In this document: piece after piece, positions 1 through 35,120 of the stretch
Numbering within the stretch: position 1 is the stretch's first letter
How the letters are laid out: every line of letters starts with the position of its first letter
Origin: a virus
IMG/VR virus record: IMGVR_UViG_3300008110_004404
Location: 1-35,120 of that record
Strand: one strand, 5' to 3'
Length of the DNA stretch: 35,120 nucleotides
The notes under the pieces: generated by a model
Seen by the model: the letters and a program-made list of their open reading frames with translations, nothing else
Database searches by the model: none
Told to the model about the DNA's origin: nothing
Program-made: the position numbers and the translations under genes

Positions 1-70
1 ATACGGATTTCACGTTTTTGTTGCATATCTTTGCCGACTGCTACACGAATGTCAAAATCTACGTTACTCA
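1..70 (-). CDS. Unknown phage protein, N-terminal fragment (3' end outside window)
   Basis: The reading frame starts at the ATG at 70 and runs off the left edge; only about 23 residues are visible, beginning MSNVDFDIRV. An AAAGGAG ribosome site lies just upstream of the ATG, and a consensus sigma70-type promoter lies at 101-129. Too little protein is present to assign a family. It is a real gene start because promoter, ribosome site and open frame agree. Confidence 0.6.
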
Positions 71-100
71 TACAAGCTCCTTTAATCAATCAATACATGT

Positions 101-129
101 ATTATATGCCCAAACCGATTTATTGTCAA
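101..129 (-). promoter_or_regulatory. Sigma70-type promoter, perfect consensus
   Basis: On the minus strand TTGACA (129-124) and TATAAT (106-101) are separated by exactly 17 bp. It lies just downstream of a terminator and upstream of the gene starting at 70, so it opens a new transcription unit. Confidence 0.8.
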
Positions 130-136
130 GCCGTGG

Positions 137-156
137 AAAAGCCCCGTTTCCGGGGC
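137..156 (-). terminator. Rho-independent terminator
   Basis: On the minus strand a 6-bp GC stem, GCCCCG/CGGGGC with a GAAA loop, is followed directly by TTTT. It lies 19 bases beyond the stop of the gene at 175-447 and before the promoter at 101-129. It is the clearest terminator in the window. Confidence 0.85.
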
Positions 157-174
157 TAAATGTAATACTAAGTA

Positions 175-447
175 TTACTTTTTAGTTGTAGTAGTTTGAT
201 TTACAAAACCATACATTTTTTCCGCAGTTTCTAGGATTTGTTCTAGACCAGGAAAGACTGGCATTTCAACTTTGCTAACTAATTCACCTGTTTTAGGATC
301 CTTTATTGCAGTTAATTCCCATCCAGCAAATTTCATGCTGTATTCTTTTTCTACGAAATCTTTAGCCATTCCGAGGACATCACTACGAATCTCATAGCCG
401 TTTTTGCTGAATTTGACTTCAGGCATTTTTGGTGTGTAATCTGACAT
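175..447 (-). CDS. Conserved small phage protein, unknown function
   Basis: A 90-residue soluble protein with no signal peptide or membrane segment. It contains a YEIRSDVLGMAKDFVEKEY helix and ends in a threonine/lysine tail. Small T4-like phage proteins with an 'NGYEIR..VL..AK' pattern are familiar from aquatic phages, but I know no function. The ATG at 447 has a GGAG ribosome site close upstream and its own promoter at 472-500; a terminator follows at 137-156. It is therefore a single-gene transcription unit. Confidence 0.8.
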   Translation of the reverse strand: MSDYTPKMPEVKFSKNGYEIRSDVLGMAKDFVEKEYSMKFAGWELTAIKDPKTGELVSKVEMPVFPGLEQILETAEKMYGFVNQTTTTKK

Positions 448-471
448 ATTGTCTCCTGTGTTTGTCTGTGA

Positions 472-500
472 ATTATATAACTGTTAAGAATACCAGTCAA
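472..500 (-). promoter_or_regulatory. Sigma70-type promoter
   Basis: TTGACT (500-495) and TATAAT (477-472) are 17 bp apart on the minus strand. The expected start near 465 gives an 18-base leader containing a GGAG ribosome site before the ATG at 447. Confidence 0.75.
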
Positions 501-512
501 TCTAGTTTGGGT

Positions 513-599
513 TTATCGACCCTTTAAACCAGGTCCTGATCTATATTTCTTAATAGCCTGTATAGCCTCTAGGATGCTATCTATTAATTTTGCAAACAT
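513..599 (-). CDS. Possible 28-residue amphipathic peptide
   Basis: A short frame starts 2 bases after the stop of the gene at 602-877. The peptide begins MFAKLIDSILEAIQAIKKY and ends SGPGLKGR. Its first 20 residues would form an amphipathic helix with a basic tail, as in small phage membrane-active peptides. The ribosome site is weak (AAGCAG). No family is recognised, and the call rests on tight spacing and composition only. Confidence 0.4.
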   Translation of the reverse strand: MFAKLIDSILEAIQAIKKYRSGPGLKGR

Positions 600-601
600 G
601 A

Positions 602-877
602 TTATTCTGCTTTCTTACTGGCAGCTTTTTTGGCTGCTGTTGGGAACTTTACAGTTTTGGCAACTTCGTCAAAGAACTGTTTGCTTGTAAAAATTAAACC
701 CAATGATGTAGCAAAAGCCATTGTTGCATCAGCATAACGCTTTGTGTAATCTGCTTGGGAATCAACGAATGTGTTCATTGCTTTGGCAATTCCTTCGTGT
801 TGTACAAAATTTGTTACGAATTGCTTTTTGGCTTCTTGGACCGCGTCAATAGCGGCGTAATTGAAAGTGTTAAACAT
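602..877 (-). CDS. Phasin-like small helical phage protein
   Basis: A 91-residue, almost entirely helical protein that ends in an Ala/Lys tail (AAKKAASKKAE). The central pattern 'FVDSQADYTKRYADATMAFA' and 'SKQFFDEVAKTVKF' resembles phasin-type helical proteins, which coat granules or act as structural helices. The resemblance is from composition and spacing only, not a confirmed family. The ATG at 877 has an AGGAGA ribosome site, and a late-type promoter box lies at 939-946, suggesting abundant late expression. Confidence 0.75.
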   Translation of the reverse strand: MFNTFNYAAIDAVQEAKKQFVTNFVQHEGIAKAMNTFVDSQADYTKRYADATMAFATSLGLIFTSKQFFDEVAKTVKFPTAAKKAASKKAE

Positions 878-938
878 TTTTATCTCCTATGTGTGTGTTT
901 AAAATTGGGTTTTTATGCAGAACCCATAACTGCATTAA

Positions 939-946
939 TATTTATG
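939..946 (-). promoter_or_regulatory. Late-type promoter box CATAAATA
   Basis: The minus strand reads CATAAATA about 60 bases upstream of the phasin-like gene. T4 late promoters are TATAAATA, and relatives in T4-like marine phages relax the first base. The box lies immediately after the stop of the frame at 948-1151. Confidence 0.55.
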
Positions 947-947
947 C

Positions 948-1151
948 CTATCCTACTCTATCATGTATTTCTCTATACTTTTTTAGAGCAAGTACTCTAG
1001 CAATTAGTAATCTATTTTCTGCGTACTCGGATAATGTATCGTCTACATCTTCTTCAACAATTTTAACTTTACGATATCTAGTACAAAGAGCCTCATCATC
1101 AAACTCTAATAGACTTGGATCAGCCCCTTGTTTGATTAATGAGTATCTTAT
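948..1151 (-). CDS. Small conserved-looking phage protein with a non-ATG start
   Basis: An open frame of about 67 residues reads IRYSLIKQGADPSLLEFDD, later EEDVDDTLSEYAENRLLIA, and ends at TAG (950-948). There is no ATG, GTG or TTG between the preceding in-frame stop and the conserved-looking body. The best start by position is ATA at 1151, 4 bases after the stop of the gene at 1156-1386. The 'LIKQGAxPxLLEFDDEA..RYRKV' pattern recalls small proteins of T4-like aquatic phages, so I regard it as a real gene whose start is rare, mutated or mis-sequenced. Confidence 0.5.
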   Translation of the reverse strand: MRYSLIKQGADPSLLEFDDEALCTRYRKVKIVEEDVDDTLSEYAENRLLIARVLALKKYREIHDRVG

Positions 1152-1155
1152 TGGA

Positions 1156-1386
1156 TTACTTCTTAGGAGCTTCGGCTTTTTGATCCTTAGCTGGTTCGCT
1201 TTTGGGATTAGCTTTCTTTTCAGCCTCCTTGTCAGCCTTCTTCTTAGCTAATTTCATTTCGCCAGCAGGTGCTGCCGGTGTAGCCGGAGCAGTTGCGGCT
1301 GCTGGGGCAGCTGGTGCTTTTGCTGGCTCTGCGGCAAATGCAGATACTGTAACTAGGGTAGCGATTAGAGTTGCGATTAGTTTCAT
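1156..1386 (-). CDS. Exported Ala/Pro/Lys-rich small protein
   Basis: A 76-residue protein with a classical Sec signal peptide at residues 1-19 (MKLIATLIATLVTVSAFA, then AEP). The low-complexity mature part is Ala/Pro-rich at first, then Lys/Glu-rich. There is no cysteine at the cleavage site, so it is not a lipoprotein. Similar short secreted Ala/Pro/Lys proteins occur in betaproteobacteria, suggesting host-derived material or mimicry. The mature form would lie in the periplasm. An AAGGAAAA ribosome site precedes the ATG at 1386. Function unknown. Confidence 0.7.
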   Translation of the reverse strand: MKLIATLIATLVTVSAFAAEPAKAPAAPAAATAPATPAAPAGEMKLAKKKADKEAEKKANPKSEPAKDQKAEAPKK

Positions 1387-1466
1387 TTTGTTTTCCTTTG
1401 AAGTTAATGAATTCGTAGTTTTGTCTACATATATATATAACGCGGTAGCCTGTATAAAAGTTTACA

Positions 1467-1643
1467 TCAACCGCCACGACCAGTACGTCTTACCACACTA
1501 CTTCCCCCAAATCCTTTTGAATTAGGTTTAGGTCCTTGTTTCTTTGGAGCCTTACCTAAGCCCGGATGAAGTTCAGTGTTATTCTTTTTGGCTTCGTTAG
1601 CCATGTTAATAAACGGGTTCTTGCTTTTCTTTTCTTCTGTCAT
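1467..1643 (-). CDS. Small basic phage protein, 58 residues
   Basis: The frame starts at the ATG at 1643, which overlaps the stop of the upstream gene as ATGA, and ends at TGA (1469-1467). The protein begins MTEEKKSKNPFINMANEAKK, is rich in Lys and Gly, and ends SVVRRTGRGG. An arginine/glycine C-terminus of this kind recurs in small T4-like phage proteins and suggests nucleic-acid contact. No function is known. It is just short of usual ORF cut-offs, and the coupling overlap supports it. Confidence 0.7.
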   Translation of the reverse strand: MTEEKKSKNPFINMANEAKKNNTELHPGLGKAPKKQGPKPNSKGFGGSSVVRRTGRGG

Positions 1644-2026
1644 TTTTTTACCTTTATTGAATGTAAGTAACTATCTAGATCACCGTACAAATTAAGTAAC
1701 ATAGATATTCTACTGTCATATAACCTGATAAAAGGTTTATTACCTTTATCACTTTTATTTACATCAATGTAGTAGGGACATTTGATTTTTTTGTCTAAGT
1801 CCAGAATGAAGGCATACCAACTATATTTTTTGGATGCTTCAAAGTCGTGGTTATAGTGTTCAATTTTGGCAAACCGTAATTCCAAATCACCAACTTGAGT
1901 GAGTCTTAATCCACCACGAGGATTAAACCACCATTTCTTTATTGCTTCTTCATATGACCAAGTAGTATCAGATAACTGGTCTATTACAGTTTTAGTTAGT
2001 TGTTCTTTGTATCTGATTTTATTCAT
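1640..2026 (-). CDS. Conserved phage protein with WWFNPRGGLRLT motif
   Basis: About 128 residues from the ATG at 2026. A GTG at 2038 is possible but lies deeper inside the upstream gene; the ATG gives a tight ATGAATAA overlap with that gene's stop. The motif WWFNPRGGLRLTQVGD (about residues 32-47) is followed by mixed alpha/beta sequence ending in a basic tail. The 'GGLRLT' motif is familiar in uncharacterised proteins of T4-like aquatic phages. Function unknown. It is coupled to the 58-residue gene downstream. Confidence 0.75.
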   Translation of the reverse strand: MNKIRYKEQLTKTVIDQLSDTTWSYEEAIKKWWFNPRGGLRLTQVGDLELRFAKIEHYNHDFEASKKYSWYAFILDLDKKIKCPYYIDVNKSDKGNKPFIRLYDSRISMLLNLYGDLDSYLHSIKVKK

Positions 2027-2312
2027 CTGGATAAACACGTGTGCCGTTGTTCATAAACACCACAGTAAATTTATCAGTTTTGAATTGTATATTCAGTTTG
2101 CGGCATAGATTTCTTGCATGACCGGGATTACTAAAACTTGTTTTTTTATATTTTGGAACGGCTTCACTATCTAAGTAATGTTGACTTTTTAAGTTGATAG
2201 GTTGGTTATCATAGAACACAGCCCATATTCCTGCTGCCTCTACAATTTGATCACATTTGTATGTTTCTTTATCAACTATTTCTAGTATTACTTTAGGTTG
2301 TGTTCTGCTCAT
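2019..2312 (-). CDS. Unknown phage protein, 97 residues
   Basis: A soluble protein beginning MSRTQPKVILEIVDKETYK with a C-terminal KFTVVFMNNGTRVYPDE strand. The middle has a helix SNPGHARNLCRKLN. No family recognised. It starts 3 bases after the stop of the gene at 2316-2507 and overlaps the start of the gene at 1640-2026, so it belongs to the same tightly packed run. Confidence 0.65.
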   Translation of the reverse strand: MSRTQPKVILEIVDKETYKCDQIVEAAGIWAVFYDNQPINLKSQHYLDSEAVPKYKKTSFSNPGHARNLCRKLNIQFKTDKFTVVFMNNGTRVYPDE

Positions 2313-2315
2313 TGT

Positions 2316-2507
2316 TTACCATTTGCCACCAGTCATTACGATAGTAACATCCTCAGTTTTATTATTAGTCTGTCCTCTTTGGTCTAAAAGTAATACCATA
2401 ATTTCGTCACGCATTTCTTTAGCATCAGTGATTGGAATCAATAATTCACGGGATTGGCGTGCCTCTGCACTAGCCACTTTATCTATAAATTTTTTAATTT
2501 GACTCAT
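2316..2507 (-). CDS. Small conserved phage protein, 63 residues
   Basis: A charged, helical protein (MSQIKKFIDKVASAEARQSR) with an 'ITDAKEMRDEIMVLLLDQRG' segment and a C-terminal VTIVMTGGKW strand. Small proteins of the type 'FIDKVAxAExRQxRE' are recurrent in T4-like aquatic phages. Function unknown. It sits 7 bases after the stop of the gene at 2515-2961. Confidence 0.7.
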   Translation of the reverse strand: MSQIKKFIDKVASAEARQSRELLIPITDAKEMRDEIMVLLLDQRGQTNNKTEDVTIVMTGGKW

Positions 2508-2514
2508 TGTATAT

Positions 2515-2961
2515 TTATGCTAACAAAACCTCATCCTCTGTCTTAAAAGGACCTGTATAGTCATATCGTTGCACAAAAATGTACTTTGGACAGAAAATCT
2601 TTACAAATTCTTCATTTTGTTTGATTCCGAACCACCCTGCAACATAGTAACACTTACTCTTGGGAGTTTTAGTAAAAATATGCAGTTTTCGTTTCACATC
2701 ATAAAAACTATTGTAAATCCGATTACCACTAGTAGGATAGATAGCAAACGGAGGTGCTGATTGCTTTTCTTGTTTCCCTACCTTTTCAAACTCAATTTGT
2801 TTTGATTTTTCAATGGCTTTGGTACTACTGTACTTTTCAACAGTATTATCCATGATTACTTGATAATCACTACCCTCTTGAATTACATTACCTACTTTTT
2901 TGTCACCGTCTGTGACTACCCAATATTCACCTTTAATAATAGGTTTAGCTACTAGATTCAT
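2515..2961 (-). CDS. Conserved phage protein, 148 residues
   Basis: Begins MNLVAKPIIKGEYWVVTDG. The C-terminal half has the pattern YPTSGNRIYNSFYDVKRKLH, then TKTPKSKCYYVAGWF, then IFVQRYDYTGPF. This arrangement is a recurrent uncharacterised family in T4-like phages of marine and freshwater bacteria. No enzyme motif is visible. It overlaps the end of the gene at 2945-3427 by 17 bases, consistent with co-translation. Confidence 0.75.
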   Translation of the reverse strand: MNLVAKPIIKGEYWVVTDGDKKVGNVIQEGSDYQVIMDNTVEKYSSTKAIEKSKQIEFEKVGKQEKQSAPPFAIYPTSGNRIYNSFYDVKRKLHIFTKTPKSKCYYVAGWFGIKQNEEFVKIFCPKYIFVQRYDYTGPFKTEDEVLLA

Positions 2962-3427
2962 CTTTATTATCCTTTGTTAATTCTGCTACAAACAAGAAAT
3001 GTTCATAGGCTTTTCTAACTGCTGGAACAGTTAATAGTTTCTCTGCTTCCACAGACATTGCTTTGACTGCTTCTTCACATGCCTCACGTGCGCTAGGCCA
3101 TTGTAGTGCATGGTTCTCTACACCAAATGCTTTACTCAATGCTTTCCAACAACGTAGTTGTTCAGGTGTTAATTCTTTTTGTTTGTTAGTAGGGCGCAAA
3201 TCACTAGCCTTCATTAATGCCGAACTAATTGCATCTTCTGCTACACGGCCAGCCGCAATCATTGGTGCATATGCAGGGTTTACGTTGTAACGTGTGCTTT
3301 GCCCACCGGGATAGCATATTACAAGATGTGCCCCTTCAGGAAACGCATCCATAAGTGTTTGGTCGTACTCATACACTGGTACGTATCTACGACCTACTTT
3401 CTTATAAAAAATTGTTTTCTCGCTCAT
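2945..3427 (-). CDS. Conserved phage protein, 160 residues
   Basis: The N-terminal part has YVPVYEYDQTLMDAFPEGAH followed by VICYPGGQSTRYNVNP; the rest is helical and Ala-rich. The same N-terminal pattern recurs in uncharacterised proteins of T4-like cyano- and other aquatic phages. The ATG at 3427 overlaps the exonuclease stop as ATGA, so translation is probably coupled. Function unknown. Confidence 0.75.
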   Translation of the reverse strand: MSEKTIFYKKVGRRYVPVYEYDQTLMDAFPEGAHLVICYPGGQSTRYNVNPAYAPMIAAGRVAEDAISSALMKASDLRPTNKQKELTPEQLRCWKALSKAFGVENHALQWPSAREACEEAVKAMSVEAEKLLTVPAVRKAYEHFLFVAELTKDNKDESSS

Positions 3428-4428
3428 TGTGCTAACAAATTACCCTTATATGGTTCATTCAACCAACGTGCGAATGTTTCAGCATTTTCTGAAAGTTTTG
3501 TAAGTTCATACTTGCCGCAGAATTTCATAAAATGAACGCCCACTTGTGGTGTTGTAGTAGTGCGAACACCTATGCGAATTGATTCATCAACCAGTTGTTT
3601 AATATCATCGGGTTGTGCTGTTAAGTCGATCAACATCCGATTCCTGTTATAGCAATCACGCACTACTTGTTCTTGATTATTATGGTCAAGCCAGCGTTGT
3701 AGCATGAACGTGTTCCATCGGAAGCCCTGCGCATTACGATCCTCAAATGCCTCACGAATGCCGACACGATTCTTACTACCTTTCTCAGGGGCACGGGGAT
3801 ATGCAGTGAATACATTGTCGCCTGCGTCACCGCGGATAATTTTCTTAAACAGTAAGTACTCAGGATCTTCTAACAGTTTAGGCTGTTTAGTTTTTTTATC
3901 AATAACTGGCTTGCCATTTTCTTTGAAGTATCCCTCTAGAGTGATAAGTTCACCTGCTACCCCCTGATATTGATTGACATTTGGTGCAATTAACTGTACA
4001 AAATCGCTGTCGGTTGAAATTATATAGTGTGTATCTTCTGGGTGCAAGTGAATGAATCGGGCAATCAAGTCATCAGCCTCTGCTTGAGGATGACGTAGGA
4101 CACTGACGTTGGTTTTCCCTTTGATGAAAGTGGTGAACTTTTCGTAAGTTTCCCAAAACATGGTGTTTTCTTCTTTTTCAGCCTCAGTGACTGACATTGC
4201 ATCAACCACACGATTCTTTTTGTAAGGTTCGTATACGGCCTTCCTCCATGATTTCCCCTCCAAGCAGAATACAACATGGTCAATTCCATATCGTTTTACT
4301 GCTTGATTAACACTAGCAAGTGTCAAGTGCAAGGCCATTCCGATCTTTTCTTCTAGTGTAGAGTTGCGGCTTGCAACGTGTCTAGCACGGAAGAAAGTGT
4401 TTGCGGTATCAATGAGTGCGTATTTCAT
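3424..4428 (-). CDS. rnh: 5'-3' exonuclease of the FEN / T4 RNase H type
   Basis: A 334-residue FEN-family nuclease that would remove RNA primers or flaps at replication forks. Acidic metal-binding motifs are in the family order: D7 in ALIDTANTFFRA, E57 in FCLEGKSWR, E117/D119/D120 in EADDLIA, D140/D142 in STDSDF, and D201/D204 in GDAGDN of the helix-hairpin-helix region. T4 RNase H is about 305 residues. Glu rather than Asp at position 57 is a mild variation. The ATG at 4428 has no visible ribosome site. A perfect sigma70 promoter (4435-4463) would start the RNA at or next to this ATG. Confidence 0.88.
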   Translation of the reverse strand: MKYALIDTANTFFRARHVASRNSTLEEKIGMALHLTLASVNQAVKRYGIDHVVFCLEGKSWRKAVYEPYKKNRVVDAMSVTEAEKEENTMFWETYEKFTTFIKGKTNVSVLRHPQAEADDLIARFIHLHPEDTHYIISTDSDFVQLIAPNVNQYQGVAGELITLEGYFKENGKPVIDKKTKQPKLLEDPEYLLFKKIIRGDAGDNVFTAYPRAPEKGSKNRVGIREAFEDRNAQGFRWNTFMLQRWLDHNNQEQVVRDCYNRNRMLIDLTAQPDDIKQLVDESIRIGVRTTTTPQVGVHFMKFCGKYELTKLSENAETFARWLNEPYKGNLLAQ

Positions 4429-4434
4429 GTGTGT

Positions 4435-4463
4435 ATTATATACGTATATTTAGATTTTGTCAA
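4435..4463 (-). promoter_or_regulatory. Sigma70-type promoter of the exonuclease gene
   Basis: TTGACA (4463-4458), 17 bp, TATAAT (4440-4435): a perfect match. The seventh base after the -10 hexamer is 4428, the A of the start codon, so the transcript is predicted to be leaderless. The -35 and spacer lie in one copy of a 22-bp direct repeat. Confidence 0.8.
4442..4463. repeat. 22-bp direct repeat, copy 1 (flanks HNH gene)
   Basis: The + strand begins ACGTATATTTAG and ends TTTTGTCAA. It is identical to 4898-4919. This copy holds the -35 and most of the spacer of the exonuclease promoter. The two copies bracket the HNH endonuclease gene, with a 456-bp repeat-to-repeat period. Confidence 0.9.
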
Positions 4464-4470
4464 ACTTGTA

Positions 4471-4863
4471 TTACCCAAAGTCAAATAATTTTGTATCAAG
4501 TAATTTTGCCCTCCTAGATTCAGTGGGAGTTAGATGATGCTCATTAGCTAATGTGACTATCGGGTGACATAGCTTACACAAAACTTCAATATTTTTAGGA
4601 TCTCTGTTAGAGTTGATCCCGTCAATATGATTGATATCTAATTGTGCAGGATGTGTGATTATCTTTGCCCCGCATGGAAATCCATACTGCCCATTTTTGT
4701 TAGCACAACCGCTATTTAATTTCCATTGATCAACCTCATGTTTACGGTAAGTCCTGTGTGCTGAACAAACTTGTTTGTTCTTATTACTTTTTTTATTATG
4801 TTGACCAACCGTTTTATGACAGTTTGGCATTGAACATTTCAAATAATTTAAGGTAGTTGCCAT
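4471..4863 (-). CDS. HNH homing-type endonuclease
   Basis: A 130-residue free-standing HNH endonuclease. The HNH core is LDINHIDGINSN (residues 75-86), with D76 and H79, followed by N91 and a LCKLCH metal site (C96, C99, H100). Further cysteines C10, C15, C33, C53 and C64 probably bind zinc. Free-standing HNH genes in phages usually act as selfish homing endonucleases, cutting relatives that lack the gene. It has an AGGA ribosome site and its own promoter. It sits between the helicase and exonuclease genes, bracketed by an exact 22-bp repeat, so it looks like a recent insertion. Confidence 0.85.
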   Translation of the reverse strand: MATTLNYLKCSMPNCHKTVGQHNKKSNKNKQVCSAHRTYRKHEVDQWKLNSGCANKNGQYGFPCGAKIITHPAQLDINHIDGINSNRDPKNIEVLCKLCHPIVTLANEHHLTPTESRRAKLLDTKLFDFG

Positions 4864-4890
4864 TAGAATTCCTTTTAAGTTTAAACCTTA

Positions 4891-4919
4891 AATATAAACG
4901 TATATTTAGATTTTGTCAA
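4891..4919 (-). promoter_or_regulatory. Sigma70-type promoter of the HNH gene
   Basis: TTGACA (4919-4914), 17 bp, TATATT (4896-4891). The -35 lies inside the last codons of the helicase gene. The -35 and spacer are the second copy of the repeat that forms the exonuclease promoter. Confidence 0.7.
4898..4919. repeat. 22-bp direct repeat, copy 2
   Basis: Identical to 4442-4463. It includes the final codons and stop of the helicase gene (VDKI, stop). Before HNH insertion the helicase would have run straight into the exonuclease promoter. Confidence 0.9.
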
Positions 4920-6714
4920 CGCCAGGCTGCCCATTTACATATCTAGTCAAGTGGTCTTTGTGTAAGAAAGTTTTAATACGATGGACGTTAGAACAAACCC
5001 CGACTCTATTTTCTACTGAGTTATTGTAGCGGTTACCATCTTTATGCTCACCGTCAATCATGTTGCATTGTCCAGTTAAAAATGTCTCAAAGTCTATATC
5101 ACCGTAATTTTGACAATAAACCGCATAATGATTCATTAAGCAATTAGGTAATCCATTTGTTCCAGTAGGACACCCTGTGCAATATTCAGATTTAATATAG
5201 TCATCGAACCTACGATTTGCACGAATACTGCTTCCAAATTGCTCAGTATTATAGTAACCTGTCTTCAAGTTGTCTAAGAAATAACTAAGACCTTTTTGAA
5301 CTGTCCATTTGCCATCACTGTATGCTTTGACAACTTTTTCGGATAACAAGGTACTTTCAGTCAATACGATACATACTGCACTGCTCATATATACATACAA
5401 CAAACACAGGAAATATTTTTGTTGATGATTGATTGGCAGGCTGTAAATATAATTACGGGCATCTTCGTGATTGCGGAAGTAAGGTAAACGACTTGTACGT
5501 GCATAAAACTGAACCCAATTGTTTTCCACTAATTGTTGACTTGGATTACGAACAACACCTGATACTGCTAAACGAGGCAAGTTGGCACCCATCATAAATT
5601 TATTCTTAACGACAAAAACTGTTGGGCGATTTTCTTTTTCTGGACTGTTAGCCATTTTAATAGCATCAAGCGTATTTTTAGTGTAAACACCATCATACTC
5701 TAAAGTATCAATTAAGTCAACCAAGTCCCAATTTTCTTTGGTACAATCATTACGAACTGTAGTTTCCAAGTCATCCCATGTTTTTGCTCGGTCTTCCTTT
5801 GCGTTGACATTACCGACACGGATCGAAACTGCTGGCATCATCTTACGAATTGGACTATTTGTAGTAACTAAATCCCATGTTTCTTGTGTAATTGAATTTT
5901 GCAAATCTTTAATTACATTAACATGATTTTTATACCAAGAAAAAATAGTACTATAACTGTTGTCTAATGTTGATGGCAAGAAATGCACAAACGGCATAGT
6001 CAATGGGTTAAACGGCATTACTGGTAGTGGCCAGTAAGTCATACTACCGTGATATGTAACACCAGTCTGACTCACGGTTGGGGTAGCTGTGAACTGAATC
6101 ACTAATGATCCATTTTCACGCAATGCATCTAAATTATGAAAAGTAGTAAGTTTTGCTTGATTGTTTTTTGCACCTGTCGAAACTTTCATATCATCAATAT
6201 GAGGGACACCGTTTGCATAATGCGCTTCGTCATTGATAATACAATCAAACTTGATATTAGGGTTCTTATGAATCTTTTTGTGATTCTTATTAAACCATGC
6301 ATTTGTCACGACTAAAATGTTTACATCACCTTTGAGAGATTTTTTACTATTCGCTACATCTAGTAAATCTTTTTCTTCATAGACACAAACAGTAAGACCG
6401 TCAATAGTTTTGTAGTCTAAGTTTTCTAATGTTTCCCAAATGTCATCACGTACTTCACGCGGTGGCGCAATGATTAAAAAATTACGTAAAGATTTAACAC
6501 CCGGAATTTGTAGACGAACAAGGCTAGGAATCAAATAGTTACTAATTACAAAAGTCTTACCAGCGCCGGTGTTTGCTGTACCCAATAGCATATGAGGGTT
6601 GCCTGTAGTAAGCATCAACTCAGCATAATTCAAAATATTATCATGTAGAAATTCACGTTGGTCTTTATCCATCGGATATTTACAAGTGAATTCACGGTTA
6701 GTTTTCATAAGCAT
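4906..6714 (-). CDS. SF2 (DEAH) helicase with C-terminal HNH-like domain
   Basis: A 602-residue protein. Walker A is GTANTGAGKT (residues 45-54), motif II is NDEAHYA with D162 E163 A164 H165, motif III is FTATPT (208-213), and a motif VI-like QFYARTSRLP lies in the second RecA fold. It may unwind or remodel DNA, as T4 UvsW does, but it is not clearly that family. The C-terminal region (about 500-602) has cysteines C512, C515 and C525. These are followed by MIDGEHKDGNRYNNS and a VC...H segment resembling an HNH/zinc nuclease fold. The start could be residue 1 or the second Met at residue 3. A TTGACT-17-TATACT promoter lies at 6748-6776. Confidence 0.82.
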   Translation of the reverse strand: MLMKTNREFTCKYPMDKDQREFLHDNILNYAELMLTTGNPHMLLGTANTGAGKTFVISNYLIPSLVRLQIPGVKSLRNFLIIAPPREVRDDIWETLENLDYKTIDGLTVCVYEEKDLLDVANSKKSLKGDVNILVVTNAWFNKNHKKIHKNPNIKFDCIINDEAHYANGVPHIDDMKVSTGAKNNQAKLTTFHNLDALRENGSLVIQFTATPTVSQTGVTYHGSMTYWPLPVMPFNPLTMPFVHFLPSTLDNSYSTIFSWYKNHVNVIKDLQNSITQETWDLVTTNSPIRKMMPAVSIRVGNVNAKEDRAKTWDDLETTVRNDCTKENWDLVDLIDTLEYDGVYTKNTLDAIKMANSPEKENRPTVFVVKNKFMMGANLPRLAVSGVVRNPSQQLVENNWVQFYARTSRLPYFRNHEDARNYIYSLPINHQQKYFLCLLYVYMSSAVCIVLTESTLLSEKVVKAYSDGKWTVQKGLSYFLDNLKTGYYNTEQFGSSIRANRRFDDYIKSEYCTGCPTGTNGLPNCLMNHYAVYCQNYGDIDFETFLTGQCNMIDGEHKDGNRYNNSVENRVGVCSNVHRIKTFLHKDHLTRYVNGQPGVDKI

Positions 6715-6747
6715 ATCGGCTCTTACTTAGTAGTCAAAGAAGTACGT

Positions 6748-6776
6748 AGTATACACGACTACAGATATTAAGTCAA
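6748..6776 (-). promoter_or_regulatory. Sigma70-type promoter of the helicase gene
   Basis: TTGACT (6776-6771), 17 bp, TATACT (6753-6748). The predicted start near 6741 gives a leader of about 27 bases before the ATG at 6714. Confidence 0.7.
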
Positions 6777-6820
6777 CCAAAAACTTAATACTTTTGTTTG
6801 TTTTAATGTTAATAAGTTAA

Positions 6821-7282
6821 TTAACTAACCTCTGTGCGCCCATTTCCTAGATCCCGTTGTTGCACAGGACGAATGTCTCGGTTTAAGGGATCAGCTTGGG
6901 CCTGTTCATATACTTCTAAAGCAATATTCCTGCAAATTGCAGTCCACCATCTATCGACTATCATAGTGTCGGTATCATCATCACGCATTTTATAACCCGC
7001 TCTTATCAAATTGAGAATGAATTTGTCATTCCAATCCAACTCAAATGCGCCTGCATTGATATTTCCAGGATCAAGTTCCATACTAACTACAGCAACATAG
7101 GGCTCTCCTGCTTGTGTAGCCTTTTCTTTAGCAGACAATTCTACAGTAGGTTTCTTTACTCTGGGCTTGCGTGGTTTCTTTACCTTAGGCATTTTTGGAG
7201 TTGCCGTTGGCTCAGGTAAAACCTGAACAGACTCTACTACCTGTTCTACTGGCTTCTTTTTAAATCTATCAAATATACCCAT
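6821..7282 (-). CDS. Conserved phage protein with Lys/Pro-rich N-terminus
   Basis: A 153-residue protein from the ATG at 7282, which begins MGIFDRFKKKPVEQ. A frame extension upstream lies inside the UvsE gene and is unlikely. Residues 30-50 are Lys/Pro-rich and probably disordered. From residue 57 there is a folded domain: QAGEPYVAVVSMELDP, then GAFELDWNDKFILNLIRAGY and MIVDRWWTAICRNI. This C-terminal pattern recurs in uncharacterised proteins of T4-like aquatic phages. It overlaps the end of the UvsE gene by 14 bases. Confidence 0.75.
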   Translation of the reverse strand: MGIFDRFKKKPVEQVVESVQVLPEPTATPKMPKVKKPRKPRVKKPTVELSAKEKATQAGEPYVAVVSMELDPGNINAGAFELDWNDKFILNLIRAGYKMRDDDTDTMIVDRWWTAICRNIALEVYEQAQADPLNRDIRPVQQRDLGNGRTEVS

Positions 7283-8294
7283 TTTCTTTTGCTTTCTCGT
7301 ATAATTTAAAGCTGGCAAGATTCTTTGCCTTCGATTCGCACATTATATCAAAGTTATCTAAGAATGTCAATGCCCAATCATTTACTGCGTCATTCCAATA
7401 GAAGTCACTATGGGCACGTAGTTTTTGCTTATTGTGACCACTCTCTATCAACGGAATAAGAGCGGGGCGACATGATCTGGAATGGCCTGTAAGTACATCA
7501 TCACGACTGACGGAATAATGCATAGTAGGCCGATTCCCCCTCCAACTATCAATGACCATTTTAACGCGGTCATCATTCGGGTCAATATATTCTCCACTGT
7601 TAACCCAGTGATGATGAATGTCCAATACGATTGGAACCAAATCTGCAATTTCAAGAACTGTGTGTAAACCATGTGTAATCTCCTCGTTTTCAATTGTAAG
7701 TGTGTTTCTCGCTTCCGGCGAGAGTCTTTCATAGGCTTTTCTGATACCATCGGGGCCAGCACGACCAGAGATATGTACATTAATTTTAATGTCTTGAAAT
7801 TTCTGACCATATCCCATCCAGCGAGCCATGTCACAATGATATTCAAATTCTTCTATACTCTTATTTACTACTTCTGGACGATCACTTGCTAATACTACGA
7901 ATTGATCTGGGTGAAAACTTAGTCGTACATTGTTTTCCCTAGCAGTCTTACCCAATGGGGCAAACCAATGTGCAAGCTGATTTTGAACGTCGGTGGATTG
8001 CCAGAATTCAGTGTAATCCTCATGTGTGTAAAAACTTAACATATCACTAGTGATACGCAACATACGCAATGGTTCGGGTAGACTTGCTACTTTCTTAATT
8101 AGTGCATGGGTATTAAGAATGTTTTTCTTAGCAACATCAATAATCTTTTCCTCTACAAGATTACGCTTATTGCGTTTAGCCCATGCCATAGTGGTACCCC
8201 CAGTGTTAAGACCCTCGACACTGGCGATCTCGCCCTTCTTGTTGATTTCGGCAAATTTACACGCAAAGCCGATGCGTTTGATAGGTGTAGTCAT
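7269..8294 (-). CDS. uvsE: UV-damage endonuclease (UVDE family)
   Basis: A 341-residue TIM-barrel DNA repair nuclease that nicks 5' to UV photoproducts. It has the UVDE signatures IGFACK (residues 8-13), LSFHPDQFVVL (125-135), INVHISG (171-177), TIENEE (200-205) and VLDIHHHW (223-230), with the His/Glu/Asp metal ligands in order. I choose the ATG at 8294. A longer frame from TTG at 8330 would overlap the promoter (8302-8330) and adds residues unlike the family. No ribosome site is visible, and the promoter would start RNA at the ATG. The gene would help keep phage DNA intact in sunlit water. Confidence 0.9.
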   Translation of the reverse strand: MTTPIKRIGFACKFAEINKKGEIASVEGLNTGGTTMAWAKRNKRNLVEEKIIDVAKKNILNTHALIKKVASLPEPLRMLRITSDMLSFYTHEDYTEFWQSTDVQNQLAHWFAPLGKTARENNVRLSFHPDQFVVLASDRPEVVNKSIEEFEYHCDMARWMGYGQKFQDIKINVHISGRAGPDGIRKAYERLSPEARNTLTIENEEITHGLHTVLEIADLVPIVLDIHHHWVNSGEYIDPNDDRVKMVIDSWRGNRPTMHYSVSRDDVLTGHSRSCRPALIPLIESGHNKQKLRAHSDFYWNDAVNDWALTFLDNFDIMCESKAKNLASFKLYEKAKENGYI

Positions 8295-8301
8295 GTACAA
8301 G

Positions 8302-8330
8302 AGTGTAGCAGATAATTGATTATTTGTCAA
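8302..8330 (-). promoter_or_regulatory. Sigma70-type promoter of the UV endonuclease gene
   Basis: TTGACA (8330-8325), 17 bp, TACACT (8307-8302). The -35 is embedded in the last codons and stop of the epimerase gene (VDK, stop). The predicted RNA start is 8295-8294, at the ATG. Confidence 0.72.
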
Positions 8331-9153
8331 CTTTTAATAAGTCTCTGAATTCATACATCTTTTTCATGTAGGAACTAGGATTGCCTAAAACACTTATGGG
8401 CAAATCACCCTGTCTGCGTGGTCCTATTTTGGTCAATAAGTCAATGTTTTTGATATCATTTACTTCCCTAAATAGATTTACAATCTCACCTACAGTGTGT
8501 CCTACTCCGTGTCCTAAGCATTCCATGTCATTGGAAGGTTGCTCAATCGCTAATTTTAGTGCTTCGCATATTTCCATAACATGAACATAATCACGCACAC
8601 AAGTGCCATCAACTGTATCATAGTCATTACCAAATATAGTAAATTCTTTGGTACGAATAGCACGAATCAAATTATAGAATAATCCATCTGGATTAGTAGG
8701 TTCTACTACAGTACTACCAATCACATTGTAAAATCTAAAGATAGTATAGGGCACATTGTTTTTTGTACAGTATTCACGAACACAATCTTCGGCTGCTTTC
8801 TTACTTGTGCCATATGCACTTTGACAATACTCTGCGGCACCAGTACTTGCAAATATAAAATTCTTTGTCTTGATACCATTCAATACATTGAGAGTTCCTG
8901 TTAGATTGGTCATATAGTAGTTACTAGGCATCTTCTCACTCTCACCTACATTTACTAGTGCAGCCAAATGTATTACTGCATCATACTCTCCTTGAAGGTA
9001 ATGCATAGTTCTGATATCACAATTAATAAAATGTTTGATATCTACTCTAGGGTTCATTGTGTCTAACCCGTATAACTCATACGTATCCTCTAACAATTTA
9101 GTTAGATGACTACCGATGTAGCCTGAGTTACCTGTGATTAAAATTTTCTTCAT
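8320..9153 (-). CDS. NAD-dependent sugar epimerase, GalE-like
   Basis: A 277-residue short-chain dehydrogenase-type epimerase. The NAD-binding Rossmann motif is GNSGYIG (residues 8-14), the catalytic Ser/Thr is in FASTGA (101-106), and the YxxxK pair is Y114 and K118. A GalE-like VRDYVHV segment follows. The likely reaction is interconversion of nucleotide sugars such as UDP-glucose and UDP-galactose. It is shorter than cellular GalE (about 340). The ATG overlaps the stop of the upstream glycosyltransferase as ATGA. It probably supplies sugar donors to the phage glycosyltransferases. Confidence 0.82.
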   Translation of the reverse strand: MKKILITGNSGYIGSHLTKLLEDTYELYGLDTMNPRVDIKHFINCDIRTMHYLQGEYDAVIHLAALVNVGESEKMPSNYYMTNLTGTLNVLNGIKTKNFIFASTGAAEYCQSAYGTSKKAAEDCVREYCTKNNVPYTIFRFYNVIGSTVVEPTNPDGLFYNLIRAIRTKEFTIFGNDYDTVDGTCVRDYVHVMEICEALKLAIEQPSNDMECLGHGVGHTVGEIVNLFREVNDIKNIDLLTKIGPRRQGDLPISVLGNPSSYMKKMYEFRDLLKVDK

Positions 9154-10499
9154 ATAAATTCAAATAGACTTGCGCCTACTTCCTCTTCTTTTGGTTTAAA
9201 ACTTGGGTCTTTACTTAGGTAAGAATTATCATCAGTATACCATACATTGATAAATTTGTATCTATTCGCTAATACGGATTCAAAATCTTCACGTGCCAAA
9301 TGACTACGCTTTAAATCTTTGATGTAATCACTATACTTTATTGTTTCATATGTGTTAATCTTGGCAGAATTTGTATTGCTCTGCTTGCCGACAAAGTTAT
9401 CTAAAAACTGTATCCACCCTTCAGCCACTAGTTCATCTAACATACGAATATAAACCAATGCACCTTCTGACTGATTGGTTCCGTATATTTGTTTAATGCG
9501 AGTACTGGCATCTTTGATATTTACCTTATGAAAAAAGTCATCTCTAAAATTATCTGACCAATCTTGTGAATCTAACACCACAGTTTGCATATGACCTAAA
9601 CATTCTAAGAATGCAAACGGATAGTTCTCACGCAAGCTAGGCATAAAGAATACACTACATCCTTTAATAAAGTCAACCTTTTCTTGACCAGTGATACCTG
9701 CTTTAATTTCGTAATCAGTTATACCAGCTTCTTCAAATGCTTTGATAAATTTCTTTTCACCGTTGCTATTAGTCATAACTTTGCAAGGTAATTGACATTC
9801 TTTCATTGCACGAATATATGCGTCAGGATTTTTACCCTCTTCCCATCTACCAATAAACAACACACCTTTACGAGGTCCTGTATAAGATTCAAGTAATCCT
9901 CGCTCACTCATTGGCATACGCAATAATGCACAGTTAGTTGCACCAAACTTAGTTAATTCATCTATGTTCTTTTTACTTTGTGTACCAATGATGATATCAG
10001 TAAACTCCATATGCTTGTTATAGAAGTTATGATAACTATCCAAAAACACATCACTGCCTTGACTTTCACGAAAAATCATACTATGTAAATGTGTATAGAA
10101 TACTACCGGAATATACTTGTTGACAGTCATGGCATACGCCGCAGTCATTGCTTCCTGCGTATTACACACAATCATATCATAGATATTTGTTTCAAACGCC
10201 TTTAACAATGATTTGCGAAAGTTGATAATCTTTTCAAAGTTGATTGTATCACTAAATGCAAATGTACCTGTATGGTCTGTGTACTTAAGTGGATCAGTTG
10301 GGTAAATAATATTTGCACCTAACCCACTAATTAAATCGCTAAATAAATTAGTAGGTGCTTTGTCTAAGATGATATCAACTTTCCAATTGATACGCCCACA
10401 CATCTCTGTGAAGCCTTTAGCAAATGAACCAATGCCACCATGTGGGATAAAGTGTTGGTCGCTAATTAAAAATGCAATTCGTTTGTTATATAATTTCAT
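9150..10499 (-). CDS. GT-B glycosyltransferase (GT4-like)
   Basis: About 449 residues from the ATG at 10499, which overlaps the upstream stop as ATGA; a TTG 15 bases earlier is less likely. The N-terminal acceptor domain has HFIPHGGIGSFAKGF. The C-terminal donor domain has VLFIGRWEEGKNPDAYIRA and an EX7E motif in RENYPFAFLE, typical of retaining GT4 enzymes. The acceptor is unknown: modified DNA bases, a virion protein or a host glycan are possible. The adjacent epimerase gene points to sugar transfer. A second glycosyltransferase lies at 16872-18059. Confidence 0.82.
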   Translation of the reverse strand: MKLYNKRIAFLISDQHFIPHGGIGSFAKGFTEMCGRINWKVDIILDKAPTNLFSDLISGLGANIIYPTDPLKYTDHTGTFAFSDTINFEKIINFRKSLLKAFETNIYDMIVCNTQEAMTAAYAMTVNKYIPVVFYTHLHSMIFRESQGSDVFLDSYHNFYNKHMEFTDIIIGTQSKKNIDELTKFGATNCALLRMPMSERGLLESYTGPRKGVLFIGRWEEGKNPDAYIRAMKECQLPCKVMTNSNGEKKFIKAFEEAGITDYEIKAGITGQEKVDFIKGCSVFFMPSLRENYPFAFLECLGHMQTVVLDSQDWSDNFRDDFFHKVNIKDASTRIKQIYGTNQSEGALVYIRMLDELVAEGWIQFLDNFVGKQSNTNSAKINTYETIKYSDYIKDLKRSHLAREDFESVLANRYKFINVWYTDDNSYLSKDPSFKPKEEEVGASLFEFI

Positions 10500-10732
10500 T
10501 GTTTTAGTTTCCAAATTAAATGTTCATGTTTGTGATGCCAACGATGCTCTATAATTGAATCACCTGGCCCCGTTAATACACTGGTTCCTCGATAAGCATA
10601 CTCTAGCCACATTTTTCTACCTGTTATATAGCACTGAGTTGGCCACCACACAAATTTAAATTCCCATCCAACGCAACGGCGATAAAACCAATCGTCTTTA
10701 CCTACACTTGGATTTGAATATGTTATACCCAT
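10496..10732 (-). CDS. Small Trp-rich conserved phage protein
   Basis: 78 residues from the ATG at 10732, which shares its A with the upstream stop (TGATG). An upstream frame extension is not needed. It reads MGITYSNPSVGKDDWFYRRC and then WWPTQCYITGRKMWLEYAYR, ending in HEHLIWKLKQ. Two cysteines and many Trp/Tyr residues suggest a compact fold. Proteins with 'WP..CY.TG..iWL..AY.G' and 'GPG.....HRW' are recurrent in phages, without a known function. Confidence 0.75.
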   Translation of the reverse strand: MGITYSNPSVGKDDWFYRRCVGWEFKFVWWPTQCYITGRKMWLEYAYRGTSVLTGPGDSIIEHRWHHKHEHLIWKLKQ

Positions 10733-10935
10733 CAATTTAGACCCCATTTTACTTTTAACCAAATACGCTCATGTATGTAGTAATCAACACTTAGCAATAT
10801 GTGAAGTGCGGTTGCAAATCCAGTAGCATTAGTTAAATTACCAGTAAACAAGTATGTCCAAAAGATTGTGAATAACCATGCAGTTAACCTATATGTAAGC
10901 ATCCTAACAATAGTTCTAGTTTTTGTTTCTATCAT
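10732..10935 (-). CDS. DUF2061-like small membrane protein
   Basis: 67 residues from the ATG at 10935, which overlaps the QueE stop as TAATG. The N-terminus MIETKTRTIVRMLTYRLTAW is followed by two predicted membrane segments and the HERIWLKVKWG tail. The 'K...R...YR' start and 'HERIW' end match the DUF2061 pattern. Function unknown. Its place between QueE and the glycosyltransferase is probably shared expression, though a role near the transporter is conceivable. Confidence 0.78.
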   Translation of the reverse strand: MIETKTRTIVRMLTYRLTAWLFTIFWTYLFTGNLTNATGFATALHILLSVDYYIHERIWLKVKWGLN

Positions 10936-11783
10936 TATGTTCCCCACTCATTTTTGAACAATGGGACTTGGAGTCGGTCTGAGTATCGCCAGCCTTTTCG
11001 CATTGCAAGTTCCGCCACATTTCTATTATTAAGATTGTACACCCGCTCAACCCCACCGCAAGGCATGAGATAAACAGGACCACGAAAAGCCCTCTTACGA
11101 TATTCATTGACCGCTTCCTCCGCCTCTTCGGCATCTTCTTTTGTAGCAATCACAAACTTAAGATATACAAATCCTACTTCACCGTAATCATGTATAACCT
11201 CTGACTTAATTGCATCTTCCCAACTCTCACCGCTGATACTAAGTTTTGGACTTACACTAAATGTAATACAATTCTTTTCTCTGTTTCTTTTCCAATCACT
11301 TAGATAGCTTTTAACTTCTGGATATAACATTTGTGTACCATTTGTCTCAATTGTTAGTTCTTTGAGTGGTCTCATTTTTTCGTGCGAAAGTAGTTCTGGA
11401 TATGATTTTTGCCAACCGAGAAGAGGTTCACCGCCAGTGATAACAAGATGTTCATCCAACCAACGACCATGAGGAAGTACATCAATAATGCTACCAACAA
11501 TATCATCGGTAGTGCGATAAGGACTAAGATGTTTGAAACGAGGGTCCCAAGACGCATAGCTGTCGCAGCCAGTACTAACAAGCGGTAACTGTTTGTAATC
11601 AGTGTAATAATGAACTCTACTAGCAACATCCTCTACTTCTTTACTTAATTCGCCTTTAGGCATACCAAAGCCCTGGCATTTAAAATTACACCCGAATGTT
11701 CGTAAGAACACACTAGGTACACCCATATAACGACCTTCGCCTTGTATACTATAAAATAATTCTGAAATCTTAATATCTGTCAT
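10935..11783 (-). CDS. queE: 7-carboxy-7-deazaguanine synthase (QueE), variant cysteine spacing
   Basis: A 282-residue radical-SAM enzyme that converts carboxytetrahydropterin to 7-carboxy-7-deazaguanine. The start ISELFYSIQGEGRYMG and the SAM-binding GGEP (residues 117-120) are typical. The iron-sulfur cysteines are unusual: C32 and C36 are in GCNFKC, but the third expected ligand two residues later is absent. The likely third cysteine is C73 in GCDSYASWD, which matches the CDxxxSW end of the usual CxxxCxxC loop. That implies an insertion of about 34 residues between ligands. The gene follows the transporter and QueD. Confidence 0.87.
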   Translation of the reverse strand: MTDIKISELFYSIQGEGRYMGVPSVFLRTFGCNFKCQGFGMPKGELSKEVEDVASRVHYYTDYKQLPLVSTGCDSYASWDPRFKHLSPYRTTDDIVGSIIDVLPHGRWLDEHLVITGGEPLLGWQKSYPELLSHEKMRPLKELTIETNGTQMLYPEVKSYLSDWKRNREKNCITFSVSPKLSISGESWEDAIKSEVIHDYGEVGFVYLKFVIATKEDAEEAEEAVNEYRKRAFRGPVYLMPCGGVERVYNLNNRNVAELAMRKGWRYSDRLQVPLFKNEWGT

Positions 11784-11786
11784 GTT

Positions 11787-11969
11787 TCACCAATGATGTA
11801 TTACACCTGCAACAATAAAAAAGTTTGTGATAACATATATTAGCACAATTATGGTACGAATGCAAGCAATACGGTCAGCTTCTTGATCCGTATTACCTGC
11901 TTTCTCACCTAGGGCTTTTGCCCATATTCGCCAAATTTTAGTTACTACTCTTAACAATGTTTTCTTCAT
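11787..11969 (-). CDS. Small membrane protein, 60 residues
   Basis: I choose the ATG at 11969 over the GTG at 11972. The N-terminal half is charged (IWRIWAKALGEKAGNTDQEA), followed by one long membrane segment (IIVLIYVITNFFIVAGVI). It overlaps the end of the transporter gene by 32 bases. Small proteins with 'WAKALGEKAG.TD.EAD' and a C-terminal membrane helix recur in T4-like aquatic phages. Function unknown; partnership with the adjacent transporter is only suggested by position. Confidence 0.72.
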   Translation of the reverse strand: MKKTLLRVVTKIWRIWAKALGEKAGNTDQEADRIACIRTIIVLIYVITNFFIVAGVIHHW

Positions 11970-12576
11970 CACTTGCCAATTTCTTTTGCAACTGATTTAA
12001 CAATACACCATAAGCGGGTAGAATGACTAACAAACTTACAAGTACTTTACTGATTGAATTGTTAGTCGCAACAATATGCCAATTATTAGCCATAAACTCA
12101 TTAGCACCATATGCAAACGCTGTAAAGAAGAATACATAAGTATCAAGGAATGTTGACACTACTGCACTAATAGCAGGAGCATACCACCACGTTGCATACT
12201 TTTCTCTGATATACTGAAATACATAAACATCAAGTAAGTTACTTAACAAGTAAGCAACACCTGAACCTAATCCAATACGAAATGCTACTGAATCAGGTGC
12301 ACCACCCATTTTAACTACTACCATTGATACAATGATAGCTGGGATAAACGCTATTGCAATTACTGCACGTCCGGTTTGTTTACCAAGTAAACGAACGGTC
12401 AAGTCAGTAAGTACAACTACTAATGGGAAAGTAAAAGCAGCCCATGCAATTGGAGCGCCAAACATTTCAAATTTAAATTGTACAATATAATTGCTAATAG
12501 CAATGATAATAATGTGGGCTAACATTAACTTAAATGCTAATGCACGATCCACTCCCTCTAAAAATTTGTCTAACAT
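11938..12576 (-). CDS. yhhQ: Queuosine-precursor transporter, YhhQ/VUT family
   Basis: A 212-residue membrane protein with about six hydrophobic segments and the family features NYIVQFK, FPLVVVLTDLTVRLLG (first charged motif) and LGSGVAYLLSNLLDVYVF. Family members import 7-deazaguanine bases such as preQ0. Here it lies directly between QueD and QueE genes, which fits supply of 7-deazaguanine for DNA modification. An AAGGAGAAA ribosome site precedes the ATG at 12576. It would act in the host inner membrane. Confidence 0.87.
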   Translation of the reverse strand: MLDKFLEGVDRALAFKLMLAHIIIIAISNYIVQFKFEMFGAPIAWAAFTFPLVVVLTDLTVRLLGKQTGRAVIAIAFIPAIIVSMVVVKMGGAPDSVAFRIGLGSGVAYLLSNLLDVYVFQYIREKYATWWYAPAISAVVSTFLDTYVFFFTAFAYGANEFMANNWHIVATNNSISKVLVSLLVILPAYGVLLNQLQKKLASDEENIVKSSN

Positions 12577-12588
12577 AATTTCTCCTTT

Positions 12589-13128
12589 TTAATTAAACAA
12601 GTCCTCGTTCCATTCACGATGCCCTTCACGAAAAGCCATGTTACTTTGAGTCTCACGAACTTCTACACGATAGCACCATAAACGCTTTGCTTCACCCGGT
12701 CCCCATAGGTCCGGAATGTAAACACCATTGACATACTTATATAGCATGTCTGCTAAACCTTCGCATCCTAGTCTAGGAAGGATAGTAAGTTTAGCCATTT
12801 TCTTTTCTTGCAATAATTTGAATGTTTCTAATTCTGGGTCATCTTGTGCTACTAATAGGGTGTGGTCAAATTGATCCTCTAGAATCTTTTTCAATTCTTT
12901 TAGTCCACCATAGTCTGCCGCCCAATTGCGTACATCTAAATCATCTGTACCGAAATAGAATTTCATACTGAAACTATAACCATGAATCATATTGCAATGA
13001 CTGTCTGCACGCCATTGACGATATGCACATGGAAATGAATCGTGATACTCTTTAGTTGAAGTATATTTGTATTGTTTTGCAGAACGCCATGGATGATGTT
13101 CGAATCCAATTTGATTTAAGTTTGCCAT
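12589..13128 (-). CDS. queD: 6-carboxytetrahydropterin synthase (QueD) of the phage-type subfamily
   Basis: 179 residues, catalysing conversion of dihydroneopterin triphosphate to carboxytetrahydropterin, the QueE substrate. Visible motifs are HDSFPCAYRQW (residues 29-39), HCNMIHGYSF (44-53), VRNWAADYGGLK (67-78), the D88-H89 pair in FDHTLL, and E159 in VRET. The usual second zinc histidine of HGH is Tyr51 here, so metal binding must differ or use H44. I read this as a subfamily feature, not a broken gene. It heads a run with transporter and QueE, under a sigma70 promoter and a late-type box. Confidence 0.85.
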   Translation of the reverse strand: MANLNQIGFEHHPWRSAKQYKYTSTKEYHDSFPCAYRQWRADSHCNMIHGYSFSMKFYFGTDDLDVRNWAADYGGLKELKKILEDQFDHTLLVAQDDPELETFKLLQEKKMAKLTILPRLGCEGLADMLYKYVNGVYIPDLWGPGEAKRLWCYRVEVRETQSNMAFREGHREWNEDLFN

Positions 13129-13145
13129 TATTTTCTCCTATGTTA

Positions 13146-13174
13146 ATTATAGCATAGGCAGCAGAATTTGTAAA
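13146..13174 (-). promoter_or_regulatory. Sigma70-type promoter of the queD operon
   Basis: TTTACA (13174-13169), 17 bp, TATAAT (13151-13146). The leader carries an AGGAGAAAA ribosome site before the ATG at 13128. A late-type box lies about 30 bp upstream, so the operon could be read both early and late. Confidence 0.72.
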
Positions 13175-13202
13175 GCGGGATGATGTCCAGAGACCGCTGT
13201 GG

Positions 13203-13210
13203 TATTTATC
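13203..13210 (-). promoter_or_regulatory. Late-type promoter box GATAAATA
   Basis: GATAAATA on the minus strand, 75 bases upstream of the queD ATG. It overlaps the end of the gene at 13206-13523 and lies upstream of the sigma70 promoter at 13146-13174. Confidence 0.5.
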
Positions 13211-13523
13211 GGTAAATTGCTAATAACATTTGGTACTTACTATGTGCATCTGCAAGTGCAGGATGTTTACTACGAAGGTACTGTTCTTCTCGTTCTTTAC
13301 CGAGAAAATGTTCAGCACGGGAAACAACACCAGCTAAATTTTCTAACGAACGCTTATCTATTTCCATCTCAATGATCTCTGGTTGATTATAATGGTAATA
13401 TAATTCTTCATCATTGTATCCATATGTATATGATTCATATGTATGTGAAACACGTGGGTAACCTCGCCTAATATTAAAATTACGAAAGTTAAAATCTTTA
13501 ATAAATTTTTCTAAGTTTACCAT
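13206..13523 (-). CDS. Unknown phage protein, 105 residues
   Basis: A Tyr-rich protein: FRNFNIRRGYPRVSHTYES, then YNDEELYYHYNQPEIIEMEI, then a helical C-terminus with RAEHFLGKEREEQYLRSKHP. No family recognised. Its ATG shares a base with the upstream stop (TAATG), so it is translationally coupled to the cytidylyltransferase-like gene. Confidence 0.68.
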   Translation of the reverse strand: MVNLEKFIKDFNFRNFNIRRGYPRVSHTYESYTYGYNDEELYYHYNQPEIIEMEIDKRSLENLAGVVSRAEHFLGKEREEQYLRSKHPALADAHSKYQMLLAIYR

Positions 13524-13990
13524 TACTTACCCTTCTGTGCTTCTGCTTCTGCTACACGCTTGCGTAAACTTGAACTACTGAAACTATGGTCACGCCCGTT
13601 GAATACAATTTGAATCTTACGTTGGTAGCATTCCGCATCACCTGAGAATGATTTATTTTCATATTCAACACCCAATATACGAACATTGAGAGGTAATATC
13701 AATAATAAGTCAATCAAATCTTGTTCAGTTTGATATACCACAACCTCATCAACATAGCGGCATGCACTTAATTGAATTTGTCGTTCTACAATACTTTGAA
13801 TAGGTCTATTTTTTGTATCAGGTCTATCAATTGTTGGATCGGTCTGTAGTCCAGCAATTAGATAATCACAATGATTCTTAGCCTCACTAAGCATTGCAAT
13901 ATGCCCGGCATGTAGCATATCAAAGGTACTAAAGGTTATACCTATCTTTTTACCTTTTTTATTAAGTTTTTTGATTTCATTAAATATCAT
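13523..13990 (-). CDS. Cytidylyltransferase-like nucleotidyltransferase
   Basis: About 155 residues from the ATG at 13990 (ATGA overlap with the upstream stop); a GTG at 14008 is less likely. It has the HxGH signature in FSTFDMLHAGHIAML, a central ERQIQLSACRYVDEV and the C-terminal FSSSSLRKRV, equivalent to ISST.LR.R. These are the motifs of glycerol-3-phosphate cytidylyltransferase and the second domain of RfaE/HldE. It would join a nucleotide to a sugar or alcohol phosphate; the substrate is unknown. It may feed the phage glycosyltransferases. Confidence 0.82.
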   Translation of the reverse strand: MIFNEIKKLNKKGKKIGITFSTFDMLHAGHIAMLSEAKNHCDYLIAGLQTDPTIDRPDTKNRPIQSIVERQIQLSACRYVDEVVVYQTEQDLIDLLLILPLNVRILGVEYENKSFSGDAECYQRKIQIVFNGRDHSFSSSSLRKRVAEAEAQKGK

Positions 13991-14223
13991 TCTTTTAATC
14001 TTCTCCACATAACTTTTTGTTCATGTTCTTTGATGAATTCATCCTCACCCGAAAAGGTAGGACTATCTTTCATAATAGCATCTAACATCCACTTGAGTTT
14101 GTGTAAATCTTTTTTGATTTCAAATGTCGTGAATCCGTCATTGTACGGACTATTCAACTCTACCCCACTCATATAGATTTGATGACTAACACTATTATAA
14201 TCCATTGGTTTTCTAAATCCCAT
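13987..14223 (-). CDS. Unknown phage protein, 78 residues
   Basis: Begins MGFRKPMDYNSVSHQIYMSG; the C-terminal half is helical (FEIKKDLHKLKWMLDAIM) and ends KVMWRRLKE. An AGGAG ribosome site precedes the ATG at 14223. It overlaps the end of the 45-residue gene at 14213-14350. The first part recalls small phage proteins with 'MGFRKPMD..SVSHQI'. Function unknown. Confidence 0.7.
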   Translation of the reverse strand: MGFRKPMDYNSVSHQIYMSGVELNSPYNDGFTTFEIKKDLHKLKWMLDAIMKDSPTFSGEDEFIKEHEQKVMWRRLKE

Positions 14224-14350
14224 TATTTAAACTCCTAATTTTACGCCATATAACATCAAATGTATTTGGATTCAACATAACTTCCCATCCTTTTGGAATT
14301 ACTTCAGGAAAGAAATGTGTCTTACCGTTGCTGTGTTTGTATAGTTTCAT
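14213..14350 (-). CDS. Small phage protein, 45 residues
   Basis: The ATG at 14350 overlaps the stop of the upstream gene as ATGA; the frame ends at TAG (14215-14213). The protein reads MKLYKHSNGKTHFFPEVIPK, then GWEVMLNPNTFDVIWRK. It fills what would otherwise be a gap of over 120 bases and carries the ribosome site for the next gene. No family recognised, but coupling on both sides supports it. Confidence 0.65.
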   Translation of the reverse strand: MKLYKHSNGKTHFFPEVIPKGWEVMLNPNTFDVIWRKIRSLNNGI

Positions 14351-14784
14351 TCTTCAGCTTCCCATTTTTCTTTGAATCTCTCTTGATAAAGTTCTTGGGC
14401 ATGGTCTAAAAAAGTTTGATATAAATCATTGTGGTAATCATTTGCACTCATAAAACTCAAAGGATTAATAGCCATTGTCCACTGTACAGTAGATGAGTAA
14501 GTGAGGAAAGTATAAGAGAGTTTGCTTTCCCTATCATAAATTTCATCGACTATATGTTTTTGAATAGGATTATTTTTAGCGTATTTTGCTTTAACTTTTT
14601 TATCTTCTTCTTTGGCTTGTTGACAGAAAATTTTATATTCTGCTATAGTCATTTTTGATATCATTTCCTCAGTTTCGATTATGATATCAGGGGCCTTTAG
14701 TTCTTTTAATCGTTTTACTCTCAACAACCTTTCTTCCTGAAATTTTTTATTTCTACTAATAGTATCTTCAATAATTTCACTCAT
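14347..14784 (-). CDS. Unknown phage protein, 145 residues
   Basis: The first 80 residues are highly charged and helical (ISRNKKFQEERLLRVKRLKE), with coiled-coil character. A segment SYTFLTYSSTVQWTMAINPL follows, and a charged C-terminal helix ends in EKWEAEE. No family recognised. It overlaps the upstream gene by 8 bases and is coupled to the 45-residue gene downstream. Confidence 0.65.
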   Translation of the reverse strand: MSEIIEDTISRNKKFQEERLLRVKRLKELKAPDIIIETEEMISKMTIAEYKIFCQQAKEEDKKVKAKYAKNNPIQKHIVDEIYDRESKLSYTFLTYSSTVQWTMAINPLSFMSANDYHNDLYQTFLDHAQELYQERFKEKWEAEE

Positions 14785-15073
14785 TCGGTAATTCCTTTTT
14801 CGCTAATTCTCTCTTGCATTGCTCAATTGCGGCATCAAGCATAGCAGTTGTAATTTCTTTAGGATCCATTCCAAAATGTAGTTTAATTAAATCTACACCT
14901 TGACCACGACTAATCATATCACGTAACATAGGATTTAATGCTTTACAACATTCCAATACGGTCAATTCAATCAACCGTTCAATAGCTTCTTGTTCATAAG
15001 TACCCAACTCATCCCAACAACCATCTGCTATCAATCCTGACTTATATATCAAGTCATCATATATTTCATTCAT
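14777..15073 (-). CDS. Conserved phage protein, 98 residues
   Basis: A helical protein with IERLIELTVLECCKALNPML and a C-terminal DAAIEQCKRELAKKE helix. Proteins with an 'FA.LIv.ECc' helix are frequent in phages without known function, and this one fits loosely. Its stop overlaps the next start and its ATG overlaps the upstream stop (ATGA). Confidence 0.68.
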   Translation of the reverse strand: MNEIYDDLIYKSGLIADGCWDELGTYEQEAIERLIELTVLECCKALNPMLRDMISRGQGVDLIKLHFGMDPKEITTAMLDAAIEQCKRELAKKELPNE

Positions 15074-15270
15074 TCTTGTTTCCTTTGAGGATAATAGTAG
15101 TGACAGTCACTTTGGTTACCATACCAATCTCCGGCCATGCCCCCTAAATATTGAATAGCACATCTAGCACGTTCTTCACTATTGGGACACGTACTCACAA
15201 CCCATGGTGTTGTTTTCCTAGCACGAATATACTGTTTGAGATAATGTATGCTTTGTTCACGGGCCCACAT
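15070..15270 (-). CDS. Unknown phage protein, 66 residues
   Basis: I choose the ATG at 15270 because a GGAG ribosome site lies about 7 bases upstream; a TTG at 15282 would place that site inside the gene. It reads MWAREQSIHYLKQYIRARKT, then CPNSEERARCAIQYLGG and a Tyr-rich tail. Two or three cysteines are present but no clear metal motif. Function unknown. Confidence 0.65.
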   Translation of the reverse strand: MWAREQSIHYLKQYIRARKTTPWVVSTCPNSEERARCAIQYLGGMAGDWYGNQSDCHYYYPQRKQE

Positions 15271-15541
15271 TATCAACTCCAAAGTGGTCTTTAGTCTTAT
15301 CTATCATTCGGTGAAAATGTACAATCTTACCTTCATGCCATCTGCGGTCAAAATCATTGCATGATGTAGTCTTATATTTCTCCAACATAGCAATCTCGTA
15401 TTCAAGCAAACCGATGAATTCTGTTGTCATCACCTTGAAGAATTTTTCTTTAAACGCAGGCAACCACTCCAAGCCTTGTGGGGTGGTATACTCAGCATAA
15501 TACTGCGCTTCGTCAGCAAGTTTTTTAATTCGTTCGTTCAT
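15257..15541 (-). CDS. Conserved phage protein, 94 residues
   Basis: Begins MNERIKKLADEAQYYAEYTT, followed by a helical region KFFKVMTTEFIGLLEYEIAM. The opening 'NERIKKLA..A' is common to a family of small phage proteins with no known role; it resembles the neighbour at 14777-15073 in layout. The ATG overlaps the FolE stop as ATGA. Confidence 0.7.
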   Translation of the reverse strand: MNERIKKLADEAQYYAEYTTPQGLEWLPAFKEKFFKVMTTEFIGLLEYEIAMLEKYKTTSCNDFDRRWHEGKIVHFHRMIDKTKDHFGVDNVGP

Positions 15542-16212
15542 TTTTGTCTCGCAATTTGATAGAACTCTGCACGTGCCGCTGGGTCATTTTTAAATCCACC
15601 ACCTAAACGACTTGTAACTGTACTACTACCGGTATCTTCTACACCACGACTCTTAACACAATAGTGTTGTGCATCAATCATAACTGCAACATCTTCTGTA
15701 TCCAGAATGAATTGCAATGTGTGAAAGACTTGTTCGGTTAATCGTTCTTGAATCTGTGGACGCTTGCTAAAATATTCTACAATGCGATTGATTTTGCTTA
15801 AGCCAAGTACCCTGTCTTTGGGTACATATGCTACAGTAGCAAGCCCATCAATGACTACAAAGTGATGTTCACAATTACTCTGTACGTTAACATTACGTTC
15901 ACATACCATTTCGTTGTATTTCATCTTGTTGTCAACTGTTGTACATTTAGGGAATGCGTCATAATCAAGTCCCCAGAAAATTTCATTAACATACATCTTG
16001 GCAACACGCTTAGGTGTTTCAATTAGACTATCATCAGATAAATCTAGACCCAATGTTTGCATGATAGAATGAAAATGTGCCTCAATCTTTTCAATCTTGT
16101 CTTTACGGTCGTAGTTGTTTGGTATTGTTGGTGTCTCAACACCCATCTTAACTAAATGTTCGTGTACTTTTTGACCCAACTCTGGGTCGGTTTTTGTTTT
16201 ATTGTAACTCAT
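15538..16212 (-). CDS. folE: GTP cyclohydrolase I (FolE)
   Basis: A 224-residue enzyme converting GTP to dihydroneopterin triphosphate, the first step of pterin and 7-deazaguanine synthesis. All family signatures are visible: zinc ligand C114 with E115-H117 in NCEHHF, GLSKINRI (137-144), QERLTEQ (155-161), and H183/C185 with the SRGVEDTGSSTVT segment. The length is typical of the family. It feeds QueD at 12589-13128. A late-type box and a strong hairpin lie just upstream (16246-16280). Confidence 0.95.
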   Translation of the reverse strand: MSYNKTKTDPELGQKVHEHLVKMGVETPTIPNNYDRKDKIEKIEAHFHSIMQTLGLDLSDDSLIETPKRVAKMYVNEIFWGLDYDAFPKCTTVDNKMKYNEMVCERNVNVQSNCEHHFVVIDGLATVAYVPKDRVLGLSKINRIVEYFSKRPQIQERLTEQVFHTLQFILDTEDVAVMIDAQHYCVKSRGVEDTGSSTVTSRLGGGFKNDPAARAEFYQIARQK

Positions 16213-16245
16213 ATGTATCCTTCCTTACGCGGATGTGAAATTTGA

Positions 16246-16273
16246 AATTGTGCAACCTTTGTGTTGCACAATT
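16246..16273 (-). terminator. Strong stem-loop, possible terminator or leader hairpin
   Basis: A perfect 11-bp inverted repeat AATTGTGCAAC/GTTGCACAATT with a 6-base loop. On the minus strand it follows the stop of the gene at 16276-16464. The run after the stem (TCAAATTTC) is only moderately T-rich, so terminator function is uncertain. A late-type box overlaps its upstream end. Confidence 0.5.
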
Positions 16274-16280
16274 ATTTATG
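16273..16280 (-). promoter_or_regulatory. Late-type promoter box CATAAATA
   Basis: CATAAATA on the minus strand, 60 bases upstream of the folE ATG. The expected RNA start (about 16267) falls inside the first arm of the hairpin, so promoter-derived RNA would lack the full stem. Confidence 0.5.
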
Positions 16281-16464
16281 CCTGTGTAGAAGTATTTTGA
16301 ATTTCTTCAACGGCATTATCATACCCACGCTGATAGTCATCAGCGTCAGCCTCTGCATCTTCAACATCAGAATATGGATTGAAAAATTTTTCACTTGCTT
16401 TTGCAGAGTCGTATCCTTGTTTATAAGGAGCCTCTGCATATAATTGAATTTTCTTTCTTGCCAT
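16276..16464 (-). CDS. Small acidic phage protein, 62 residues
   Basis: Begins MARKKIQLYAEAPYKQGYDS and continues with a strongly acidic stretch DVEDAEADADDYQRGYDNAV. A basic start and acidic middle suggest a small partner-binding or DNA-mimic-like protein, but no family is recognised. It starts 2 bases after the stop of the histone-like gene upstream. Confidence 0.65.
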   Translation of the reverse strand: MARKKIQLYAEAPYKQGYDSAKASEKFFNPYSDVEDAEADADDYQRGYDNAVEEIQNTSTQA

Positions 16465-16466
16465 GA

Positions 16467-16655
16467 TTAAGCCTTTGCTTCTTTACGAGCAGTCTTTTCA
16501 GCGGTAATTTCATTACGGCGTGCTTTAACTGCTTTAGCCAACTCTGCTAATGCTTTACGGGCACGGGTGCCAGCGGCTGAATTACCCTTGTTAAACTTTT
16601 CATTCTCAGCATTGTATGCTGCCAAACTTGTTTCAATATCATTATGTGCTGTCAT
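16467..16655 (-). CDS. Small basic histone-H1-like phage protein
   Basis: 62 residues with an N-terminal helix (AAYNAENEKFNKGNSAAGTR) and a basic helical tail ending in TARKEAKA. The 'GNSAAGTRARKALAELAKA' pattern is common in small phage and bacterial proteins often labelled histone-like. DNA binding is an inference from composition. The ATG at 16655 overlaps the upstream stop as ATGA. Confidence 0.7.
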   Translation of the reverse strand: MTAHNDIETSLAAYNAENEKFNKGNSAAGTRARKALAELAKAVKARRNEITAEKTARKEAKA

Positions 16656-16885
16656 TTTTTCTTTCCTTTTTTGGGTTTAATTTCTACTGAGGCTATTGCC
16701 TCTTGTACTTCTTTCATCAATGCATCATCATCCCATTCTAGTTTTGTAGAACCATTTGGGTATTTTGTTACAGTTAGATGATTGCCTTTAGTGACTACAG
16801 GTTCTAAATCGTAATATTCTTCCTTCATTACAACCTGTTCGTCAAACTGTTCTACTTCAGTTTTTTTCTTTTTACGTGTTGCCAT
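16652..16885 (-). CDS. Small phage protein with Lys-rich ends, 77 residues
   Basis: I take the ATG at 16885 (MATRKKKKTEVEQFDEQV); the longer frame runs back through the glycosyltransferase gene. A middle segment HLTVTKYPNGSTKLEWDDDA resembles a beta hairpin, and the C-terminus is PKKGKKK. It overlaps the end of the glycosyltransferase gene by 14 bases. No family recognised. Confidence 0.65.
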   Translation of the reverse strand: MATRKKKKTEVEQFDEQVVMKEEYYDLEPVVTKGNHLTVTKYPNGSTKLEWDDDALMKEVQEAIASVEIKPKKGKKK

Positions 16886-18059
16886 ATTTACTTTCTCTAG
16901 TATGCTTGCGATAGTCAGTTGACATACGCAGCCATTGTTCACCCTTGCCTTCCATGATATCACAAATTCTATCAATAGTACCATCAGTCCAATCACTGAT
17001 CTTACCCATGTTATTACTTGGCTTCTTCAATAGATTTTCTAACTTGTCTAGGGCATCATCTATTGACCAAGGAACGTAAAGTCTGGTATGGTCATTAGAA
17101 AAAGTCTCAGGGAAAGACCTATAAGCAGGGTATAGAACATTACACCCAAGAGTATCTGCTTCACTGACTGTGTTGGAAACCCAATCTTGAAGGGCGCAAT
17201 TAAACACAACACGACTATCATTAACGATATCATAGTAAGCATTTTTATTTAAATCCTCATTAATAGTTAATAGACCTTTTGCTTGCAAGTCATATGTACG
17301 TTGCATATAGCTTTGATTATTGCTACGTAGTTTAGCACCACTGCATATACAAAACTCTACTGGGCTACCCGGGTGACGTTCATGCCATGCTTCAATAACA
17401 TCCATATAAAAGTCAGGTTGCTTTTCTTGATCCCATCTTGCACTAAACACAACACGTGGCTTGCGCTTATTCCAAGATAAAATCTCATTACCAACTCGTT
17501 CTTTAACTTCTTCTTTACTAAACGCAAGACCTGATATATTATAAATTGGGGCTTCCCAGCCTGCAATCTTCATGTGCATTACCATTTCTTCATTGCTAGC
17601 AAGAACACCGTCTACGAACGAGTCAACCATTTTTTCATAGTGACCCATAAACTTAGACATATTCCATACATGTACGAAATCATCAGGATCAATGGATTGA
17701 GCAAGACAGCGAACAAAAATCCTAGGACGATTAACACTGTCGATTTGATTAAGTATATAAGGAAGGCTCTCGATACCGGGTTGAAACATGTCCTCAAAGT
17801 AGATAACATCTTCATTATTCAATAATCCTTCCTTCATCCATTTGATTAATGTCATTAGTTGTGACATACCAAAATATGTACGACCATGTGCATCTAATAC
17901 TTGACCAGTTACAATAGATTGATCAGCGGTCAATGTATCACCAGGGACTACTGTATAGTCAATGCCTCTACGTTTGAACACACGTTCATTCCACTCAGTT
18001 AATTGTAGAGTGTATCTTGCTTTATACGGCTCAAGGCCCATATAATATAAGGTTCTCAT
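16872..18059 (-). CDS. GT-B glycosyltransferase, second copy type
   Basis: A 395-residue protein with two Rossmann-like halves. The donor half has PRVVFSARWDQEKQPDFYMD, comparable to the 'GR....K' loop of GT4 enzymes, and later QDWVSNTVSEADTLGCNVLY, the usual nucleotide-sugar site. The N-terminal half has QLMTLIKWMKEG and DVIYFEDMFQPG. It is not closely similar to the enzyme at 9150-10499. The acceptor is unknown; placement between DpdA and FolE genes makes a modified DNA base a reasonable candidate. The ATG overlaps the upstream stop (ATGA). Confidence 0.78.
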   Translation of the reverse strand: MRTLYYMGLEPYKARYTLQLTEWNERVFKRRGIDYTVVPGDTLTADQSIVTGQVLDAHGRTYFGMSQLMTLIKWMKEGLLNNEDVIYFEDMFQPGIESLPYILNQIDSVNRPRIFVRCLAQSIDPDDFVHVWNMSKFMGHYEKMVDSFVDGVLASNEEMVMHMKIAGWEAPIYNISGLAFSKEEVKERVGNEILSWNKRKPRVVFSARWDQEKQPDFYMDVIEAWHERHPGSPVEFCICSGAKLRSNNQSYMQRTYDLQAKGLLTINEDLNKNAYYDIVNDSRVVFNCALQDWVSNTVSEADTLGCNVLYPAYRSFPETFSNDHTRLYVPWSIDDALDKLENLLKKPSNNMGKISDWTDGTIDRICDIMEGKGEQWLRMSTDYRKHTRESKYGNT

Positions 18060-18259
18060 TTGCTATCTTCTGACCAAGAATTCTTAGGATATTTTCCTGC
18101 TAGTTGTTTTTGATGTTGACGATATGCGAAACTACGCATATCATAAAGAGTTGCCTCATCAAACTTATACCCGAAGTCTACGCAGAATTCTTTGTATTTT
18201 TCCAAGTCATCAAAGATTTGATGTACACGGGGATTAGATTGAAATGTTGGTTTTGCCAT
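18056..18259 (-). CDS. Small conserved phage protein, 67 residues
   Basis: Reads MAKPTFQSNPRVHQIFDDLE, then FCVDFGYKFDEATLYDMRSF and a basic AYRQHQKQLAGK segment. The 'VHQIFDDLEKY..FC..FGY.F.E..LY' pattern recurs in small T4-like phage proteins. A AAGGAAAAC ribosome site precedes the ATG. Function unknown. It couples to the glycosyltransferase by ATGA. Confidence 0.75.
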   Translation of the reverse strand: MAKPTFQSNPRVHQIFDDLEKYKEFCVDFGYKFDEATLYDMRSFAYRQHQKQLAGKYPKNSWSEDSK

Positions 18260-18270
18260 TTTGTTTTCCT

Positions 18271-18726
18271 TTAAATAGCGAGGTTGTTGAAAGGTTTAGT
18301 TCGATTGTAATAAATTGTGGCACCGTTCTCACCATCTTCGGAGACAGTAATCTCAATGTCACGGTCGGGATAGCGAGTAGCAATAACTTCATAGAGGTCA
18401 TCACTAATCATTTCACAACTCTTGTAATTCAATTCAAGTGTGCCACCGGCATAGAGTTTTTCTAGCCAGCGTTTAAATTGAATGAATTCAATATCCCTGT
18501 CGTTGTGAAATACTTCAATCGCCACGTTAAAGTGAAAGATGTGACGATGCGGAGTTCCTAAAAAGCTAACATCATATTCATCACCCGTTGCGAGTGCTGG
18601 ATCTGTTGCCGCTGCCGGGTACTTATGAATACCCTCTTTTTGAAATGTTACAAAAATCATACGTTTGGCATGATTCTGAATGCGTTGACGTTTTTCAAAT
18701 TGTGCTTGTTGAATCTGTTGTTCCAT
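18271..18726 (-). CDS. Conserved phage protein, 151 residues
   Basis: The N-terminal region is a Gln-rich helix and RMIFVTFQKEGIHKYPAAA. The core has LGTPHRHIFHFNVAIEVFHN, then DIEFIQFKRWLEKLY, then KSCEMISDDLYEVIATRYPD. Proteins with this 'RHIFHF.V.IEVFHNDREIEF' core occur widely in T4-like aquatic phages; I know no function. The many His residues could bind metal, but no enzyme motif is certain. The ATG shares a base with the upstream stop (TAATG). Confidence 0.75.
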   Translation of the reverse strand: MEQQIQQAQFEKRQRIQNHAKRMIFVTFQKEGIHKYPAAATDPALATGDEYDVSFLGTPHRHIFHFNVAIEVFHNDRDIEFIQFKRWLEKLYAGGTLELNYKSCEMISDDLYEVIATRYPDRDIEITVSEDGENGATIYYNRTKPFNNLAI

Positions 18727-18914
18727 TATCTATCATCTCCTAAGTCAAGTTGTTCATAATCATAATCATATTGCTTCTTACGCAATTCTGATAGTTCACG
18801 ATGGTATTTCGCTTTCTGTTCTTGTAGACTATTTAGGTCTCCTTCATTGTTAGCAATTTTTTGTTCAATAACTTTATATGATTCTTCTAAAGTTTTAATT
18901 CGTTGCTCGTACAT
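18726..18914 (-). CDS. Small coiled-coil protein, 62 residues
   Basis: I choose the ATG at 18914 because a GAGG ribosome site lies just upstream; the TTG at 18929 overlaps the DpdA gene. Nearly the whole protein is a heptad-rich coiled coil (MYEQRIKTLEESYKVIEQKI), with a Tyr/Asp-rich end (YDYDYEQLDLGDD). Likely an oligomeric accessory protein. Function unknown. Confidence 0.68.
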   Translation of the reverse strand: MYEQRIKTLEESYKVIEQKIANNEGDLNSLQEQKAKYHRELSELRKKQYDYDYEQLDLGDDR

Positions 18915-18921
18915 AGTAACC

Positions 18922-20199
18922 TCATGCAAATGAAAATAGTTCGTTAAATTTAGTTAACTCTTGTACAGCATAGATATGCTGATAAACATTATGACTTTGT
19001 AGCAATGTATAACTCAATGTATCCCAACTTGTTTTTGTTTCTTTACCATGTTGACCAATAAAGCCTTGTCCTCGATAGCACAAGTCCTTCATCAGTAGTT
19101 TATCAGTTACTGGACTGTCTGTAAAGAGTTTATGGATGCCGTCAGCCAAAACACCATCGCTAAATTTGCGATTGTCTGTGGCATAGTTCTTGTTCTCTGC
19201 GGTCTTTTCCATTTGATAAGTCCACTTACTATCATGCTCAATGCTGTTATTGAAATATGCTAATCCTTTAGCCGCACTAAAGAATGGGCTTGCACAGTCA
19301 AATGTAATTTGTAGTTTTGGATTGTGATACTTACGAATTGCTTTTTGTATATCAGTAAACAATACAGCATATTCAAGTATGGATACACCCAAACAGTGAA
19401 TCAAGTCGTGTTTACCTTCTTGTAGTAATCCATCATAAATGATATCAACCATTCTACGCAATGTTAAATGAATATCAATCTTTGTTTGTCCCCCGAATGC
19501 CCAGCCATTAAAGTGAGTGTTCGGATAGATGTTTGGATCACAATACTTTTTCATTTCGTCATACCATTTATCACTATCGGTATGAGTACGACCTTGCAAT
19601 ACATTTAAGAATTTGCATTTGCCCGAACGATTATTGATAAAGTATTCGTTATTGATATGTGTAGCAGTAATAGCATCTTGTACATTTTGAATACCATGCA
19701 CACTATTACCTTGCTTGTCCTTAAGATGAAAGGTTGTTTCGGATTGACTTGGGATATCTAAACACATTCCATAGTTCATGTATGTGTCCATCCATTTCAA
19801 TACTATCTTACGTTTTTCCATTGCCTTAGGACAATTAGGATTCTTCCAGTCTGCAGGCCATTGACCTTTTAGAATCTGAAATCCACCTGAGTCTCCCAAC
19901 ATGAATGTATGTGGGTCACGTTCACGAATGATGCTTTCTGAATTGTCATTCACCGTTGTATCTAAGTTAGCATGACCAGCTGAATACAAACCCCATTCGT
20001 AATAATATAAACCTTCTTTCTTGTTAAGAAAGTTAAGTTTCTCTACATCACCATTAAATCCTGCGGGTATACGTGCAGGGTCAAAGTAAGGTTCACCTTT
20101 ACGTTGTTTACCTAAGCCACTAATATAGAAACTACTAACTGCAGGTAAGAACAATGCCCATTCAGGGTTATGTTGATTAGATAAATTTGATTGTTCCAT
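18922..20199 (-). CDS. dpdA: DpdA-type DNA guanine transglycosylase (TGT-like)
   Basis: A 425-residue protein with the tRNA-guanine transglycosylase core. GDSGGFQ (residues 102-108) supplies the general Asp103, VLQG (200-203) and AFGGQ (234-238) match the base-binding loops, HCLGVS (268-273) follows, and FDC (300-302) holds the nucleophile Asp301. The TGT zinc site CxCxxC is not visible, as in phage DpdA enzymes, which exchange guanine in DNA rather than tRNA. With FolE, QueD and QueE nearby it is very likely the base-insertion enzyme of a 7-deazaguanine DNA modification. The ATG overlaps the upstream stop (TAATG). Confidence 0.85.
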   Translation of the reverse strand: MEQSNLSNQHNPEWALFLPAVSSFYISGLGKQRKGEPYFDPARIPAGFNGDVEKLNFLNKKEGLYYYEWGLYSAGHANLDTTVNDNSESIIRERDPHTFMLGDSGGFQILKGQWPADWKNPNCPKAMEKRKIVLKWMDTYMNYGMCLDIPSQSETTFHLKDKQGNSVHGIQNVQDAITATHINNEYFINNRSGKCKFLNVLQGRTHTDSDKWYDEMKKYCDPNIYPNTHFNGWAFGGQTKIDIHLTLRRMVDIIYDGLLQEGKHDLIHCLGVSILEYAVLFTDIQKAIRKYHNPKLQITFDCASPFFSAAKGLAYFNNSIEHDSKWTYQMEKTAENKNYATDNRKFSDGVLADGIHKLFTDSPVTDKLLMKDLCYRGQGFIGQHGKETKTSWDTLSYTLLQSHNVYQHIYAVQELTKFNELFSFA

Positions 20200-20552
20200 T
20201 ATTTAATTAGAGTTTGTATCATTTTTAATTGATGTTGTTTTTCTTTTATTTGATCCACTAAATCTTTGACTGCCGCATTTTCTTTTGCTAGTTGTTCTAG
20301 TTCTATTTCTTCCAGCCGCATGCGGTTTGCCCAATCAAGAATTTGTTCAGCTTCTGGGCTTAATCCAACATGGGCAGTATTTATGTTGATTCTTTGCCAT
20401 GAAGTACCGTCAAAAACTTCTATGCATTGTGAACTGGTATTATAGCGCATATTGCCTACATCTTGTAAACCACTATATGCGGTTATATAGTTAGTGGTAG
20501 AACCACCGGATACAATCACATAACGACCAGACTGAAATAGTTGACCAATCAT
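20199..20552 (-). CDS. Conserved small phage protein with C-terminal coiled coil
   Basis: 117 residues from the ATG at 20552, which overlaps the clamp stop (ATGA); the longer frame runs into the clamp gene. The N-terminal half is beta-rich (GRYVIVSGGSTTNYITAYSG, then MRYNTSSQCIEVFDGTSWQ), as in phage fibre-type or decoration modules. From about residue 65 there is a helix with a coiled-coil end (EIELEQLAKENAAVKDLVDQ). The 'MRYN....CIEVFDGTSW' motif is widespread in aquatic phage proteins. Function unknown. Confidence 0.72.
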   Translation of the reverse strand: MIGQLFQSGRYVIVSGGSTTNYITAYSGLQDVGNMRYNTSSQCIEVFDGTSWQRININTAHVGLSPEAEQILDWANRMRLEEIELEQLAKENAAVKDLVDQIKEKQHQLKMIQTLIK

Positions 20553-21280
20553 TTTTGTTGTGCAGGTAGCAAATATCTGTAATCGCAAAGACCACTATCA
20601 ACTGTGATTTCCATTGCACCTTGATTGCTTAAACGCAAAGTTTTGTCACCAGTTAGATTTAAAATATTCAAAACTTGTGTAACAGGCCATAAAAACTTGT
20701 CATTGATTTTTCCAGTGATATTACTTTCAAACACAAAGTTACCACTGTGTGACGATGGGTCACCAAAATAAACTTTTAGATTATTATCTTCAACCATTGT
20801 TCTGAATTTAGCTTCTTCGCTATTAGCACTTTGTTGTTTCTTCAAACGTAGAATGCTAGCAACGCTAGGCTGAATCTCAATATCCCAACCACTACCATGA
20901 AAAGTTACTGAACGAACTTTTTCTTCAATTACACTTTGAGCCATGAAACGATAGTCATTAACGAAATCACCACTTACTGTTTCAAAGTGAATGCTACTCA
21001 GTGCGTTAGGATCATCACGTGTACCTTTAACTACATTGATTTTGGCCTTCTCGTCATATTCATCAAAACTAAGAATAGTTTTAAGTTTACCTAGATTAGG
21101 CATACCAACCACGCCGATAAACTCTGGATGCGGATTCTTAAATGTTCCACTTAGAATAACACTCTTATCTTCTGCAATAGCATTGATAGTTGTTTCAGTA
21201 TCAGTACCAGTTATTTTAACTAGTTCAATAAATCCCAATGCACTAGTATGTGCAATAATATCTTGTAAAATGTCTTTCAT
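20549..21280 (-). CDS. 45: DNA polymerase sliding clamp (T4 gp45-like)
   Basis: A 243-residue protein in place and shape for a PCNA-fold clamp, although similarity to T4 gp45 (228 residues) is low by eye. The first half has repeated beta segments and a GVVGMPNLGKLKTILSF interdomain-type stretch. The end has KTLRLSNQGAMEITVDSG and YRYLLPAQQK, comparable to the last strand and 'YxxxP' end of clamps. I choose the ATG at 21280, preceded by AAAGGAAAG; the GTG at 21304 overlaps that leader. It lies directly downstream of the polymerase, which ends in a clamp-binding tail. Confidence 0.75.
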   Translation of the reverse strand: MKDILQDIIAHTSALGFIELVKITGTDTETTINAIAEDKSVILSGTFKNPHPEFIGVVGMPNLGKLKTILSFDEYDEKAKINVVKGTRDDPNALSSIHFETVSGDFVNDYRFMAQSVIEEKVRSVTFHGSGWDIEIQPSVASILRLKKQQSANSEEAKFRTMVEDNNLKVYFGDPSSHSGNFVFESNITGKINDKFLWPVTQVLNILNLTGDKTLRLSNQGAMEITVDSGLCDYRYLLPAQQK

Positions 21281-21326
21281 TTCTTTCCTTTGTATGTATA
21301 ACACTATTTAGGTGTTCTATCTGTGC

Positions 21327-21355
21327 ATTATAATGGAATATAATACACAAGTCAA
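21327..21355 (-). promoter_or_regulatory. Sigma70-type promoter of the clamp gene
   Basis: TTGACT (21355-21350), 17 bp, TATAAT (21332-21327), between the polymerase stop and the clamp start. The leader is about 40 bases and contains the ribosome site. Confidence 0.75.
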
Positions 21356-21362
21356 CACTAAT

Positions 21363-24080
21363 TTAACCGAATGAGAATAAATCATCAAATGTTGATTTAA
21401 CATCTGTGCTATCTCGTATATCCCAACCCAAGACACCTAGTAAATTTTCAATCTTTTCGTCTACCAATGTCTTTTCCATTTCTTCATCGTCAAATGGTAG
21501 TTCAGTAAACCATTGAGGTAATCTGAGTTCATCTGTAGGGTATGCTATGCTAGTGAAACCTAATGGATTTGATTTCAATTTACAAACAATCACTTTCATA
21601 CCATCAACAATTTTCATGCTATAGTTATCTGAATTAACTTTGCGTAGATAATTGTAGTTCAATGAACCTCTAACGTGACCGGGCATATTAGCACGACCAG
21701 TGGTACTCTTAGCTTCTAGATCACCGTACATTGTTAGTTTGTTAACACCTTTTGGTGAGCCTTTAGTCCAGCTATCCTGTTTAGTTAGCACTCGTTTAAA
21801 TTCTTTGATTTTATCAACTACTTCTGCACGACCTTTACCTTGTTGGATAACCATTTCTAGTACACCCATTAAGAATTCTTGTATGTATTTAGGAGTATCT
21901 GCTCGTTTCAAATCAAGACCCATAGCCTTAACATCACCTGCTTTGCCATCTTTATCTTTACGCTTGCCCTCTTTATCAAAGATATTGATAGCATAGCGTT
22001 TCTTTGTAATAAAGATAGCACGGTCACCAATCAGTTCACGACCAGCTTTAATGATTGCACCATTCTTGCGTGGTGCATGAAATGCTTTCTCCATGAATGC
22101 TGGAAAACTCTCATTTGCTTGGTCAGCAATATTATCATATAATGAAATGCACAATTCTTTGTCCCATTGCAATTCATCATTCTGTATTTGTGTTTGTAAC
22201 ACAGGGTAAGCACTGAAATAACAACTGTCAGTATCACCATACACAATTGCTTGTCCTTCGTGATTATACTCACCAGTAACACATTCATTAATTTGGCTCA
22301 TCATATGACGGACAATCTGACGGCCGCTTAGTGTAACACTTTGACCGATACGCTTGTCATAGAAACGACAATGCTCGTTCAACAGTGCGCCATATGCAGA
22401 GTTAAGCAAAATCTTGCGTACCAGTTGTCGCTTATCCCAATACTCCCTGTCAGCTTGGGTCGTTGCTTCTTTTAGTTTCTTCTGCATTTCCTTACGATCA
22501 CTATACCAACGAGTTAGCAATCCAGGTACAACACCTTCTTTCTCGTATGTAAAGATTGTGCCATTTGCACTAAGCATCCAGGGCTTGTGACTATCAAAGA
22601 TTAGTTTCCATATCTCTGCCGCACTCATTTCCTCACTACGACCATCTTCATAATCAAGTGTGAGCATAGTACCCCGTTCTTGATTCATAATTGCAGTGTA
22701 CTCTAATGCGCCAAATAGATTTTCCCACAGAATACTGCCAGTAACTGCATCATCGCCCTCTTTGTGGCGTTTCTTTTCTGATGCAAGCCTTTGACCTTTA
22801 TCCGTCATGTATTTGTCAGTTAGTGTTTGTCTGACTTGACCAATGATGGTTTCACCTGCCATGTTGAGGGCTCTAATAACCGAGGGGTAGAGCGAGTTGA
22901 TATCAACTGCTCCGACGTATTCGTGCATACCTTTTTTGGGCGTAGCAACATAGGCACCTGCTGCTTGTTGGACATCTTCTGCATTTTCTTTCCTTCGTTT
23001 TTTATCTGGGACAACTAAACCTCGTTCATGCGCTTCGTTGAAAATTGCCATTTCAATCATAGCTACAGAACCCATTACTGTTGGCAGTAATACTGTATTC
23101 TCATGTGCTAGTTGATTAGCTAATTCTAAGAATTTTAGTTTGTTGTGAATCTTAACCAACAACATAGTATCTTGACGGTTATACTCTAAGAACTTTTCCC
23201 AGTCCTTGTTGTACAATTGGTCAAGTGTACCTTCGTATTGTGTTTTGTTTTCACCAACTTCCATTTCGCCGATAGCATCTAGTTTATAGCTATGGCGACT
23301 TTCATAGTTGTATTTCTTGTAAAGTTGAAGATAGTCCATATGAATACGACCAATCAAGTCGTAAGTCATTTCTGACTTACCGAATCGTTCATACTCTCTT
23401 GGCTTGGGTAGTTGACCCATTAAGCAGAATTTGCGTGTATCATCTTTACTCATTACACGGGTGACACGATTAACCATATATGGTATATCATATCCTTCTG
23501 AATTCCAACCAGTCAATACATCTGCATCATCAATCAATTCAAAGAATGTATCAAACATTTCCTTTTCACTTTTGAAAAGCAATGTGTTCTCAAATCTTCG
23601 GGTGATTTCCCATGCTGTTTCATTACTCATGTGTTTGGGTGCAATACACAATGTTATCAATGTGTCTTGCCAATCCAAATACATACTGATTGCAGTCACT
23701 GGATTGAATGGATCGCTAGTAGGGCTGAAACCCTTCTCTGGATCAAAGTCTACTTCAATGTCAAAGAAACAAGTATGAAGTTTAGGTGCATCAACACCCA
23801 AATAGTTTTCGCTTAGACAACGAAATACTGGATTGATATCACTTTCAAAAAGTTCTTTCCCACTAAGTATTCTACGTTCTTTTTCAAATTCTTGACGCTT
23901 GCGTGTACTGAATCTAGATACAGGATTACCATAGATACTACGATGCTTACCTTTTGGATCAGGATAATAGAGAACATAGTTGGCAGGATATTCAGTGTAG
24001 TGACGCTTACCGTCAGCACCTCGTTCAACTACATAAATTCTATCTTCATCCCTAGAGTGGATGGCATCTACATAACTCAA
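21363..24080 (-). CDS. 43: Family B replicative DNA polymerase (T4 gp43-like)
   Basis: A 905-residue polymerase, near the T4 gp43 length of 898. Exonuclease motifs are FFDIEVD (D107, E109), GWNSEGYDIPY (191-201) and YNRQD (Y300, D304). Polymerase motifs are DINSLYPS (393-400), RKILLNSAYG (555-564) and YGDTDS (614-619), with a later KKRYA. The C-terminus FDDLFSFG resembles the clamp-binding tail of gp43. The only plausible start is TTG at 24080, in a TTGA overlap with the upstream stop, so translation depends on coupling. All catalytic residues are present. The product replicates phage DNA, which probably contains modified guanine. Confidence 0.96.
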   Translation of the reverse strand: MSYVDAIHSRDEDRIYVVERGADGKRHYTEYPANYVLYYPDPKGKHRSIYGNPVSRFSTRKRQEFEKERRILSGKELFESDINPVFRCLSENYLGVDAPKLHTCFFDIEVDFDPEKGFSPTSDPFNPVTAISMYLDWQDTLITLCIAPKHMSNETAWEITRRFENTLLFKSEKEMFDTFFELIDDADVLTGWNSEGYDIPYMVNRVTRVMSKDDTRKFCLMGQLPKPREYERFGKSEMTYDLIGRIHMDYLQLYKKYNYESRHSYKLDAIGEMEVGENKTQYEGTLDQLYNKDWEKFLEYNRQDTMLLVKIHNKLKFLELANQLAHENTVLLPTVMGSVAMIEMAIFNEAHERGLVVPDKKRRKENAEDVQQAAGAYVATPKKGMHEYVGAVDINSLYPSVIRALNMAGETIIGQVRQTLTDKYMTDKGQRLASEKKRHKEGDDAVTGSILWENLFGALEYTAIMNQERGTMLTLDYEDGRSEEMSAAEIWKLIFDSHKPWMLSANGTIFTYEKEGVVPGLLTRWYSDRKEMQKKLKEATTQADREYWDKRQLVRKILLNSAYGALLNEHCRFYDKRIGQSVTLSGRQIVRHMMSQINECVTGEYNHEGQAIVYGDTDSCYFSAYPVLQTQIQNDELQWDKELCISLYDNIADQANESFPAFMEKAFHAPRKNGAIIKAGRELIGDRAIFITKKRYAINIFDKEGKRKDKDGKAGDVKAMGLDLKRADTPKYIQEFLMGVLEMVIQQGKGRAEVVDKIKEFKRVLTKQDSWTKGSPKGVNKLTMYGDLEAKSTTGRANMPGHVRGSLNYNYLRKVNSDNYSMKIVDGMKVIVCKLKSNPLGFTSIAYPTDELRLPQWFTELPFDDEEMEKTLVDEKIENLLGVLGWDIRDSTDVKSTFDDLFSFG

Positions 24081-24274
24081 ATTGTTTTACCCACTGTTTC
24101 CAAAATAGTGTTGAGTTGTTCGTGTTCTTGATTTGATTGTGTTAGGCTCGCTTTATGGGCCACTCTGATTGCTTTCTTAAGTACACTAGGTTTAACTTCT
24201 AGTTCTTCTGCAATTGCTTTGATAGTGTCTGTAAGACCACCATTTAATGTGTCAATTTCGTGCATTACTGCCAT
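24077..24274 (-). CDS. DsbA-like small DNA-binding protein (tentative)
   Basis: 65 residues, helical: MAVMHEIDTLNGGLTDTIKA, then VKPSVLKKAIRVAHKASLTQ and EHEQLNTILETVGKTI. The arrangement of a helical start, a basic helix and an acidic last helix recalls T4 DsbA, a double-stranded DNA-binding protein of late promoters. This is a pattern match only. Its TGA overlaps the TTG of the polymerase, so it probably controls how much polymerase is translated. A GAGG ribosome site precedes the ATG. Confidence 0.55.
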   Translation of the reverse strand: MAVMHEIDTLNGGLTDTIKAIAEELEVKPSVLKKAIRVAHKASLTQSNQEHEQLNTILETVGKTI

Positions 24275-24292
24275 ACCCTCATTGACAAGTCC

Positions 24293-25582
24293 TTATCTTG
24301 CGTAACTTACTTGTCCTTGTCTGCTAATAGAAATATGTTCTGCTACCCACTCAGCAACACCATGGTCTTCATCATTTCTACTACGCCACCCATAATTTTT
24401 CCAATAAGGATTAAAATATTTTTTTATATGATGAGCCATTATCAGACCTAAATTGTAATAAGTTACAGGTTCATCCGACTCATTTGTATCATTCATTATA
24501 TCAATAGCAATTTCTTTCATCTGTGATGGTGTTACTGCTAATGCACTTTTTATATCAACCAAAAATCTTCTAGCATCATCATTATAATCAAAGTAGTCAT
24601 TAATTTTAGGATTATCATGTATGACTTCCCAGATTTCGTCATCATCCATTTCATCATTAATGATACCCATTTTTTTAGCGGTGTCTAATTGCCAGTCTTT
24701 AAAATAACTGTCATTGTCTTCCCAATCACTTGCCATTTGATAAACATGATCCATTGTTAAATCACGAATTTGTAAACCTATTGATGCTAATAAAGCATCA
24801 TCGGTAAAAGGAACCAACTCTTTAACTTCAGGTTCTTTTGTAATGAAGTATTTGTAAAGGTCAGGGAATCTTTCAGTTAACAATTCGTATAAATTAATTG
24901 GGTCATCCTGTTCATCCATGAATTGGTCTGAACCAAAATGCAATTGGTATTTCTCTCCTTCTTCTCTAGGCTTAATAGGTAACAAAATATACAATGGTCT
25001 TTCTTTACTACTGTATCTACTGAAATAATTTGTTCCTTTTGTGGCTGCTGTACACCAACGAGTACCTTGACCATAATAGCAAGCGGCTTGTTCATTGTCA
25101 GGTATAACAACTCGTACATCACTATCTCTATAAACTTCCCTAGCTTGACCTTTATCTTTTATTACTTCCGGTGGGGGTTCATAATTACCCATTATTGTAT
25201 AGAACTGAGCATAATTTAAACGCATGATATCCTTAGCATCAACGGGGAAATCATTACGCTTTTTATATTTGTCATACTCAGCAAGCATAGGACCAAGTAC
25301 GTGTGCATCTTCTAAACGTTTGATATTTTGTTTAGCATATTCACGTGCAAGCCAAGGTGTATAGATTTTATTTTTAGTTGGATCTGCTTCTTCTAAATTA
25401 CGTAATACTTCTGCAAGTATTGCTTCTGTATTTGGTTGACCATCAGGAAATACAAATGTTGTATTATAGAATTGATACTGTTGTTTGTCTCCGCCTGTTG
25501 CAAAGGCATTTATCAACTGCGGACCTACCATCTGTGCAGTTTTGGCTCTATTGTATTCAATTAAAAACTCACAGGCTCTCAT
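24293..25582 (-). CDS. Probable capsid-cargo protein with TRWCTA motif
   Basis: A 429-residue protein that starts MRACEFLIE, a capsid-targeting-type peptide with a prohead-protease-like site after E9. The middle has CYYGQGTRWCTAATKG (residues 168-183), a Tyr-rich stretch, and KYQLHFGSDQFMDEQDDPI (211-229). This 'GxGTRWCTA ... YQLHF...QFMDE.D' unit recurs in uncharacterised proteins of large and T4-like phages. The C-terminal half is acidic and helical. Function is unknown; an enzyme using the conserved Cys177 is conceivable. Last gene of the cargo block. Confidence 0.78.
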   Translation of the reverse strand: MRACEFLIEYNRAKTAQMVGPQLINAFATGGDKQQYQFYNTTFVFPDGQPNTEAILAEVLRNLEEADPTKNKIYTPWLAREYAKQNIKRLEDAHVLGPMLAEYDKYKKRNDFPVDAKDIMRLNYAQFYTIMGNYEPPPEVIKDKGQAREVYRDSDVRVVIPDNEQAACYYGQGTRWCTAATKGTNYFSRYSSKERPLYILLPIKPREEGEKYQLHFGSDQFMDEQDDPINLYELLTERFPDLYKYFITKEPEVKELVPFTDDALLASIGLQIRDLTMDHVYQMASDWEDNDSYFKDWQLDTAKKMGIINDEMDDDEIWEVIHDNPKINDYFDYNDDARRFLVDIKSALAVTPSQMKEIAIDIMNDTNESDEPVTYYNLGLIMAHHIKKYFNPYWKNYGWRSRNDEDHGVAEWVAEHISISRQGQVSYAR

Positions 25583-25583
25583 T

Positions 25584-26027
25584 TTATTTTCCAGGTACTA
25601 GGTGCTGTGCATCACCCTTTTCATTCCATTTATGCCACATTTGTTTACCCATTTGACTTTGATAAGGACTTGGTTTAATGTCATTCCCTAACATTTTAGC
25701 ATAAGCATACATTGTACTTGCTACCCCTTTACTACGATATTTTTCTTCAACTTGTGTCTCGTCACTTTGAAGCCATTGTTGATTATCTTCTTCAGTATGA
25801 AGTACAAATACGGCCTGGCCTATATACTGTTTACCTACTGGTTGTCTTGGGTCGTATGCACTTATTACTAATCCAGGTATATCACCTAATGCTAAGTAAT
25901 GTTCTGCTTTATAGATGTATGGACCTATACGAACCTCATGCTCCCAACTTGGTCCAGAACTAGTATCATTAGGATCACCTAATGTTTCTGGATTAATCAC
26001 CTCTGATACAAATTCTTTTGCTCTCAT
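25584..26027 (-). CDS. GNAT-acetyltransferase-like capsid-cargo protein
   Basis: 147 residues. It starts MRAKEFVSE (capsid-targeting type), then has a beta-rich half ending in QYIGQAVFVLHTEE. The segment VEEKYRSKGVASTMYAYA (93-110) matches the acetyl-CoA loop (V..xYRxxGVaxxLY) of GNAT enzymes, and SPYQSQMGKQMWHKWNE (120-136) matches the GNAT C-terminal region. If active it would acetylate a host or virion target after injection. The glycine pattern is degenerate, so activity is uncertain. The ATG overlaps the upstream stop (ATGA). Confidence 0.72.
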   Translation of the reverse strand: MRAKEFVSEVINPETLGDPNDTSSGPSWEHEVRIGPYIYKAEHYLALGDIPGLVISAYDPRQPVGKQYIGQAVFVLHTEEDNQQWLQSDETQVEEKYRSKGVASTMYAYAKMLGNDIKPSPYQSQMGKQMWHKWNEKGDAQHLVPGK

Positions 26028-28120
26028 TGAAATATATCTGAATGTTCTTTACCGTATATTTTTATATACTTGCCTGCCATCATATCTGCTAGTGCTTCAA
26101 TAGGACTTCCAGGATAGCTATCACCGTGCTTAATCATACCAAGTTGGTCTTGTCTATGATGTACTAACTCATGGAATATAGTACGGAATATATCAACTAA
26201 ATTTCTATTCTCAATATATACCCAAATTCTATCTCCAGTGTGCATTCCAGTGCGATGACCTTTTTGTGCCTGTTCTGTATCTCTACTTAATGTAAATTTA
26301 GGATATGGCTTTTCTATATTCAATGTTATCATTGACCATTTAATAAAATCTTTAATTTTTTGCACATCATCTTTTTGTTCAATAGATTCACGCAAATGAC
26401 TATTCGTGCCTGCTGCCCAACCCTTAAAGTCATATGCATCATCTCTCGATAATAGAACAGACTGGCCCGTTTTATTGGTGAGTAAGACGTTATCAACTTC
26501 CTCATCATGATCAATATTCCAACCACGTTGTTGTAGTTGTGCCGTGATAAATTGTAATTGATTTCTAGTACCAGAACCATATCCTTTTGGATCTAGTACG
26601 GCTGCTGAACCTCCATCTTCCATATCAGCCCAGAACCAATCGTTAGCTAATTTTAATACATCTTTGGGTAACTTCTTCCAAGTAATACCGGCTGGTTTTT
26701 TAGCAATTGGCACAACGTTCTGACTAGTTGTGCGTTGTGTTACTTGTTTTTTCTTTTGTAATGGACTTACGTTAGGTTTAGTAGGTTGTTGCTTGTTGGG
26801 AAATTGCACTACTACACCCTCGTAAAAAGCTGTTGAGGGGATAGCTTTTAAAACATAATTGATTTTTGGATACTTTTTATGCAACATGTTTAAAAATTCC
26901 ATTGCTGCATTTCTTGTTTTAAATTTAACTACAGGTTGATCATCTTGGTATATGGCAAAATCTTTATCTGACTCGCTTCTATCTGGCATAGAAACTACGT
27001 CACCCTCATTCATTCCTTTTTTTTTCTTAGAAATTGCAATGGCCGCTTGTTGTTTTAAATTTTTAGCTTCAGCAACTTTTTGTTCAGCAATCATTACTAA
27101 ATTTTCTAATTCTTCTACACTCTCACAGTTCCATCTACGTAGTGCTAATGCTTTGGGAGTAGGTTTACCATTAGGCTTTTTCATAGGACCTTTATTACCA
27201 CCCATTCTAGCACAAAAACTTTTGCGGCGTTTGGCAGCTTTGCTTCCTGGTTTTAATTTGCTTGGCTTAGTTGTTACCGCAGTTTTTAACTTACTACCTG
27301 GGTTCTCTCTACGATAGGCATTCACAGCCTTTTGACTCATTCCAGAAGTCTTATCTTTCTTATTGACTTTGTTCCAATCTTCTTCAACACTTTCCGCTGG
27401 TACACAGTTGTTTACTCTAGTGTCGCCCTTCATCTTAGTGCCTTGTTTTTTATAACCTGTCCAGCATTTAGGATCAAGACGTTGCTTTTCTTCCGCCACA
27501 CCTTGCTTGGCCATACCAATACCATCACAAGCACCGCATTTATACCGTTTAGCACCTGGCACATCATTGGCAGGAAGAATTGTTCCGTTGGGTGCTTTCC
27601 ACAAAGTACCATGTCCATGACATCTTTTACAACTAGTATTCGGGTTCTTTACAGTGGCGCCTGGGGTATAGTCACTGTTGCTTAAACTGCCTGGCAAGCC
27701 CTCTGCCACACCTTTAGTTAATCCTGGTACTTCATTTTTGAGCACACTCATTGCTCGCTGTAGACTACTATAAGTGTCAATGTGTTTACCGTTGGCGTGG
27801 ATCATGAAGTCTGTGGGACTGGACTGAATGATTTCATATTTGCCACCATCAGCACCGGTGCCCGAAAACACAACTTGTCCGTCCATGCCTTCCGCCACAC
27901 CTTGTTCACCTAGTTTTTCTTTGTATTTTTTTATCCAGGTGTCTGGCGTATGACCGTATCTGCTCACAAATAAGTCATGTAATTTTTTGCCGGTGATCTT
28001 GTAACGCTTACTGATGCGTTGCATTAAATTGTCAATAGTACTGTAGTCTATTTTGCGTAGGCTAGGTAATTTCTTTTTTAATTCATCGACTGCGGATTCG
28101 TAAAGTAGTTCTGCTCTCAT
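26024..28120 (-). CDS. Mosaic capsid-cargo polyprotein with C-terminal zincin protease
   Basis: A 698-residue protein starting MRAELLYE (capsid-targeting type). Helical N-terminal module to about residue 75; GVAEG at 74-78; a beta module to 136; GVAEG at 137-141; a DnaJ-type zinc module with CKRCHGHG (164-171) and CGACDGIG (195-202); GVAEE at 207-211; a basic DUF6321-like module to about 332 (KSFCARMGG, ALALRRWNC); then linkers. The VAE sites fit prohead-protease cleavage. A module with a GW...D pattern (about 485-570) is followed by the metalloprotease core: HELVH (650-654) and E675 in SPIEALADMM. Late box at 28128-28135; no ribosome site is visible. Confidence 0.8.
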   Translation of the reverse strand: MRAELLYESAVDELKKKLPSLRKIDYSTIDNLMQRISKRYKITGKKLHDLFVSRYGHTPDTWIKKYKEKLGEQGVAEGMDGQVVFSGTGADGGKYEIIQSSPTDFMIHANGKHIDTYSSLQRAMSVLKNEVPGLTKGVAEGLPGSLSNSDYTPGATVKNPNTSCKRCHGHGTLWKAPNGTILPANDVPGAKRYKCGACDGIGMAKQGVAEEKQRLDPKCWTGYKKQGTKMKGDTRVNNCVPAESVEEDWNKVNKKDKTSGMSQKAVNAYRRENPGSKLKTAVTTKPSKLKPGSKAAKRRKSFCARMGGNKGPMKKPNGKPTPKALALRRWNCESVEELENLVMIAEQKVAEAKNLKQQAAIAISKKKKGMNEGDVVSMPDRSESDKDFAIYQDDQPVVKFKTRNAAMEFLNMLHKKYPKINYVLKAIPSTAFYEGVVVQFPNKQQPTKPNVSPLQKKKQVTQRTTSQNVVPIAKKPAGITWKKLPKDVLKLANDWFWADMEDGGSAAVLDPKGYGSGTRNQLQFITAQLQQRGWNIDHDEEVDNVLLTNKTGQSVLLSRDDAYDFKGWAAGTNSHLRESIEQKDDVQKIKDFIKWSMITLNIEKPYPKFTLSRDTEQAQKGHRTGMHTGDRIWVYIENRNLVDIFRTIFHELVHHRQDQLGMIKHGDSYPGSPIEALADMMAGKYIKIYGKEHSDIFQ

Positions 28121-28127
28121 AGTATAG

Positions 28128-28135
28128 TATTTATG
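28128..28135 (-). promoter_or_regulatory. Late-type promoter box CATAAATA, abutting the polyprotein gene
   Basis: CATAAATA lies 7 bases before the ATG at 28120. By T4 spacing the RNA would start 0-3 bases from the ATG, giving a leaderless transcript. No ribosome site is present in the 20 bases upstream. Confidence 0.5.
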
Positions 28136-28207
28136 CTCACTTCGATGAATTGGGTAGCGAATCCTATCATGCAGCCAGCAGCCGGCTACTCGGTCCTAAG
28201 GCGAGTT

Positions 28208-28279
28208 CTATACAGGGCTATATGGGTTCAAAGGTCTGTCCCATTCCCCTTCTTGTTCTGGATATACTGGATATTGCAT
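28208..28279 (-). CDS. Possible 23-residue peptide
   Basis: A short frame starts 3 bases after the stop of the gene at 28283-29107: MQYPVYPEQEGEWDRPLNPY, then SPV. It is rich in Pro, Tyr and Glu. The upstream GAGTGGGA could act as ribosome site. The remaining interval 28136-28207 shows only a weak hairpin (AGCCG/TGGCT near 28170) and no gene. Low confidence. Confidence 0.25.
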   Translation of the reverse strand: MQYPVYPEQEGEWDRPLNPYSPV

Positions 28280-28282
28280 ATG

Positions 28283-29107
28283 TTAATCCCACTCTAAAAA
28301 TCTTATTTCAAAGGTATTAATGTCAGTTGGTCTAATTAATATAGGACGTGTTTTATTGACGCTATTAGTCAATAACCAATCCTTATTGTTGCTATCTCTA
28401 TACTTTAATACAGGATTGTATCTTAACTTCATAATCTGATCATACCCGTGTAATATATCTCCTGCTACCCCTAAAAACCAATCATTTTGATCTTTTCCTG
28501 AAGTTCTATCGTATTTAGGTGTATAACGAGAAAATTTACCTGTTAATTTATCTGTGTATGCTTCATATCCGTGTAGTTTTAAATCGGTAACTAATTCTGC
28601 GGTATATTTCAACTTTTTACCACTACCGTGTGCCAATACTATTCTATATGTAGTGTATTCTGTTTCATCTGGATACATGATATCCAATAACATTGTATAA
28701 AAGAAATTGATTTTTTCAGGTTCATAACTATGATCAGTTTGGTCTACTGATTCAATCCCTGAATTTATGATACCGCTATGTGATTTGGGCCTAAAGAATG
28801 TACAGTTATCATCTCCTTGCCAAGCCGCGGCAAACTTCTTAGTAACATTATCATCCCCGTTATTACAACAAACCCATAATACTGAGAAATTACCTATATT
28901 CTTACCATGAACAAAAGGTATATTGTTATTTGGATTTTGCCCTATTGGAATATTTACATTTTCCTGCAATACATCAAATGTAACATTGTATTTTGATGTA
29001 GGGATTTTTTTATCAAATTTGATATAAACAAAATTGTCTTGTTCTCGTTCATCCCGCAAACCTGTCATTTGCAGTATTTTATTAGCAAAGTTTCTAAATC
29101 CACCCAT
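28283..29107 (-). CDS. Unknown phage protein, 274 residues
   Basis: Begins MGGFRNFANKILQMTGLRDE and lacks the capsid-targeting start of its neighbours. Beta-rich middle with FSVLWVCCNNGDDNVTKKF, CTFFRPKSHSGI, and YTTYRIVLAHGSGKKLKYTA; ends IRPTDINTFEIRFLEWD. No family recognised and no enzyme motif certain. A structural or packaged role is suggested only by its place in the cargo block. Confidence 0.65.
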   Translation of the reverse strand: MGGFRNFANKILQMTGLRDEREQDNFVYIKFDKKIPTSKYNVTFDVLQENVNIPIGQNPNNNIPFVHGKNIGNFSVLWVCCNNGDDNVTKKFAAAWQGDDNCTFFRPKSHSGIINSGIESVDQTDHSYEPEKINFFYTMLLDIMYPDETEYTTYRIVLAHGSGKKLKYTAELVTDLKLHGYEAYTDKLTGKFSRYTPKYDRTSGKDQNDWFLGVAGDILHGYDQIMKLRYNPVLKYRDSNNKDWLLTNSVNKTRPILIRPTDINTFEIRFLEWD

Positions 29108-29138
29108 ATATACCCCATTAATAACTTACTTAGTCTAA

Positions 29139-29561
29139 TTACAATGGTACTTTACATTTATTTAAAACTTTGCTGATTAGATTGAATTTCTCTGCTAATC
29201 CTACATAGAATATATCCGGTGGGCGCTCAGTATATGCTACTTGGTCATATGCTAGACAACCCATTTCTTTATAGTAATTGTTACTGGGCCAGCGATTTTT
29301 TGCTAATTCTAACCCATTGATTAATAGGCACTCATCTGCTACACTGCTTAGAACTTTCTTTCGTTGTTCAATGGGTAGGCGTGTACCTTCCATAATTTTG
29401 ATACATACTGGTTCACGATTTAAGTTTGGATTATCTAAGTATCGTGCGAACAAATGAACCACGTAAGCCTCTACATTATGTTCTAAATTTACACAAAGTT
29501 TACTTTCGGCTTCAAGTATAACTTCATAGCTGTGTTTTACATAAGTTAGATAGTGGTTCAT
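29139..29561 (-). CDS. Conserved phage protein, 140 residues
   Basis: Begins MNHYLTYVKHSYEVILEAES and has NLEHNVEAYVVHLFARYLDN, then PVCIKIMEG. Proteins with 'L..EvEaYvVHLfArY' in this order are recurrent in T4-like aquatic phages. The C-terminal half includes YKEMGCLAYDQVAYTERPPD. Function unknown. No capsid-targeting start. A TGAGGAATA ribosome site precedes the ATG. Confidence 0.72.
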   Translation of the reverse strand: MNHYLTYVKHSYEVILEAESKLCVNLEHNVEAYVVHLFARYLDNPNLNREPVCIKIMEGTRLPIEQRKKVLSSVADECLLINGLELAKNRWPSNNYYKEMGCLAYDQVAYTERPPDIFYVGLAEKFNLISKVLNKCKVPL

Positions 29562-29567
29562 TATTCC

Positions 29568-30437
29568 TCACATAATATATATTTTACCTACACTGGCGCG
29601 TAGCACAGAGTCAAATAAATTAGATAATACATTTGATAATTCTAAGCTAGCTTCTCCGCGTAATAATTCATCATTTTGTAATTCAGGATTCAATCTCATA
29701 AACTTAGTTGTTCTACCCCATGCTTTTCTACCATAGTCTAATGAAACTGGTAGTGGATTTAACGTAATTCTACCGTCTTTTAGATATTGTGCAAATAATT
29801 CATACATAAATTCATATGGTCTTTTTATCTGTCCGGTGCGACTACTACGCTGTGTGCCTATAGCATTGAAAAAAGCACCGTATTCTTGTTGTAGGTTCCA
29901 ATTAACAGCAGTATTAGTATACCTATGCTCTGCTGATTTATTATAATAATCTTTTAGAATCTTATTGATATAATTAAAGAAATAACTCTCTGCCTTATTC
30001 CATGGATCAGCAATATTACCTCTTGATGTGCCATAATTATTACGATTTGATGCAGTAATTGCATGACCAAATCTATGTGCCATTACCCACGGCGTCATCA
30101 TAACTGCTCTGTCACCGGTGTTACCTATAAACACAATAGTAATTGCATTTTCGTGCCTGTTAACAATTAAATCTGCTTGCTCTTTGCTAAAGATATTTTT
30201 AACTTCATTTGGATTTATTGCTCCGTATTCTTTAAACTTTCGTAGTCCTGGACTATTATTAAAAAACAATCTAAAATTATAAGGTGTGTTCTCTAAAAAT
30301 TTAATTGCTTTTGTTTGAGTAACAGGATGTGTAATCAGTTTACGGTCTACTGGATTAAACTGCCCTTTCTTTTCAAAATCACCCAATGGTACATAATCTT
30401 GTAATGGGGCTTCTGTGATGAACTCTGTTGCTCTCAT
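29568..30437 (-). CDS. Capsid-cargo protein with HRFGH zincin-like motif
   Basis: A 289-residue protein starting MRATEFITE, the closest match in this window to T4's capsid-targeting peptide (MKTYQEFIAE). The segment MMTPWVMAHRFGHAITAS (113-130) resembles an HExGH metalloprotease helix, but the catalytic Glu is Arg122. H121 and H125 remain, and a later YEFMYELFAQYL could give a third ligand. It may be a degenerate or binding-only zincin. No other enzyme motif seen. The ATG overlaps the GH19 stop (ATGA). Confidence 0.75.
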   Translation of the reverse strand: MRATEFITEAPLQDYVPLGDFEKKGQFNPVDRKLITHPVTQTKAIKFLENTPYNFRLFFNNSPGLRKFKEYGAINPNEVKNIFSKEQADLIVNRHENAITIVFIGNTGDRAVMMTPWVMAHRFGHAITASNRNNYGTSRGNIADPWNKAESYFFNYINKILKDYYNKSAEHRYTNTAVNWNLQQEYGAFFNAIGTQRSSRTGQIKRPYEFMYELFAQYLKDGRITLNPLPVSLDYGRKAWGRTTKFMRLNPELQNDELLRGEASLELSNVLSNLFDSVLRASVGKIYIM

Positions 30438-31063
30438 AATATTCTATAGTAATCTATAAAGTTTTCGTGTCTATCTTTAAGACCACGCATTGCTGGATTA
30501 ATATATTTGGTAACAGTAGCAGTATCTTTGAAATTAGTTATATTAGGTCTAACTCTAGTTTTCCAATACCATATAGCAATCTTGGCAGCAATGTCAGGTC
30601 TAGCTGCATATTCAGGATGATTGATTAAATCAATATTCAATGCTCGGCTAGCCATTCTATAATTATCACGACCAGTCAACTGAACAAACCCTCTACCATG
30701 ATATTTTTCACCATCTCCTGGACGAGTGTTCCCTAATATTCTTGCTGTCTTGGGCGCATATTGAACACCGTATCTTTTTTCAAAATAGCCTTTACCCATT
30801 GGCTTTTCTTTTAGTCGTTCAAAGTTCCATGATTCGTGTTTCATCTGAGCCAAGAACTGAGCCAATTCTGGACCTTTTAATCCTGAGCCTATTGCAACTT
30901 TTTGTAAAGTGATTTCGTTCTGTGGGTTGTTACTTAATACATTAAAATCTGTGGGCATCTTTAAACCTAGTGAGGCTTGTGCTCCTGTGGCTGCACCGGC
31001 ACCCATTGCACCAAGAAACCCTCTGCGAGTTAAATCTTCTGCAATGATTTCTGATGCTCTCAT
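30434..31063 (-). CDS. GH19-type lysozyme/chitinase-like cargo protein with Tat-like signal
   Basis: A 209-residue protein. Residues 1-9 (MRASEIIAE) are a capsid-targeting-type peptide. Residues 10-31 look like a twin-arginine signal: DLTRRGFLGAMGAGAATG with R13-R14, a small-residue hydrophobic run and AQA (28-30). The rest is a GH19 domain: LAQFLAQMKHESWNF with a catalytic-type Glu, GYFEKRYG, then KYHGRGFVQLTGRDNY. Such enzymes cut peptidoglycan or chitin-like glycans. The likely role is wall degradation at entry or lysis, from the virion or the periplasm. The ATG shares a base with the Dps stop (TAATG). Confidence 0.82.
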   Translation of the reverse strand: MRASEIIAEDLTRRGFLGAMGAGAATGAQASLGLKMPTDFNVLSNNPQNEITLQKVAIGSGLKGPELAQFLAQMKHESWNFERLKEKPMGKGYFEKRYGVQYAPKTARILGNTRPGDGEKYHGRGFVQLTGRDNYRMASRALNIDLINHPEYAARPDIAAKIAIWYWKTRVRPNITNFKDTATVTKYINPAMRGLKDRHENFIDYYRIL

Positions 31064-31503
31064 TATGCTCGTTCTTTTTTAAGAACACTGCGAATCATCC
31101 ACTGATGTTTTTCGTGTGCATCTAATCTTTCTGCGATAAAATTAGCAATGCCTTGTTTGTTTTCTTCTGTAGCTGATTGAAAACACATATTTAGAAAATC
31201 AATCATCTTAGCGTTGTCCGTTAGCAATTCAGTAAACATCAATTCAGCACGTGGAATCTTAGTTTGATCTGGAATAATACTAAGTTCAGCATAGCGTGTT
31301 AAACTACCTGGGGTATAGCTATCTAAGGTACGAATATATTCTGCAACTCTATCTACTGAACCGTATACCTCTGTATAGAAATTGTCAAAGAAACTATGAT
31401 ATTGTGGGAAGTCGGCACCTTCAACATTCCAATGAAAGTTTTGTGCTTTGATAGCAAGTGCATTTGTACTTGCTAATAGTATTTTTAAGTTATCAGTTAA
31501 CAT
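31063..31503 (-). CDS. dps: Dps-type ferritin
   Basis: A 146-residue Dps protein that would oxidise and store iron and shield DNA. The ferroxidase ligands are all in place: H24 (FHWNVEG), H36 and D40 (YHSFFDN), D51 and E55 (SVDRVAEYI). The length is typical of short Dps proteins without long DNA-binding tails. It has no capsid-targeting start. Phage-borne Dps could protect phage DNA from oxidative damage. It is coupled to the GH19 gene. Confidence 0.9.
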   Translation of the reverse strand: MLTDNLKILLASTNALAIKAQNFHWNVEGADFPQYHSFFDNFYTEVYGSVDRVAEYIRTLDSYTPGSLTRYAELSIIPDQTKIPRAELMFTELLTDNAKMIDFLNMCFQSATEENKQGIANFIAERLDAHEKHQWMIRSVLKKERA

Positions 31504-31504
31504 A

Positions 31505-31564
31505 TTATTTCCCCGGTGGGGTTCCTTTGTTCTTTAAGTAAAAATCAATTACGCCTCTGTCCAT
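31505..31564 (-). CDS. Possible 19-residue peptide
   Basis: A short frame between the GP88-like gene and Dps: MDRGVIDFYLKNKGTPPGK, stop TAA. It starts 2 bases after the upstream stop but has no clear ribosome site. Its end supplies the GGGGAAA ribosome site of Dps. It may be only leader sequence. Low confidence. Confidence 0.25.
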   Translation of the reverse strand: MDRGVIDFYLKNKGTPPGK

Positions 31565-31566
31565 AT

Positions 31567-33018
31567 TTAGTGCTTCAATAATAATGTACTTAATACACCA
31601 GTATCATTTGCAGTCAAGTCTGGTTCACCGGGAGCAATAATAACATTCCATTTCATATTAGGAATCTTTTGACCTTTAGTAGCCCACTCGTCATAACTTA
31701 ATATTGAATTAGCACTTAATCCATACTCGGTAGCTAAACGTTGTTTTAATTCAGGTAACTTTTCAGGTATGATTTGCCATTGTCCTTCACTACCCTTATC
31801 TAAATTACCCTTAGCATCTTTAACTAATAAGTCTTGGAATAGTCCAGTTGGTACAATACGACTATTCTTAGTTGTATCTAATTTAGGATCAGCTGCCTTA
31901 ACTTGTTTCTCTTGGCTTGTATGAGCACCCTCACTCCAATTGATAATGAAGTTATCGGGTTTCTGTGCCAGTGCGGCACCAGCCATCTTTGTATAAGCGT
32001 AGAATTTAACATCAGGTAAGCTGTTTGCTAACTTGAATGCTAAGTCTAAGTATTCTGGACTAAAGAAGTCGCCAGCGTCATGCCAACGAATAGTTACATT
32101 ATAACCGCCCTTTTTACCTAATTTTTCTTCTTTAGCAATCTCATTTGCTAGTTGCTCAAAGAAACCATCTGGGTTGTTCAATAGATATGTAATGATGCGT
32201 CCGTCACTTAACCAAGCCGCTTCAAACTGAATCTTGCCGCCCTTCATAGCAAAGCAATCTATTTTACAACTGCCAGCGCCAGGACATGTATTAACAACAA
32301 TTAAATTGTTTGTGTTCTCGTCTAATGCAATACCAACTAATGCGGCAAAACCAATATTGAAGAACTGTTCTAAGTCTCCATTACTGTGCTTCATCTTTTC
32401 ATTTTGCTTTAGTAATTTCTTTGGACGTACTGCTAATGCTTGTTTAACATCTTCTTCACGGTATCTGTTGCCTGCAGGATCATAGTACTTGACTACACTA
32501 CTACGGTGAATATAAGGCATACGATATTTGTCTTGTTTTGTTTTTCCAGACACATATTTTTCTTTGCCTTTTTTATCTAACTTTACTTGACCTGTCTTTT
32601 TATCAATGTCAGGAGTGCCAGCAATTCGTGTCATATAATCTTGAAATTCTTGTCCACCTATATCACGCTGGTCGATAGGAAGTTTAGTCGCTTCAGGTAT
32701 CATACCTTTACCGGCAAGTTTTTCTAGTTCTAAATATTGTTGTTTTAATTTTTCCCAAGTTTCTGAGTCGCGCCTTTTATTGGCATCTAACATTTTACTA
32801 TGTAATACATCAGCTTTTGCCAAATAATCATTCATTTGTATCCTGTTAATTCTACTACTAATTGGCTCGGTAGTATTTTCATCAACTTCTTCATTACCAT
32901 CTACAAAATCATCGGCTTCAGGATCAGAAACAAACTGGTCAACTGACATAATTTTAATGCCACTAGGGGCTCCAGGTAATTTGGGTTCTGCACCTTCGTA
33001 TAATTCTGTTATTTTCAT
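31567..33018 (-). CDS. GP88-like capsid-cargo protein
   Basis: A 483-residue protein starting MKITELYE, almost identical in form to the start of T4 Alt (MELITELFDE). Acidic and helical to residue 200. The second half resembles the phage 'gene product 88' family: NTCPGAGSCKIDCFAMKGG (243-261) with C245, C251 and C255, TIRWHDAGDFFSPEYLDL (309-326) and KFYAYTKM (338-345). The three cysteines could bind a metal or iron-sulfur cluster, but the family has no established reaction. Packaging of such an enzyme-like domain is unusual. Confidence 0.78.
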   Translation of the reverse strand: MKITELYEGAEPKLPGAPSGIKIMSVDQFVSDPEADDFVDGNEEVDENTTEPISSRINRIQMNDYLAKADVLHSKMLDANKRRDSETWEKLKQQYLELEKLAGKGMIPEATKLPIDQRDIGGQEFQDYMTRIAGTPDIDKKTGQVKLDKKGKEKYVSGKTKQDKYRMPYIHRSSVVKYYDPAGNRYREEDVKQALAVRPKKLLKQNEKMKHSNGDLEQFFNIGFAALVGIALDENTNNLIVVNTCPGAGSCKIDCFAMKGGKIQFEAAWLSDGRIITYLLNNPDGFFEQLANEIAKEEKLGKKGGYNVTIRWHDAGDFFSPEYLDLAFKLANSLPDVKFYAYTKMAGAALAQKPDNFIINWSEGAHTSQEKQVKAADPKLDTTKNSRIVPTGLFQDLLVKDAKGNLDKGSEGQWQIIPEKLPELKQRLATEYGLSANSILSYDEWATKGQKIPNMKWNVIIAPGEPDLTANDTGVLSTLLLKH

Positions 33019-33519
33019 TTAATTCTCCAAATCTTCGTGAGCCCATGATATGTAACTTTTCCCGTTTGTGTCTCCTGCACGTACTACAAACACGCCACCA
33101 TTATCATAACCCTCATCTTCACCAATTTCCCAGCCCATTGAAGCCAGTGTACGTTCTGCACGAATCATATCTTGTTCAGTGCCTAGCCACCATTGTTTAG
33201 CTAATCGGCGTAAAATTTCTTCACCATCTTGTCCACCATTATCACCGTCACCAGTATCAGCAAATTCTGTTAGTCCCTTAAGGTGTTTCTTGATATCAAT
33301 AATAGGGGTGAATAAGTGATTAAGAATCTGTCTTTTCTTTTGCTCTGTTTGAAAACTTTCATTTTTCATTATAGGGCATTTCCATATGCCCTCAGTTTTA
33401 GTTGGATAAAAAGGAAAATGCTGTTGAACTTTCAATGCACTATTTTTATCTTGGTTATCAACTTGGTAATATAAGTTTTTACCAAATGCACCTTCAACTA
33501 AAACATCAGTTATTTTCAC
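33019..33519 (-). CDS. Capsid-cargo protein, 166 residues, GTG start
   Basis: Starts at GTG (33519), overlapping the shifted-frame stop of the upstream gene as GTGA, and reads MKITDVLVE then GAFG, a capsid-targeting-type start. Residues 101-160 (EEILRRLAKQWWLGTEQ, ASMGWEIGEDEGYDNGGVFV) resemble the module at about 485-565 of the 698-residue polyprotein. No enzyme motif is certain. Function unknown. Confidence 0.72.
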   Translation of the reverse strand: MKITDVLVEGAFGKNLYYQVDNQDKNSALKVQQHFPFYPTKTEGIWKCPIMKNESFQTEQKKRQILNHLFTPIIDIKKHLKGLTEFADTGDGDNGGQDGEEILRRLAKQWWLGTEQDMIRAERTLASMGWEIGEDEGYDNGGVFVVRAGDTNGKSYISWAHEDLEN

Positions 33520-34441
33520 TTTGCTGACTTTCTTAATGCATCAGAAGTTGGTGCACCTTTGCTACCTGGCTTACGCATACGCTCACCGCTACCTTGTTTG
33601 ATACGGTCACGTTTAGCATGTATATTAGCCCATAAGCCTTTGCTTTCATACCCTGTCCGTCATCCAAACGCTTAATCAAATCTAATAATTTTTCGTAGCG
33701 CATACGATTATTATTCCATGTAGACCAAGAACCATAGTGGTCTGCATATTGGTCATGACTGTTCTGAGCCAACCATGCTTTTAATGCGTTTGCTTCTTGA
33801 GTGTATTCATCTCTCTTTGAACCAGTATTTTCATCTATAGTATAGACATTGCCACGTTCATGCTGACTAATCATATAATCCATGACAGTAACCATGACAG
33901 ATTTAGCTACTGCAATTTTCTCTTGTACCCATTCTGGTAGATTCTCATCTGCTTGTAACTCTTTACCTAAGTGTGTTGAAACTCTAACGATTGTATGCAG
34001 ATTGTTTTGTACCATATCTACTTCATCGTTATATTCACCACCGCCGTCGAATTCTTCTTTTGCTATGATATCACGGTCTTCTGGTCTATTACCTATATCA
34101 CGGGCTTTTGATTTGTTAAAGAATTCTTTTCTTTTTGATTTTGCTAGTAATTGTTCTTCACTGATATCATCTTCGCTTATTGCTTCTTCTTTAATACCAG
34201 CTTTTTTGCTGTTTGGAAACTTTTCGCTAGAACTGATGCCTTGAAACATACTACCTTTACCCCTACGTTGCATACTTCCCATGGGCTGTGCTACTGTAGC
34301 AATAGAACCTGAAGTAGTTTCTTCTATCTTTTCATCTTCTAACACGTTTGGATCACGACCAAATTTAGGTGCTTGTTGACTCTGTAGTCCTGAAGGACTG
34401 CTAACTGTCGTTGTCATTTCAAAAAGAGAGGATATTTTCAT
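33516..34441 (-). pseudogene. Capsid-cargo structural protein with -1 frameshift
   Basis: From the ATG at 34441 the frame reads MKISSLFE (capsid-targeting type), a Ser/Gln-rich region, then NNLHTIVRVSTHLGKELQAD and LPEWVQEKIAVAKSVM, a module common in structural phage proteins. At CAGGGT (33655-33650) the frame becomes meaningless, but one base back it continues GYESKGLWANIHAKRDRIKQ, then GERMRKPGSKGAPTSDALRK, to TGA at 33518-33516. That tail is a recurrent phage motif. The uninterrupted frame instead ends at 33533. Total would be 263 plus 45 residues. It could be programmed slippage, a mutation or a sequencing error. Confidence 0.68.
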
Positions 34442-34463
34442 AATACAAATTCCATATATTATG

Positions 34464-34471
34464 TATTTATC
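34464..34471 (-). promoter_or_regulatory. Late-type promoter box GATAAATA
   Basis: GATAAATA 22 bases upstream of the ATG at 34441, with a TGGAA ribosome-site candidate between. It would start the cargo transcription unit after the pirin gene. Confidence 0.55.
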
Positions 34472-34486
34472 GTTTTTGGATAGTTG

Positions 34487-35120
34487 TCAAGGTAAATTAA
34501 AAAGTATCATTTCTGAGTCATCAGGGCTAGTTATTTCTAATATGTTTTCTTGCTCAAACATATATCCATCACCCTCAACTGATTTATTCCCATTGATAGT
34601 AGCTTTACCTGTAATTATATACAAGTAATATTTACGAGTGGGGTCTAGATTTTCAGTATGTGCTTCTGTAAAAATACCAGCTTTTACTATAGCATCACTT
34701 TGTATAGTAACCGGACTGCCTTTTTGACTAGCAATATTTGCAAACTTGTTTAATTTATCTTCTCTAGTAAACTGATATCCATCGTATTTAGGGGGTATTC
34801 CCATTTTATTGGGGCGCAACCATATTTGTAAATAACGAATAGGTTTATCTGAATTATTACCCTCAATATGCCAAATACCAGACCCAGCTGTCATATGTTG
34901 AACTGAGCCTGTCGGTACTTGTAGTATATTGCGTAAGTTGTCGTTATGATAGCATGGACCATTAATTACATAGCCCAGTATCTCCATATCCATATGTTGA
35001 TGTACGGGTACAAAATGTCTTGGTTGAACCCTATCATCATTGATTACCTCTAATATAGAGTAATTGATATAGTTTGTATCCCAGTAACTGTTATTGCTAA
35101 ATGAACGATATGTTTCAAAC
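34487..35120 (-). CDS. Pirin-like cupin, 5' end outside window
   Basis: The frame is open to the right edge; the ATG at 34993 is internal. Reading from the edge gives FETYRSFSNN, then ILEVINDDRVQPRHFVPVHQ, HMDMEILGYV, QHMTAGSGIWHIEG and YLQIWLRPNK. These are pirin/YhhW features. Metal ligands are present: His-x-His in VHQHMD and His-x-Glu in GIWHIEG. Bacterial pirins are iron-binding cupins, some with quercetin dioxygenase or regulatory roles. A role in phage infection is unknown. It precedes the late cargo block. Confidence 0.82.
   Translation of the reverse strand, partial: FETYRSFSNNSYWDTNYINYSILEVINDDRVQPRHFVPVHQHMDMEILGYVINGPCYHNDNLRNILQVPTGSVQHMTAGSGIWHIEGNNSDKPIRYLQIWLRPNKMGIPPKYDGYQFTREDKLNKFANIASQKGSPVTIQSDAIVKAGIFTEAHTENLDPTRKYYLYIITGKATINGNKSVEGDGYMFEQENILEITSPDDSEMILFNLP

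Follow-up and report, generated by a model that had tools for sequence, protein, structure and literature searches.

Architecture of the exonuclease locus

The DNA analysed here (the window) is the IMG/VR contig IMGVR_UViG_3300008110_004404 itself, positions 1 to 35,120 (35,120 bp), and belongs to a freshwater relative of the jumbo phages. Its exonuclease locus comprises the following features, where P denotes the exonuclease promoter, exo the exonuclease gene and str the virion structural gene:

3424–4428, minus strand: exo, 5'-3' exonuclease / RNase H homologue (Pfam 5_3_exonuc_N; PHROG 107)
4435–4463, minus strand: predicted exonuclease promoter P, TTGACA-17-TATAAT, 12/12 consensus positions
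4442–4463, minus strand: repeat copy 1, exact 22-mer with the -35 box and 16 of the 17 spacer bases of P
4464–6819, minus strand: whole variable block, replaced by cassettes F5-F2-F0 in the 96–98% identical phage L003
4471–4863, minus strand: predicted HNH endonuclease gene, 130 aa (PHROG 144 and 1571, alignment, weak fold matches)
4864–4890, minus strand: HNH leader with the ribosome-binding-like site AAAAGGAA, known only from window-like contigs
4891–4919, minus strand: predicted HNH promoter, TTGACA-17-TATATT, 11/12
4898–4919, minus strand: repeat copy 2, exact 22-mer with the -35 box and spacer of the HNH promoter, and the helicase stop inside
4906–6714, minus strand: DEAD-box helicase with a C-terminal HNH-like domain, 602 aa (Pfam DEAD and ResIII; alignment)
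6748–6776, minus strand: likely helicase promoter, TTGACT-17-TATACT
6821–7318, minus strand: str, virion structural protein, left flank of the hotspot (PHROG 13349; conserved)

The two repeat copies have the minus-strand sequence TTGACAAAATCTAAATATACGT and are spaced 456 bp apart, at the coordinates given in the initial annotation, which also described their contents correctly: each holds TTGACA and most of the spacer, copy 1 continuing as A-TATAAT to end 6 bp before the exo ATG at 4428, and copy 2 as T-TATATT upstream of the HNH ATG at 4863. The helicase stop, likewise assigned to copy 2, is the TAA at 4908–4906 (frame GAC AAA ATC TAA). Over their full length the two promoters agree at 27 of 29 positions, so the likeness goes beyond the 22 bp. 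Both repeat junctions are found again at 100% identity in contigs from two other metagenomes (L083/L114/L135 and L084/L115/L136), which brings the contigs with window-type junctions to three in all and excludes an assembly artefact of a single contig. With up to three mismatches, the 22-mer occurs in the window at these two places only, where 0.01 matches are expected by chance, and no repeat other than the promoter was found at the HNH insert among those listed by a direct-repeat scan. An Rfam search of the window gave no match.

The HNH protein matches HNH PHROGs, and residues H79, N91 and H100 are invariant in an alignment of 13 relatives, features that place it in a nuclease class found among homing enzymes; a Pfam search returned no match. 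The AlphaFold model is moderate (pLDDT 70), and its fold matches are weak, none of them significant, and mostly to HNH nucleases. As for the helicase, the homologue in L008 matches HNH PHROGs at residues 524–591, and the "helicase" is a helicase–HNH fusion, a mobile-looking cassette in the same hotspot, for which no match was found among 50,697 records of cultured phages. A similar leader and promoter lie upstream of the helicases in the window (6715–6820) and in L008 (4051–4157), which are only 30% identical and look as if they had been swapped between two fixed promoters.

Promoter copies and gene order in related phages

Eighty relatives of the exonuclease, 31 of the HNH protein and 11 of the helicase were retrieved. 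In the helicase relatives (82–87% DNA identity) that are readable past the helicase stop and not window-like, the helicase lies next to exo with a single promoter copy. The initial annotation had proposed a search for such HNH-free relatives, and they exist (L012, L013, L015, L118, L119, L120 and the L049 group); the outcome it named as refuting its reading, two copies in genomes without HNH, is contradicted by the one copy in each. When the window is aligned with L015, the unaligned part is exactly HNH plus one promoter copy. The HNH gene is likewise missing at this site in L003.

Of 2.9 million viral contigs, 12 contain the 22-mer without mismatch, always directly before this exonuclease, and twice only in the two window-like contigs among them. 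With up to three mismatches it was found once each in three other records (at exo), twice in a window-like one, and in none of nine other tested records of up to 166 kb. The possibility that P is a repeat scattered over the genome, a concern raised at the outset, is thereby ruled out. The 35 bp upstream of exo are the same in the window, L003 and L008, and the 22-mer is exact before exo even in phages with exonucleases only 66–84% identical. The identity of the two copies is therefore no proof of a recent local duplication, and two parents could each have contributed one.

Duplication of a genome's own exo promoter is confined to the window, where 27 of 29 positions agree; the next best value among 71 other islands is 22/29, and shuffled sequences give 18–21. 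A chance repeat is rejected on the 27/29 identity and the expectation of 0.01. That two strong phage promoters converged on one consensus could draw on the sigma70 consensus and AT-rich spacers common to several promoters here, but is extremely improbable, as the other islands do not rise above the shuffle background and every relative has the end of its helicase gene fused to P.

Two rival histories must be weighed against these data. In the first, which the initial annotation implies, HNH went straight into P of a genome ordered helicase-P-exo, and the second copy arose in the process, by a staggered break with fill-in or by template switching. This agrees with the identity of the copies over 22 bp, with two copies occurring only in the window type, and with the gene order of the closest backbone relatives, the L049 group (88–89% DNA identity), which have helicase-P-exo and no HNH. 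Diverged phages, however, have the 22-mer before exo without any mismatch as well, so that no local duplication is needed to explain the identity, and since both the helicase-P and the P-exo sequences are uninterrupted in the window, a target site inside P would stay cuttable. No HNH homing enzyme is known to leave 22-bp target duplications, and we regard this history as possible but rather doubtful. The claim that HNH entered and thereby duplicated the promoter is thus not established, given the exact 22-mer before such diverged exonucleases; the accompanying claim, that both genes keep a promoter, stands to the extent that HNH and exo each have a good sigma70-type promoter as judged from sequence.

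In the second rival history, the helicase cassette arrived later, upstream of an existing HNH-P-exo arrangement, and brought copy 2 with it. HNH directly before exo without a helicase is indeed common (L016, L092, L093, L102), and because the last helicase codons and stop overlap the -35 box and spacer of P in the relatives, transfer of the helicase must carry the start of P. However, the helicase is 86% identical in DNA to that of the L049 group, a value that matches the backbone as under vertical inheritance, and that group lacks HNH; moreover, the HNH relatives in helicase-free arrangements abut the str stop and do not have the leader seen in the window. We consider this order of events unlikely. 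Because HNH before exo without helicase is common and the helicase itself is mobile-looking, any order of arrival is suggested by parsimony only.

A cassette hotspot between str and exo

The variable region is bordered on the left by the str stop codon and on the right by the exonuclease promoter. In the cultured jumbo phage PA5oct (Wroclawvirus), whose exonuclease is about 50% identical to that of the window, str abuts exo directly; the genes overlap by one base and there is no island. One contig with the str-exo locus, among the 2.9 million searched, is 367 kb long. The overlap of the border genes in PA5oct and this long contig place the window in a jumbo-phage-like group and make the empty site the likely ancestral state.

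Among loci with both borders there are 64 distinct islands, 58 to 3280 bp in length and with 32 gene arrangements; three are empty (L053, L061, L075), and 29 contain at least one HNH-type gene (counted by hand from the table). By profile, the cassette families comprise HNH, helicase with C-terminal HNH, HNH with NUMOD3, endonuclease VII/HNH-like and ParB-like proteins. One family has a weak methyltransferase match, families F0, F3, F4, F6 and F9 have no profile match, and many (F0, F2, F3, F4, F6) have no clear nuclease match. The exo tree requires at least 36 switches of the gene directly upstream. Two insertion modes are seen: either the gene ends at or inside the promoter (in 41 of 79 islands the exo promoter contains the stop of the last gene), or it sits between promoter and exonuclease. 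An instance of the latter is a 196-aa gene in L004 (3274–3899), which takes over the promoter and has an ATGA overlap with the exonuclease. In L103 (3567–3631) and similar ParB-type islands, the -10 box of the exonuclease promoter falls within a palindrome that is nearly perfect (AATAATATGTGTATAATCTACACATATTATT) and could be an operator.

The positions of the breaks were compared in pairs with exonucleases at least 90% identical and different upstream neighbours. Similarity stops mostly at 29–37 bp before the ATG, i.e., the outer edge of P, or at 0–2 bp, the ATG itself. The window and L003 are 98% identical over 2569–4463 and 96% over 6820–9722 with other genes between; helicase and HNH are replaced in L003, and the two sequences match again from TTGACA onwards. 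In diverged pairs, constraint on the function of P would by itself be enough to end similarity there. Mismatches between the exo genes of the window and L003 are concentrated at the 5' end (20/330 vs 10/660, p=0.0002). A comparable pattern is seen in L014 and L118. These phages are near-identical, but their helicases, set between similar promoters, share about 30% identity; five mismatches fall in the 136 bp from P on (promoter and first 97 bp of exo), followed by none in 1300. Such extra 5' mismatches are the pattern that co-conversion would leave (PMC2988022). As the excess is absent in other swapped pairs (L018/L019, L052/L054), co-conversion next to exo is only suggested.

Other sequences recur outside the hotspot. 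A promoter with leader (TTGACAATAAATC...TATAATAC..TGTATTGATTGATTAAAGGAGCT; window 68–130, L084 10095–10165) recurs at about 93% identity before the next small gene, just past the window edge, and is present twice each in L008 and L049. A 218-bp segment (window 15069–15286, with an ORF at 15070–15282; L074 7373–7590) is 92% identical in distant relatives, where it lies downstream of exo, as expected for a gene that moved.

Origin of the second copy and comparison with known systems

The promoter repeat is real and can be explained in outline as the result of a nuclease cassette in a phage hotspot. Nuclease-type cassettes move into the str-exo stretch with P as the constant right-hand border, and the window holds two of them in tandem, helicase–HNH and HNH, both with a copy of P behind them. 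Most likely, a helicase-P-exo genome recombined in or beside the promoter with a genome carrying (promoter)-HNH-P-exo, probably during a DNA-break-driven event in a co-infection, similar to intronless homing; we regard this as the probable origin of the two-copy arrangement. Copy 2 would then have lost its exonuclease, its 11/12 consensus promoter now serving HNH, and copy 1 would still serve the exonuclease. Each copy is best read as an inherited exonuclease promoter; a target-site duplication may have taken place but is not needed. The proposed HNH parent with the leader of the window was not found among the sampled genomes, and in the exo tree the window lies close to neither of the putative parents.

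The HNH promoter itself may be a hybrid, composed of the -35 box and spacer of the exonuclease promoter and the -10 box and leader of a cassette, since HNH genes elsewhere mostly begin at the str stop without a promoter, and the leader in the window resembles those of other cassettes (AACTTAAAAGG). No donor for this leader was found among the sampled genomes. Because the helicase-P and P-exonuclease junctions are both intact, the target site, if HNH is a homing enzyme, spans all of P or lies elsewhere. The latter would be analogous to the seg and mob enzymes of T4, which cleave at a distance from where their genes are inserted (PMC2988022), and the site could be, for instance, in the exonuclease gene.

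The T4 enzymes, seg (GIY-YIG) and mob (HNH), are free-standing, occupy intergenic sites and spread by intronless homing, and T4 mobile elements feature displaced promoters, promoters embedded in endonuclease genes and co-conversion (PMC2988022). The window shares with them a free-standing, intergenic HNH gene in the orientation of its neighbours, a downstream gene with displaced or additional promoters, and hints of co-conversion in the flanking gene. In T4, however, no seg or mob gene has its own early promoter, and the endonuclease gene often contains the promoters of the genes downstream. In the window, HNH instead has a copy of the neighbour's sigma70-type promoter. By this analogy the element is best read as a free-standing HNH endonuclease variant of the T4 seg/mob type. 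Elements of this kind have already been described in other phages, although the promoter doubling is unique in the sample studied. PA5oct has the same two flanking genes in the same order, but differs in having no island.

PeSLs, as presented in PMC4503421 (citing Arbiol 2010 and Comeau 2014), combine a promoter with a stem-loop and occur where shuffled T4-type genes meet, and the promoter-bearing intergenic sequence at such joints resembles what is seen here. P is, however, tied to one gene rather than scattered; no stable stem-loop lies next to it (folding z from -1.1 to 0.7) and no terminator-like site was found at the joints, and P is not a PeSL on these grounds. As regards a transposon with a target-site duplication, 22-bp repeats do flank HNH, but the sequence is equally conserved before exo in diverged phages; the 456-bp unit codes for HNH only and not for a transposase, and the direct repeats listed include no element ends.

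The autorepression operator of I-TevI (PMC2988022) offers a parallel, since sequence close to the promoter of the endonuclease is similar to the region of the insertion site, although here the resemblance is an exact promoter copy. That the HNH protein targets the exonuclease promoter region, with the second copy acting as an operator for self-repression and tuning of the exonuclease, is very unlikely. If true, a single promoter sequence would combine the roles of border, target and regulator, and the tuned neighbour would be the counterpart of T4 RNase H, which processes homing breaks.

The locus offers a well-sampled natural series, from the empty site through helicase alone, HNH alone and both to many other cassettes, of the ways in which incoming nuclease genes establish themselves in phage genomes and leave the adjacent gene unsilenced. 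T4 RNase H is reported to influence homing and co-conversion (PMC2988022), and the hotspot adjoins a homologue of this enzyme, which could help its occupants spread.
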